Below are positions 1-64,000 of a DNA stretch of 64,000 bases, piece by piece. The stretch covers positions 46,562,001 to 46,626,000 of the forward strand of contig OX485804.1 of assembly GCA_950295325.1 (NCBI GenBank). Reading direction: 5' to 3'. Position 1 is the stretch's first letter; each line of letters starts with the position of its first letter. Position numbers and translations under genes: made by a program. The stretch comes from Polytrichum commune (lineage: Eukaryota; Streptophyta; Polytrichopsida; Polytrichales; Polytrichaceae). The notes under the pieces were generated by a model, which was not told where the DNA came from, ran no database searches, and saw nothing but the letters and a program-made list of their open reading frames with translations.

Positions 1-518
1 TGGAGCCCAAGGCATTCTCTCGGCGTTATATTACAGGGGTATGTTATCCTTGCACTCAAATTTGGCTGATGCCCTGTGTACTATGTGATGGTAATTGGCA
101 GGGTCTGGTAGCCCTCTTCACTTGGTTTTGTTACTTGTCTTTTGTACCATGCAGCACTGATTATATCTTATGTTTGATACCTCTGCAGTCTGGTGTTACT
201 CCATTACTGGCTAAACAACTCAAGGAGTACACAACTAGGAAAGTGCCAAAGAAAGGAAGTAAGGGACCTAGTTATCAAAGCAATAATATTCCTCAAAGAG
301 GTAGGCTAGTTGTCATTGGACAAGAAGCAAATGAGCCTTTGGATGCCCTTAGAAAGTCACAAGCCCTTAAAGCAATGACACAAGTTGGATCTACTTCAAA
401 ATCAAAGCAAGCCCAGAAAGCAATGACTGAAGTTGGATCTACTTCAAAATCAAAGCAAGCCCAGAAAGCAATGACAGAAGTTGGATCCACCTCAAGGTCA
501 AAACGGCGTAGACGTTGA
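1..518 (+). CDS. C-terminal end of an unrecognised protein with Lys-rich 16-residue repeats
   Basis: The 3' end of a gene that starts before the window. Two exons are visible, 1-38 and 189-518; a GT donor at 39 and an AG acceptor at 187-188 join them in phase 0. The joined reading gives RRYITG followed by SGVTPLLAKQLKEYTTRK, which is conserved-looking, but I do not recognise the family. The tail carries three tandem 48-bp units (from about 360, 408 and 456), each encoding 16 residues of the form QAQKAMTEVGSTSKSK, and ends in KRRRR, which could act as a nuclear localisation signal. The repeats suggest a disordered basic tail. The stop is TGA at 516-518. I assign no function. Confidence 0.6.
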   Translation, partial: EPKAFSRRYITGVCYPCTQIWLMPCVLCDGNWQGLVALFTWFCYLSFVPCSTDYILCLIPLQSGVTPLLAKQLKEYTTRKVPKKGSKGPSYQSNNIPQRGRLVVIGQEANEPLDALRKSQALKAMTQVGSTSKSKQAQKAMTEVGSTSKSKQAQKAMTEVGSTSRSKRRRR

Positions 519-2212
519 ACCTTTTTTTTTTGTCACCAACGTCTCCATGAAGGAAATGTATCATATTTTGCATTGAACAAGTTGCAAGTTGTGATGGTGG
601 GCATCCTGCGGCAGAGTGATTTTGTTGTTTCTATTGTGTGGTCTGGGCTTCATCCTTTAGATGTCTTATAAGTGTTTGTATGCTCTGAGTCTGTTTATGG
701 AATTGATTGCAAGGATGACTTGTGTGGATGCTGCTACAAAGTTTGATCTTCGCAGATGCCTGTAGGGTTGGGTTATGGGATTCCTCAGGTGTAGTGACTT
801 ACATGATGTTTTCTCCACTATGTTTGACCAATTGAAGTTCATTGCACTTTAAGCACACCTATTTACTCAGAATTATGTTGTGTGTGTGCAACTGATTTCA
901 GTGCTATGAGCCTAAGTTTATTTGCTCTCTCTAACTTGAGAAAATAAATACAGATCTTGATTTGACACATACACAATACCCTAAAATGGATGGTAGGGAT
1001 GACCTCAGCTGTGTTGTAGGAGGTTAACCCTCCACGCTTATCAGGTGCTGAATTGCTGGAAAGCATCCAGGGCATTTGTATAATGCTGAAATTAATATGA
1101 AATTCACAGCAAGTAACCAGAGCTGTCTCTTGGAGTTGTTGACCGAAGCTTAGTGCAAGTCAATCCAAAAAATTGTGAAATCCACTCGAATTGGAAGCTG
1201 TGAGATCATTGTGAACCCAGGGTGCAACATGAAGGTGGTATGAGAACTGCATCCAATGGTAGTGGGCGATTCGCCTGTTCACATGACTCCTCATCCCCTG
1301 ACAGGGAGCAGCTAATTTGCTACCTTCCTCCCTGACCGTTACATATACTACCGTAAGCTGGGAAGCTTGTGATCTCTCCCTCTTCGTTTGCGTCCCTCTC
1401 TGGCCCATTCCATGACATCATCGCCGCTGCATGCTGTTTGGTAGGAAACAACCTTCAAAGCCATGTCGATGCGATAAGTTCTATGAAAGTCTCTTGTCTT
1501 TCTTCAATGTCGCTTGATTAAACCATATGCTGCCTCCTTGAAAGTTATTGACTCCCCTTTTAACTGCCTCACTGTTAACGTCGGCTGAATCGAGAAGCAC
1601 AAATCCACTTTATATCAAAGCCCCTCGCCAACTTTCTTGAACACTGTATTAGACCTCCGCTAACCGCAAAACAGGTAGTATACGAGTGCTGACACAATTG
1701 AATGATACGAGGAAACCAATACCTGTATGCGTCTATGCTGTGGTGTGTAAATTTGTTAATCCTTCAGGCAAAGTTTCAGCTCCGAAAGCCACTCAGCTGC
1801 CGGTTTCACTGGTTCCAGCTGACCAGCGCCATGATACTGTTGGCCGCCTCACTCACTTTTCTATAGTAATCTTGAGCTCATGGTCGATGACGGTCACTTC
1901 TAAAACTCTCCAGTCACAAATGTAGGGCCGACCCAGCTCTTTCAGATGTGACAGAGGACGCAAAATGTCATCTAGCCTTGCAGGCTGTTGAAAATGTGGA
2001 ACCCAGACGGGAAGTTGAATTTTTCCCATTTGTTACACTTCATATCTTGATGTGGACTGTATGGTAGGTTGAGCATGACATAGCTCTCAAACACAAGAGA
2101 AGAAACCGTTGCGGCTGCAGTGTTGTTCAAAAACATCATGACTTGTCACATCGTGTGTGTCTGTACCTGTTGGCCACCCAATACGAAGAGTGTTCCATGG
2201 CTGCATCCGGCG
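519..2212. other. Spacer: 3' UTR of the upstream gene and 5' flank of the SKS gene
   Basis: No credible coding sequence. Roughly the first 550 bases look like a T-rich 3' UTR. Short reading frames on both strands lack recognisable domains or splice support. The last few hundred bases should contain the promoter and leader of the oxidase gene; I see no convincing TATA box. Confidence 0.4.
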
Positions 2213-5200
2213 ATGCTTTGGTTGGTGACGATGCTGGCCCTCAGTGAAGTGGATGCCTTGCCAGATATGACACCGGCCCAATCAATGGTTTGGAATGTGT
2301 CATACATCACAATATCGCCATTGGGTATACCCCAACAGGTTATATCTCCACTTTGTTATATCACCCTCAATTCCAGCCGAATAGCTCATTTTTTTGTAAC
2401 GAACCTCAAAACCAAATCGTCACCTCCTAAGACTCCCAGCAAATCGAAGTCTATAAGTTGCGACAATGACCTCCAGTTCTGCCTTTGGAGTCCTATGCAT
2501 TGCCAGTAGACTTGACGTGAACCTGATGTGAAGAACTTTTCGAGGTTTCATGGGGATATGAGAGGATAAGCAGCAACTGCTGTTGCTAAGAGAACAGACA
2601 AGATTTGAAAACGAAATCCGATGTCGCAATGGGAACTGACCGTGGGACGGCAAGGCATGTGGGTGATGCAGGTGATAGGCATCAACGCTGAATTTCCAGG
2701 GCCGCTCATAGATGTCAGCACCAATGACGTGGTGGAGGTGAATGTCTTCAACCACCTGGACGAGCCCCTTCTTTTCACCTGGTAATTAGCAACCACCTGA
2801 GAAAATTCGTGTTTACGTCTCTTTACCACAACTCCGGGAAAGACTGGTTGATTAGTGGAAAAATGTGTACCTAACCACCTCGAAAGATGGACCCTTCAGC
2901 TTCACCATGCCCATCATAGACACCATGTAACAGACTACATTGCTCGAGCAATTTCGGTGCTCAAGTACATCCCAGGCCAAATAGGTGGAAATTGGAGATC
3001 ATACCATTACCTGTCCTGGTTCACGTAGTAGCAGTAGGCATTTTGTGTGGAAAAATTTGATTTTTGCTCGCATCGTTGGAAGGCCGATGCACGAGTGGTT
3101 TGGGTTTTGAAGGGATGGCATACAACAACGGCACAACTCGTGGCAGGATGGAGTATTAGGAACAACCTGCGAGATACCTTCACGGTGGAATTGGACCTAC
3201 AGGTTTCAGGTGAAGGACCAAATGGGCAGCTTCTTCTACTACCCCAGCACTCGACTGCAAAGATCGGCGGGTGGATATGGTGGAATTCGTATCAAGAATG
3301 TCCCCAAAGTGCCCCCGCCTTTCGCCCCACCTGCAATGGACCGATTTGTTCTTATTGGTGATTGGTACACGCGCAGCCACAAGGTGCCTGCAGCCTCCTC
3401 CCTCATTTAGCTCAGATTGTCCAATCATGAATATCAATGCAGCATAGCTTGGATAGTTTCATATGATTGTATTCGCGGAAGTTTGCAATTTTGTTTTTCT
3501 CCGCTGGAACCCTGACCAGTTGAATATAAGCTTCCAGCATCTCATGGCTCTGCTTGGAAATCCTTTCCGAGTGTTAAACAATTATCTTCATCTTATTGGA
3601 ACAATCTTTCACGCAATTAGAGCTTTGAGTAAGTTATGGACAACTTTGCTGTACAGGAATTGCGAAAGATACTGATTGCAGGGGAGCTGCTTGGACACCC
3701 TGATGGGGTGCTCATCAATGGCTATGGACCTTACAATGGGGTGGATCCGGAGTGCTGGGTCCTCCCCGTGGATCGTGGTACGACATTTCTCCCTCGTCAT
3801 TCACTGGAACTCGTAAACTAGTCCGAAGTATTGTCGCCATCTTCAGTCACAGTATTCTTAAGCATGTGTATGGACATTCTCTTTCAATTGTGGCTTTAAG
3901 AATAAATTCTGAAGGACCAAGATCCTTAATTGGATCTATGAAGCCGAGCATAGTCAAGTGGCAAGCTCTCAATAGTCGACACTTCATTGTTGCCTATCTT
4001 CGGACACAAAGCCTTCATCCATTTTTCAAGATGTGATTGAAGAGGTGTGGTCCCAAGAGAATTGTACTTAGGTTATCCGGATGATCCCTAAGAATTATTC
4101 CATTTGCATTGCAACCTAAATAGGCTACGAAAGAATCTTAAGGTTGAACATGAGAGGAGATTTCAAGATGATTCGGTAGAGGAGCAGTTTGATTACCTCA
4201 AACACAAGCAGGTCTTGATCAAGAACTGACATCCATCCGGGCGTGTGAGTCACAGGGAGCACCTACCGTCTTCGAATCTCTAACGTGGGCACCAAAACCA
4301 CATTGAACTTTCGAGTACAGGGACACAAAATGGTGTTGGTGGAGACTGAGGGCTCCTACACACAGCAGGAATCCTTGGACAGTTTGGATGTGCACGTTGG
4401 GCAGTCATACTCCGTGCTCGTGACAGCAGATCAAACAAGTGGTGACTACTTCATTATGGCCAGTCCACGCTTTGAGAATGCAACCACAGTTCTGGATAGC
4501 TCTGGGGTGGCACTGATGCATTACAGTGACTCAACGGGACCTGCTACAGGCTCACGTCCTTTAGGACCCGATCCCGATGACATTTGGTTCTCCCTTAAAC
4601 AAGCGCAATCCATCAAGTACATACAGTGCCTTGAGTCACAAATTCCCTGCCATCAGTCATGTGCTTTCACATAAAACTCTTAAAGTAATTCAGAGCATCA
4701 TCTCCTCCATTAGTATGAACCTGTTAAAAAAATAAAAAAAGGTTCACAATTTACCTACTCATTGCTTGGGTTGTGTATATGGTATTGATATAGCAAGTCA
4801 CAGAATGTGTGTTGTGTATGCAGATGGAACTTGACTACCGGTGCAGCTCGACCTAATCCACAAGGCTCATTTCACTACGGGAGCATTAACCCCACTCAGA
4901 TGTTCCTGTTCAAAAACTCGGCACCAATCATCAACGGACATAGAAGATTTGCAATCAACAATGTCTCCTATATTCCCACCACGACACCCTTCAGACTGGC
5001 TGACTATTTCAACATAAGTTCAGGCGTATACACAGAAGACGCTTGGCCGTTTCTCTATTCTCTAGAGAATCCGGTGGTCGATTTTGAGCCCGTTGAGACA
5101 ACGGCGGTGGTCACTGGTCAGTACAAGGGATTTGTTGAGATGGTATTTGAGAACACGGAGACCACCGTGCAGACCTGGCACATGGATGGCTACGCATTTT

Positions 5201-5985
5201 GGGTTGTTGGGTAAGTGCAGTGTCAGGAGGATACTTCATTAGACTTTCGCAATTTGGGCCACCCACTGTGATCAGGAAGCAACTCGCTTGGATTATCGAT
5301 CTATACTGTACTCGTAAACTGACGGGATTCTTTGACTGACTTTGGCAGCATGGATCGAGGACAATGGACTCCGGCAAGCCGTAGTCAATACAATAAAGTG
5401 GACGCGGTTGCTCGTTGCACAACCCAGGTTCTACACTTCCCTTCCCTTTTGTATTTGGTGCTCCACAGTAATGTGGAGTTTATAAGGGAGAGACAGTACT
5501 GCTTTTAGTCAGAGAATTGAAGAGAAGTTGCAGAAATCAGTAACCCAACCAAGTCTAGCAGTATTTGAGAACAAGCCATGTATGGTACTTATTATTCATT
5601 GACTTGTAAAAGCACTCTGCATCCTGTCAGAAATCTGTGTGATGTATGTCAAATTGTTCATGCAAATAAGAGCATTCATTACAACAGCAGATCCAGTTAC
5701 TTCAAAGGGTGTTTTATATATATATATATCAGTATCCCATTGACAAGACTCTACAAGGTGTAGGTATTCCCTCGTTCATGGACAGCAGTTCTGGTCATGC
5801 TGGACAACGTGGGGACGTGGAACTTGCGATCTCAGAATCTGCAACGGCAGTACCTGGGACAAGAACTGTATGTGAAAGTTGTGAACCCAGAAATCGTACC
5901 TGTAGACAGTCCCTTCGCTGAGACCAGCATTCCTGACAACGTTCTCTACTGTGGCTGGCTGTCCTACAAGCAAAAGAATCAGTAA
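2213..5985 (+). CDS. SKU5-similar (SKS) multicopper-oxidase-like secreted protein
   Basis: Eight exons keep frame: 2213-2338, 2672-2781, 3113-3383, 3657-3777, 4256-4616, 4824-5210, 5349-5427, 5764-5985. The ATG at 2213 gives a short hydrophobic signal peptide (MLWLVTMLALSEVDA) followed by the family start VSYITISPLGIPQQVIGIN. Further hallmarks are NSWQDGVLGT, QVKDQMGSFFYYPST, NFRVQGHKMVLVETEG, GAARPNPQGSF and YCGWLSYKQKNQ. SKS proteins are secreted cell-wall or membrane-surface proteins related to laccase and ascorbate oxidase, linked in Arabidopsis to directional growth. The laccase copper ligands are replaced: NSWQDG stands where HSWWH would be, and WHMDGYAFWVVG where HLHGHxF would be, so oxidase activity is unlikely. 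No C-terminal GPI signal is seen, unlike SKU5 itself. An upstream in-frame GTG at 2120 is not needed. Confidence 0.93.
3831..4016 (+). repeat. Dispersed repeat in SKS intron 4
   Basis: Plus-strand copy of the element that occurs inverted at 18764-18925, inside intron 1 of the IBA57-like gene. It includes ATTCTTAAGCATGTG, AGCATAGTCAAGTGGC and CTTCGGACACAA. No coding value. Confidence 0.8.
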
Positions 5986-7832
5986 GTGTGGAGCTTGTTA
6001 TCCTCTGCCAAATTCTGCAGTCCAAGTTCTTCATTTTGTTGAAATTGCACACCAGACCAAAAGCAAGGTAGATCTTAACAAGCGGAACTGTTGTCGCCGC
6101 GAAGGGGCGCCAGTAGACTTGGAGGTGCGCACCTCTGTCTTAGAGAACGAAGTTACAGCGGTTGGGAAATGTTCTGATCTCGTCCTATGAACCTTCGCGC
6201 CACCTGCTAAATCGGTCTTAGAATCAAAACATTCTACATATATGTTCACAGTCCTAGATGCCTCTGAGATGCATCTCACCGTTGCTTTGTTGCCTAAAGC
6301 CATGGTCAACTGCAGCCGTCTTCCCTAAAATTCTCAATTAAGTAAATATGCTGGAAAGTGAAACTAACCATAGCAGGTAGTACATCTCCACAGATGGTTG
6401 TTAATTGAGTTAAGCTTCAGTAGGGATTAAAACACATACACATGCAAGTAAAGGAACTCATTATGGCCTTGATTTGCACTGTATGCAGGAATTCAAGAGC
6501 ACAGACTGCATATACATATAGTACTCACATCATTCTCTTATCCATGTTCATGGCTTTCACGCCAAGTTTGAGATTACAGGAGATACCCTGGAAGTGCAGA
6601 GGTGGCACAATTATTTAAGTCGTAGGAAGATTGCCAAGTCTTCCAACCTCTCCAGCTGGTTCTTTCAAGGGCATAGGGCATCATTCAGCTGAGGGATTAT
6701 CTGCAAGAAAAGCACTAATGAAATCGTACTGATATTGATTGGCGGAGTCTGTTCCAGGAGGTAGAACACTACCTTTTTCTCCAGCTCCAACTGACTCATT
6801 ACTGTATGTTACACCGGTCCACCTGAGACCATCCCACTCTGTTGGTCTACAAGACAACCTTCAAGGTGGGCTACAAACCAAATGCATACAGTGTTATTGA
6901 TTTGAACTCTACATCCTTCATTTCTGTTAAATACTTCCTCCCAAAGAATTATGCAAAGAGATGGAATTCTTCACTTTCCAGTTTAAATAAACTAGGAGGT
7001 ACTGTGAATCCTACCTGCTCAGCACCACTACTTCATATTATTATTCAAATTGCAACGGAATCCCTATTGAGAACATTCAACTGCCCCAATGAACACTCCA
7101 CAACAATAATACTTAAGAAACAGCTTGGTAGTACTGTAGCTAGTTAAAACTTGAGCATGAAGAACAGCCGGATACTATCTAGTCGACAATATCAATGAGC
7201 ATCGATTTTCAACCCATGAATGGGTCTCACTGCCACCAGCACCGTCACAATTCTTGGAAGTGCTTCCACCCCGAAAATTTCTATCCTTCACGCCACCTAG
7301 TTAACAAGGATAATTGGGATTCCAGCTACTAAAACAATGTAAAGGTGGACAACAGCACAGAGTCAAGGTCACAATTGCTCATATTCAGAGGTACAGAAAT
7401 CATGGTCAAGTTCATCTGATTGCTTACAAAGTGAACCCTACCAAGTGAACTTAAGTGAACCCTAATTCCCTAACCCCTACAATCCCTCAGTTCATACCCA
7501 TGTTACGTATCTATTGAGTATCCCTAATAGATACTTGAGACTTTGCCTGACTCCCAATGACAGCTTCTGTCATTTTCAGCACATTCTCAAACATGAGAGC
7601 CACTGAATACCACAAGTGGCAAAAGACAACAAGACGAGTTTCCAATTAACAGACATGATGTGAAACTCCTTTGATCCTATTGACCTCACTAGTGGTTGAT
7701 TTTCACTAATTTGTATAAAACTTTTGTAAACATTTGGAGTAGACCACCTCAATGATGGATGGTCTTGCTCTCGAGTCCTTTTGTAAAGTAACAGAATATC
7801 ACACGGAGAGTAGATGCATCCACAGATGCGCA
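5986..7832. other. Convergent spacer between SKS and eIF3d
   Basis: No domain-bearing reading frame. It holds the 3' UTRs of two convergent genes. The stretch at about 7430-7520 has several CCCTAA/CCCTAC words but no regular telomere-like array. Nothing else supportable. Confidence 0.4.
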
Positions 7833-10253
7833 TCAGACATCACCATCAACATCAGGTTCTTTGTCACCAGTGGTTGCCTGGGAAGCAGTTTCCTCTTCTG
7901 CAGGCACAGGCTGCATTTGGTCCTCCTCAGGTATTGGCTCCTCTAAGTAGTCATTCTCAAAAGAATCAGCAGGCACCTCATAAAGACGGACTTGAGGCTT
8001 AATAGGATCTTTCACCAGAACATACTTTCCTTCATCCAGTTTCATACAAATGTCGACAACTGATTTGACAATACCCCACATATTGTTAAGGTTCAGATTG
8101 ATCTGCCCAGCAAATTCCTTAGGCTTGTAGCCCTGCACACCCAGAATGACATGATTGAAAGGGTCTCTTGGATGCATGCGTGACACGTAACCGATCTTCA
8201 TCACATCAGCACTTGCAAGTAGAGCTTGTGCTGTCCACTTGGCCACCTTGTTGTTATTGTTTTTCAGTTCAGTGGCCAAAACTGCTCCCTTCTGAGTCTC
8301 AAGTTTTTGACGCCAGTCAACCCCAGTGAGCTTTGAGTCAAATTCGTTCAATGCATTAAGGGTCATGAGTGTCTGCTGGCCCTTTACTTCCATAAGACTG
8401 TGAACCTCACATCTTGCAACTAAAGAGATGTTCTCATCAAGTTTCCACCGCCTGTACCGATATGCAACAGAAGCCACCTCCTCCCCTTCAGAAGCAAATG
8501 GGTTTGGCTCCTGGAAGTTAAACTTGTTTCCATCCTTGATCAGAATCTGGACACCAACAACCATTGCAATATTCATTAAAACATTGTTATACTCGTTAGT
8601 GACAGAGGAGTACTATACGCAAACCTAATGAAATATGAATCCTCGCACAATCTCCTGTGATCACATCCAAAACGCGCTAACAGCTTCAGCAAAGAGGAAT
8701 TCCAAAATAGTGAACACCTAGTATCCATCGGATTCAACTGATTCAAGCCAGGTGATTGTGAGAGCACCCCATTGGTAGAATAAAGCTGGCTGACCTGCTG
8801 GGAGAAATTCTGGTTGGTAACAGTGGCTTCCATACTTAATGCTGGAGCTGAGTTGATGTCTTCCTTGGCTTCAGGAAGGGACTCTTGGGCAGTCTCGTTC
8901 ACAGTCAACATGTCCAATTGAGACCCGTCACGTTTGTCAAAGAAGAGTTTATTTCCCACTCTCTGGACTACAATGTCCCAAGAATACACTGATCGTGGTG
9001 CACACATGAGAGTGGCCAGTATAGAGTCTGTTGCAAAGACTGTAGCCATATCTTCGCTCGCAAGGCGGCGAATGATAGGATCATCCGTTGTAGTGACCTG
9101 GAAGAAAGAGGCGTCAGGAAAAGAAACAATAACCCTGTCGGAGAAGAACCTGATCACGAGTCAGGCATTTTCACCTCGCTCTGATTCTCAAACACAGAAA
9201 AGAACAAGAATGAAGGGAGCACTGAATGACCAATAAACAGAGACAAGGTGATCGAGAATCAAAACACAAAGGTGACGTAGCCCTCAATGCAGACAGAGCA
9301 AGCTGGATGGAAAAGTAACAAACCACAGTAGTACAGATGCAGGGACACAATCTTCAACCACACCAGAGTTTTTCTAAAACATCACAAAAATCCAAAGGAT
9401 GCGCAATGAGTGCACTTCCTGTCATGAACAGACGCCACACTGTGATAGAACGACAAGACCTGGAATATACCAAACTCGGAGATACCACTGCGCACACTAC
9501 CATAATCCAGTTGGTATGCCAGAAGCCCGTTGCAGGATGATGATTCGCAGTCTCTCTCTAAAGCTTAAATATCATAAAAACCCACAGCACGAATCCTTGT
9601 ACCTTGAAGAAGTGTCGGTTCTTGAACTTCTCGATTCGTCGCTCGCTTTTAGGCGTCACACGATCATATGTTTTGTCATAGTACTCCAGGGCTCCACAGA
9701 GGGCAAGATCTTCCGACTCCCCCACATGAAAATTGAGCTTGGCAAATGTTGAAAACGGAATTTGCTCAAGCATCGTCCAGTCAGGTTGAATATCGACTGA
9801 GCTTTTGAAAGTCGCCGTCTCTCTTCTTTGCAGGTTCCTGTTCTGGTTGTAGAACTTGTCCCGTCGCTGTCTCTCTTTTTCTGCTTCTTTCCGGCGGGCT
9901 TCCTCTTCATCCTTCCGTTGCGGCAGCAGTGGTTTCTGCGGGAACCGCCACCGGGGGCCAAATTTAGGGCGGGGAGGGGGCTTGCCATCTACTAAACGGA
10001 ACGACTCTTCATCCTGCTCATCAAAGAAGTAATCAAAGACTCCGTCCCCGCGGTTCTGCGCAAATCGGCTGGGCGGGTTGCGTGTCCAGTCCGATGCACG
10101 CCCTAGGTGCGTGCTTTTGTTAAAAGGCGCATAAGGCACGTTCTGGAGCTGCGAGAGGAGTGCGGCGTTGTCATCAGGCGGTCCCCAGCCGTCCGGGTTG
10201 TCCACTACCTCAGGCACTTTCAACTGGAGCTGCTTGCCTGTCATGGCTGGCAT
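7833..10253 (-). CDS. EIF3D: Eukaryotic translation initiation factor 3 subunit D (eIF3d)
   Basis: Three exons on the minus strand: 10253-9603, 9097-8795 and 8546-7833, totalling 555 codons, close to the human protein (548) and a little shorter than Arabidopsis. eIF3d is a subunit of the eIF3 complex that binds the 40S ribosome; in animals it also has an mRNA cap-binding activity. Family landmarks are the N-terminal DNPDGWGPP, then TTTDDPIIRRLA, SVYSWDIVVQRVGNKLFFDKRDGS, MEATVTNQNFSQQ, VAYRYRRWKLDENISLVARCE, GVDWRQKLETQKGAVLATELKNNNNK, QINLNLNNMWGIVKSVVDICMKLDEGKY and an acidic C-terminus. Introns lie at FFK|VTTT and NFSQQ|ILIKDG. The start ATG is followed by a second in-frame ATG four codons on. 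The leader upstream is built of repeats (see 10260-11180). Confidence 0.97.
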
Positions 10254-10259
10254 TTTTCA

Positions 10260-10703
10260 AACCGTGATGAATGATAGGTAGCAGTAGCGGCTAGTGAAAT
10301 TCACAAAAATTCGCAAACAAAACTGACGAGAAGTAATATGGCGGATTAAGAAGTAGGAAACAGGTGAAATAGTGCGTCACCGACGTTGGAATGAGGAAGA
10401 GGTCGAGGAAGAGAGGGAAGGGAGGTAGAACATGCGGAGTAAAAATAGAAATATAGATACCTGGTGGCAGCGGAGTAGACAAAACAATCGAGAGGATGGG
10501 GGAGAAATTGATGAGCAGAAACAAGGAGAGTTGAAGCCTTGATAAATGAGAGGCAGCAGCAGCTAGTGAGATTTACAAGAATTCGCAAACAAAACTGAGG
10601 AGAAGTAGTATGACGAATTAAGAAAGCAGGAACCAGGTTAAATTATGAGTCTCCGACATTGCAATGAGAAAGACGTCGAGGGAAAGAGAAGAAGAGCGCG
10701 CGG

Positions 10704-10734
<31 letters not shown>

Positions 10735-11180
10735 AGAGGGCATGCGGAGTAATAAATAAAAACATATAGATACTTGGTGGCAGCGGAGTGGACGAAACAA
10801 ACGTGTGGATGGTGGAGAAATTGATGAGCAGAAAGAAGAAGAGTTGGTGAAGCCTGGATGGGTAAACGTGATGAATGAGATGAAGCAGCAGCTAGTGATA
10901 TTTAAAAGAATTCTCAAATAAAGCTGAGGAGAAGTAGTATGGCGAATTAAGAAAGTAGGAAACACGCCAATATATGCATTTCCGACATTGGAATGAGAAA
11001 GAGGTCGAGGGAGTGAGAGAGGTCGAGGGAGGTAGGGCAATAACAATAATAATAATGATAATGATAATGAAATATATACAAACATACCTGGTGGCAGCGA
11101 AACAAACGTGATGATGGCGCAGAAATTGCTGAGCGGAACGAAGAAGAGCTAGTGAAGCCTGGATGCGAGTTGAGGTGATG
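10260..11180. repeat. Three diverged tandem repeats of about 300 bp in the eIF3d leader/promoter
   Basis: Three consecutive units (about 10265-10545, 10546-10860 and 10865-11170) share an ordered set of words: AGCAGCAGCTAGTGA, ATTCGCAAAC, GAGAAGTAGTATG, CGACATTGGAATGAG, GAGGTCGAGG, CCTGGTGGCAGCG, GAAATTGATGAGCAG and GTGAAGCCTGGATG. Unit 2 has gained a GA/GC microsatellite (about 10697-10740) and unit 3 an AAT/GATAAT tract (about 11041-11070). They lie between the eIF3d ATG and the GC-rich flank at about 11230-11275, so they are probably transcribed as 5' UTR/leader intron or form promoter DNA. Minus-strand reading frames over them are low-complexity shadows. Confidence 0.85.
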
Positions 11181-11518
11181 CGAAGCAATTGAGAGAGGAG
11201 GGAGGATGATCGAGAGAAGCGAAGAGAAGAGAAGCGTGGGGGGCGCCAAAAGCGCTCCACCTCCGCCGAAACCCAAGCGAAATAGTCTACAATACCCTGG
11301 TGCCCTCCTTATTAGGGAACTTCAGTCGAATTATGGATGAACTCTGTCCTGAACGAGAATTTCTCATCCCCTCCTTCCTCTGGTAATACGATCGCTTAAT
11401 TAAATCACTGGTTGTAGAGTAGTGGCGCCCATAACAGATCACTTAAGAGATTCTGCGCCAAATCTGGAGAAGTATAAGGAGGTGCAAATTTTTGTTCATC
11501 TAGGAAGATAGAAATTAG

Positions 11519-11674
11519 CATAATATTATTCAGATCATACCAGTGTTATGTGGGATTGACACTATTCTATGGAATATTCTTCACATTCAATATTCCACAT
11601 GTTCAATGTGGGGAATATTTCATAGAATATTGTCAGTCTCACATAACACTGTTATGGATCTGAATAATGTTATG
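11519..11674. repeat. 156-bp hairpin (MITE-like inverted repeat)
   Basis: Near-perfect inverted arms of about 70 bp: the left end CATAATATTATTCAGATC is matched by the reverse complement of the right end GATCTGAATAATGTTATG, and pairing continues through CAGTGTTATGTGGGATTGAC and ATTCTATGGAATATTC to a short loop. No coding content. Probably a small non-autonomous DNA transposon; the flanking duplication is unclear. Confidence 0.85.
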
Positions 11675-11895
11675 AGGAGGACTGCAAAGTTTTCGGTAAT
11701 TTTATTTCTTGAATTGAAATGAATTGTGAATTTTTGAAGCCAAAAGTTGGTGTGAACACATTACCAATGTCTAGTGTCTGCCATAACCGTTCATTTTGGG
11801 ATGAATTCCTCCTCACTTTAGCACTCAATTGGGGACATGAGTCATGGTCCTATCGATTCCCTAGTAATACCCTAACCAAAGTTGAAGAATTAGGG

Positions 11896-12011
11896 TTAGT
11901 TTCCATGTAGCCCGCCTCGTCCACCAAATTCTAGTGGCAATGTAGATTCCACCTCGTGGAATCTACATTTCCACTAGAATCTAGTGGGCGAGTGGCCTTA
12001 ATGGAAACTAA
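11896..12011. repeat. 116-bp hairpin element
   Basis: Inverted arms begin TTAGTTTCCAT and end ATGGAAACTAA, and pair through CCGCCTCGTCCACC/GGGCGAGTGG and on to GTAGATTCCAC ctc GTGGAATCTAC at the centre. A compact fold-back or MITE with almost no loop. Confidence 0.85.
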
Positions 12012-13147
12012 GCATTAAAAACCATACAACATGGAACCTTATTTTAATCACCCATAAAAAGAAATTATTGAAATCAGCCCGAGCTTGGTCAAAATTATAG
12101 CACCCTATAGATTTCCAATGGGGTCCTAGTCGAGAATAGGTGGTTCAACTCTAAATACCCAATTCATATGAGCTCCAAAAATGACGAGGAAATGGCTACG
12201 TGCACTAGTGTACATGGAATTTTTAGAGCGTAATCAATGGAGATCCCAATGTTTCCAAGACCAACTAGTTACATGACGCCATCTTTCGGTTTTTCTTTAT
12301 TGAATTGAAGAATGTTCTATAAATTATGTTTAAAGCATCATGCATGATGTCATGTCTTATAAACCCTCAAAAGTCGACAACGCATGGAAATTGCTTGGTG
12401 TGGTGGGCAAGTTCTAAGATGCCCTTGTATAACATTTGCACGTGCTCTTCCACTTTGCACCAATGCTTTATGTTGTGTGGTGTGGTCCTATTGGGGGCAT
12501 TTCTAAAATTCACATGCATTTTTGGTTGTTGAATTGGCACATGAATTGTCTTCTCCACTTAGCAGTTGCAAATCACAAAGTTTGTCATTCTGGTTTTGAA
12601 TCAGAGTTGACATGCAAAAAATAGAGGAGGTCAAATTAAAAATTGGCTTTCTCTTGAAGTGATTCCATATGCCTTTCCTATTCTATTCACTAGGTTTTGA
12701 ATCTAGAATGGTGTCTATGTTTTGAGCAACATTCATGTGTGTGATCCTATTGTGGGCAATTCCAAGTGCACATATATTTAGGATCATTGGACTGACACAT
12801 GAATTGTCTCGTCTTCGTTAAAGCAATTGTGAAACACAAAGATTGTCATCCTCAGGGGGGTCACTCCCTTGTATTTAGTGGAAACATGTGAGAACACAAG
12901 GTGTTTTTAGGGGGAGTATTATATTGGAGAAGGTAAATATTTTGGACCCTACTATTATGTAATTTTCTAACATTCATTATTTTTGAGGACCCTATGAGTA
13001 GGTTAACTTGGTATTTATTATTCTTTTACATGGGCATATAGTAGTTATAAATTGTAGTTTTTACGGATGTCGTGTAAAATTTGGCAATTACACATACAAG
13101 ATCATCATTCACACACCAATATGACATGCACACACATTAGCTGCTTA
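12012..13147. other. Spacer with a degraded relative of the solo LTR at 34651-37349
   Basis: No gene. The stretch 12270-12335 (ACATGACGCCATCTTTCGG then TTTATTGAATTG and TTTAAAGC) matches 36176-36242 inside the solo LTR in order and spacing. This suggests an old, heavily mutated LTR-retrotransposon remnant here. Boundaries cannot be set by eye. Confidence 0.35.
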
Positions 13148-13345
13148 GGGCCGCTTTACACCTAGAGGCCGGGCCAATTCGTTGTGTAAGAGGCTTGAAG
13201 TCCTCACTTGTGATTGGCCAAAAGGTTGAAATCAGCCCCAACCCTTTTACACCTAGAGGCCCGGCCGATTTGGTGGTATGAAATTTTTAATCAAAAAATG
13301 CATGTTCTGACATGGCCCGAGCTCGTTGAATTGGGTACACACGAA
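13148..13345 (+). mobile_element. Truncated PIF/Harbinger-like MITE (copy 1)
   Basis: Begins GGGCCGCTTTACACCTAGAG directly after TTA (13145-13147) and is nearly identical to 16949-17145, including the internal second copy of the terminal motif (from about 13243). No right-hand inverted terminus was found downstream, so this copy is 3'-truncated. Confidence 0.75.
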
Positions 13346-13423
13346 GACATTGTATTGAGCCCCTCAAGCTTGCAATTAATCATGCATCTACTCTCAACAT
13401 CAAAGAACTAAAAGGGGCAATCT

Positions 13424-13450
13424 TATATATATATATATATATATATATAT
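13424..13450. repeat. (AT)n microsatellite
   Basis: Uninterrupted TA dinucleotides of about 27 bp. Confidence 0.95.
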
Positions 13451-14535
13451 CTTCAAGTAGTGGTTTAAGTTTGGCATATGTGTTGACCTCAACACACTCA
13501 AAAGGTCCAATAATTATGGACTAGCATTGGAATCAACAAGTGAGAACAATCACAACTTTAAAGACATTGCAAACATGGTTTGTGACCAACAACCTCACAA
13601 GAACCCTAAGCCTTGAACCTCTCACATGAATGCCTCTTGTTGATGTCATCCCCTTCCTCTACATCAACAACTAAACCCAAAAAATGTGAGCAATCACATT
13701 GAAATCAAAACCTTAAACTCTACCCATCTACCAAGCAAACAAAGAACTAAGATTAGGAAAGATGAATCTTGAGATGGACACACCTTAGGAGGCAACTATT
13801 CGATGAATTAGATGAAATTTCATCCAACATTGGAAGGGTTCATGTTGTTGTGTTGTGTCGAATTGAGGGAGCTTAGAGTGCAAAATTTGAGGTTGGGTCT
13901 AGCATATATATATACAGGTGCCTAGGGTCGGCTGACAACCCTTGACCCCATGGAAAATGATAACTAAAGGGTGGCAAATAAAGGGGGTAGTTGGTAGGTG
14001 TGCCCAAGGGTGGGTAAGTGAGGGGGCGTTTAGAACATGGATCACATGATAGTGACGGGTTTGGTTATATGCTCCAAAAAACTAAATTCACAAAGGCTTG
14101 TATTTCGGTCAAACGTTGGGGCCAGGGGTGCATTTAGTAGCTAGGTGCTACCCTATATAGGTTTATATGTATTTTATTCACATTATATTGTATTTTAAAA
14201 CTCAATTTTGGTATGATGTTTATATGGATTTGTAATACATTTCTATACTCCACCACTATATTTAGGCACCAAATATAGACTCAACATCTCAAAAGAATGG
14301 TTAACGCACCCTCCATCTTCAACATAATATGCTAAGGGTTATGAGTGAACCACCAAAGTGAATAAGATGACATGTCTTCAGGCTTGCTTCAAAAGACAAT
14401 GGAAACTTCCACTCATATCTCGTTGGTTGGGAATCACAATTTGGGGATGGTTCATGCCTAAGTTAATCTCTTGCTCTCTTTCCCTCCAGAGTAACTACAG
14501 AAACATAACAATAGGTACGAATCAACAATGTATTA
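13451..14535. other. Gene-free spacer
   Basis: AT-rich, no supported coding sequence on either strand and no clear repeat structure beyond short A/T tracts. Confidence 0.4.
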
Positions 14536-14798
14536 GGTAATCGTTTTATTGGAACTGGTTATTGGTGCAGAACCGGTTCTGCACCAATAACCGGTTCCAA
14601 TAAAACGATTACCGGACGTAACCGGTTGGCCGCTTTGTTGAGCCGCGCAGGTGACCTAAACAGTGGGTCACCTGTCACCATAACCGATTTAGATGATCAT
14701 AACCGGCTGGGATGTCGAGGTTATCGTCTACAAACCTGTGTGCTCAGAGCCAATCGTGTAGTGCCACCTCGGCGAAACAAAGCGGCCAACCGGTTACG
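14536..14798. mobile_element. Compound fold-back element: 78-bp palindrome joined to a 23-bp TIR unit
   Basis: Positions 14536-14574 and 14575-14613 form a 39+39 bp palindrome with one mismatch and no loop, centred on GAACC|GGTTC. Three bases later, 14617-14639 and 14776-14798 are perfect 23-bp inverted repeats beginning CGTAACCGGTTGGCCGC. Inside them a third pair, CAGGTGACC and GGTCACCTG, can form another stem. The motif AACCGGTT recurs throughout. No coding capacity is evident; a fold-back type DNA element or a nested pair of MITEs is the likeliest reading. Confidence 0.85.
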
Positions 14799-14819
14799 GG
14801 TAGACACAATAAGCTAAAG

Positions 14820-15345
14820 GCTAAAAATCAACAACTAAAGTGGGATGTGAATATTTGCATGTAGGCATTCCCCACAAAGACAATGCAAAACTTCCATCCA
14901 ACATTGAGAAAGTAGGGTCAAATCTCGTTGATCAAGGGAATCCCAACCTAGGGGATGGTTCAAAATAAATGGACATAATTTGGTTATTCATCTTAAGTAA
15001 ACACCTAGATTCAAGTGGCATGGTGTACAATTATATTTGGATCTAAGAACAACATCTAAAAGACATATGTTTGAAAGAGATACGAATACATGCTCAAAAT
15101 TCATGAACCGTTTTAGGATCAATAATGAACATTATTTGGGCGGGGGGGGGGGGGAGATGTGTGACCAAATTATTGTGTTATGTTGTTACCTTTGGAAGTT
15201 CACATCAATTCATAGTGGGATCCATATTTTAGGTGATTTCCCATGCTTCTTCATCTATATTTGTGGATTAGCCAAAATTTAGACCTCACAAATTATAGTT
15301 GTGTTTAATATCAAATAAGAAAAATAACCAGAGGCCTGATTGTAC

Positions 15346-15388
<43 letters not shown>

Positions 15389-16436
15389 ATGCCAAGAAGC
15401 AACATGAAAAGAACAATAGACATACTAGACCACGTCAAGGGCTACCTTACATTAGGATCTGGGCCCAATAAAGTTGGGGTCCAAACACCCCATCATGGAC
15501 TACACTTTCGGACTCAAGATTGGACCCAAGCTTGAGGATTGGTTTCTCAAACCAAGAGGAGTATTTTTCTTGAATGGGGATCGTCAAGATTTGATGAGAA
15601 AGTGACGACATAGTAACGCCACTTCATTTTTTCACACTTTGAACTTGGACCCTAGTATAAACTCCTTGGGTCCAAAATTTTACTCTTGACCAATAAGATT
15701 GCTCAATTTTGGAAATTTCTTGGGGCTTGGATGCTAAGTGTACACCCACTTGAGATTCAACCATTGAAGTGGATGGGATGGTTTGCGCCTATGTGTTTCT
15801 TAGACCCTAAACCCTAAAGACATACGCCTTCACTTTCGTTTCTCAATGCGGAGTCCAAAACTGCACTAAATATGATATTCGGTCTCACCAACTCTAATTG
15901 TCTTGCTCAATACTAATTGTAAATCTTGACAAAGTGTCACCAACACTAAATGTTAACGCAACACTATTTGCCATTCCTTTTAATTTTTTGGGGGGATCAA
16001 AGATTTATAGTGTTGCAATTATTGTCAATTAACAAGTGATTCTTCATCCAAAAATCAATCATCCATGACAGTATTTCATCACAAGTTGCTGACAAGAGAA
16101 GGTAGGGGTTTGGCCAATGGATGAACTCATCCATCATCCATGACATAATTTGTAAACTTATTCATAAGAAGTGTCATCCAAAAAGTTACCATAGTGACAT
16201 TAAATGCCATATGACACTAAATATTTAGTGTCATTAATTTAGTGTACACTAAATAGGATATTTAGTGTTTATTATATTTAATGTTGTTACCACCTTATGT
16301 ACCCTGCTCAACACTAATTTTCAATTCTTTTGACAATTAGAATATATGTTAAAAAATATGTTGGAATTCTCCTTTTATCATTGTTATTCTTTTTTTCATA
16401 TCGTTACTAATTCTAAATTCAAACATGTAACTTTTA
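14820..16436. other. Spacer with microsatellites and short ATATTTAGTGT palindromes
   Basis: No gene. It contains a G homopolymer run (15139-15155), a CT/CA compound microsatellite (about 15343-15390), and between about 15870 and 16340 many copies of the word ACACTAAATATTTAGTGT or parts of it (a 20-bp perfect palindrome GACACTAAATATTTAGTGTC near 16213). These look like debris of a small TIR element into which the SINE at 16437-16815 inserted. Confidence 0.5.
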
Positions 16437-16815
16437 GATAGATAGAAGATAGATAGAAACTCCGGTCCCTTTTTAGCAAGGGGCCGGCGTGAATAAAGTG
16501 TCCGTTCATAATGCCAATGACCCGATGCCCACTGGACAAGGGGGGCATTGGGACAATACTACTCTCCCCTTTCGAGGATGGACACTATAGTGACACACTA
16601 TACTAGTTCCTAGCTAGCCACTAGTGCCTTGAAGATACCGGACATGGTATCCCCCCAAAGGGCTTTGAGGTACCCATACAACAAGGTCCAAGGACCCCCC
16701 ACCATAGTTGGGTGGACTAAGGTGGTGAGCACCACGCCGGCATGGGGAATAGAACCCACAACCTCCTCATTGGGGGCCATGAGCCCTAACCACCAAGCCA
16801 AGGCCCGTGGTGCCT
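16437..16815 (-). mobile_element. tRNA-derived SINE with LINE-like tail
   Basis: Flanked by an 11-bp direct repeat TGTAACTTTTA (16426-16436 and 16816-16826), a target-site duplication. Read on the minus strand the 5' end is a tRNA-like head: an A-box-like TGGCTTGGTGG (about 16790-16800) and a B-box-like GGTTCTATTCC (about 16746-16756), giving an internal RNA polymerase III promoter. The body runs through GGTGGGGGGTCC, and the last 150 bases match the 3' UTR of the LINE at 43953-44091. The element ends in a TATC-type repeat (16437-16457 on the plus strand). This is the structure expected of a SINE mobilised by a partner LINE that recognises a shared tail. Confidence 0.88.
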
Positions 16816-16948
16816 TGTAACTTTTACATATTACCATAGTTGAAAAATTAGTGTTTGAGTTTACATTTAATGTTACTTACTTTCATAGGGTTATTGATAT
16901 TTAGTGTATGCGTTCATATTTAGTGTATCAAACTAAATATCCTCTGTA

Positions 16949-17476
16949 GGGCCGCTTTACACCTAGAGGCCGGGCCGATTCGTTGTGTAAGAGGATTGCA
17001 ATCCTCACTTGTGATTGGCCAAAAGGCTGAAATCGGCCCCAACCCCTTTACACCTAGAGGCCGGGCCGATTTGGTGGTATGAATTCTTTAATAAAAAAAT
17101 GCATGTTCTGACATGGCCCGAGCTCGTTGAATTGGGTGCACCCAAAATGGAGGGCCAATTCTTGACCTCGGGGCCAATGTCATATTTCAATTAATTTTTT
17201 ATTTTTAAAAGATTTTTTTCAACGAACCAGATCCGTTGAATTTTGCGAAAATATAAGCGGCTCTATGATAGATTATGCTAGATCTGTTGGATTATGCTAG
17301 ATTTATTGAATCGGCCTGGCTTCTTGGCCCTAAAGCCTTTACATATGGGAAAATTGGCCCCCCTTATAATCTTATTGTAATGTGTAGTTGAGGCCGGCCT
17401 CCAACCCAAAAGGGGCTAAAATTTCATGCAATCTGCCTCAGGGGAATTGGCCCGGCCTCTAGGTGTAAAGCGGCCC
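16949..17476. mobile_element. PIF/Harbinger-like MITE (copy 2, full length)
   Basis: A 528-bp element with terminal inverted repeats of 28 bp starting GGGCCGCTTTACACCTAGAG. It is flanked by GTA on the left and TTA on the right, close to the TTA duplication of PIF/Harbinger elements. An internal direct copy of the terminal motif lies at about 17047. No transposase is encoded, so it is non-autonomous. It ends about 200 bp before the IBA57-like start codon and may contribute to that promoter. Confidence 0.85.
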
Positions 17477-17676
17477 TTATTAGTTTAGTGAACCTGACGA
17501 GAGTGGCGAGGTGTAAAAACTAAAATTTGGTCTTCGCCTTCGCTACGGCGAACGCGTTAGCCAAGCGTATCATATGCGCAGGGCTTCTCTCGACGCAAGA
17601 AGGAGCGAGCTCCGAAGAATCCCATTTCGCTCGCATTTTCGTGTGTCTCCCACTGCAAGAATCAAGGGAAGCAGCG

Positions 17677-20600
17677 ATGATGGGCGCTGCTGTCGCTGGC
17701 CTCTCCCCTCAGCTTCTCTCTACTTCTTCTCCTTCTTCTACCCGTCTTCCTATCTCCCGTCGCATTCTCTTCAACCTTCAGTCTCAATCCCCCTCATGTG
17801 CTACTGCCTGCAAAGCGCAAGCTACTTCATCGTCTCCTTTCACAGCGCCGGCGTCAGGTGTGTCTACCTTTCACACCTCAATTCTATTGCGTGGGTATGG
17901 TATAGTATGGTATCGCTTTCTTCAGTTTACCATTATCAAGACTTGCTCATGGGGTTGCCACACATTACTTGAGCTTGCAATTTTACTAGGCTACCAAGGT
18001 GAAAGCATTTGGACCCTTGCATGTGCCTAACCTGGTACCTACCTCGTCACACCTCAATTCAACTGCGTCAATTGCGTGGGTATGGTATGGTATCGTTGTC
18101 TTCACTTTGCCATCATCATCAAGACTTGCTCATGATGGGGTTGCCACACATAACTCGAGCTTGCAAATTTGGTGGGGAAAGGCAAGGGACAGAGTTCAAG
18201 CCCTTACATGTGCCTTTGAAGATGGTGGAGCTGGACCTTTGTCTCAAGGTTGCTCCCATTTTTTTTGGATTGATTCTCAAGTGCAAGCCCAAAATTGAAC
18301 GAGTAGAATTCTCAACTGGGATGATTACATGCTCAAATTCGTGCTTGAATTGGAATATCAATTCAAGAAATTGAGGAACCATTGAAAGCTCCCGTGGTAG
18401 GCACATACATGTAAGGGTCCAGATTCTTTAACCTTTTGTGGCCCACTTCCGAGCTTGAGCTGAGAACTGCAGGGATGTCAGAATTTGATTAAAAGTGTTC
18501 CCGACCCAAAGATTTGGGCTCCGGAAAATTTCTTCGTGCCCTGCATTGGTGAATGAATTAGGTACCCTGGCGTGTCAGTCATCTTTTTGATTCTACCAAT
18601 TGCAAAACAGTGTTCAGTGTTTAGTATCATGACAAGGCAATGGGACGCCGCCCATGTCCATAGCATTCTTAAGTGGTTGAGTGGGTGTTCTTGGAGAGTA
18701 TACACTCGGTGAGATTCTTTTTGGCAAGTTCCTCAAATTGTATCTTGGTAGATGAGAGAAGGATTTGTCCGAAGCTAGGTTACAATGAGGTGTCTACCAA
18801 TGAGAGCTGGCCACTTGACTATGCTTCGCATTCGCGAATGTGAATGAGGACCTTGATTTTTAGATTCATTCTTGAAGCTAGAATAGAAAGAGAACGGCTG
18901 CTCACATGCTTAAGAATGCTCTGTCTCACTAATTCTGCTTCCAAATTAGGGTTATGCGTTCCTTCCGTGTCGCCTAGGCCTGTGACTATGGTAGCGCAAC
19001 AGCCGAAGCAGAGGGTGAAGGCTGCTGAGCTTCTTCCTCCCCCTATCGACAATGACTTGCATGTAAGCATCCTCTATGACAGAACCCTCGTCTCTCCCTC
19101 CCTCCCTCCCTCAATCACTCGTTCGTGGAGTTAAACCTCTGTCTTAGAGGACAAGTTCTTGCCCTTACACAGGCATGATTTAGGGTTTAAGGTTTAGATG
19201 AACGTGGAGTTTATCATCATAGTTAGAATGCTCTCACCTATGTTTCTCACTTTGTTCGGTGGTAGAACAGGCAATCATGGGAGACATGGGTGCGATCTTC
19301 TCTGAGGATGGGGTGGTCGAGACTTTCCAGAATGACAAGGAAGCTCTTGCAGCAGCTGAATCCAATGTTGCAGTGAGTGCTTCCCCAGAACATCGTTTTT
19401 CTCTCGAAATGTACTTGTCGTACAGTCTTTTTTGTCAGCTGACATTTTTAGGCATATATTATTTCCCAAGTCTTACTTCTGCGCAATGAGTGTGAATTGG
19501 AGAACACCTCTTGTTGGTAAGGAATCAAGCATACTTGATTTGTGATTCGGTATTGGAGGGTCTCCATTACGATGAACTCAGTTAGCAGGGTCACTAGATT
19601 TTCTCTCTTTCAGATAAGTCAATGAAGGATATCACTTGGAAACTACAATCGATATATATATATATATATATATATATGCTTATGCTTGAATGGCTGATGT
19701 GGAAGTTGGTTTGGGGGATTGCCACAGGTAATTGAGATGTCTCATTTTGGGAGGCTGCGAGGTATGTTGCTAGACTCATGAAATTTGTATCAGGTTGGGC
19801 TTGTCAGTGACTTCTCTTGTGTGATGGGAGGGGTCATGTCATGGATTAGGCTGAATTATAAGTGCTATCAATGATGAGTTTCATTTCTTTGTCAGTTACT
19901 GGAGAGGACCGCATAAGGTTTCTTCACAACCAGAGCACTGCTGACTTTCAATCGCTGAAGGAGGGCCAGGTGGGTACCTATCATTTGCGCTAACTGTAAG
20001 AAATGCGTTGTGAAACATGTGACATTGTGCGCAGTTGTTATTGGTTAATAATTTTCATACTTTACTTTCCATGTGGGGATATACAGGGCTGTGATACAGT
20101 GTTCGTAACTTCAACGGGAAGGACTATTGATCTGGCCATGGCTTGGATTATGGTGCGCACTTTCTCATCTTACGTTTTCAGTAGAGATTGTCAAATGATT
20201 TTGGTAGGGTGCAATGTAGCAATTTGTAATGTGTAGTCTAGCATGAGAAAAGTGTTTTATGGATACCACAAGGTGTGGCACTTCTTGGAACAGTTCAATG
20301 AATGTGTACTTCCTGCTTTTCTCAAAGTAATACAATCCATTTATTCCTCCAGTGGTATACCCTCCTGATTGTTTGCTACATTGAGGTTAATTGGTGCATT
20401 TTCATATGAATACCTCTAGGCTTCAGTTTCATAGCATCTTACTTGGAGCAAGTGATATCGACACAGAAAGAGATGAAATCATGGAACCACTGGTTACCTA
20501 TGTGTTGCAGAAAAATTCTGTGATACTTCTAATATCGCCAAGTACCCGACAATCGCTATACACACTCCTCAACAAGTTGGTCCCCCAAACATTTCTCTCT

Positions 20601-23600
20601 TGTTTTTTGCATAAAGGCTCTCTTGAACAAAGAATGGAAGAAAGGGTGGCTTAAATTTCCAGCTTAGTTGTGAGAGGCTTCAAAATGGGAATGCGGTTGT
20701 ATTTATCTTTAGTTTCTACTTCATTTTTTAACCTTTTGTAGAGTAGGGTGAGAGCTTATGTATATTTGGTGAATCTTGCATGATTTGTGCCAACCTTTTT
20801 GGGTTCTTCGAGAATTGAGTTTTATCACCTTATCTATGAATCCTTAGGTAGTCTCATCTCCCTACACCATTCTAAAAGCCCCACTATTGAGAATTTGAGC
20901 TTTCAAATTGCAGGCGGCTTGGTGAATTGCACTAGTTCTAAAATTGGAATTTGGATTGACTAGAAGTAGTCAAACAAAAGAAAACCAGGTATATTACGTT
21001 AGTAATAATGCAACATTTGGTACATGTTTGTGTTGTTTTAGGTATTTCCAGAAGTGTCCAAAGTTGGTTCACTTGGAGTGGTAACTTAAATACAGGATTT
21101 GACAAGGGAACCCCTTTGCTAATGTATATGACATGCCTTGGAATGGCATCGTTTCCCTCAGATTTATTGCCCTAGAATCAAATATTTACTGATTTATAAT
21201 CATATTTTACCCAAGAGATGTGACCTGTGAGGTTGATTTGGCTAGGAGAGGCTTAAAACAGGTTATTTAGAAACATGATATGTCATTTAGATACTCCAAG
21301 TGACTTTGAGTGATCGGTTCTTCACGCAGTAGTTGGTGCAGTAGTTGGTACTGTGTTAGTGGGCTTCCTGGATGCTTGGGTAGATGGAGCATAGGGAAAT
21401 AACCTTGCAAGATTGTGAGGGATCAAATATGGAATCTTCTCACATCTGTTGCATATGTTATCCGAAATATGAAACTTGCTTGTTTTCTTATTGCAGTCTT
21501 ACTATGGCCCAAGACTGGGAATGGAAACTCAATTATATAATGACAATTACAGGTACATATTTTTTGCTGATAAAGTGGAAGTGGAAGACATAACAGACAA
21601 GACTTACTTTTTCTCCTTAGTGGGACCCAAGTCTAATGAGGTACAAGTTTATACTCTTGAGTGCCTTCAACTGGTGACAGTATCTGCATCCTACTTTGAG
21701 GAATACAATACTGGCATGTCTGACTTACCGAATGTGTTGCCAAACAAGGATGTAGCGTGTTACTTTGTGCTAAAGTGGCATGTGAACAGGTCATGGATAA
21801 GTTAGGACTTGGAGGAATCATAGACAAGCCATATGGTTCATTCATGCATTACAAGGTTAGTCTTTCACACCCTTTTGTGCAGATTATATTTCACATGTCA
21901 TAGTTGCTTTGCTTTTATATTTTCTGCATCTATCCAAATGTAATTGTTTTGAGTGGTTGTCTTTGAAATGGATCCAGTGATGTTCACCAGCAGAATATGA
22001 TGGGCTTGAAATGGTGTGGATTTGTTGTTCCATGCTTTGATGCACTTTGATTTGAGGAGGAAAGACCTCTGTATAGCTGGGGATCTTGTCAGCATGAATG
22101 CAGTATAGGCAAGTGGGTAGCTTTTACCTGGCTTATAGAGCTCCAATATGCACAACATATATTCAACTCCACTGAAAAGAGTACCCTTCATGCAATCAAG
22201 TGGAAAGACAAAGGTAATGTGTTGGTTCGGGTGTGGATAAAACCTTTACACAGGCAATCACATAATCTCTACTTCTTTGTGATGTTGATGTAAGATTCAT
22301 TAAGCAAAATAATATTTTTTTACAACCTTAAATGTCAAAGCAGTAACCATTAGCTGCAAAGAGATTGAACTAGGCACTTGACCAGAAACAAGAGATAGTT
22401 CTCTTGTGTGGTATGCCAAATAGTGCACTCAAATACACTATGTACCACCTTTGACCCCGATTGACCACTTTATAAAATTTGCCATTTGTACATAGTGGGT
22501 CATCTAAAAAGTGCTCAATAATGTGGTAGAATTTCCTTATTTGGATGACAGGATAAATTACCTTCTGATAGCAAGTTTGATCATATTGTTTCAGGTGGAA
22601 GGTACACCAGTGACAGTTGGAGTAGGGGGTGGCTTGGCGGGCCCAGGGTATTCATTTATGCTCTCGACCGACACTGCCGGTCTTGTATGGGAGGCACTCT
22701 TGGATGCCGGAGCTGTGCCTATGGGCTCAAAAGCTTGGGAGCAAATTCGGGTTTGGCAAGGTTGACTAACTCTCTTGTCATGTGACTGACGACCTCACTC
22801 ATTCCTTTCATTGGAGTAATCCTTTTACTCATTGGGATGTTTCATCCGGAGTTTGTCTCCTACCATTTTCCTGTGGTTGTTTTGCATACAAAATCAATAA
22901 TTTCTTCCCATTTGTACTGCATGCTTGGAAGTAGTGTTAGAATATTAATGAAGAGCAACCTATTTTGGTTTATTGGGCCAAAATGAGTTTGACACGCAAT
23001 GGACCAATATAGAATGCTTTTCGTTTAAACATCCACTCTACCTCCAAGCATGCATTAAAAACTTACCGATCATGGAAGGTGTTGTATTCATAAGATCCAA
23101 GTTCCAACCACAAGTCATTGTACAAGGATAACCCTATTGGGCTTAGGAATGACGATGGAAAGCATTGTAACTTGGCATGCAAATTGAATATCAACAGTAA
23201 CTGCTGGTCATTGTCCTTGAATTTGCTTCATGTCGCTTGTTCCAAGGATTTCAGAAGTGAGTGGCTTATTGTAGCAACTTGTCATTGGCGTTGGGAAAAG
23301 TGACATTTTGGGTGTAGAAAAGCTTTCTGACTCATAATGCCATATCATGAACCAGGAAGACCTGTGCCTGGCAGCGAACTTACATCCGAGTTCAATGCAC
23401 TCGAGGCAGGGTTATGGCATACTATCTCCATGCAGAAAGGTACTTTCTTTGTTTACTTCTCCAATGGGTTTGTTAAAAACTCACCTGAGAACTGACTGCC
23501 CAAGATTTTTCAACCCCAAGAGTGTTACTTCTGAAGTGGATAGGATGGAACAAGATTCCTCGTCACCTTAATCAAGTTATCCAAAGGTGAAGGTTTTGTA

Positions 23601-24387
23601 ATATGTATGCCTGCATATAGTAATCTTTGCTGTTATTTTACATGAGAGGATGAATATCAACTCATTGTTACATTAATGCTCAATAATGTGGCTTCCTGGA
23701 GGTTGCCAAGGGTCCTTTAAAAGAATTGCAGCAGGATACATATGTTTCATACCAATAGTTCACCTTAGAGTAAGCAATTGGATTGATAATTTGAAAGGAC
23801 TCAATAATTTGATGGCCTGTGATAAACTCAATAAACCGTGTTGCTGCAAAGGTTTGCATTCATCCTCTTCTGATAGTCTCAAATCCTGAGGAACTCAGGG
23901 TGAGTGATGATTCTCGCAGGTTGTTACATAGGACAGGAGACTATAGCCAGGCTTATCACTTATGATGGAGTGAAGCAGCAGCTGTGGGGAGTGCTCATGG
24001 ATGGCCCAGCTGATCCAGAAACTGATGTCTATGTTGATGGAACCAAGGTAGGGCTCTTGGATTCATGAGATATTTGATTTATAAGTTGCCATAGAGTTTA
24101 ATCTGTAAGCCACTTTATGATGTGTATTCTGGGTTCTGCTTTGATACCCTTGAAAGTCATAATGATCTTTGATTTGCAACATTTGACATGTAGACCACGA
24201 CATTGGATATTGGCAGGTGGGAAAATTGACGAGTGTTGTGGAGGCGAAGGAAGGTAGCGGATTTACTCATGCAGGGATGGTGTACATTCGCCGAAAAGCA
24301 GGTGGAGCTGGCCTTACTGTTGACATAGGAGGCGTGTCAGGCAAAGTGGTGGATTTGCAGTTTATAACAAAAGGTCTACCACAGTAA
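17677..24387 (+). CDS. Plastid IBA57-like (YgfZ/GcvT-family) folate-binding protein
   Basis: Thirteen exons keep frame: 17677-17857, 18950-19062, 19271-19372, 19728-19761, 19896-19969, 20087-20152, 20511-20575, 21553-21640, 21790-21855, 22595-22760, 23356-23439, 23920-24047, 24217-24387 (445 residues). The closest family member I recognise is Arabidopsis At1g60990, a chloroplast protein of the COG0354 group related to the glycine-cleavage T protein; IBA57/YgfZ act with folate in maturation or repair of some 4Fe-4S proteins. The Ser/Pro-rich N-terminus looks like a plastid transit peptide. Landmarks are GEDRIRFLHNQSTADFQSLKEGQG, GRTIDLAMAWIM, YIFFADKVEVED, FSLVGPKSNE, VGVGGGLAGPGYSFMLS and the signature KGCYIGQET split by an intron. 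An ATG three bases after the chosen one is an alternative start. The exon 7 donor (GTTGGT) and exon 10 donor (GTTGAC) are weak but required by frame. Confidence 0.93.
17871..18180 (+). repeat. Tandem duplication in intron 1 of the IBA57-like gene
   Basis: Two units (about 17871-17995 and 18047-18175) share CACCTCAATTC, GCGTGGGTATGGTA, GGTATCG, TCAAGACTTGCTCATG and GGTTGCCACACAT in order. They lie just after the exon 1 donor. Overlapping reading frames are shadows. Confidence 0.8.
18764..18925 (-). repeat. Dispersed repeat, inverted copy of 3831-4016
   Basis: The reverse complement of the SKS intron segment 3831-4016 matches here: TTGTCCGAAG, CCACTTGACTATGCT, TTATTCTT-like and CACATGCTTAAGAAT occur in the same order. 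It is a shared interspersed element, not coding. Confidence 0.8.
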
Positions 24388-24736
24388 GCCAATTTTAAGT
24401 ATGTCCAACAGATGAAATAGAGTTTTGGTTACCTGGAGGACACTCTGCAAGTGAGTGGTCAGTGTTCTCCTCAGGTTTCCCCATTTATCCAACTTGAGGC
24501 GCTCAGGCTAAAAGGTTACCTATAACCCTGTTTGCTTCAAGAGATTATTTTCTCCCTGTCACTTGTGTCTTTCTTCCGTCCTTTTGTTTCTCGGTGAATT
24601 GATGAGATTTTATCATCAGGGTAGCATATTCTGTAGGTTATCTTTTAAGTTGTTTGTATGGTATGTAATTTACGTCATCTATAAAGACTTACAAAGCACC
24701 AGACTGCCAGCAAGGCGTCAATTCACAAGTACTCTA

Positions 24737-25971
24737 GGGGCAGCGTTAAACCACCCCCTATGAGCTTTTAGGGGGAGGTAGATAGGGGCTGGGGCAGCCC
24801 TCCAGAAAACATTTGAGATTTTCTGAACCTGACCAAAAACTCCTGCCTGCCCCACCCGACTTTGGAAAAAAACCATTGCCCTTGCCATTCTTGAAGGCCG
24901 TTTGACCACAAATCCCATATTGAGTGCACTTCACTTTGTAAATAAGTAATTGACTGGGATTTCATTCCTGAAGTGGAATTGTCAACTAAGCATGTAATTA
25001 ACTTGGAAGTCAAAAACATTATAAAATCCTCATCAACATTGAGGTTATAATTTTTGTGACTTACCATTTGAAAGGGTCCATGTCATTCTAAAATGAAACT
25101 TAAACTAATGTGCTGATTTTAGGATGTATATTCTATAATATTTTATGTAATACTTCTACTTTCACAAGTATACATATGCAATCAAGCATATTTAGCCTAA
25201 TAAAGCCTAATCAAACCAAATTTTGCTCACCAGACAAATTAAGCCTAATTAATTTTAAAATGTACTTACTTGAATTAATTATGATATAAATTCAGAGATG
25301 AGAATTGGTGTGCTTAATTTCTCTTGTTTTGGCCTCATTATGCTTAATTAGGTTCAAATGCTTACTTGCAATTAATCTGGCTTAATTAAAATGTGTATGA
25401 ATACTTGTAGAAACTCAGGCCTTGCGCTTAATTATGTCCAATTACGGTTATTTACACTTGATTACATTTAATCCCACTTAATTAGTTTGAATTTGTATGA
25501 ATACTTGTTAAAGTAGAAGACATTACCTAAACTAGCATAAAGTATACATACTAAAATCAACACACTAATTTAAGTTTTATTTTAGAATGACAAAGACCCC
25601 TTCCAATGGTAAGTCACAAAAATTATAATTTCAATGCTAATGAGGATTTTGTCATGTTTTTGACTTCCAAGTTAATTACATGCTTTATTGTCAATTTCAC
25701 CTCAAGAGTGAAATCTCAATCAGTTGCTTATTCACCATGTGGAAATGCACATATATATTGGATTTTGGACCTTGAAGGTGAAGTACATTGAATATGGGAT
25801 TCATGGACAGGTGCCTTGAAGAATGCAAGGGCAATGTTTGTTTTGAAGTTGGGTAGGGCATGCAACAATTTTTTGTCGAGTTCAGAAAATCTCAATTTGT
25901 TTCTAGAAGGTTGCCTTGGCCCCTATCCACTTCCCCCTAAAAAAATCGTGGGGGGAGGTTTAATGTCTCCT
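24737..25971. mobile_element. hAT-like palindromic (fold-back) element
   Basis: Bounded by the 8-bp direct repeat GTACTCTA (24729-24736 and 25972-25979), the duplication length of hAT transposons. The left arm (about 24737-25250) and right arm (about 25450-25971) are diverged inverted copies of about 500 bp: the same peptide-like string beginning VSHKNYN appears on the minus strand at 25067 and on the plus strand at 25606. Termini read GGGGCAGCGTTAAACC and, inverted, AGGAGACATTAAACC. The middle is AT-rich with repeated TTAATTA words. There is no recognisable hAT transposase, so it is non-autonomous. Confidence 0.85.
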
Positions 25972-25979
25972 GTACTCTA

Positions 25980-27037
25980 GGCCTCCCACTCAATGTGAAG
26001 ATTCTCATATGTTTCAAAAATAAACGGGTGCAAGTCCTAATAATTTTTGCTTTTATTTTAACAACAATGCTCCAAAATACATATGACATTCATAGGAGGT
26101 CACTTAGTTAAGAATTGAGAGACAAACCTTTTTGCTTGTTGAAAGCATCAACTGTCTTTGGTATTTTGGACACTAAACCTAAACCAAACATGCTCCAAAG
26201 GTGGCATTCAAGTTCAATATGAAAGACCTCCATCGTCCAATCATTGAACTTTGGCCACTTTCAAAAATAGGATGTAAACTCCATATTTGGAAATCCGAAT
26301 TCTCATATGCATTTATTCTTTTTCTATACAAGTTCTTATATTTTAAAGGTTCATATTCATCATGTCAATAGATTATACTTTTATACATAAATAATAAACC
26401 GGTGTTTTCATAGGTTCCCTAAGTTGAAAACTTCCAGTTCGAGACCATTGGACCTCCCCATATTTTCATGAAAATGGAGAGATTTTTCTTTGATGTCCTT
26501 GGAACGGAGTTGGCTCATGTGGCTCATGTGGTCACTCCTCTTTAAGGTAGACGAGGCAAATGTGGACACCTCCAACTATGTAGAATCATCCAGCCGATGG
26601 ATTTTAGCATGAGAAGGTGAGCATGTTAGCAATTGCAAATGAAAACCAAGTTGAATGCGGTTGTGTTGTGTTGTGTTGTGTTGTGTCTCTAAAGTGGTCA
26701 CGTGTAAGACTACTAAATTGACAATTTAATATGTTGTCAATTGACAATTTAATATGTTGTCAATTGACAATCTAATATGTTGTCAATTTAGGTTGAGTCG
26801 ACCTAAATGAGTCGATTTCCCAGCTTAACATACTCTCATTTTAATGGAAACTACGGCGAAATTTACGGCAGAAAATCAAATGTTATTTTTTTACTTGTAC
26901 TCTACAACTTTCTAGTGGTTTGCATTTCATTCTTGGATTAATAGTTTGCTTTATGTACTCTCAATTCACTGGAAAACTCTCATTTTAATGAATATTGTGT
27001 TCTCAACTCTCATACCATTTATTTAACCCCATAATTC
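25980..27037. other. Spacer with short tandem repeats
   Basis: No gene. It contains a (GTGTT)n run at 26660-26687 and three perfect or near-perfect 23-bp units at 26718-26786, each itself palindromic (TTGACAA...TTGTCAA). Confidence 0.6.
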
Positions 27038-27038
27038 T

Positions 27039-27582
27039 AGTGTTATTTTATATATATATATAATGCCCCCTCCCCACTTGACATTAGCTAAGCCTAAAAG
27101 TGGGTTCTTAAAAATGAGCGTTCACACCATCGACATTATCTAGTGCCGAGCCTAGTTGGCAAATGATGTGGCATGGCTTAAAAGTGGAGGTTTTAGGCTA
27201 AAACTACCGACCCTCCCATCGGTACCTAGACATGAGACAAGAATGTAGGACCTCTAAAAGTGTTGCCTCCCGCTCTTGTGATTGGTTGCTTTTAGTCTTA
27301 GCTATGTGGGCACGAGGAGCTCCATTAACAAAAACCGATGGTAAGTATTAAGGCATTTGGGGATGGGACAAAAACTATCCAACATTCATTGGTTGGTAGA
27401 TATAACAATGAACATATGTGAAAGCTACTTAACTAAAACCTACTTGGAAATCTCTGGAGCAAGTTCTCGTAGGTGCATTGGGATAGCCGGACGTGTCCGC
27501 TATAACCGAGGGAGCTTTACCCGGGTTTTAGGGAAGTCTTTGGTTATTTGCTAATGTCAAGTGGGGAGGGGGCATAACACTG
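27039..27582. mobile_element. Non-autonomous TIR element with a TA microsatellite inside its left terminus
   Basis: Perfect 26-bp inverted repeats at 27063-27088 and 27551-27576 (ATGCCCCCTCCCCACTTGAC and its reverse complement). The right end continues as CATAACACTG; on the left, AGTGTTAT (27039-27046) is separated from the rest of the terminus by a (TA)n run. The full terminus is therefore probably CAGTGTTATGCCCCC..., interrupted on the left by microsatellite expansion. About 545 bp, no coding capacity. Confidence 0.8.
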
Positions 27583-27702
27583 TGATGGTACAAAGGCGGC
27601 TTGGTGGAGGTGGGAGGGGTTACTAAGGTAGATGGTGCTAAAACCAACACCCCACCCAAAACCAACACCTATAAATGCCTCCCAATCACCAACACTCTAC
27701 TA

Positions 27703-28474
27703 CAGTCTACCCTCTATAAATGTTAACCCTCGGGAGTGGATCAAAGTTAACATTTATAGAGGTGTTAACAATTAACAATTATAAAATTACTTTTTTGAGC
27801 AATATACAAATCTTAACAATTATAAATATAAGCAATTGTGAAGAGTCCTTGTGAGAGAATACCATTCATAAATTGCAAACCCAATCAAAACTTTATTCAA
27901 TATCAAGTTTACAAATCACGGGTGAAGTATGAATCAATGGTTCTTTGGTGAGATTCATCTGCATGCACAACTTGCAAATATTTCTCAATTTGCACCAACA
28001 AACCCACATATTTGGACACATCACATGAACGTGATTTCATGTACCTTCTAATGGTACCAAAACTAGATTGCAAGTCACTATAAGATGGAATGGGTTCCAC
28101 CTCACACTCCTCTCCCTCACAATCATCATCTGAGACATTAGAAGTCCCACCAATAGAGCCTAAAACATCCCATACATCCTCTTCGGTGACCTCATATGGA
28201 TTGTTCAAATCAAAGTCTAATTCGTATTGCACATACTCTTGTGCCTCCATTCTTGAACTTCCATCACTAGAACTATTAGTAGCCAATGGTGAGAGAGAGA
28301 GAAATGTAACTGGATGTGTAGTTTTTATCATCCATATTATGGTTGTATTTCATTCGTTAACATTTATAGAGTCAAATTTACAAAGAAGGGAGTACCATTT
28401 TGTTAACAGTTAACACGTTTAACATTTAGAGAGGGTTAACACTTATAGGTGTAACATTTATAGAGGGTGGACTA
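27703..28474 (-). mobile_element. pogo/Tigger-like deletion derivative
   Basis: A 772-bp element flanked by TA on both sides, with inverted ends that share AGTCTACCCTCTATAAATGT (left) and AGTCCACCCTCTATAAATGT (right, inverted). The CAGT/TAGT start, the CCTCTATAAAT terminus and the TA target are typical of pogo/Tigger elements. Internally it keeps only the C-terminal part of a transposase on the minus strand (27909-28331). Confidence 0.82.
27909..28331 (-). pseudogene. C-terminal remnant of a pogo/Tigger (CENP-B-like DDE) transposase
   Basis: A 140-codon frame. The acidic stretch VTEEDVWDVLGSIGG, then FGTIRRYMKSR, VQIEKYLQVV and the terminal QRTIDSYF are the usual tail of plant jerky/Tigger-type transposases, which end in a TIxDFF/TLDSFF-like motif. 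The DNA-binding domains and DDE catalytic core are missing; the element keeps only its termini and this tail. The ATG at 28331 is probably internal to the original gene. Confidence 0.7.
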
Positions 28475-28490
28475 TACCTTGAAGCATTCC

Positions 28491-30150
28491 ACTCTACTGC
28501 CCTCCAAATCCCCAGAAACCAAGCAGCGAAGACATCGCGATCGAAGGAGCCACTGCTGCCGAGATCCCACTGCCGATCTTATCACCTACACTGAGAATCT
28601 GCCACCGAGTTTCCACTGTCGATCCAATCATCCACATCGCACAACCGCTATTAGTACTGAAGGACATTGCTACCGAAGATTAAAACTGTTGACAAACACG
28701 GATGCCGAACCCACCGCGGCTGCTACCGATCCCGGTGCCACCTGCTGATGCACCACCGGCCCCTGCAGTTGAAGATAACCATCGCTAGCCCGGAACAAAC
28801 GTTGCTGCTCAAGAGCTGTTGCCGCTCAAGATACGCTGCCTCTGAAGAATCGTTGCCGCCGTACTCACTGTTGCTGCTGTTGACCTTCGGCGACACTATT
28901 GCTGATGCACCACCGACTCTCGCCTACAAGATCTAGTAAACTACATCGCACACTGACATATATAATAGCAGATCCTTAGATCTCCTCCTTGAAACTTATA
29001 GTTGCCCTTAGATCCCACTGCCGAAACATCTGTGAGGGAAAAAAATTTCTTTTGTTCTCTCAAAACGCATACTGGTAGATCAAGGATAGTCGAATCTCAT
29101 ATTTTTCTTTGAAAACACATAGTGGACTTTAGATCTCATCAGCAAAGTCATTTCGAGAGGCAATAGTGCTGCTAACGGAAAAAGACGCTGAAGGATACCC
29201 CCCTTCCCTTTTCTGCTGTTGATCCACTTCTAAAAACCCACAGATAGATAGGTACAATCTGTTTCAACCTCCCCCCTTCGTTCCAACTAAGGAGCACCAT
29301 CATACTTTAAATTCTGGAGGATAGGACCCTGAGCAGTTGAAGGAGCAATCGCTGCTATTTCTGAAAGGAAGACCTCGATATTAACGAAGAAAGGAGGTTG
29401 TTGTTTGCTTAAAGTTGTTGGCCGAAAGGAGTTGTTACTACCGAAGGCTGTTAAAAATTGTTGAGACTGCCGAAGGCTGCTGTTACTGTAGAAGGTCACT
29501 GTTACTGCCGAAGGTTCCTGTCACCGGCGGAAAAGAAGCATAAGTTGTCGTCTGCCCGAAGCCTGTACCAAGGACATAGGTGGAGTTGCTGGAGAGACAC
29601 CTAAAGGAGTTATCCTCGAGCTTACCACTGCTGCCAACACTAGAAAGTTGTTAGCTGCCGACTACCGAAGTCAAGACACGCAGAAGACGAGTGTTGCTGG
29701 AGAGTTGCCACTGCTACCGGGACGAAGGTTGCAGGCCACAGTTTCAAAGAAACAACCTGCGGGCACAAGGTCAGGAGCGGTTGCAGAAAGGAGTGGCTTC
29801 GGTTGAGAAGAGGCCTAGGAAATTTACACTGCTGCCCGAACTCAACCCGGTTTCTGAGAGCAGCCAGAGAAGCAGCTGCAGAGAGAAGCGGCTGGAGCTC
29901 GTCAAGTCTGTTGTAAAGGACACTGCTGTTGCTACCTGGACTCAAAACCCAGGTAAATACACTCTAATCCTCCACAAAGCACATTAGCTTTGCACTTAGG
30001 CACATGGTACACACTCAAACATAAACTCACAAATAAAATCTTCATTCTTGTAGTAGAAAGTTAAATTGCACTTATAATCACTTAGATTGCACACACACAC
30101 ACACATAAGCAATAATTAGTCACATAGCAATTTCTTTTGTAGGAGGTGGT
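28491..30150 (+). other. LINE 5' leader
   Basis: Starts directly after the target-site duplication. The first 1.45 kb is GC-richer than the rest of the LINE and full of CTGCCGAAG/GCTGCTACCG-type trinucleotide words, with no long open frame. From about 29950 the composition turns A/C-rich. A possible intron (GTAAATAC at 29953 to TTTTGTAG at 30142) is visible, but an intron in a retrotransposed copy would be odd. It probably holds the internal promoter. Confidence 0.6.
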
Positions 30151-31554
30151 ATGAAGGTTGCATATGCAACCATATTTGCCTTTGTATTATGGCTCATAGT
30201 AGCCTCCTCATATTGGAAATCCTCTCACGGTGTCCCCTCTCACACTATTTGGATAGGATATTCAAGTTGTTGTTATGAAAACATACATGAACACAAACCA
30301 ACATCAAAAGTAGTACCACCATGTTTTTATGCCTCTCCATATTGGAACCTTATGTATCTCATCAAAACATCCACACCCTTAGATAACTTAACACATCAAT
30401 ACACTAATCTAGAATATGAAAAACCAAAATTGTTGCATGCTTGGATTGCTAACAATTATTGTTCCAAAACCAATAAACGAAATAGGAATAAATTATATGT
30501 AAGACACTCAAAACACTTCTTCCCTAAAACCAATATCCAATTTGGCCCACAACTTAATTTGTGGAATGGATTTGGTATAGGGATGATAAGAAGTATGGAC
30601 CTAATTAACCCTCCACAAAAAATAAGCCACTCATTTGAACATTGTACTTGTCACAGAATGTCTACATCCACCAATGTTGCTGCCACCACTAGGAAACTAT
30701 TTGAGCAAAATATTGATATCATAGATGCATTAGCAAACGGTCAAAAAAGACAAGTCCGTGCTATGATTGTGTCTAGCCAAAAGAATGCAAAGGGCAAAGA
30801 AGTTGTATCCCCACGTCCCCCCTTTTGGTTAGGATATCATGCGATGAATGCAATTGCATGTGAAAATGGTGAAACATTAGAACCAACACTCTCGGTTAGT
30901 GAACTTGTCAAATTTGGAATGGAACATGATGAGGTATTAGAACATCTAGAAGCGGTCCCCTCTTTCCCATACATCCCCCAAGAAGCTTGGCCTTCCAAAA
31001 GGATGGATGGTAAAGAAGGTGGGCACTTCAATTTCACTCAAGTCCCTTTCGATGTAGAAGTGGATGAAGGAGTGTTTTCTATTGACTACCAAGAAGCTTG
31101 GCCTTCCAAAAGGATGGATGGTAAAGAAGGTGGGCACTTCAATCTCACTCAAGTCCCTTTCGATGTAGAAGTGGATGAAGGAGTGTTTTCTATTGACTAC
31201 CAAGTAGCCATAACTTTTGAGCTTTGTGAACGAAACTTGTCAAGGGATGAAATACATGCAAAAACAGAAGCAAGATTAAAAGCTATGAACATTGCACTAG
31301 GAGAAATCCTAGGAGAACCTATAGCTATCCTTTGCTTCCTCGGCTCTAAGAGGTGGAGTGGTACAATCAAACTCCACCTTAAGAACCCAATGAAAGATGT
31401 CAATGATCTCCTTCATGACAATAGGTCATTTATCCTTAAGTTGGATAATATAACCTATTGTAGAGGAAAGACATTCAAATCATTTGACTCCATAGCCATC
31501 GCAAGTTTGCTCTCGGTCAAAATTTCTAGACCCACACTAAAATATAGAAAATGA
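30151..31554 (+). CDS. LINE ORF1, upstream part (RRM-like)
   Basis: An open frame of 467 codons. The first 170 residues are Lys/His/Asn-rich after a hydrophobic start and may be leader sequence; a second ATG at 30661 (MSTSTNVAATTRKLFEQ) is the more likely ORF1 start. A 37-residue segment starting QEAWPSKRMDGKEGG is duplicated exactly in tandem (30979-31089, 31090-31200; one residue differs). The C-terminal third (VAITFEL..., RWSGTIKLHLKNPMKDVNDLL..., SFILKLDNI) has the beta-alpha-beta pattern of RRM-like ORF1 proteins. The frame stops at TGA 31552-31554 but remains open for another 44 codons, so this stop may be a mutation. It would bind LINE RNA. Confidence 0.65.
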   Translation: MKVAYATIFAFVLWLIVASSYWKSSHGVPSHTIWIGYSSCCYENIHEHKPTSKVVPPCFYASPYWNLMYLIKTSTPLDNLTHQYTNLEYEKPKLLHAWIANNYCSKTNKRNRNKLYVRHSKHFFPKTNIQFGPQLNLWNGFGIGMIRSMDLINPPQKISHSFEHCTCHRMSTSTNVAATTRKLFEQNIDIIDALANGQKRQVRAMIVSSQKNAKGKEVVSPRPPFWLGYHAMNAIACENGETLEPTLSVSELVKFGMEHDEVLEHLEAVPSFPYIPQEAWPSKRMDGKEGGHFNFTQVPFDVEVDEGVFSIDYQEAWPSKRMDGKEGGHFNLTQVPFDVEVDEGVFSIDYQVAITFELCERNLSRDEIHAKTEARLKAMNIALGEILGEPIAILCFLGSKRWSGTIKLHLKNPMKDVNDLLHDNRSFILKLDNITYCRGKTFKSFDSIAIASLLSVKISRPTLKYRK

Positions 31555-31649
31555 TTCCAATTGCATGAAGAGATTGTTAAAGATGGCTTCAAACGAGGGT
31601 ATGAATTTGAAGTCACTAATGTCCAAAAGAATGATAGTGCTGAATTTGC

Positions 31650-32399
31650 ATGGATAAAACCCCATCTCCGGACCAAACAAAGAAATTAAAAACCTTTAAA
31701 ATTTCAATTTTCAATAAAATCATGGAAGTACACTTTGCTAGTATAGAGAAACTCTCCGAGGATGATAAAACAAAGAAGAATGCGGTAGTATTGATTGTAA
31801 AGAACTTAAGCAAAACCAAAACCACCGCCGCCTTAGAGGAGGGAATAAAGAAACTCTTTGGGGAAGAAAATGTGGCGGGTATTTTCTTCCAATTAGAAAA
31901 GGGGAAGCATGTGGGGTCATGTAACGTGCAATGTCTGAATGCGGCAGTTTATAAGAAGTATGTAAAACAAAACCACCAAATTCTTGGTAAATACGTAGAA
32001 TTTTCACCTCATCCCAGAAGTTTGGATGGAATTGATGCCCCCTCCGCAATAGAACTTGCTAGACTAAGCTTTGCTGATGTCAACACCGCACTAATCAACA
32101 CGATTCAAGCCTTGGAGAAGGCCCCATCAAAAGGTTACACGAAGGCAGATTTGAGCAAAATGGTAGAAGAGGCGGTAAGCAAGGGGGTAGTGGAAATTCG
32201 CAAAGAAATGAGCCTCCTAAAAAATGAGATTGTTGAAGAAACAAAGGTATATGCAGACAAAGTTCAAGCTGAGTCAAACCGAAATTCAAGAATACAAATT
32301 GCACTCCTCCAAAAACAAATGTGCATCACCCTGGAAACCCTCCAAGCCGACCACCCCGACACCCCCGAAATTGAAAACCACATGGATATGTCAAACTAG
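31650..32399 (+). CDS. LINE ORF1, downstream part (RRM plus coiled coil)
   Basis: A 249-codon frame in a different phase from the preceding one and overlapping its readthrough extension. It holds a clear RRM-like unit: VVLIVKNLS as RNP2-like strand, GSCNVQCLN at the RNP1 position and HQILGKYVEFSPHP as the last strand. A charged helical segment follows (KMVEEAVSKGVVEIRKEM..., possible coiled coil). Either ORF1 has suffered a frameshift between the two parts, or this is a separate protein made by reinitiation; the short ATG-overlap arrangement does not decide. Role inferred: RNA chaperone or RNP component of the LINE. Confidence 0.65.
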   Translation: MDKTPSPDQTKKLKTFKISIFNKIMEVHFASIEKLSEDDKTKKNAVVLIVKNLSKTKTTAALEEGIKKLFGEENVAGIFFQLEKGKHVGSCNVQCLNAAVYKKYVKQNHQILGKYVEFSPHPRSLDGIDAPSAIELARLSFADVNTALINTIQALEKAPSKGYTKADLSKMVEEAVSKGVVEIRKEMSLLKNEIVEETKVYADKVQAESNRNSRIQIALLQKQMCITLETLQADHPDTPEIENHMDMSN

Positions 32400-32410
32400 T
32401 TTTGGCAAAT

Positions 32411-33980
32411 GTAGCGATGGAAACACATATTATAACAAAAGTATATTTATGTACACAACTTAATAAACAAAACAAAAAATATTACAAAGTATTATTAAAT
32501 ACTATATACAAAATATATAAATATCACACTAACAAAAATAAAATAAAAATAGTATCTATCGATACTCCAATAAAGAAACAAATAAACAAAATACAAAGTA
32601 AAACCAATGAATACTCCCATCCACATACATACATAGCGACAAGAAAACATAATGCAATAAAAATATATTTATATACAAAAAACAATAAAACCCAATACAA
32701 ACATCGTATAATATTATTAAATACTACACAAAGAATATACAAAAAATACATATTTAATACAAACAAAATAAACATAATATTTATCAATACTACCCCAAAA
32801 ATACATACAAATAATCACAAATTAAAATCAAAACTAAGACACATATTTAAGACATTAAAAATAACATAAAAATTAAAAATTAACCTCTAATACATAACAA
32901 AAAAACACACACATAAAACAAAAAGACAATACACAACAAAAACCAAAATACTAAATATCAAACACCAAACAAAGCACCAAACGGCCTCGGCCTGCCGGCC
33001 TCACCACAAAATAAAACAAATAAAACACTAAAACTATCACAACTTCTATCACATTTTTTTCAAAAACACAAAATTCATGCCAAAACAAACCAAACACACA
33101 CACTACTTCTCCAAATATACAGAAAAACCAATACATGCCCTACCCAACCTATTTACCACAAGTGTAGCGATGGAAATACATATTATAACAAAAATATATT
33201 TATATACACAAACTAAAAAACAACAAAGAAAAAATTACAAAGTATTATTAAATATTATACAAAAAATACATAAATACCATATCAACAAAAATAAAATAAC
33301 AATAGTATTTATCAATACTCCAACAAATAAACAAACAAACAATATACAAGTTTGTACTCAATCAATATTTTTCTCCAAACACATCAAAAGCAATCAACAA
33401 ACAAAAAAAATACAACTAAACAAACAAACCAAACTCACCTTAGCCTACAAGCAAATCTACACTAAGACAAAAAGACAAAACATAGTCAAAACATCATACC
33501 ACATACACAAATTGATAGATAAAATAGCAAGCAAAACCAAATACCAAATATCAAACCACTCTCCTAACTTGTGGGAGAAAGAACATTACACATCAAACCA
33601 CGCACAACACCAACTTACACACCTCAACCTTAACCTACACCTTGCACAATTCCCTATAATACAGCACACAAAGCACCAAATGGGCTCGGCCCACCGGCCT
33701 TGCCACAAAACCAAACAAATAAGATACTCACGTTACTACATCTTTCAACAAACCTTTAACACAATCACACCGCCCATACACAAACAAATCAAATTCACAC
33801 ACTACCTCCCTCACTACAAAACTAAACATAAAAGATACCCACACTACCACTTTTTTCACCAAACACATAATACAATAACAAGGCCTATACACAAACAAAC
33901 TAAACTCACTCACTATCCCCTCAAACTCCCTCAAAAAATAATAATACATGCCTTACCTAATCTATTTACCACAAGTAAAT
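32411..33980 (+). repeat. LINE inter-ORF tandem repeats (about 750-810 bp units, with smaller A-rich subrepeats)
   Basis: Two large units, 32411-33162 and 33163-33980, both start GTAGCGATGGAAA and end near ATTTACCACAAGT. Within unit 1 a third copy of the first 165 bp begins at about 32636 (GCGACAAGAAAACATAATGC). A GC-rich island GGCCTCGGCCTGCCGGCC (about 32983) recurs as GGGCTCGGCCCACCGGCC (about 33681). The open frames over this region are Lys/Asn/Thr/His-rich and reflect composition, although the second stays open for 318 codons up to the frame of the 2A-like motif. Confidence 0.75.
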
Positions 33981-34033
33981 ACACTATAATAAAATACTAC
34001 AAAATGAACAAAAGAAAACCAAAAATCAAATAA

Positions 34034-34650
34034 TACCAAGGATATCACTTCATTCATCAATTAACACTATTACAATGTGGAGACATTGAACCTCACCCTG
34101 GACCGATGCCAAATATATTGCATAGACATCCAACAACACACAAAAGAATAGCCAACACCTACTTCATCCCTAACACAATAAAATTATACCCAGAATACCA
34201 ACACCTTGCTAATTCATTTGCCCCTATACTAAAACATGAACACCCTCCACATCCAAAATCAATCCTAACATTCCCACATTTATATCAATACACGCAAACA
34301 CAAAACCACTCACCCCTACCCCACATACTATATGCCATTATTATAACCATAAACCCCTCAATAAACACTTGCAATAATATATTAGCTCAACCCAACACCT
34401 ACCACTTCAACATAGAATGGACTAACACACTAATCATCAAACTGGTTAACCTCACCAACCCCCCAGAAAGACATATCCATACACAACACCCATACACTAA
34501 ATTCATAGAAAACCATCAAGACATAATAGTACCTCCAAACTCAATACATCAAGAATTATACACTTTCATACATAGTCATGAATCACCTCCAACCCTTACC
34601 ACACTCCAAAGAATATTCCCCTTCTTACCAATCAAATTATTAAACAATTC
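34034..34650 (+). pseudogene. LINE ORF2 N-terminal region with 2A-like motif
   Basis: The frame reads LTLLQCGDIEPHPGP (2A-like residues DIEPHPGP at 34082-34105) and then MPNILHRHP... for about 180 residues of unknown fold, until the solo LTR interrupts it at 34650. LINEs of several clades carry GDIELNPGP-type motifs at the start of ORF2; here the Asn of the consensus is His. A TAA at 34031-34033 separates it from the open frame upstream in the same phase. Confidence 0.65.
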
Positions 34651-37349
34651 TGTAGATAGGTTTTTTCTTTGGGTTCCAATTAAGAAAACCACACAGGGAA
34701 GGCTAAATGAGTGTCAGGTTGAACTCTAGATGTCACAATTAGGTTAATTGATAGGTCGTAATGACTTTAGAATTAATTTAGGTTGCCAATCTCGGGTTGT
34801 CTGATGGGGATTTTATTAAAAGATTTAGGGGGAATTATTAGGGTCACTCATTGCGGTACTTGCAAATGCGCAGTCTCTCCCTCACGGCCAACCATAGTCC
34901 AGTAATATTGACTCGCTATACATTTGTTTATTTTCAATGCAGGGAGTCACGGCTCAACAATAGTCTTTGTGAATGTCCCGTAACCACACTTAATCAGGGC
35001 CAATGGCGCCCCGACATGAACCATAGTCTCTCTTTAATTAATAGAGGGTTTTAGTGGATCATGAAATACTGTAGAGCAACCCCACGGGTTATCCGAGTTC
35101 ATTGAATTATTTCCGGTTTAGTGAAGCAGTAGGACTATTTTCCTTACCTGGACCGACTGAAGGGCAATCCCCTGTAAGTTCCCGAAACCATAGGCCAAAA
35201 CACATTAGTCTCCTTGACTATGCCATAGTGTGTTAACAATTTTTCTTAATTTAATTCGACGACCCTGCAAGCGTACCTTAGGCTTATTTAAATGGATATT
35301 AAATCGTTGGTCACCATAAAGTATCCAATTGATTGTAATAAATCTTCTTGCTCTCGTATAGATGGTAACACAATCGCAGAGTTAATTAATCCTGGTAGAA
35401 TTTATGGGAGCAAAAGGTGAAAACGGTTAGTTCAGCTTACCTGGTTCTCGCCTGCTTAGGTGACACAGTAACTTCATTCAGTAGTAGCAGCAGAAGCCTC
35501 GCTGCCATCTCAGCTTTGAAGTGGTCAATGGACTGGGAGAAAATGGATGGTCTTCAAAGGTCTATAGATGTGTGCACTTGACTGTTGATTGCCCAAGATG
35601 TCCTTTAAAGACGGATGAAATGGATTCTCCCATGTGTATGGGACATCCTCATGTCCAGGAATCGAACATCCGTGGAATGTTGGGCTCTTTCCTTGTTAAT
35701 CTTTCACCATTCTCAGCCTCCTTTCTTCATCAGTAGCGTCCTCACTTCGAACACAGGGCATATTTCTCCATCCGAGATACTCTCACTATTTCAAAGTACT
35801 ACTCAGACAATTTGAATACGTCCTACACCACTTAAAGCACTCACTATTCCAACATTACTTCTCTGCCCAGTGTAACTCGTAGGAGTTGCTTCATCTGCTA
35901 CAGGTTTCACACCCCAATGTCAGGCTTCGTGTTGGGTTCAATTACCCCTTTACAAGTATTTTATTTTGGCCCAACAGAAACTCATCGTCCTAATCCAATT
36001 ATGGCCACTTTACTGAATTCCGCACATCTGGAAAAAACCTCCGAATATTGGTGCCAGATTAACTGCCTACTCCACACAAGTCATTATACTGCAATGTTAA
36101 TCAATCCCACTCGGTGATCGGGGAGGATTTTAGGACGTGATCGGCTGAGGCCCTCGAGTTTGCAAGTCCACTCGATTACATGTTAACATCCTTCGGTTTT
36201 CCTTTATTGAATTGGGGTATATTATATGAACTCCTCTAAAGCGATTGGTAATTTTCATGCAGTCTTGACCTTCAACTGATTATCCCTCAAACTCAATCTG
36301 TTCTTCCGTGACTAACTGCCAATTTTCCTCAATCCTGGTTCTGCTATCTCATTTTCTTCTCTCAAGGATTAAATCACGCAACAGAATGATTCGGATTCCC
36401 TCTTGAAGTCATTCACCTCAGCATTCACCGGAACTCTTTACAACAAACCAGGGCAAACCAATTCTCGTCTCGCAACATACGGACTCTTTGCACGATAATG
36501 AGCTATACCCATGATTCAGATTGTTGTAATTCTTTATCAAAGAATTGAAGACATTAACACAAGGTAGCTCTCACAGACAATTGTGTCGACATTGTGTGAT
36601 TCACTTCCTCTCGCACACCTTCAGACCATTATGCACACAGCTATACGGAGCCATCTATCACCACTGGAATCATGTATAAGTCAAGTTTGACAATTAGACA
36701 CAACCTCTCAATGCCATGATTCAAATGACCACGTTTCACAATTTATGACATCAGCCTCGAATCACTCGATTTTGAATCTCAAGATAAGTAAGCGTTGTTA
36801 TTTCAAGAGAATATCATTCAACTTGACGATATTGATAATCACAGCGATACAATTTTCTTACGGGAATTCAACACAGCTGGATACAACAATCATGAAAACT
36901 TTCCAATGGACAAATTATTGGGAAAAGCTGGGCTTCACACCCTAAGATTATAGCTTTGATTACATACAGAGTCCTCTATTCCCGAGAGGAGATATTATCT
37001 TTCTTAGCACACACACTCTTTTTTGCTCTGCTCTCCCCTCTTCCGACAATAGCTGAATCAACCATATCCACCAGAGGCTCAGCTCTCAAAAGTTGTACCT
37101 AACCATAGCTAGGCTTCCAAAAGTTGCTTTTAATTTCTGCACATGACTATAGCCCTTCACAGGAATCCCTCGTTATCTCTATGACGATAGTCAAAACTTT
37201 AGATTCCTAAGCTTACTAACCCGTCAGTTCATTTAGAAATCACTAATTTCAACATCTCAATACTAAATCCAAGTTTTGAAATGAAGGTTGAGCTCACAGC
37301 TAACAAGATTTCGAAGAACAACAGCTTCTATCCAAAAATTTGGATGACA
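34651..37349. mobile_element. Solo LTR (2,699 bp) nested in the LINE
   Basis: Starts TGTAGATAGG and ends TTTGGATGACA, that is TG...CA, and is flanked by the 5-bp direct repeat AATTC (34646-34650 and 37350-37354). The base composition differs sharply from the A/C-rich LINE on both sides. I find no second copy of its ends inside and no gag/pol-like frame, so it is a solo LTR left by LTR-LTR recombination, or a very large LTR of an otherwise lost element. It splits LINE ORF2 between its N-terminal region and APE. Confidence 0.85.
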
Positions 37350-37354
37350 AATTC

Positions 37355-38551
37355 CTTAGATGCTTTGAACCACTAAACGAATATTCTCACCCACCCCCGC
37401 TTCTAAATATACCCACTCAAACAACTAGAATAAACACCAATACTAATCATGAAACAAACATAATAACTTGGATTGCATCATCACTTAATACAACCTTACC
37501 TAACCTACAAAACCTCATTACCTACACACAAACAAATACAGCAATCATTATCATCCAAGAAACTAAACTTACAGCAACCAAATCCACGAAATATATTCAA
37601 AATTTATTCCCACAATACAAACTCGTATTTAACAACACACATGCACTCACTAGATGCATTCAACAATGGATGCCTTATACACCAGGAAGGGGCGGATTGC
37701 TTACTCTTATAAACAACAAATATGCCTTCCCTGGTAATATCACCAAAATTCCCACACCGGCTAGTATTTCGCCATATCTTCAAATAATACGAATAAACAA
37801 CCAACCATTAAAATCATGGCTAATTATCCACATGTATATGTCTATACACATAGAAGACCTACACCTCATCCCCAACATAAAAACTACAATCACTAATCAA
37901 ATTACTATACACCCCGATCATATTTACACCTTACGCGGAGACTTCAACCGCGACATTGCACTTATTGGTAGACAAAATGACAGTTCTAATTCACCGCCAC
38001 AAGAAGAAGACATACACTAGAAAACCTTCACTGCATCTCTAAATCTTGAATACATCCCAACAAACACCACATTCTCAAGACAAGGCGGTCACAACTATAC
38101 ATATACCAGCTTGATCGATGGATTCTACATCAACTCACCATACAACAACACATACTCCTCTACAACAAACACCCACATGAACCTAAACTCATACCACTAT
38201 CCAATCACCCTCCATATACCACATAACACACTAATAGCAAGACCCATACCCTCCAACAACATTACACAAAATAGAATCCTAAACCCGATACCACCTGAAA
38301 ACCTTGAGAATTTTAATATAAAATTCTTTGAAGAAAACTCAACACAAATACAAGACTTAAACACCTTCCTTGAAAATCATGATCATCTCACGAACACCCA
38401 ATGGCAATACGCGTGTGACACACTAGACAACATAATAAGAAAAATTTCACAAAACATAGAAGAAACATGTAGTGCAGCTCTAATACCACAACTTACAGAT
38501 CGGATAGCTCAGCAAGGTGGCTTCTTACCGCGCAAATTGGCTAAATTATGA
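37355..38551 (+). pseudogene. LINE ORF2: apurinic/apyrimidinic-like endonuclease (APE) domain
   Basis: Frames 37340-38020 and 38111-38551 belong to one decayed domain. APE motifs in order are ITWIASSLN (N-terminal strand), IIIIQETKL (catalytic Glu at about 37559), RGGLLTLI, RGDFNRDI (GDFN at 37937-37948) and, after the stop at 38018-38020, YTYTSLIDGFYIN (S-x-ID motif). The final SDH-type histidine motif expected at the end of APE is not convincing here. The domain would nick target DNA for target-primed reverse transcription. It is broken by a TAG and frame changes. Confidence 0.85.
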
Positions 38552-39119
38552 AAAAAACATCTAGCCACATATCATTTAATCAGAAAAATTATATACATTA
38601 CAAAAAATGACCCGAACTGACAAACACACCCAATACTAAATGAAATACACAACCACCAACATGTACAAATTCCCAACCCACCCACAACAAACACCTCACT
38701 AAACGTATGGATAGAGGAAATAGCAATCATTGCAAAAACCGCCATGATTTAAGCTAGAAACATTACCACAAAATATACTAAAGAATGCATACTAAAAGCA
38801 ATATCAAAATATAGAACACTATATGAAAAAAATCCTAAGAAAGTAAACAGAAAAGTTTTCAGAAACTCTGAAACCTCACCCCTAGACTCTATCATAGATA
38901 GACAAAACAACATCCTAACTAGCCCTGAAGATATAGCAAAAGAAATATACACACAACAATCCATTAGTAATCGTCTCACAGTCCCTACTTGTGCCCATCA
39001 AACAACCCACTCACAACACTGTACGTGTAGCGTACGACAATACCCGTGACACGACCTTGACGGCCTCACCATAGACCGACGCGGAGAACCTCAAATTCCA
39101 CTCCACACATACTTCGATT

Positions 39120-40640
39120 CAGAAACATATGACCTATGTCTAAAAAACCTTGGTAACAACAAAGCCCCTGGCCCAGATAAAATTTCCAATTCAATATTAA
39201 AAAACATGCCACCATGCTTTCACAGACTATTATTCATATTCTTCAAACATTGTTATAAACAAAAACAAATCCCTGCATCATGGAAAACGAGCCTAACGGT
39301 CCTACTCTATAAGAAAGGTAACCCATCACAACTCACAAACCATATACCTATTGCTTTAGCCAATACCATATATAAATTTACACAATTACTCTGACATTCA
39401 TCATCTCGGCCTACGGAGAAACATACCAAATATTACATGATAGCCAAGAAGGATTCAGAACAGAAAGAGGAACTTCCAGACAACTCCAAGTACCTATTGC
39501 TGCACTAGAAGATGCAAGATTTACAAAACAGGACATATACATTCTATATATAGACTTTAAAAATGCTTTTGGCTCTATAGACCACGCTAGATTTCTAGCA
39601 ATAATGAAATTCCTTGGATACCCAGATGATGCCATAAACCTAATCGGAAATATATATTCGCAATCTACGACCACATTTATAGGAGAACACTTTGGCAAAA
39701 CATAACCTATCATCATTCAAAAGGGAATAATACAAGGAGATACCCTAAGCCCATACCTATTCATCATATTCTTAGAACCCCTTCTAAGATGGTTACAACA
39801 GGGAAATAATGGCTACACATTCGGAACATCCAAAGTAAAAATTTCCTCAGTAGCGTACGCCGATGACCTAGCAACAATAGCAAACAAATTGAAATCGCTA
39901 CAAATACAACTCAACAAACTTGACATATTTTGTGAATGGGCTGGCATGGATCTTGGAATCTCCAAGTGTGCAATTACGGGATGCCCAAACAAATCCAAAA
40001 TGAGCCCCCTAGCTTTTAAAACCCAAATACAAGCGACTAATATAAACTACAAAAACGAACCTATACCAGTTTTGAGTCAAAATGAACCATACACATACTT
40101 AGGAATAAACCTTGCCCCCTCACTAAAATGGAAAACACAAATACACACCACTACCACCAAAGTTATAAAACAATGCAAAGATCTCGCAGCCTGTCCAGCT
40201 ACTATGAAAAAAAAAAATCAATATGGCGGACATAGTTATACGCGCCGGAATTGCATATAGTTTCTATGCGGTACCATACTTCTTATCTGCCATAAAAAAA
40301 CTTGACAAAAAAATTATAGCCCTCCACAAAACAATATGTGGACTACCAAAATCCACGTCAAACATAACTACACAACTCCCTCTTGACTTATTCGGCATAG
40401 AGGCCTTCTCACTTAAAAATGCCTACTTACGATGTATAGGAGAACAACTACAACATGCCCTCAATGACATAGGCAGACTAGGAAAAATCTATAAAGGATT
40501 GCTTCAATTTATACTAGCAACATTTGGTGGCGCCGAAGAGATACCTCGTATCAAATATCACCAATGTGTCCGTTCACCTATAACTAGAACACTATTCCTA
40601 CTCAAAAAAGAAGCAGGAGTTCACTGAAAGAGCACAATAA
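39120..40640 (+). pseudogene. LINE ORF2: reverse transcriptase
   Basis: Non-LTR RT blocks are all visible in order, in pieces: NKAPGPDKI, IPASWKTSLTVLLYKKGNPS, GFRTERGTSRQL, the motif A aspartate in YIDFKNAFGSID (39553-39555), GIIQGDTLSPYLFI, the catalytic YADD (39856-39867), GISKCAITG and YTYLGINLAPSLKW. A TAA at about 39703 and several frame changes show that the copy is dead. The stretch 40223-40640 is probably the thumb/connection region. The upstream part (38552-39119) has no recognised domain. Confidence 0.93.
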
Positions 40641-40648
40641 ATAACTTC

Positions 40649-42268
40649 ATGTTTAACATCTCTCCACTTGAAAATGATTGGATGAAAGAAGCGCAAAACT
40701 TACACGGCCTGAATCATAAAACATCGCTTAAATTATTACAAAAATTATTACTACACAACATAACTGAACTAGGGCAAATCACTCTACCCAATGGCCTCAA
40801 CATGATGTGCCTAAACGATTTTAAAAACTATTATTCCAACCCTACCAAACTAATCAAAAGTGCACTAAACATTGCTCAACAACTATTCTGTCACCCCCAC
40901 TGCCCCCCTCAATGTCAACAACCATGCCCGCACCACTACCTACCCAGAACCCTAAAAGAAAACTACATAATAACAAATCATAACATTCTCCCCAGACAAC
41001 CTAAGCCGCCACTACACCCCCCAAACCCACCCCACCCACATCACCCACCCCCACCAAGAGATGTGCTTAAAAACCCTAGGCAATTCCCTATTCACACCAT
41101 CCTTGACCATAAAAAAACGACAATACACTAACTCCAATGGAATAATGAAAAAAGACACATCATATCTATGCCAATGGATAATAAACAACCATAACACCTA
41201 TAATAAATGGCTAACCCAAAGAGACATGTTCCCTTGGTACGAAGCTAACATATGTGCACACAACTCTAGACTACTAACACAATACTATACTGAACAACAA
41301 CATAAACACTACTCAAACTTAATAAACGCTCACTTTGCCACTGAACAACAACGAGATACGAGATATGTCACCCCTGCAACAAATATCCCAATGGCACATA
41401 TTTCTATCCATGAGTGTAACCCCGAAAATGACATAGAAACCTCCACAAATACTATCCAAACGCATTTTGATGTTGCCAACATATATGAGGACAAGGGACG
41501 GCACCTCATTACCATTCCCAAAACCAGACTACATTGGCTCTGGAAATAATACCAACTCGCACAAAATACCCCACATGGGTTAGAACCACCTACACAACCA
41601 TTCGAAACTGAAATAGTATGGCTATACCAAAGGTACAAGTACCGGATCCCAAAAAATGACCCACTAAAACTAGCCCAATACACATTACCAACTCCAATAT
41701 TAATTTTTCTCATCACATCATTCAACATTAGTCATTCATACTTCTCATCCCTAGTCACATGCCATACACAACTTAATAGATTTTACTCTCCATTCGCAAG
41801 AGATAAAATATTTGGATCATTAGGGAAAGCCTTCGACCACAAATGGAATGGAATAGGCTTTGCCCTCCCCAACAACGCTACAGACCTATTACATGCTACA
41901 CATTGGGCCCGTCTTGCTGCCAAAGATGACCCAAGCAACATCACAATAATCATCTCACTTAACATAAATTGGTACCAAAACTTCAACCCATACTCGGGCC
42001 CATTCCCATATACACATATTATCGCTCACTTTGCGGCAGATACAATCACATACGAAGAACCTACTATATCACTTGAACTTAATATACCTAGGAAAGAACT
42101 CTCCACACTACAAATACTCTGCATACACCACCAAAATAACCACATAGGCACCTATGAACAGCTGAATCAACTCACCCATATTGCAAATAACCTCTCAATA
42201 ACACAACTATACACACAGATTGCCATGCACAACCCCCTGAATACTCTTGTCAACCCTAACAAAAAGTA
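40649..42268 (+). pseudogene. LINE ORF2: linker and unrecognised domain between RT and RNase H
   Basis: Open pieces 40649-41131, 41061-41549 and 41550-42268. The first carries a Cys/His/Pro cluster (CHPHCPPQCQQPC) that might bind a metal. The last is free of stops and contains ordered, conserved-looking blocks: FGSLGKAFDHKWNGIGFALP, HATHWARLAAKDDPSNITII and HIIAHFAADT. I do not recognise this fold. Dualen is reported to carry an additional cysteine-protease-like domain, but I see no clear catalytic set here. Recorded as a domain of unknown function. Confidence 0.5.
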
Positions 42269-42339
42269 GTCCAAATTAACTTACCCCGATACCCCTATAC
42301 TCAATGTATCACCTATACCTCAACTACCGGACTACCAAA

Positions 42340-42860
42340 CTAATTTACCATTGAAATACCATCCACAATTTAGTTATTACACCGATGGCTCATTCAAAGA
42401 ACCCAAACTAATCTCTACCGGAGTATGGAGGAAAGAAATGGCAGGATATGGTATTTATAGCCCTAAAGGACTAAGTATAGCCGAAAGGCTATATGGATAC
42501 CAGAATATCCCTCAGAGCAGAAATGATGGCTATACATAAAACATTGCGAATTATCAACGACCAATATCCAAATGAGCCCGCATATATATTCACCGATGGC
42601 CTCAATGTCCTATACCTACTAAACACACAAATCAAACACCCCACACTACACAATAGTCACCCAGACCAAGTCACACTTGCCTCCATGGTAAAATTACTCC
42701 AAAAACGCTCTCAACCAACTACATTATACAAAGTTAGAGCACATGTCAACATAGACGGCAACGAACAAGCAAATTAATTAGCAAAAGAAGGACTGGACCT
42801 TACCCATAGAAATGCCATACACCCACACGAACACGCTCATGCCACACCTTACTACTATCA
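42340..42860 (+). pseudogene. LINE ORF2: RNase H domain
   Basis: The RNase H1 catalytic set is present across two frames: SYYTDGSF (first Asp, 42384-42386), RAEMMAIHKTL (Glu), YIFTDGLNVL (second Asp) and HVNIDGNEQAN followed by LAKEG (last Asp region). A frameshift lies between about 42480 and 42520, and a TAA interrupts after EQAN at about 42775. The domain would remove RNA from the RNA/DNA hybrid after first-strand synthesis. Confidence 0.9.
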
Positions 42861-43836
42861 AAAAGACAAATGGCCCTCCATGATAGACACGCCAGACAAG
42901 GGCCCAGTCAGATTCCTAGAAAAACAAATCAAAAAATATGACATAACAAACAACTTAGAAAACATGGCCGCACAAGCCCCTAATATTTGGAAATGGATAG
43001 GCAATGAACACATTGACAAGGAACTTTCTAACGAATTCTAGAATAACCCTACTATTACGGACAAACAGAAGTCATGTCTTATCAAATTTCGTACAAGAAC
43101 TTACATGGGCCAAGCCAGAAAACAACTCTTCTTTGGTAGACAAAGATTCCCCACCATCACCTGTCCCATCTGTAACTCATATGAACCTGACACATGGCTA
43201 CATGTACTACTCACATGTAGGCAACAACATATTCACTCTCTACACGTAAAAAGACATAACAAAGCAATATGGGAAATAAGGAAGTTACTAATCTCATCTG
43301 AAAAATCCCGATGCTACACCCTTATGAACGCTGGCACCTTTAATGACAACCCCCAAGAAAACACCGTCCCTAACTGGTTATTACCCTGCACATGTGGAAC
43401 CCAAAGATGCCACTGCAACTCCCGTTTTAAACCCGACATTCTTTGCGTTAAAGGACTATCATATCAAAATACACCCCCCACAAATGTAGACCAAACAATT
43501 ACCATACAAATCATTGAATTCACATACTGTAATGATAGATTTTCACCAGCAACTCTAGAAGCCAAAACTAACAAATACCAACCACTGATAGAAAGCATTG
43601 CTGCCCTAGGTTGGAAAACCGACCCGCTTATTGTTATTACAGCAGGCGCCAGAGCCGCAACACACATCCCATCAATGAAACTACTGGAAGACAAATTTAA
43701 AATACCTATGTCATCCATCCGAAATACCTTCAAAACCATTAATACCATTGCGATACAATACGCCATGTCCATCTTGCTCCACAAAAGAAGACTTGAAAAT
43801 CACCAACCTCTACCTCAAATACAAGACCCCCCCTAA
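42861..43836 (+). pseudogene. LINE ORF2 C-terminus: CCHC knuckle and restriction-like endonuclease (RLE-like) block
   Basis: The frame 43105-43836 (243 residues) has a CX2CX9HX4C knuckle (CPICNSYEPDTWLHVLLTC, 43162-43218), an RHN motif in VKRHNKAIWEI, a second cysteine cluster (CTCGTQRCHC), then KPDILCV (Pro-Asp at residues 110-111), IIEFTYCND (Glu138), a KTNKY lysine pair and LIVITAGARA. This order (CCHC, RH-D/N, PD...D/E...K, then a conserved GAR block) is that of the RLE in R2-type LINEs. A TAG at about 43039 separates it from RNase H. The call rests on motifs only. Confidence 0.68.
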
Positions 43837-44091
43837 ACTCCCTAGATCAAACTAAACAAAACAAACCCTATATTAAACCATCCCTTGGGTATAGTCTCCC
43901 TTTGTGTCATTAACCAATATTGGTTACTAGCTCTTATTTGTTACTGGTTACTTGTGACTATAGTGTCCACTCTCGAAAGGGGGAAGTAGTTCCTCACTTC
44001 TACTCCTATGTCCCATGGACATAGGTTTAGGGGTGGAACGAACAGACACTTCATTCACGTTGGTCCCCCTGGGGATCGAAGTTTCTTATCT
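43837..44091 (+). other. LINE 3' UTR and SINE-shared tail
   Basis: Follows the ORF2 stop. From 43953 it aligns with the SINE tail: GACTATAGTGTCCACTCTCG, CGAAAGGGG, GAACAGACACTTCATTCACG and GGATCGAAGTTTCTTATCT correspond in order to the reverse complement of 16447-16600. The probable LINE end is TTTCTTATCT, immediately before the 3' copy of the target-site duplication. Confidence 0.85.
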
Positions 44092-44104
44092 CTTGAAGCA
44101 TTCC

Positions 44105-45609
44105 CCATGGTGTAGGAATGCATGGGCCCACGGAGTGACACTTTTAGGTGCCATTAGTGCCGCCACCTCATAGCGACCTCCACTACCTTCACGTAGGGTA
44201 GGTATTGGGCTTCACTTTATCTTGGGTTGGTTCAAGGTGGGTTTAGGGTAGCTTGTCAATGCCTATTCTAGCCATTCTATACATTTCAAGAGAGGGGGGG
44301 AGGGGGGAGGGGGGAGGGGGGAGGGGGGAGGGGGTTATAGCCATTCTATTCACAAAGTCATGAATGTAGGCCCACAAAGCACAAAGGGGGTTGTTACCTA
44401 GGATGCAAGGTGATGGTTTTGCAAGCGAACTGGGTGGGATCATGCAGGTGGCCAAATGGCTTTGCCCATCATTATTAGTTGGTCTTTGATCTAGCTTGGG
44501 TCTAATACCCGACTATGTTATGTTGGTTCTAGGCAATGAAGGTGGGAGTCCTCATCATATCCAAGGTCGACATACACATGGCCTATATATTGGTTTAAGA
44601 AAGCTAGTGGTTTTGACTTTGAGTATTCATGAAATATCTTATTGAGACTAAACATATGTTTCTTTCTTTATACCTATGTTTAGAAAAAGGCTTATATATA
44701 TATATATATATCGATCATCTAGTATGTATGTGCAATATCTTAAAGTGTTGGTTTAAGCACCCTCTACCTTAGATTGAATGTTGAATTTGGACTTCTGTGT
44801 ATGCTCCGCACAATACTCGTTATGGCACTCACAAAGATGTGGAATGGGTTGAGTAGTCTCATGCCATTATGAATTTTGAAATCCCTATCTTTGTGGTTTG
44901 TATTTGCTAATTGGACGACACATAAAACCTCTGAATCGATCCAATGCCCAAAAATATATCTCAAATTAGAAGTGCCCACAAGAAGACCACATTTCACATC
45001 CTAGGACTATTGGACTAGTAAAAAAAAAGTAGCCATTTAAGACCTATCTACCTTACCTTACAATACAAGCAATTGATCATCAAAACACATATTAATGACG
45101 GTAGGTTGAATTGCTCTCAACAACAAATTCAGTAGTAAGATAGACGTGCCTAATTCGGTTATCTATCTTAATTGGACACCTATATTTGACTAGTATGTAG
45201 TTTTGTATGGCTCCAAGAAAGTATACCACAAAACCATGTGTTTTAAAGAGATTGAACTAAATGCTTGAAATATGGTAACTATCTAGACTCTATAGTCAAC
45301 ATAATTGGGGAGGCCTAAGTGACCATTTAATGATCACAAGAATTTTCATTATGATAATGAATAAGATATTCATATGAGCTTTGAAAAGTTTGAGGAAAGT
45401 GGATGCAACCTCAATTTGGATTTGCTAATCATCTTATACTAATCGCATGTTTCATATCCTAGGAGAAGTGTGATAGTCATAAAAAGTACCCATTTAAGAC
45501 CCATGTACTTTTAGTGTCTTATGAAAGTGCCAAGTTCATTTTAGTGAAACTCGGGACAATGAAACTCGGGACAATGAAGTGAGGAAGTAGGTGCTTTGTC
45601 AGTATGAAC
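44105..45609. other. Spacer with a G-rich minisatellite
   Basis: No gene. It contains an array of GGGGGGA units on the plus strand (44292-44335), a (TA)n run (about 44694-44712), and otherwise AT-rich unique-looking DNA. The G-runs could form a quadruplex. Confidence 0.55.
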
Positions 45610-45612
45610 TTA

Positions 45613-46110
45613 GGGCCACTTCACACATGAGATTGACAGTCCGTGACCATTGCACTTCAAGCACTCTCATTGGTGGAAAAGGTGGAGCCGATTCAATTTT
45701 GATGCACACTATGCTTGAGGGACCAACGGAGTAAGTGAGTGCAAGATGGATGTAAAGTTTACATGGATTCCTACATGACATCAAATGGATCATGTTTCAT
45801 GGTCACTTGGAGTATTTTCAAAATCCACTTCTTGGAGGTAGGCCTAACACAAAACCAGGAGATCATGGCACTCCAAAATCTTACAACCGTGAATTTATTA
45901 TGTTCTATCATGTGCGAGGACCTCGCATGAATAGAAATTCATTGAAATAGCATCTAGTTGAGGGCCCGGTCACATATGACTTCATATAGACTTGAGGGCC
46001 CGTGACCACACTGCATGATTTTGGATGTGTCGTGGGACGGCTTCGGACACTTCTTTGGGGGCTCTTGCAATTTAATGGTCACGGCTCTTGGCTAGTGTGT
46101 GGAGTGGCCC
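45613..46110. mobile_element. PIF/Harbinger-like MITE (copy 3, related family)
   Basis: A 498-bp element flanked by TTA on both sides (45610-45612 and 46111-46113). Inverted termini begin GGGCCACTTCACACA and, inverted, GGGCCACTCCACACA; both continue to a shared CCGTGACCATT. The start GGGCCRCTTYACAC links it to the elements at 13148 and 16949. Non-autonomous. Confidence 0.85.
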
Positions 46111-46329
46111 TTACACACTTGGGTGTGTTGAAGAATCATCCTGAACCTGCGTGGTTGAGCGATGATGCAAGGGAGGAAGATGATGGGCAGGGAGCAAGAG
46201 AGCAAGAGAGCGAGGAATCAAGCACCCCTAATTAGTGCGAACAAGGACCAGTAGAGAACAAACAGGAAGAGAAAGAGGAAGCGGGTTGAGATTTTAGGTT
46301 GAGGGTTTAAGGAAGAGGAGGGATCGGTG

Positions 46330-48287
46330 ATGGCTATCAGCCCCAAGCGAGCCGCGCTGTCTTTATCGAGGGATGGCGCCTCGCTCTCTCTCCGGGACAC
46401 CGTGCACACCCAAGGCGCCAAACAGGGCGCCAAACCTACGGAGGTTTATGGCTTCGTTGGCGCCATCTCCACCCTCGTCGCCTTTGGTACACCCCACACA
46501 TTCTGTTTGGATGTTGTTTCCATCTCTCGTTGTCTCCGTCATCACAACACATATGTAGATGATGAACACACCTTACCTCACAATGTGACACCATGCTCGT
46601 CGCTAATCCAATGGGCCAGAAATGAGAATCTATGGAGTTAGAAGTGTCCACAATAGGGCCACATGACCGGTGTGAGGAGGAATCTTGATGATGTGGTGTA
46701 TGAAGAGGATGGTTATTATAACTCATATCACGTCGCGACTGGTGTATTGAAAACCAGAAAAAAGATGTGATATCGTCATTTCTTGCTTAGCTGCATTCCA
46801 TGTATCGCCCATATGGGGTTATAGGAGCCATCTCCACCCTCGTCGCCTTTGGTACGGGATTCAGACAGGCAGCCCACACAATTTGGTTTGGAGGTTGTCC
46901 ACATTCTGGTCTTGCCCGCTCTTGTTGTCTCCATCATCACAAGTCATAATTAGATGATGAACACACTTTACCTTACAATGTGAGACCATGATCGTTGCGT
47001 GTGTGCAGTCGTTTTCCTCATCTGGGCATACCTACCGGAGCCATGGCTTCACACGGTTGGCATCACTTATTACCCCAGCCGGTAAGACACCCTTCCCCTT
47101 TTCACTTTACAATTGAATTTGAGGTTTGGTGAAACTGACCAATCTCTCATAACGCCACTTTGTAATTTCATAGTCAGAAGAGGCACGAGATATTTATATT
47201 GTATATAATTCCTGGGTCCCATTTCGGTAGCATACCATATCCCATTTTCTTGGATGCCGCGATGTGTTTAGTCTGCTCTTTTGGAGTGTTCTTGAGATGA
47301 TATTTAATCATTTTTCAAAAAAACTCCCCCCATGTTGTACATTTGGAACCGGCAGTTGTAAAGATGGGTTAGCACCCTGGTGATTTTTGAGGTCATGATT
47401 GCAGCATGCCTTCTCAGAAGGGAATCAGAGGGCATGCTGATCAAATAAGGTAGACGTGTGTTATTTGGACACTTTTCTCTCTGCACCCACTTCTTGTCCG
47501 ATATGAAATATGCAATTAGTGTAAGATGACTAGCAAATCCAAATGATGCCCGTAGCCATTTGCTCATGAATTGCGGAGCTCATATGAATATCTTACTCAT
47601 TATCAAAGTGAAGTTTCCTGTATTCATTAAATGGTCGTACAGGTCCTCCCAATTTATATTGAGCTTAGAGCTTAGAATAGTCAGCATATTGGAGCATGTT
47701 GTCCAATCTCTATTAAACACATTTTTTTGTTGTCCGTTCTAAGATCCCCACCTAACCACATAGCAATCAAACCTAGGTGTCCAATTAAGTGCACTGTTTG
47801 ATTAAGGCCCATCTACCTTATTATACTTAATGATACTGCTTGCAAAATTGTTATGTATGTGAGTATGCAGATATTGGGCCATGGCTATACCTGCATATTT
47901 GATGGTAGCAATTTTTTTCATCTGCACGTTCTACACGAGCCTGAATTACATTGCAACTCCACCACCTTACTCTTTGAACACTTTGTTTGGTTAGTAATCA
48001 TCTCCCTTTTAAATTTACTTGTCTGATGTTTTCGACTTGTGATGATTGCATGTAGATTCAATTAGAAGCGGCTAAATTATGATTGATTTTGAGTGGCTAG
48101 AATGAGCTTCATTTTATCTTTATTAAACATTTGTGGGGGTGTTGCAGATGAGTACACAAGAGCGCCAATGAAGGTGGTGGGTGTGCCACAAAGTGTTCAT
48201 CAAGACGATATGCCGATACATGCAATTTCAGATATTCCTATCTTTACAGTTAATTCCTTGGTCTTTGGTAATAATAATGTAGAATAA
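46330..48287 (+). CDS. PIGP: PIG-P: phosphatidylinositol N-acetylglucosaminyltransferase subunit P
   Basis: Four exons keep frame: 46330-46486, 47009-47081, 47871-47989, 48148-48287 (162 residues). PIG-P is a small ER-membrane subunit of the GPI-GlcNAc transferase that performs the first step of GPI-anchor synthesis. The N-terminal 45 residues are basic and cytosolic-like. Next comes the family motif KPTEVYGFVGAISTLVAF with a membrane span continuing through VVFLIWAYLPE, then HTVGITYYPSRYWAMAIPAYLM and a second span (VAIFFICTFYTSLNYIATPPP). The tail DEYTRAP is also typical. Length and two-span layout agree with plant homologues. Part of exon 1 and intron 1 is duplicated downstream (46826-47000). 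Confidence 0.93.
46458..47000 (+). repeat. Duplicated exon 1 end/intron 1 start in PIG-P
   Basis: The segment 46458-46612 recurs at 46826-47000: GCCATCTCCACCCTCGTCGC, CTTTGGTAC, CACACA, GATGATGAACACAC and ACAATGTGA appear in the same order. The duplicate includes a second usable-looking donor (CTTTG|GTACGG at about 46851). Confidence 0.85.
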
Positions 48288-49609
48288 TTCTATCTATGAT
48301 TTCCTAGACCCTTCAAATTCCTTGTTCACCTTCCAACCCCCTTTGTATCTGAATATACATTGGCTTAACCCTCTGGGTTACATATTTCAATGCCTCAAAC
48401 CTTGGGTTGTCCTATTTAGCAGGTCAGTATAGCCATCACAGATAGATATTCGGTGATCACAAGCCAGCTTAGAGCAGAGTCAAAATTTGATCTAGTAACT
48501 TGTGTAAATATCTCAAGTCCATGCCATCATTAGAGTGGCTTCATAGACGGGACTCCTACTTTGTGAGACATGTGAGATACTTTATTTCCCTGTATACAAC
48601 CAGATTTGCATGTGTTGCATTACATGTTCACACCTGAGAACGTGCACATAGGATACAAGTAAAACTTCTGCAGACTATTTTCTCTATCCTGTTATTGACT
48701 CTGCAAGTCACGTTCTTGTGGCTCAAGGAGGGAGGTGTTGGAAATGCAACAAATTTTCTGTTAACTGTACAGTTTTCATGCATCACCGAATATGTTGTTT
48801 CTTCCATTTACTCATATTTCTCTCACATTTCCAAATGCTTGAAATGAATGCTCTCTGGTGGACGATGGGAGCACCCATGTGTGAATGTTCTGTGGTTCCC
48901 ATGATTTGTGTTTCATTGTTGCTGAACTAGCCCGTGCAACTTGTGGACAAGGCTACAAGCAAGGAAACTCAAGTGGTAGAGGTATTGCTACTGGATGTCT
49001 GCCCTGATTACCTATTTCGCATCCTGAGCAGAAAGCCTAAGCGCGGCAAGTGTATCCTTGTTGAGGCTTCTCTGTCCGCTCCTTGTCGCTACAAGAAAAT
49101 CTTCACCACTATCCTTTTATCAAAGCAGCCTGGTGGGATCCAGATTTCTGATAACAATTTATGTAAAGTAACACATGAAATGCGAACCCACATTTGTGAC
49201 AGATGCTCGAGTCTGGAATGAAAACTACCCTAATCAACATTATTAATCACATAACCTCACAGGTGCTTGTTCCCTCGAATGTAGAGATATTGTATCATGT
49301 TCCACATGTGACTTTTGCCCTTCGATGTGAAGCTAAAGCAGATGCAACTATGCATGGACGTGATGCCTTTTCCAGTAAGTTAGGCTCGCCGAAGAAAATG
49401 AGATGCCATCTGGAACATCATGTGAATTCTGGGAGGAGCGATGACAAGTGGCAACGCAATCTTCAGTCAAGTATAGGATTGCCCTTTTCAGGGAAAGGCG
49501 TAACACATTTGGACGGAGCAGATGTGCAGGTCGTCCCAACCCAGGACAGACTAGCTTAGCTTAGCGTAGCTTCACCGTCTCTTCTCTCTTTTGGGTGGCT
49601 AGGCTTTTT
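48288..49609. other. Spacer; possible decayed exon at 48931-49221
   Basis: Between PIG-P and the nuclease. The frame from 48934 (start codon GTG) reads VQLVDKATSKETQVVEVLLLDVCPDYLFRILSRKPKRGK; it looks better than random but lacks a recognised domain or supporting splice partners. It could be an alternative 3' exon or a relic. No annotation is justified. Confidence 0.3.
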
Positions 49610-52600
49610 ATGGTGAGCTCAACTTCATCGGCCCGTCTTCAAAGTCTGTCAATCTGGGGCAGGGCGCACACTCCACGGGGTCTGCAGGATCTTTTGCTGC
49701 GTAGCGGTTTTGCCTCTTCAAATATTTTGCTAGTCATGGCTGCACAAATTGTCAGCCTTAAAAGCCCTGCTGCGGCAGGGTTTCGCCGGTACGCCACTCT
49801 GTTTCATCATTCGCCTTGATTGCTTGGTTCTCGCAAACTATGCTGTTGCTGCAATTTCATCATGCTTATGTGCGGCGACCAATTTTAGGGGTATTGTTTG
49901 TGTTTGGCTTTGATGACCTCGTAGGACTTCAAAGTTCGAACTTCAAAGTTCATAATTGAATTGTGGCACCATGAGTCAGTTGCTTCATTCGCCTTGATTG
50001 CTTGGTTCTCGCAAACTATGGAGTTGCTGCAATTCCATCACCACATGTTGAATTGGAGTAATTAAGCTTGAACGAGATGCTTGTGTTTGGCGACCAATTC
50101 TAGGGGTTTCGTTTGTGTTTGGCTTTGATGAGCTCGTAAAGGGCTTCGAACTTTAGATTCGTATTTGAATTGTGGCAGCATGAAGTCTGTTACATCATCC
50201 GCCTTGATTGCTTGGTTCTCGCAAACTATGGTGTTGCTGCTCTTTTATCACCACATTTTGAATTGGAGGAATTAGGCTGCGGAACGAGATGCTTGTATGC
50301 GGCGACCAATTTTATAGGTTTTGGTCGTCTTTGGCTTTTAAAGCTTACGTAGGCCTCCGAACTTCAAAGTTCATAATTGAATTGTGGCGCAGATGTGTCT
50401 CATTCTCTTATCATGCTTCCGGCTCTCTGCTGAAGACGCAGGTGACAGAGAGCTCCGCCAGCAGATATGTGCCTTCTTCTGCATCAAACCGCGGTGTCGA
50501 ACTAAATGGCAAGGTTGAATTGAAGTTGAATCGAAGACGAGATGTGCTCCTCGCTTCTCTATTGCCACTCTGGTTGATAAACCGGAACGATGCTCTTGCA
50601 GGTGATTACTTCGTCGTGGACATTGAATAGCTGTTGTCTCGGTTATACTAGTACCCTGGGCATCTTGTTGGTGTTGGTTCATGGAGTATAGAAAGTTTAT
50701 CGAAATTTGTTTTCGAAGGTCTGACCTATCCTTGTTTTCGAAACAATCTCATGTAAGAATTATGATGATGCCCTGCTCCCAACGTACTCACAGGCGCTTG
50801 GAAATTGTCAGATCAGATAGAAGAAGATGAAAACAAAGAAATTGGAAGGAAAGAAGCTGAGGCAGACACGTTTGGATTCGATGGACTGGGTACAAGCGAG
50901 GCTGACTACGCTGTTGGCAAAGTTGTTGCACTCGCACAAGCTGGAGATGGTGCAGTCCTATTTTTAGGGTTAGTATTGCAACCATGGACTTCCCAGTGTT
51001 TTTTGTAACTTCATATATTCATAGGAGGCTTTTGTCGTGCAACATACTCCATTGTGAACTCCTGGGATAATGAATGGCTGCTTGTGTAAGTAGGGGCATT
51101 TTGAATTCATTGTTGCATCAAACGATTTAGGTTATGCATGCAGATTTAGGCCTGTTATATACCGTTTGCACAGACCGAAAATTGGATGTTTAAAAAAGTA
51201 GCCTCATGTGTGTGAGTGCTGCTAAAGGTTTTGTAGACGTGGAACATTCCCTAATGTCCACCGTTTGGGTAAAGTATTTTGGTATCAAGTCACGACTCAC
51301 ATGCAACGATGAAAAACCAATAATGAATCGCAAGACGGGAGTTGTAACAAGGAAGGTAAATTGGTCATTTGTCTTGATTGTGTTTTGAGAGTCGTCGAAT
51401 GTTTTGAAATGTTCAACAGCCGTGTAGAGAAACTGCAATCGGATGTCGAACGTGTCAGTTCTTTGATGTTGAAGTGCACAAAAAGGTGGCTCCCCAAAGG
51501 GTCCTCGATGGTCTGAAATGTCTGACATTTGCCACATGCGAGTGGTGTATTAGCCTTATCAGTGTCAGGAATGCACAGGCTTGGTAGAAAAATATTAAAT
51601 CCACAGTTGTGCTGGACTTATGGTTTAGGGTCGACGGATTTGATCTGCCATTGCGAATGGTGGTTGGAGCTGCAGAGGCAATGGCTATCTTAACAGCGGC
51701 TCAAGAAAGACGAAGCCGCAGGCCGGTTACACACGAAGCTTGGAGCTCTTCTCTGGCTGCTGTTGGATGGAAGGTAACCTAATTGCCTCCTGCATCCATC
51801 GATTTCTGATAATAACAAGAGTTATCCTCTAACTTTTATACCTTCTATTTCTAGTAGATATAATAGAGTCATCCTTTGAATTAAAAATTGCTAAATATTA
51901 GAGTTATCCTCCAACTCAACATGACTCTTGGTCAGGAGTTGGTATTTTGTTTTGCATAAACACCTTCCATATTCAGTAAGTTTTTGATGCATGGTTGGAG
52001 GCAGTGTGGAGGTTTGAATGAAGAATATTATTCTATATAAGTTAATTGAGGGTCTAGCTCATTTGGCATGCCAAGAGGTGCTAAAATGAAGTTGGCCCTC
52101 AATGTTGTTCTTCATTCAAATTCTAACACTGCCTCTGAGCATGCACCATCCAAACAAATAGGAAACAAATTAATAGATATTGTCTGCAAAACAACTAGTG
52201 GAAAATCAGTGGACGAACTCCTGATGCAAATTCCATTGAATCAAAGGACATGTCTACTGACAGTCTACACATAGGTTCTCACTCTATCATGATCTGTTTT
52301 GCAGGTGGACCGTGTAACGATTACGAGCATGGAGAGTGATGTGTTCTACAGCAGACTTGTGCTATCTCTGGAACCATCATCTGCAGCCGCAGCCGCAGGT
52401 TCTTTTTTGAGGGATGATGCTGTTGGTGATGGGTTGTCGAAGAATGAGCGATTCCGAAGTGTGGACATGCGTCCATCTGATGCCATCGCCCTTGCCCTTA
52501 GGTGCAGAGCCCCTCTCTTTATAAGTAAGAAAGTGGCTGAGGAGATTGTTGGAGCTTTTAAGAAAGGTGGTGATGAGCCAGCAAAGAGACCCGCCGATCC

Positions 52601-52709
52601 CTTAAAGACTCCTGGATTACAAGCAAGAACAGACGGATCAGCTGTCAATGGCCTACCAAAGGTTCTGGTTGTTCAGGGCAATCTGGAAGGATCGTGGAGG
52701 GACTTGTAA
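49610..52709 (+). CDS. Bifunctional nuclease (BFN/DUF151 domain), predicted plastid-targeted
   Basis: Five exons keep frame: 49610-49788, 50393-50601, 50794-50968, 51629-51773, 52305-52709 (370 residues; an in-frame ATG at 49736 would give 328). The BFN domain is split over exons 3-5: VGKVVALAQAGDGAVLFLG, then LPLRMVVGAAEAMAILTAAQ, RPVTHEAWSSSLAAVGWKV and VDMRPSDAIALALRCRAPLF. Plant BBD/BFN proteins with this domain are reported to have nuclease activity and a role in defence signalling; bacterial relatives are small single-domain proteins. The N-terminus is Ser/Ala/Arg-rich like a transit peptide, and exon 2 ends in a twin-arginine hydrophobic stretch (RRRDVLLASLLPLWLI...ALA) resembling a thylakoid-lumen signal. 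Intron 1 consists of three tandem repeats. The start codon is the main uncertainty. Confidence 0.85.
49806..50395 (+). repeat. Three tandem repeats forming intron 1 of the nuclease gene
   Basis: Units start at 49812, 49990 and 50200 with CGCCTTGATTGCTTGGTTCT and CGCAAACTATG, continue with GGCGACCAATTTTA, TTTGGCTTT and CTTCAAAGTTC, and end AATTGAATTGTGGC. Periods are 178 and 210 bp. The third unit ends in GTGGCGCAG, which supplies the acceptor of exon 2; the corresponding positions of units 1 and 2 read GTGGCACCATG and GTGGCAGCATG. Confidence 0.9.
51890..52270 (+). mobile_element. MITE copy A in nuclease intron 4
   Basis: Starts AGAGTTATCCTCCAACTC and runs through ATGACTCTTGGTCAGGAG, CACCTTCCAT, GAGCATGCACCAT, GATATTGT and TGGAAAATCA to AATCAAAGGACATG. 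The same 350-390 bp unit recurs at 54222-54590 and 62820-63180. Confidence 0.82.
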
Positions 52710-53890
52710 ATGATGTTGAGATAATGTAGCAACTGATTGTTGTTGTTGTACAGCACTGTACATAATTCATGTCAAGGGCTATAAGGAGTTGGTGTAGCCT
52801 CAGAAGAGAAACCGCAGATAGGTCATTTGTTTCCTGAAGTTTCATACCACCTGTTTCTCTTGGTTAGAGCATTTGAAGACAGTTCCTCACGCCTGAAATA
52901 TATCATCACAATACGAATTCAAATACAGCAATGTGTGCTTCAATTTGCAGCTGGTGATGTGAAATTCCTTGTTGTGTTGTATGTACAACGAGATTCGGGA
53001 CCTTTCTGTAGGAATTTTTGGTTCGCGCAGACCACACCTTCCTAACCATCAGGACCTCTTCCACACAAAATAACCACTACCATAGGATCTCTAAATCAAC
53101 CCAATTCAATTATGCTATCTGGTATCAAGCACTTTGCCTATGAAGCAAGTTGTAGTGGAAGATGTTGAGTTTGTCCTTTATGGCTGCAGTTGTGAACCCG
53201 AAGTGTTTAAAAAAATTCTTGCTGAAAACATTGGAGTGGAGTGACCTATCCACAATAACCCAGTTTGGGAAGATTGGGAAGTATCCACATACTGTCCAGA
53301 ACTTCACTTTGCTGGAGGTTATTTCGACTATCATTACATATGTTGAACTTGGGGTATATTACATACGTTGGGTCACTATTGCCAGATGTTCAAATTTCTA
53401 CTTTCATTACATCAAGAATGTAGGAAACCTGGACGAAGATGCTGTGAGTTTCCTGGCGTTTAGATAGATATAAAGATGCAAGTGGATACCTTTTTCCCTG
53501 ATGACTCCACCAACGATATTCCTGCCTGAATTTTGAATGAGTTTAGAGCGACTATGGTTGTGACGAGTCACTCTGCCTGTATACCTATTTCCTCATTAAA
53601 AACTCAATATAAATATAACATGATCAAACTTACATGTCAAAATGTTGAAATATGAACCGGTGTTTCATTCCGTCTGCCTGGAAGGTAAGAAATCGACATC
53701 AAGATACTACAGATAAGTCCATCACACAAGGAAATTAAGCATCATTCGGCATGACTTTAAGAGGCTAGATTAGAATGGTGAAGGGGGGAAAGCTTATCTC
53801 ATCTCACAAAAAGCCAAATCATCCAAAAGGGGGGCGGGGTGATGGGTTCGTGATATTTGTGACTTCGAGGGAACAGTAAAACAACACACC
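52710..53890. other. Spacer between the nuclease and O-methyltransferase genes
   Basis: 3' UTR of the nuclease followed by promoter DNA. No domain-bearing frame, tRNA or repeat was recognised. Confidence 0.4.
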
Positions 53891-56800
53891 ATGGCAGGGG
53901 CGGCGGGTCGCTCCTTTCTCCAATGGCCCGCCCTGCATCTATTTCCTCCAAATGGCAAGCTCTATTTTGGCGCCAAGAATGTTCGAATTCACAGTTTCCA
54001 CTCCAAATCTTGCAGGCTGTTGTGTCGCTTGGAAAATGGTAAGTCGGCAGCCAGCAGTGAAGCTCACATCGTTCCCATCGGCAAACACCCGGGCATGACG
54101 GATCAGCTTTACAATTACATCCTACGACATACTCGTGAACCCCAGGTGTTGTTCTTCATCACACCTCTATGTCGAATGTCATAGTTGCCGAGGTTGATTC
54201 TTATTTAGCTACATATTAGAGTTACCCTGTAACTCATCAACATGACTTTTGGTCGGGAGTTTGGTTGTTTTTGCATACAACACCTTCCATGTTCGGTAGG
54301 TTTGCGGTATATGCTTAGAGGTAGCATGGAGGTTTGAAGGAAGAACATTGTATATCGATTCATGGAGTTCAAAATCATTTTGCCATGAGAAGAGAAGTGC
54401 TTAATTGAGTTTGGCCCTCAATGAACCGAAATAGGTTGCTCTTCATGCAAATTCAAACACTTCCCCCGAGCATGCACCATCACAAGTGGACAGAAATTAT
54501 TGATATTGTATGCGAAAGACCAATGGAAAATCATAGGGGACGGATTCCTGATGAAATGTCCGCTTGAATTAAAGGATAACTTTATATGTAGAAGTTTGCA
54601 GATACCTTAGTGCCCAAAATGTAGAATTATCCTTCGATGCCGCAGCTAATCGTCATTCGTGGAATTGTTGTTTCGTGTATTGGTGTGGTTAAGTCTGTGA
54701 GACATTTGTGACACGAAATGCGTTTCAGACTCATTTCAAACGCTGCTCTAAGATGCTTATATTTACCTTCAGATTTTGCAAGAGCTGCGGGAGGAGATGG
54801 CAGAGTCCCCTGGCAGCAATATGCAGGCAAGTGGCAGAAATGTCGAATTCACGGAAAAATAATCGTCACTTTGGGGAGGCATTTTCGAGCACATGATTCA
54901 CACAAGCGAAAAATAAAGAGATCTCAGTCCAACATGCAATCCCAAGTTGGCTGATAACCTTTTTGATGGATATGCGTATGTCGCCAGGGTTTAGGGTTTT
55001 AGGTTTTAGGATCCTGTCCACCGTGAAGCTCAACATCTCCTCTCATTTCTGACTCATTGTGAGTTCATTCCAGTGTCAACAAAGCTTGTGTGAAAAAGTA
55101 AAATAAAAACAGTTTGATAGAGTCCCGGTCCTCTGAGTATACGTGGAATTTGAGTTTCTCCAATTTCGTGACAGGTGCCGCCAGATCAAGGACAATTTTT
55201 GGCAATGCTTGTGCAACTGATGGGGGCACGGCGGTGCATCGAAGTTGGGGTGTTTCACGTATGAAGTTTGTATTTTTTGGTGGCCCTCTTTTTTTCCTTG
55301 TTCGAATCAATGTAGCAGTCAAGTCATGCGCTCTTTCTGGTGCTCGTGATAACCCTTCTTTGGCGGCTGGGCTGCACACCAAGGGTTAGGGTTTTGATAC
55401 AATAGAACTCAACTCTCACAATTCCTAAATGATGACCTATGGGATTCTTGAATGCAAGTTTGGGCAATTTGAGGTAGTCTTCTTGCGTGCAGAATTTTAG
55501 AATACCTAAGTGATGAACTTTGGGATTCTTGCACACAATTCTGGGCAATTTGAGCTAGTCTTGCGTGGAGAATCTCAGAACACGTAAATGATGAAGTATA
55601 GAATTCTAGAAAGAAATTGATCTAGCCCTGTGTGCAGTATGGGATACTTGAATACAACTCTTGGGGCAATTTGAGCTAGTAGTCTGCATGCAGAATCTCA
55701 GAACACCTAATTGGTGAACCATGGGATTCTTGATTACAACCTTGGGCAATGTGAGCTGATCTTCTTGCATGCAGAATCTCGGAACACCTAACTTATGAAC
55801 TATGGGATTCTTAATGCAGCTTTTAGGGAAATTTGAGCTAGTAGTCTTGCATGCAGAATCTCAGAACACCTAGATGATGAACCATGGGACTCTTAAATAC
55901 AAGTTTGGGCAATTTGATCTGCAGGGATATTCGTCACTGGCTGTAGCCTTGGTGCTGCCTGAAGGAGGTCGCCTAGTGGCCTGTGATAGAGATGAGAGGT
56001 CCTTGGATGTGGCAAGGAAGTACTTTACACGTGCAGGTGTGTTGCCCAAGGTAAGGTGGTCATGCAGAATGTGAACATTTTGGCAGGGTTTGAATTATTG
56101 TTGGACTGAGATCCTATTTTTTTGATACCAGTAGGCTATGGGTATTTGACAGTATATGTGGTTTTGATACCCTTCAGGTCTACATATCATGCAAGAACCT
56201 TCATATCTAGGTAAAATTACTGTAGTATCAATATGGTTTAGAATGGTATTGACCCAAATAATAACTTGGGTATACAAAGATTCTCTTACCTTGCCCACTA
56301 AATATCAATATTTGACTGGTGTTACAATTTTGATACCTACTGGTAGGGTCTTTGATACCATTATTGATGTTGATTATTGATATCGTGCATTCACCTATAT
56401 ACCAGACCAACACTGGTCTGAACATTTTGATTAAACATTCTGAAAATTTTGTGGAACGAGTTGAGAGCAGGTGGATATCCGTCATGGCTTAGCAAAGGAC
56501 TCGTTGAATGACCTGCTGCGAAATGGCGAAGCGGGCAGGTGTTCCAGCTAACCATTTCTATACTAGTCTTGTTTTCTAATGCCTTTCAGTTTCATATGCA
56601 CCAGAAGGACACCAAGTTACTTACGTTGATGATGTGTAAGATCACCTGCTCTTGTTCTTGCTAAGAGAGTCTCTCACAGTAAAAATAATATCTTGATAAT
56701 CAGTTCTCTAGGTTTTTTTTGAAGTCCAAATTTTCTCCAAATCTCTGTTCTATTGCCCATATATTATTGAGAGAGGCAATCCTCTAGACCCCTACCCACA

Positions 56801-58066
56801 ATTGAAAATCAAGTGCCCAAGGACTTGAGAGGATTGTCTCTCTATCTCAATAATTGGTGGCCGATGAAGACTTATCATATATATGGACTTTATGGGTGGT
56901 ATGAGGATGCGGGATTGGCCCCAAAACCTTTGAAAGCCGACTATTGAGAGAATAACATAAGAGTGACCATAGGAGTCACTCTTAAGTATGTGGGTGTCGA
57001 GTTTTTTGTTACAGTGAGTCAGATGTTTTACCAGGTCTGTAAGTGCTGGATCAGTTTTCCTAATGATATTTGATTGACTGGATGCAGTTACGATTTTGCA
57101 TTTCTAGATGCAGATAAGATGATGTATTTGGAATACTATGAATTGCTACTTCAGCTGGTAACTTTCCTCGTACCTTAGAGTATACATGGAATAGCAAATT
57201 TCTTCAGACTATATTAAATTTCAGAATCAGAATTGAGATGCAAAGATTATAGGACGTCAAAGTGAAGGTTTCCTTTCTCCTTAAAGGAATCACATAGGCC
57301 CCCTTAATTGTGTTCACAATTGAATCTAAAGTGGTTTTCATATTTTGAGCACATAGTCCAATCTCAATGACCATCATCAATGACAAGCCTTTTGCCATCT
57401 AGCACTAAAATATAGGTGTCCAATTTAGAAGAGTGATGCATACTGCCCAGAAGACTCTCCCGAGAATGAGTCTCAGGAAGCCTCTTAAGAGAATCAGCTA
57501 GAGTCATTTTTGATAGAATATCCAAAACATGTTTGTTAATGATGTGTGTGACCAATGCAATCTCGTCGACAGGTCAAACAAAATGGATTGATCGTTGTTG
57601 ACAATACATTGTGGTATGGTAAAACCGCCGATCCATCTGTACGTATCTATACACACCATCTCATTTTTGCACCAGCTCATTCTGGATAGTCCCATGTGAT
57701 GTCCACTATTTCTTGAAGAGTTGAATGGTCTTAGCAACATGAGTTAGAAGTTTGCAGTGGACGGAAAAGTTGACAAATGTTTTGTCTCTCATGCAGGTTC
57801 AGGACAAAAAGACCCAATTTCTTCGAGATTTCAATAAGTTCCTTATGCTTGATGTGCGAATTAGTGTCTCTATGGTGAGTGGCTGACATTTTCTGACAAT
57901 TTATTATGTTCGCTTCTGACCTAGATTCTGACCTAGGTTCTGACCTTTTACAATATTCTAGCAAATTAATGTAGTTGAGCCTGAATGGTTTCTTTTAGTA
58001 ATAGATGTTTGTTTGTTTGTGCAGGTACCGATTGGTGATGGCATGACCCTTTGCAGAAAACTGTGA
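53891..58066 (+). CDS. Plastid-type caffeoyl-CoA O-methyltransferase-like protein
   Basis: Nine exons keep frame: 53891-54145, 54773-54826, 55175-55258, 55925-56050, 56471-56538, 57088-57157, 57573-57638, 57797-57874, 58025-58066 (280 residues). This is the class I, metal-dependent, SAM-using O-methyltransferase family. Visible blocks are [40 protein letters not shown] (SAM motif I), [52 protein letters not shown] (metal-binding Asp), [17 protein letters not shown] (metal-binding Asn) and the C-terminal [13 protein letters not shown]. The first 60 residues are Ser/Arg-rich, like a transit peptide, as in Arabidopsis At3g62000-type proteins. The substrate is unknown. Intron 2 uses a GC donor (ATGCAG|GCAAGT). 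Confidence 0.94.
54222..54590 (+). mobile_element. MITE copy B in O-methyltransferase intron 1
   Basis: Begins AGAGTTACCCTGTAACTCAT and ends with an inverted terminus (reverse complement AAAGTTATCCTTTAATTCAA). The long inverted ends show this is a TIR element, not a gene relic. Internal words ACACCTTCCAT, GGCCCTCAATGAACCGAAAT, GAGCATGCACCATC and GGAAAATCATAGGGGAC match copies A and C. Confidence 0.82.
55425..55924 (+). repeat. Tandem repeats in O-methyltransferase intron 3 that run into the splice acceptor
   Basis: About six diverged units of roughly 80-90 bp, each of the form CATGCAGAATCTCAGAACAC, CTAAATGATGAAC, ATGGGATTCTT, TTGGGCAATTTGAGCTAGT. The last unit ends GGGCAATTTGATCTGCAG, the acceptor of exon 4, so the 3' splice site is embedded in a repeat copy. 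Confidence 0.88.
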
Positions 58067-58701
58067 GTATTTAGGGATATAACCATGGGTTTTTTTGCAC
58101 TGCTAGGACGTGATATTCAGCCTCTTAACCTCTTGAGGGATGTTTTTTTGCACACCATATGGAACACTTTAATAAAGTCAAATATCTAACATCTATCTTG
58201 CTTGGAAAATTAATCTCATTCTGCAATCATTGCTAACTTTGCCAACATAAAATGCTTGCTTGAATTGGTTTTTGTTGCGACACATACTGGAAGATATGTT
58301 GGGATTGAATAAAACCTCATGGATCATGAGTGGTCAAAACATAACATATGAATTTGTACAATGCGCATTCCACACTTACGATTGAACATTTTGACAATCC
58401 AGACAATTCTACAATATGAATTGGTCAATTTGAGTAGTTGCCATGGGGTCCAAATTCAATCTTCCTCACAACCCACCAGTGAGCTTTCCAGAAGGTTGCT
58501 CATTAGTGGAGGCCTTTGGATTGCTTGAAGTTCACCAGGAATGTCCTAAAATTCGAGTTCAAATGTGTCACATCTGGATCTGTCTCAAATATTTCTCAAT
58601 GTGTTCATGTAGGTGAAAGGGTTAAAGTAATCGGGCATCCAGCCAAAATGGTTGGATGTCTGCTCATAATAATTGTACTATATTCTAGAGAGTGAAATAG
58701 G
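58067..58701. other. Convergent spacer between the O-methyltransferase and ATXR2 genes
   Basis: Only 635 bp separate two stop codons facing each other; it holds both 3' UTRs. No other feature is visible. Confidence 0.5.
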
Positions 58702-61700
58702 TTAACTCTCTTCTAAACACCTAGAACACCTGCACACAAAGGCATAGTCCGCAAGCAAGACCTGCCGCTCTTCCAATGAGGCATCTTCATCAATATATGA
58801 GATGGTGATCTGAAAAAACACCATCAAGGGATTACAAAACTGACAATGTAGAAAAAGCCTGGTGCATCATAAGTTGAATGGCAAGTACACTAAAAAATCC
58901 TATTAGTATGGGTGGAAAATTAGCATGGAAATAATTAATGTGGGCCACTGTATTTGTCTAGTCTGGGTGGAAATAACATGGGTCCAAGACCCAGGATCTT
59001 CCCCTCAGTTCTCCTTGAGATTTCTCACCAAATTAATGAAACTAAAAATTGAACAGTCACCTTATATCAAAAGTACCATAAAATATATTATTCCCCCACA
59101 TCAATTCCTAGAAAAACATTAATGTGGTCCACATCAATTCTAGACCTGAGTTTGACGTAAGTTGACAATCAATGTGATCCACACTAATTCTAGACCTGAG
59201 TTTGACGTAAGTTGAGAATCAATGTGATCCACACTAATTCTAGACCTGAGTTTGACGTAAGTTGAGAATCAATGTGATCCACACTAATTCTAGACCTGAG
59301 TTTGACATAAGTTGAGAATTACTGTGGCCCACACTATATGACTATTTAGTGTACTTTCTGGGTCATGGTCAATACAATACCTCTTCCCCTCTCTTAATGG
59401 CTCTTGTTGCCAGCAGTACAGCATGTCCATCTCGATCCTGCATGGAGGCCAATAATATATTGAGAACCGTTCAAGATTTTCTACACACATTCTTTGTCTC
59501 TTTGAGGGTGTGGCCTTTCTATAAGTGAGAAAAATATGCTCATTACACATTTGTCAAATATCTAGGTTCATGCAAACTGGTCATAACATCAAACCACTGC
59601 TTGTGATCAGAGACATTCTTTGTGAGACCCTATGGAGTGCCAGGAAAATAAATACCTGAGTTGCGGAATGGAAGTGAGTATAAGAGAAGGTAGTGCTAAT
59701 AAACCTAATGTACTTCCTATAGACAGCTTGGGGCAGCCACAATATCTACGAGTATAATCTGATTACTGCACCACACTAAACATCTGATTGAATGTCACAT
59801 TAGAATTGGTATGCCATGTTATTTAAAGCGTTCTTCATGAATTGTCAAGTAGTACCAAGTGTCATGTGACACCCTCTACTTGCCTCCCAGTGATTCCAAG
59901 ACAATTAGTGTGGGTAGATGACGAATATTGTGGGCCACGCTATATCAAATGTTTACTGTAGCCATGATGTCTATTAAAGTGCAGCTACACTCATTATGGT
60001 ATTTAGGTTTCACTTACTATTTGGAATTACATAATGGTATAACTTTTCACTTTACAAAGTACAATAGGTTGTTTGGACACTTAAAGAACATTGAAAACTT
60101 TTTCTACACTTACATTCTACATAGAAAACCATAGCACTGCATAAACTCTGAATGGTGACACTAAACACCAAAAATATTGTAGTCCAAATGCTAACCACCA
60201 AAGCCACTGGGGATAACTACTCACCTCATCTCTCTTGAATGCTTTAGCATTCGGTCGACAGGAGTGGTTCATGCAGCTCTGCAGAGTGTAAAATCCTGAC
60301 CCTGCAAAATCAAACAATTAATGTGAGAACTACTGATTGAAATATATCTTAAGACAAAATATACCACAAAACTAGCCTTACTATACGGAATTTTAGAGGT
60401 TCAAAGGGCAAGGGGACAGAAAAAGGGAGATTGGTGACAGACCCATGAAAATGAAGCTAAAGAATGTGACAAAGAGGGTAAACTCTGTCTAACGATGTCA
60501 TATTGGCTTAGGATGGGTGTCCCCCCTAAGTTTCCTAATTGCAATTTGCATTAAGACACCCTGGAGCTATGCATAGAAGTGCAACAATATTCACATATTG
60601 CACCTTGGCAGTATGCAGCATAGTCATCACCCAATGCATCTAAGAATGGTTTTGTTACTTGATCCGCTTCTTCCTGGAAAACACCTCCCAAACTTTATTC
60701 AGTGTTCGCCAAATTCTGAAATGCATCTTGCTTCTGTGCAAAGAATATAAACAACATTCAAGAGACCTTGATGATTAAATAGGATAAACTTAGCTTCACA
60801 TTTGTACATCAAACAGCATGCAGAAAGAGGTCACCCTAGCTGAACAACCTCTTTAGGTACTTAGCAATTTAGAGGAAAGATTCCTAGTATTCTGAAGGAA
60901 TATATTCTGTATTCATCTGTGTCACTTGGTTTAAGATGACAGCTTGTATAATGAATAAAATTGTAATTGTCTAGAACCACCTTGACCATTTGCAATCAAC
61001 CTAGTCGTCCTAATGGTTGAATCTATTCAAAGTTCCACAAAGTCAATAGACTTACAAATCAAGGAAGACTTGTAAGACTTATACCTTTATTGCTTGAGGA
61101 AGCTCATCAATGTACAAGAAGTAATCTTCGACAGGTGATGCCACAACAATTTCCCTGAAATACAAGTGCACATAAGCATAATACTTGAAATTGCATGGAG
61201 GCTTAACTCTTGTTTAAAGTAGAAAACTTAGGGAAGGGTGTTTAGGGGCAGGTGGCTTACAGGTTATTTAACTCGAACATGCCAATGATGTGGCCATACA
61301 CTTCTAAAGAAAAGACTGCCACCATACGGAAGTTAAGGTATCCAGAAAATAAGGGAAAAACCTAGCATTGAACTCATTATATGCACTCATATATTATGCC
61401 AACTATTTTTGTATTTGGTTTTTCACGTTTACCTATGTAATGACAATGTTCTAACTAGGCATCCTGATCCACACTCTATAATGTTGCCAAACAAAAGTAT
61501 TATATTTATTAAAGGATACGAGGCGCATATAACTCATCATAAATGGCGTCTTTCAGTAAACTCAATGACTGCACACACCACATTAGAATACTATTACCTC
61601 ATAAACCTGTCACAAGAGTTTTGGATGCCTAATTTGTTGGATAATCCACCATCCTGGCAAGAGTTGCAACAAATCCCCAATGACATCTTTGGGTCCAATA

Positions 61701-64000
61701 GGAGGGAGCCAATTGGATATCACTTCGAGGTAACTATAAGCTAGCATCTATACTATATTGGTAGAAGAAACAGCGTTACTTAGAAAGTCAATTAGCATCT
61801 CCACATACTATTGAGATTGAGCAAATTGTCAGTGACCCACCTCAGAAGCAATTTCCTTCATTTGATCCCGAAATTGTCTCTCATCAACTGCATCCACATC
61901 CGCCGGCAAGGCTACTGTTTCCCACCACCTGCAGTTAACATGGTACGTCAATGTTGAGGCCACACTAAATCAGATATTCTGTGCAATGGATTGCACCAAT
62001 ACTGCAACAAGTTCACTAGACATCTAATTTAGTGTGGCCCACACTATTCACCATCGACCCACACTTATTGTCTTGCAAACACTGGGTGGCAACTAGAGAG
62101 GGTGTCACATGACACTTGGTGCTACAGTACAAGTCACAAAAGACCACTCTATTTTAACATGACACAGCAATTTTAATGCCCCACTGAATCAGATGTTTAG
62201 TGTACTCGTTTCAGATTTGAAACTTCCAAAGTCTCTTGAAAATCCTTCCTCTGAACAGTAGACGCAGTGCAACTTATTCTTTATGAATCAACCCTGATTA
62301 TGAAACTCACAGTAGTTTGAATCCCATAGAGAATGGCTCCCATGCTTTTAAAAGTGTCGATTCATGCTTTCCTTTTGTTGACTGCTCAAGTTGCCGAGCT
62401 CTTAGTAAAGTTGCAGCAATGACCTGTTGACACAACCTGATGACATTAGGAATCCAAAAAGGCAGTTTTCCTTACCTACATGTCAAAAAATTGAGTAGAT
62501 TGAGAATAACATAGTATTGAAAGACATGGTTTCTGCTACGCATACTGAGTACGTGTTTGAAAGCGAAGTAGATGACAAAGTTTCACCTGAGCAGCAATGT
62601 GAAAGATGTCGTTTGTTGCTGTCATCCATCATCCCATAAGCTAATGTTAACAAACAGAATACACAGAAGACATCTAAGCCTCTTCATGACAAATACACAA
62701 ATGTAAAAAACACTGGATGATGATGATGTAGAAAATTCTTTGCTCTCCTCAAATATTTCATTTGATTGCACCAGCTTTACCTCACTTATGTAGAAATATC
62801 AGGCCCCAAATGCTAAAAATAGAGTTATCCTCTAAGTCAACATGACTCTTGGTCAGGAGTTGGTTGTTTTGCGTACAACATCTTCCATGTATCCACTGGG
62901 AGGTTTTGGGTACCCTTGGATGTAGTGTGCAAATTTGAGCAATCCTATATCAATTCATTGAGAGTCAACTCATTTTGGCATGCCAACAGGTGCTGAAATG
63001 CATTTGGCTCCAAATGAACCGAAATTGGTTGCTCTTTGTTCAATTTCACAAACTACCTTTGAGCATGCACCACAAGTGGAAAGAGATTATTGATATTATA
63101 TAAAACCAACCAGTGGAAAATCATAGGGGACCAACTCCCAACAAAAAATCCCATTGAGTTTATTTTTTTAGAGTGAGCTCTTGTAGTTTTTTAGATTGAT
63201 CCAAGAGATACAACGAACTAGGCTGAATGCTCAGTAACTCTATTATGGTGAAGAGCCTCAACTCAACTTCTCTGAGATCATGTGCAACGCCATAGACGGG
63301 CACCCAGCTTTTCTGGGCTATCAAGCCACTCATTAACAATGATCACCTCAACAGATTCAAGTGATTGAAGCAAAAGTTCACATGCATAGAGAATAAGACA
63401 GGATACCATCTGCAAACTCCTTGAAGCTAGTAAGAGCAGTGACGTTCTTGCAAAGTGAAGATGGACCACAGCACAGTAGCCTATGGTGTGCTTGCCATGC
63501 TGCGTCTGCACACATAACACTAGCATATAATGCGCTTTTAATTGAATCTCAAAGTGGTTCTAGACAAAAAGCTCCACAACACTATACTGAGCTGGTGATG
63601 CCAAATACAGTTAACCTAGATGTTGAACATCTCCATTAGGCCTGTTCAGCTTCTGACAGTATTTACATGGAATAAACATGATTTGTTGATAAACTTACAA
63701 AAACCATTAAATTCAAATCCAGGCACAAGCCCACTGACCTGCAATATACATCCTCGGTGCAGCCACCCTTGCACTTAACAACTGAGGGCAGTGGAAACCG
63801 GTCACTGTACGGTAGCCGAAGGGTCCCACTAGCAAGAGCAGCTCTGGCCTCTAATGGGAGTGCCATTTTTTCTTTAGATAACCCTCCACAGCAAAATCCA
63901 TGTTGCTCTTCATCTTCATCCATATGACTGCTCTCTTGTCCATCAGCATCCATGTTGTCATCATTTTCAAGCTCTTCTTCAGCTGCTGAAAGAACATCAT
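58702..64000 (-). CDS. ATXR2: ATXR2-like SET-domain lysine methyltransferase (5' end beyond the window)
   Basis: Visible minus-strand exons, all in frame: 64000-63739 (partial), 63519-63407, 62618-62587, 62423-62311, 61928-61841, 61568-61520, 61315-61261, 61154-61085, 60673-60604, 60301-60225, 59437-59381, 58809-58702. ATXR2 is a plant SET protein that methylates histone H3 (reported on K36 in Arabidopsis). Visible domains: a Cys/His MYND-like zinc region (CKGGCTEDVYC, CADAAWQAHHRLLC), the SET core EVYGHIIGMFELNNL, VASPVEDYFLYID, SCMNHSCRPNAKAF (the NHSCxPN motif) and ITISYIDED, and a post-SET cysteine cluster YAFVCRCSRCLEES before the TAA at 58702-58704. The 5' end, with the start of the SET domain, is missing. 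The exon at 62618 needs acceptor GATGACAG, chosen because other frames contain stops. Confidence 0.93.
59121..59325 (+). repeat. Tandem 50-bp repeat in the last ATXR2 intron
   Basis: Four units start exactly 50 bp apart at 59121, 59171, 59221 and 59271: AATGTGATCCACACTAATTC followed by TAGACCTGAGTTTGACGTAA. A partial fifth begins at 59321. They are nearly identical, so the expansion is recent. Confidence 0.95.
59765..59955 (+). mobile_element. Short MITE-like element, copy 1, in ATXR2 intron
   Basis: Starts CACACTAAACATCTGATT and contains ACCAAGTGTCATGTGACACC and TGTGGGCCAC. It is the inverted counterpart of 61960-62215. Confidence 0.75.
61960..62215 (-). mobile_element. Short MITE-like element, copy 2, in another ATXR2 intron
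   Basis: Reverse complement of 59765-59955 with extra internal sequence. Termini CACTAAACATCTGATTC and AATTAGATGTCTAGTG are inverted relative to each other. It includes GGTGTCACATGACACTTGGT. Confidence 0.75.
62820..63180 (+). mobile_element. MITE copy C in ATXR2 intron
   Basis: Starts AGAGTTATCCTCTAAGTC and follows copies A and B through ATGACTCTTGGTCAGGAG, AATGAACCGAAATTGGTTGC, GAGCATGCACCA and GGAAAATCATAGGGGACC. It lies antisense to ATXR2. Confidence 0.82.

Follow-up and report, generated by a model that had tools for sequence, protein, structure and literature searches.

Among the LINEs described so far, those closest to the element reported here are the Dualen/RandI group of non-LTR retrotransposons (Chlamydomonas and relatives), in which a single element combines an APE endonuclease upstream of the reverse transcriptase (RT), an RNase H and a restriction-like endonuclease (RLE) downstream. 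Dualen has been used to argue how LINEs swapped the RLE for the APE (PMC4640811), and in the literature consulted it is reported only from green algae (PMC4438587, Table 3), while land-plant LINEs are described as L1 and RTE only (PMC9033089). Here we describe a large and recently mobile LINE family with this dual-endonuclease architecture from a moss-like land plant. It was recognized in a 64,000-nucleotide window (Polytrichum commune, GenBank assembly GCA_950295325.1, contig OX485804.1, positions 46,562,001 to 46,626,000 of the forward strand; all coordinates below refer to this window). In keeping with a land-plant host, and probably a moss, the light-harvesting proteins of the genome were closest to those of the moss Physcomitrium.

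Structure of the element and its intact relatives

A first-pass annotation had claimed a LINE with both APE and RLE-like endonuclease domains at 34034-43836. We confirmed that observation, but found that this interval is only the 3' part of a larger element, and that the annotation had missed ORF1, the true ends, a nested insertion, a 2A peptide and a PCIF1-like domain. The element spans 28491-44091, is bounded by a 13-bp target-site duplication (TSD), and is full length but dead, with several frame changes and stops, an APE Asn to Ile change, SYH in place of SDH, and EPHPGP in place of ExNPGP in the 2A motif. Its features are as follows.

28478..28490 (+), 5' TSD, CTTGAAGCATTCC (13 bp), repeated exactly at 44092-44104
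28491..44091 (+), whole LINE copy, full length and dead, with a nested insertion
28491..30150 (+), 5' UTR region, between the TSD and the ORF1 start
30151..32399 (+), ORF1 (approximate bounds), with an N-terminal hydrophobic segment MKVAYATIFAFVLWLIVASSYW, a frameshift near 31555-31656 and a 111-bp tandem duplication at 30978-31208
32375..32399 (+), 25-nt overlap of the ORF1 end and the ORF2 frame, motif TGWCAAACTAR
32400..34033 (+), ORF2 leader, A/C-rich and G-poor, with GC-rich hairpin-like units and, in this copy, in-frame stops
34034..34105 (+), 2A/StopGo-like peptide YQGYHFIHQLTLLQCGDIEPHPGP (core GDIExNPGP at 34079-34105, N to H in this subfamily)
34644..37354 (no strand assigned), nested insertion, an older dispersed repeat, not part of the LINE
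37391..38233 (+), APE endonuclease domain (WxASSL, QETK, GRGG, GDFN, SLID; SYH in place of SDH)
39101..40451 (+), RT (AYADD)
41445..42242 (+), PCIF1/CAPAM-like domain (LPNN at the NPPF position)
42360..42813 (+), RNase H domain
43162..43260 (+), CCHC zinc knuckle and RHN motif
43162..43833 (+), CCHC and RLE (Asp 43435-43437, Glu 43516-43518, Lys 43564-43566)
44060..44079 (+), predicted 3'-terminal hairpin before the microsatellite tail
44080..44091 (+), 3' end and short pyrimidine-rich tail TTTCTTATCT
44092..44104 (+), 3' TSD

Related copies in the same genome are intact. Three copies, 99.3-99.6% identical, about 12-12.7 kb long and each with a 12-bp TSD, carry a ~733-aa ORF1 (747 aa from stop to stop) and an uninterrupted 2625-aa ORF2 with the order leader, 2A/StopGo peptide, APE, RT, PCIF1/CAPAM-like domain, RNase H, CCHC and RLE. 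The window copy is collinear with intact copies L049-L054, and a second intact family, with a 2919-aa open frame, is 65% identical. Across the copies examined, TSDs were 12, 12, 12, 13, 13, 14 and 12 bp, and the seven insertion sites were unrelated in sequence. These intact copies also reject a chance composite, in which an RLE-type LINE inserted into an APE-type LINE and the two were read as one element. Although the window copy does contain many frame breaks and a 2.7-kb nested insertion, the latter lies between the 2A linker and APE, is absent from sister copies L013 and L014, and has 70-84% identical pieces elsewhere, whereas APE, RT, RNase H and RLE lie in one frame in the three intact copies.

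Among the non-coding features, the 25-nt overlap has the same length in L013 and L049, and a classical -1 frameshift heptamer, looked for there by eye, was not seen. The 3' hairpin had 98.5% of cells paired in 17 distinct copies, but covariation was little and not above shuffles, and folding energy was not unusual, so it is only a prediction. Other copies end in (TCTA)n or (TCTTC)n. Rfam revealed no ribozyme or other RNA family in the window element, and the only two hits in sister loci were weak, sub-threshold miRNA matches.

Both endonuclease domains are conserved

All of the motifs named in the first-pass annotation are present in the translated sequence, and they are not chance. For the APE, QETK lies in ORF 37304-38020, GRGG at about 37690, GDFN at about 37937 and SLIDGFY at about 38110, with WNASSL, QETK, GDFN, SLID and SDH in intact copies. 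Although the APE match is weak by single sequence, Pfam identified Exo_endo_phos in L013 (1.3e-5, over its cut-off) and Exo_endo_phos_2 in L049 (1.4e-4). Pfam also identified RVT_1 (7e-14 in the window, 1e-29 in sister copies) and RNase_H (PF00075, 1e-11 to 2.6e-15). Downstream, CPIC-x9-H-x4-C lies at 43162-43218 and RHN at 43252-43260, both in invariant alignment columns, followed by KPD, with the Asp, Glu and Lys codons given above, and TAGARAAT.

The C-terminal block had no Pfam or PDB sequence match, so the case for an RLE rests on fold and motifs. Profile searches of IMG/VR with the RLE or RT found no relatives. The structural model is modest (mean pLDDT 60, best core 70-85), but its top Foldseek hits were R2 proteins (9nl2, E 2.8e-4; 9dou, 1.6e-3), and all seven VIA-align matches with Z>=8 (Z 8.3-9.3) were R2 retrotransposon proteins, followed by other PD-(D/E)xK nucleases and Prp8. 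The catalytic residues match R2Bm Asp996/Asp1009/Lys1026 in order (PMC10499050), and the Asp is kept in about 87 of the first 100 of 289 genome matches. The block thus matches R2 RLE domains rather than a non-nuclease family.

The RT was likewise closer to R2 (111-117 bits) than to human L1 (67-73 bits), and every family examined carries the RLE. An ordinary plant L1 or RTE element whose C-terminal block only resembles an RLE is therefore very unlikely, even though plant L1 elements also carry APE, RT and RNase H, since three complete R2-like motifs in the right order are hard to get by chance. Both observations support the interpretation of the first-pass annotation, with "Dualen/RandI-like" resting on architecture and on RT similarity to R2, not on a clade assignment.

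Evolutionarily, both nuclease domains are under strong purifying selection, with dN/dS between two families of 0.081 for APE, 0.055 for RT, 0.069 for the PCIF1-like domain, 0.052 for RNase H and 0.072 for RLE (0.09 for RLE where dS is only 0.61). The equal constraint on APE and RLE suggests that both are used. Alternatively, only APE might cut, with the RLE surviving as a DNA-binding or second-strand-positioning domain: TSDs at unrelated sites resemble APE-type rather than site-specific RLE-type insertion, and Prp8 suggests that an RLE fold can persist without nuclease activity. We consider this unlikely, because the catalytic Asp, Glu and Lys are conserved across families that are 35% diverged, and because a binding-only domain would not need the Asp retained at the frequency given above.

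StopGo peptide, PCIF1-like domain and inferred life cycle

The StopGo core (D/G/C/N)(V/I)ExNPGP (PMC12846837) is represented by GDIE(S/P/T)NPGP in intact copies and in about 88 of the first 100 of 167 listed places; the motif was matched at these 167 places, against 0 for the reversed pattern. The leader before it is open in the ORF2 frame in three families (L013, L014 and L049), against 12-17 stops expected. ORF1 matched no Pfam family.

The PCIF1/CAPAM-like domain matched Pfam PF12237 at the cut-off in the window (31.1 bits, 2.1e-7) and more strongly elsewhere (40-56 bits, up to 1.1e-12), with matches above the cut-off in 150 scored places, although its structural model was too poor to use (pLDDT 46). 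This family is a CAPAM-like methyltransferase (PMC7641849), and with a dN/dS of 0.07-0.13 the domain could be a working N6-adenosine methyltransferase that marks the element's own RNA cap. This seems doubtful, however, since the catalytic NPPF is replaced by HPxN in most copies: of the first 100 listed places, 98 have His and 2 have Tyr at the Asn position, none has Asn, and none has Phe or Tyr at the last position. The domain most likely serves as a non-catalytic cap, RNA or RNA-polymerase-tail binding module.

Taken together, we are confident that this is a copy of a dual-endonuclease non-LTR retrotransposon with the Dualen/RandI architecture. Functionally, we posit that its RNA is two-cistron, that ORF1 makes an RNA-associated protein, that ORF2 is reached by AUG-independent re-initiation at the ORF1 stop, and that a StopGo peptide sheds the leader and frees a ~2340-aa enzyme. 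This enzyme would recognize the 3' end of its RNA, with one endonuclease making the first nick for target-primed reverse transcription and the other cutting the second strand 12-14 nt away, while RNase H removes the template; these roles are inferred. A young, abundant land-plant family with both nucleases intact and equally constrained makes the question of why two nucleases are kept testable in moss, where gene targeting works. It would also provide a retrotransposon-borne CAPAM-like domain and a naturally occurring StopGo element in a plant genome (a 2026 survey found none in plant viruses, PMC12846837). Pipelines that know only L1 and RTE in plants may mislabel such elements.

Comparison with known systems

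With Dualen/RandI elements, the family shares APE upstream of RT, RNase H and a downstream RLE in one element, together with a short-repeat 3' tail, which is (ATT)n or (CTATTT)n in algae (PMC3747384). The family described here has a moss-like land-plant host, an ORF1 without a known family, a StopGo peptide before APE and a PCIF1-like domain between RT and RNase H.

With the RLE-only R2/NeSL/CRE LINEs, it shares an RT most similar to R2 among solved structures and a CCHC, RHN and PD..E..K C-terminal nuclease with a predicted R2-like fold, but it also has APE and RNase H, about 900 aa inserted between RT and the linker, dispersed unrelated target sites and 12-14 bp TSDs. With plant L1 LINEs, it shares two ORFs, the APE-RT-RNase H order, TSDs and dispersed insertion, but differs in the RLE, an RT closer to R2, a microsatellite tail instead of poly(A) and the StopGo peptide.

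2A/StopGo-bearing LINEs (L1Tc/Ingi of trypanosomes; sea-urchin and other animal LINEs) similarly have GDIExNPGP upstream of APE in the same frame, whereas here the host is a plant, the element bears an RLE, and a leader of about 280 aa precedes the peptide. Finally, in comparison to the PCIF1/CAPAM cap m6Am methyltransferase, the domain matches PF12237 over up to about 75% or more of the profile and retains FGSxG and surrounding residues, but has HPxN for the catalytic NPPF and is embedded in a retrotransposon polyprotein.

Copy number, ends and state of the element

Motifs for two endonuclease types were described in the first-pass annotation, with an APE set upstream of the RT and a CCHC knuckle, RHN, PD...E...K and GAR block downstream of RNase H, and these motifs are all present in the window sequence. 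Because the reading frame is broken many times, we turned to other copies in the same 408-Mb genome, where a DNA search with the C-terminal block gave 40 further places at 88-98% identity, and a protein search gave 143 scored matches out of roughly 5515 first-look candidates (candidate counts are approximate). Exact 13-bp repeats (CTTGAAGCATTCC) delimit the element, which is organized as follows:

28478-28490 and 44092-44104: the two exact 13-bp repeats
28491-44091: the element
about 30151-32399: ORF1, followed by a leader
30978-31208: 111-bp in-frame tandem duplication (98% identical) inside ORF1
34034-34105: 2A-like peptide
about 34644-37354: nested 2.7-kb insertion, followed by APE, RT, PCIF1-like, RNase H and CCHC-RLE

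The window copy is dead. The nested insertion is absent from L013 and L014 (two other copies in this genome) and is itself an older dispersed repeat, whose two best other copies (73-74%) lie about 25 kb from contig starts (C7:25907-28048 and C6:22444-24661), suggesting a subtelomeric element. The genome also has 58 matches to the chlorophyll a/b-binding family, and a tandem array of near-identical LHCB genes, as well as a second cluster of more distant family members (possibly ELIP-like), was noted at G000:C5:1751760-1846160 and C2:29.39-30.91 Mb.

Intact copies and possible module exchange

Three copies, each spanning two extracted loci (L049+L050, L051+L052 and L053+L054), are 99.3-99.6% identical and have an open ORF1 (747 aa stop to stop, about 733 aa from the first Met) and an open ORF2 of 2625 aa, overlapping by 25 nt. 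Their lengths between 12-bp duplications are 12,702, 11,965 and 12,490 bp, respectively. A further family, represented by L055 and open for 2919 aa, is 65% identical over 1750 aa. The family is therefore recently mobile and has diverged into several intact lineages. ORF1 proteins start with a conserved hydrophobic, signal-anchor-like segment (MKVAYAT...MWLVLA; window 30151-30215, L016 at 5398, and the L049/L050 ORF1), which is unusual for a LINE ORF1. Compositionally, the ORF2 part of the window copy (32400-44000) shows strong strand asymmetry, being G-poor (about 12% G, GC skew about −0.35), while ORF1 is not, suggesting different histories of the two ORFs. Additionally, two copies (L016+L013 versus L017+L014) share ORF2 at 85% nucleotide identity but not ORF1 or the 5' region, pointing to swapping of 5' modules between families.

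Two endonuclease domains

The C-terminal block has no Pfam or PDB sequence match. However, a structural model built from nine aligned copies (mean pLDDT 60, C-terminal core 70-85) has R2 retrotransposon proteins as Foldseek's best matches (E 2.8e-4 and 1.6e-3, probability 1.00), and in VIA-align the seven entries with Z 8.3-9.3 are all R2, followed by PD-(D/E)xK nucleases and Prp8. In the alignment, C103, C106, H116 and C121 (CCHC), R133-H134-N135, P193-D194 and E221 are invariant, and K237 and K240 are kept wherever sequence is present. R2Bm uses Asp996, Asp1009 and a Lys on a helix (PMC10499050), and the order and helix position agree. By our reading of the first 100 of 289 genome matches, 87 keep the Asp. 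An extra invariant CxCx4CHC cluster (alignment positions 178-187, in the C-terminus of the L049 ORF2) lies between RHN and PD, just before the PD motif, and is a possible second zinc site in the RLE.

The APE was detected as Exo_endo_phos (1.3e-5, above cut-off) in L013 and as Exo_endo_phos_2 (1.4e-4) in L049, with all the usual catalytic motifs in intact copies; its PDB hits are exonuclease III proteins, though weak. Evolutionarily, dN/dS between L049 and L013 is 0.081 for APE, 0.055 for RT, 0.069 for the PCIF1-like domain, 0.052 for RNase H and 0.072 for CCHC-RLE. Synonymous sites are near saturation in this comparison, but in the closer pair L049/L056 (dS 0.46-0.61) the PCIF1-like and RLE values are 0.13 and 0.09, respectively. 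These values indicate that both nucleases are used.

Reverse transcriptase relationships

PDB matches of the RT rank the R2 proteins of two vertebrates (110-117 bits) over R2Bm (73) and human L1 (67-73). This ranking argues against a plant L1, although it is not a tree.

Leader region and StopGo-like motif

In L049, L013 and L014 the frame between ORF1 and the 2A motif has no stop, against 12-17 expected from first-order shuffles and 13-18 in the other frames, so it is translated although it evolves fast (dN/dS 0.55). Repeated GC-rich CTCGGCCTACCGGCCTCG units, which are possible RNA hairpins, occur in this otherwise A/C-rich leader (e.g., at about 32980 and 33680 in the window and about 1480 in L013). 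No Met is conserved near the leader start, the ORF1/ORF2 overlap is 25 nt in the window, L013 and L049, and the junction motif TGWCAAACTAR is shared; we infer AUG-independent re-initiation, as is probably the case in mammalian L1.

The motif GDIExNPGP-MPN occurs at 167 places, with none for the reversed pattern, and in the first 100 N is kept in 88 while x varies (S, P, T, L, A, I, F). Across the genome, 96 places match GDIE(S/P)NPGP and 12 match HPGP, including the window. The core agrees with (D/G/C/N)(V/I)ExNPGP (PMC12846837), and since N to A abolishes activity in F2A (PMC12846837), the HPGP subfamily is probably weak or inactive.

A PCIF1-like domain with an altered catalytic motif

Between RT and RNase H, PF12237 scores 31-56 bits, and the only PDB sequence matches of the profile are human and zebrafish PCIF1 (E 0.12-0.31, weak). 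This Pfam family is noted to be a CAPAM-like methyltransferase, not a WW domain (PMC7641849). The aligned NPPF, however, reads HPHN, HPPN or HPNN, and in the first 100 of 286 genome matches the first residue is His in 98 and Tyr in 2, never Asn, while the last is never Phe or Tyr. The motif is therefore altered and fixed rather than decaying, and a binding role is more likely than methyl transfer, though no structural support for the domain could be obtained.

Insertion sites

Target-site duplications (TSDs) are 12-14 bp in seven of seven insertions whose ends were found, at unrelated sites. Tails are (TCTA)n or (TCTTC)n-like after a predicted hairpin. A fixed offset between two nicks fits two nucleases with set positions, but this is inference.

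Comparison with known LINEs

Dualen/RandI elements carry both endonucleases (PMC4640811, PMC3636483) and were listed only from green algae (PMC4438587), and land-plant LINEs are described as L1 and RTE (PMC9033089). No report of Dualen in land plants was found among the papers searched, although a Repbase entry from a moss cannot be excluded. The first-pass annotation, which had proposed a Dualen/RandI-like LINE with both APE and RLE-like domains in a land plant, was right in substance: judged by architecture rather than by an RT tree, the element is a Dualen/RandI-type LINE in a land plant, with two additional domains.
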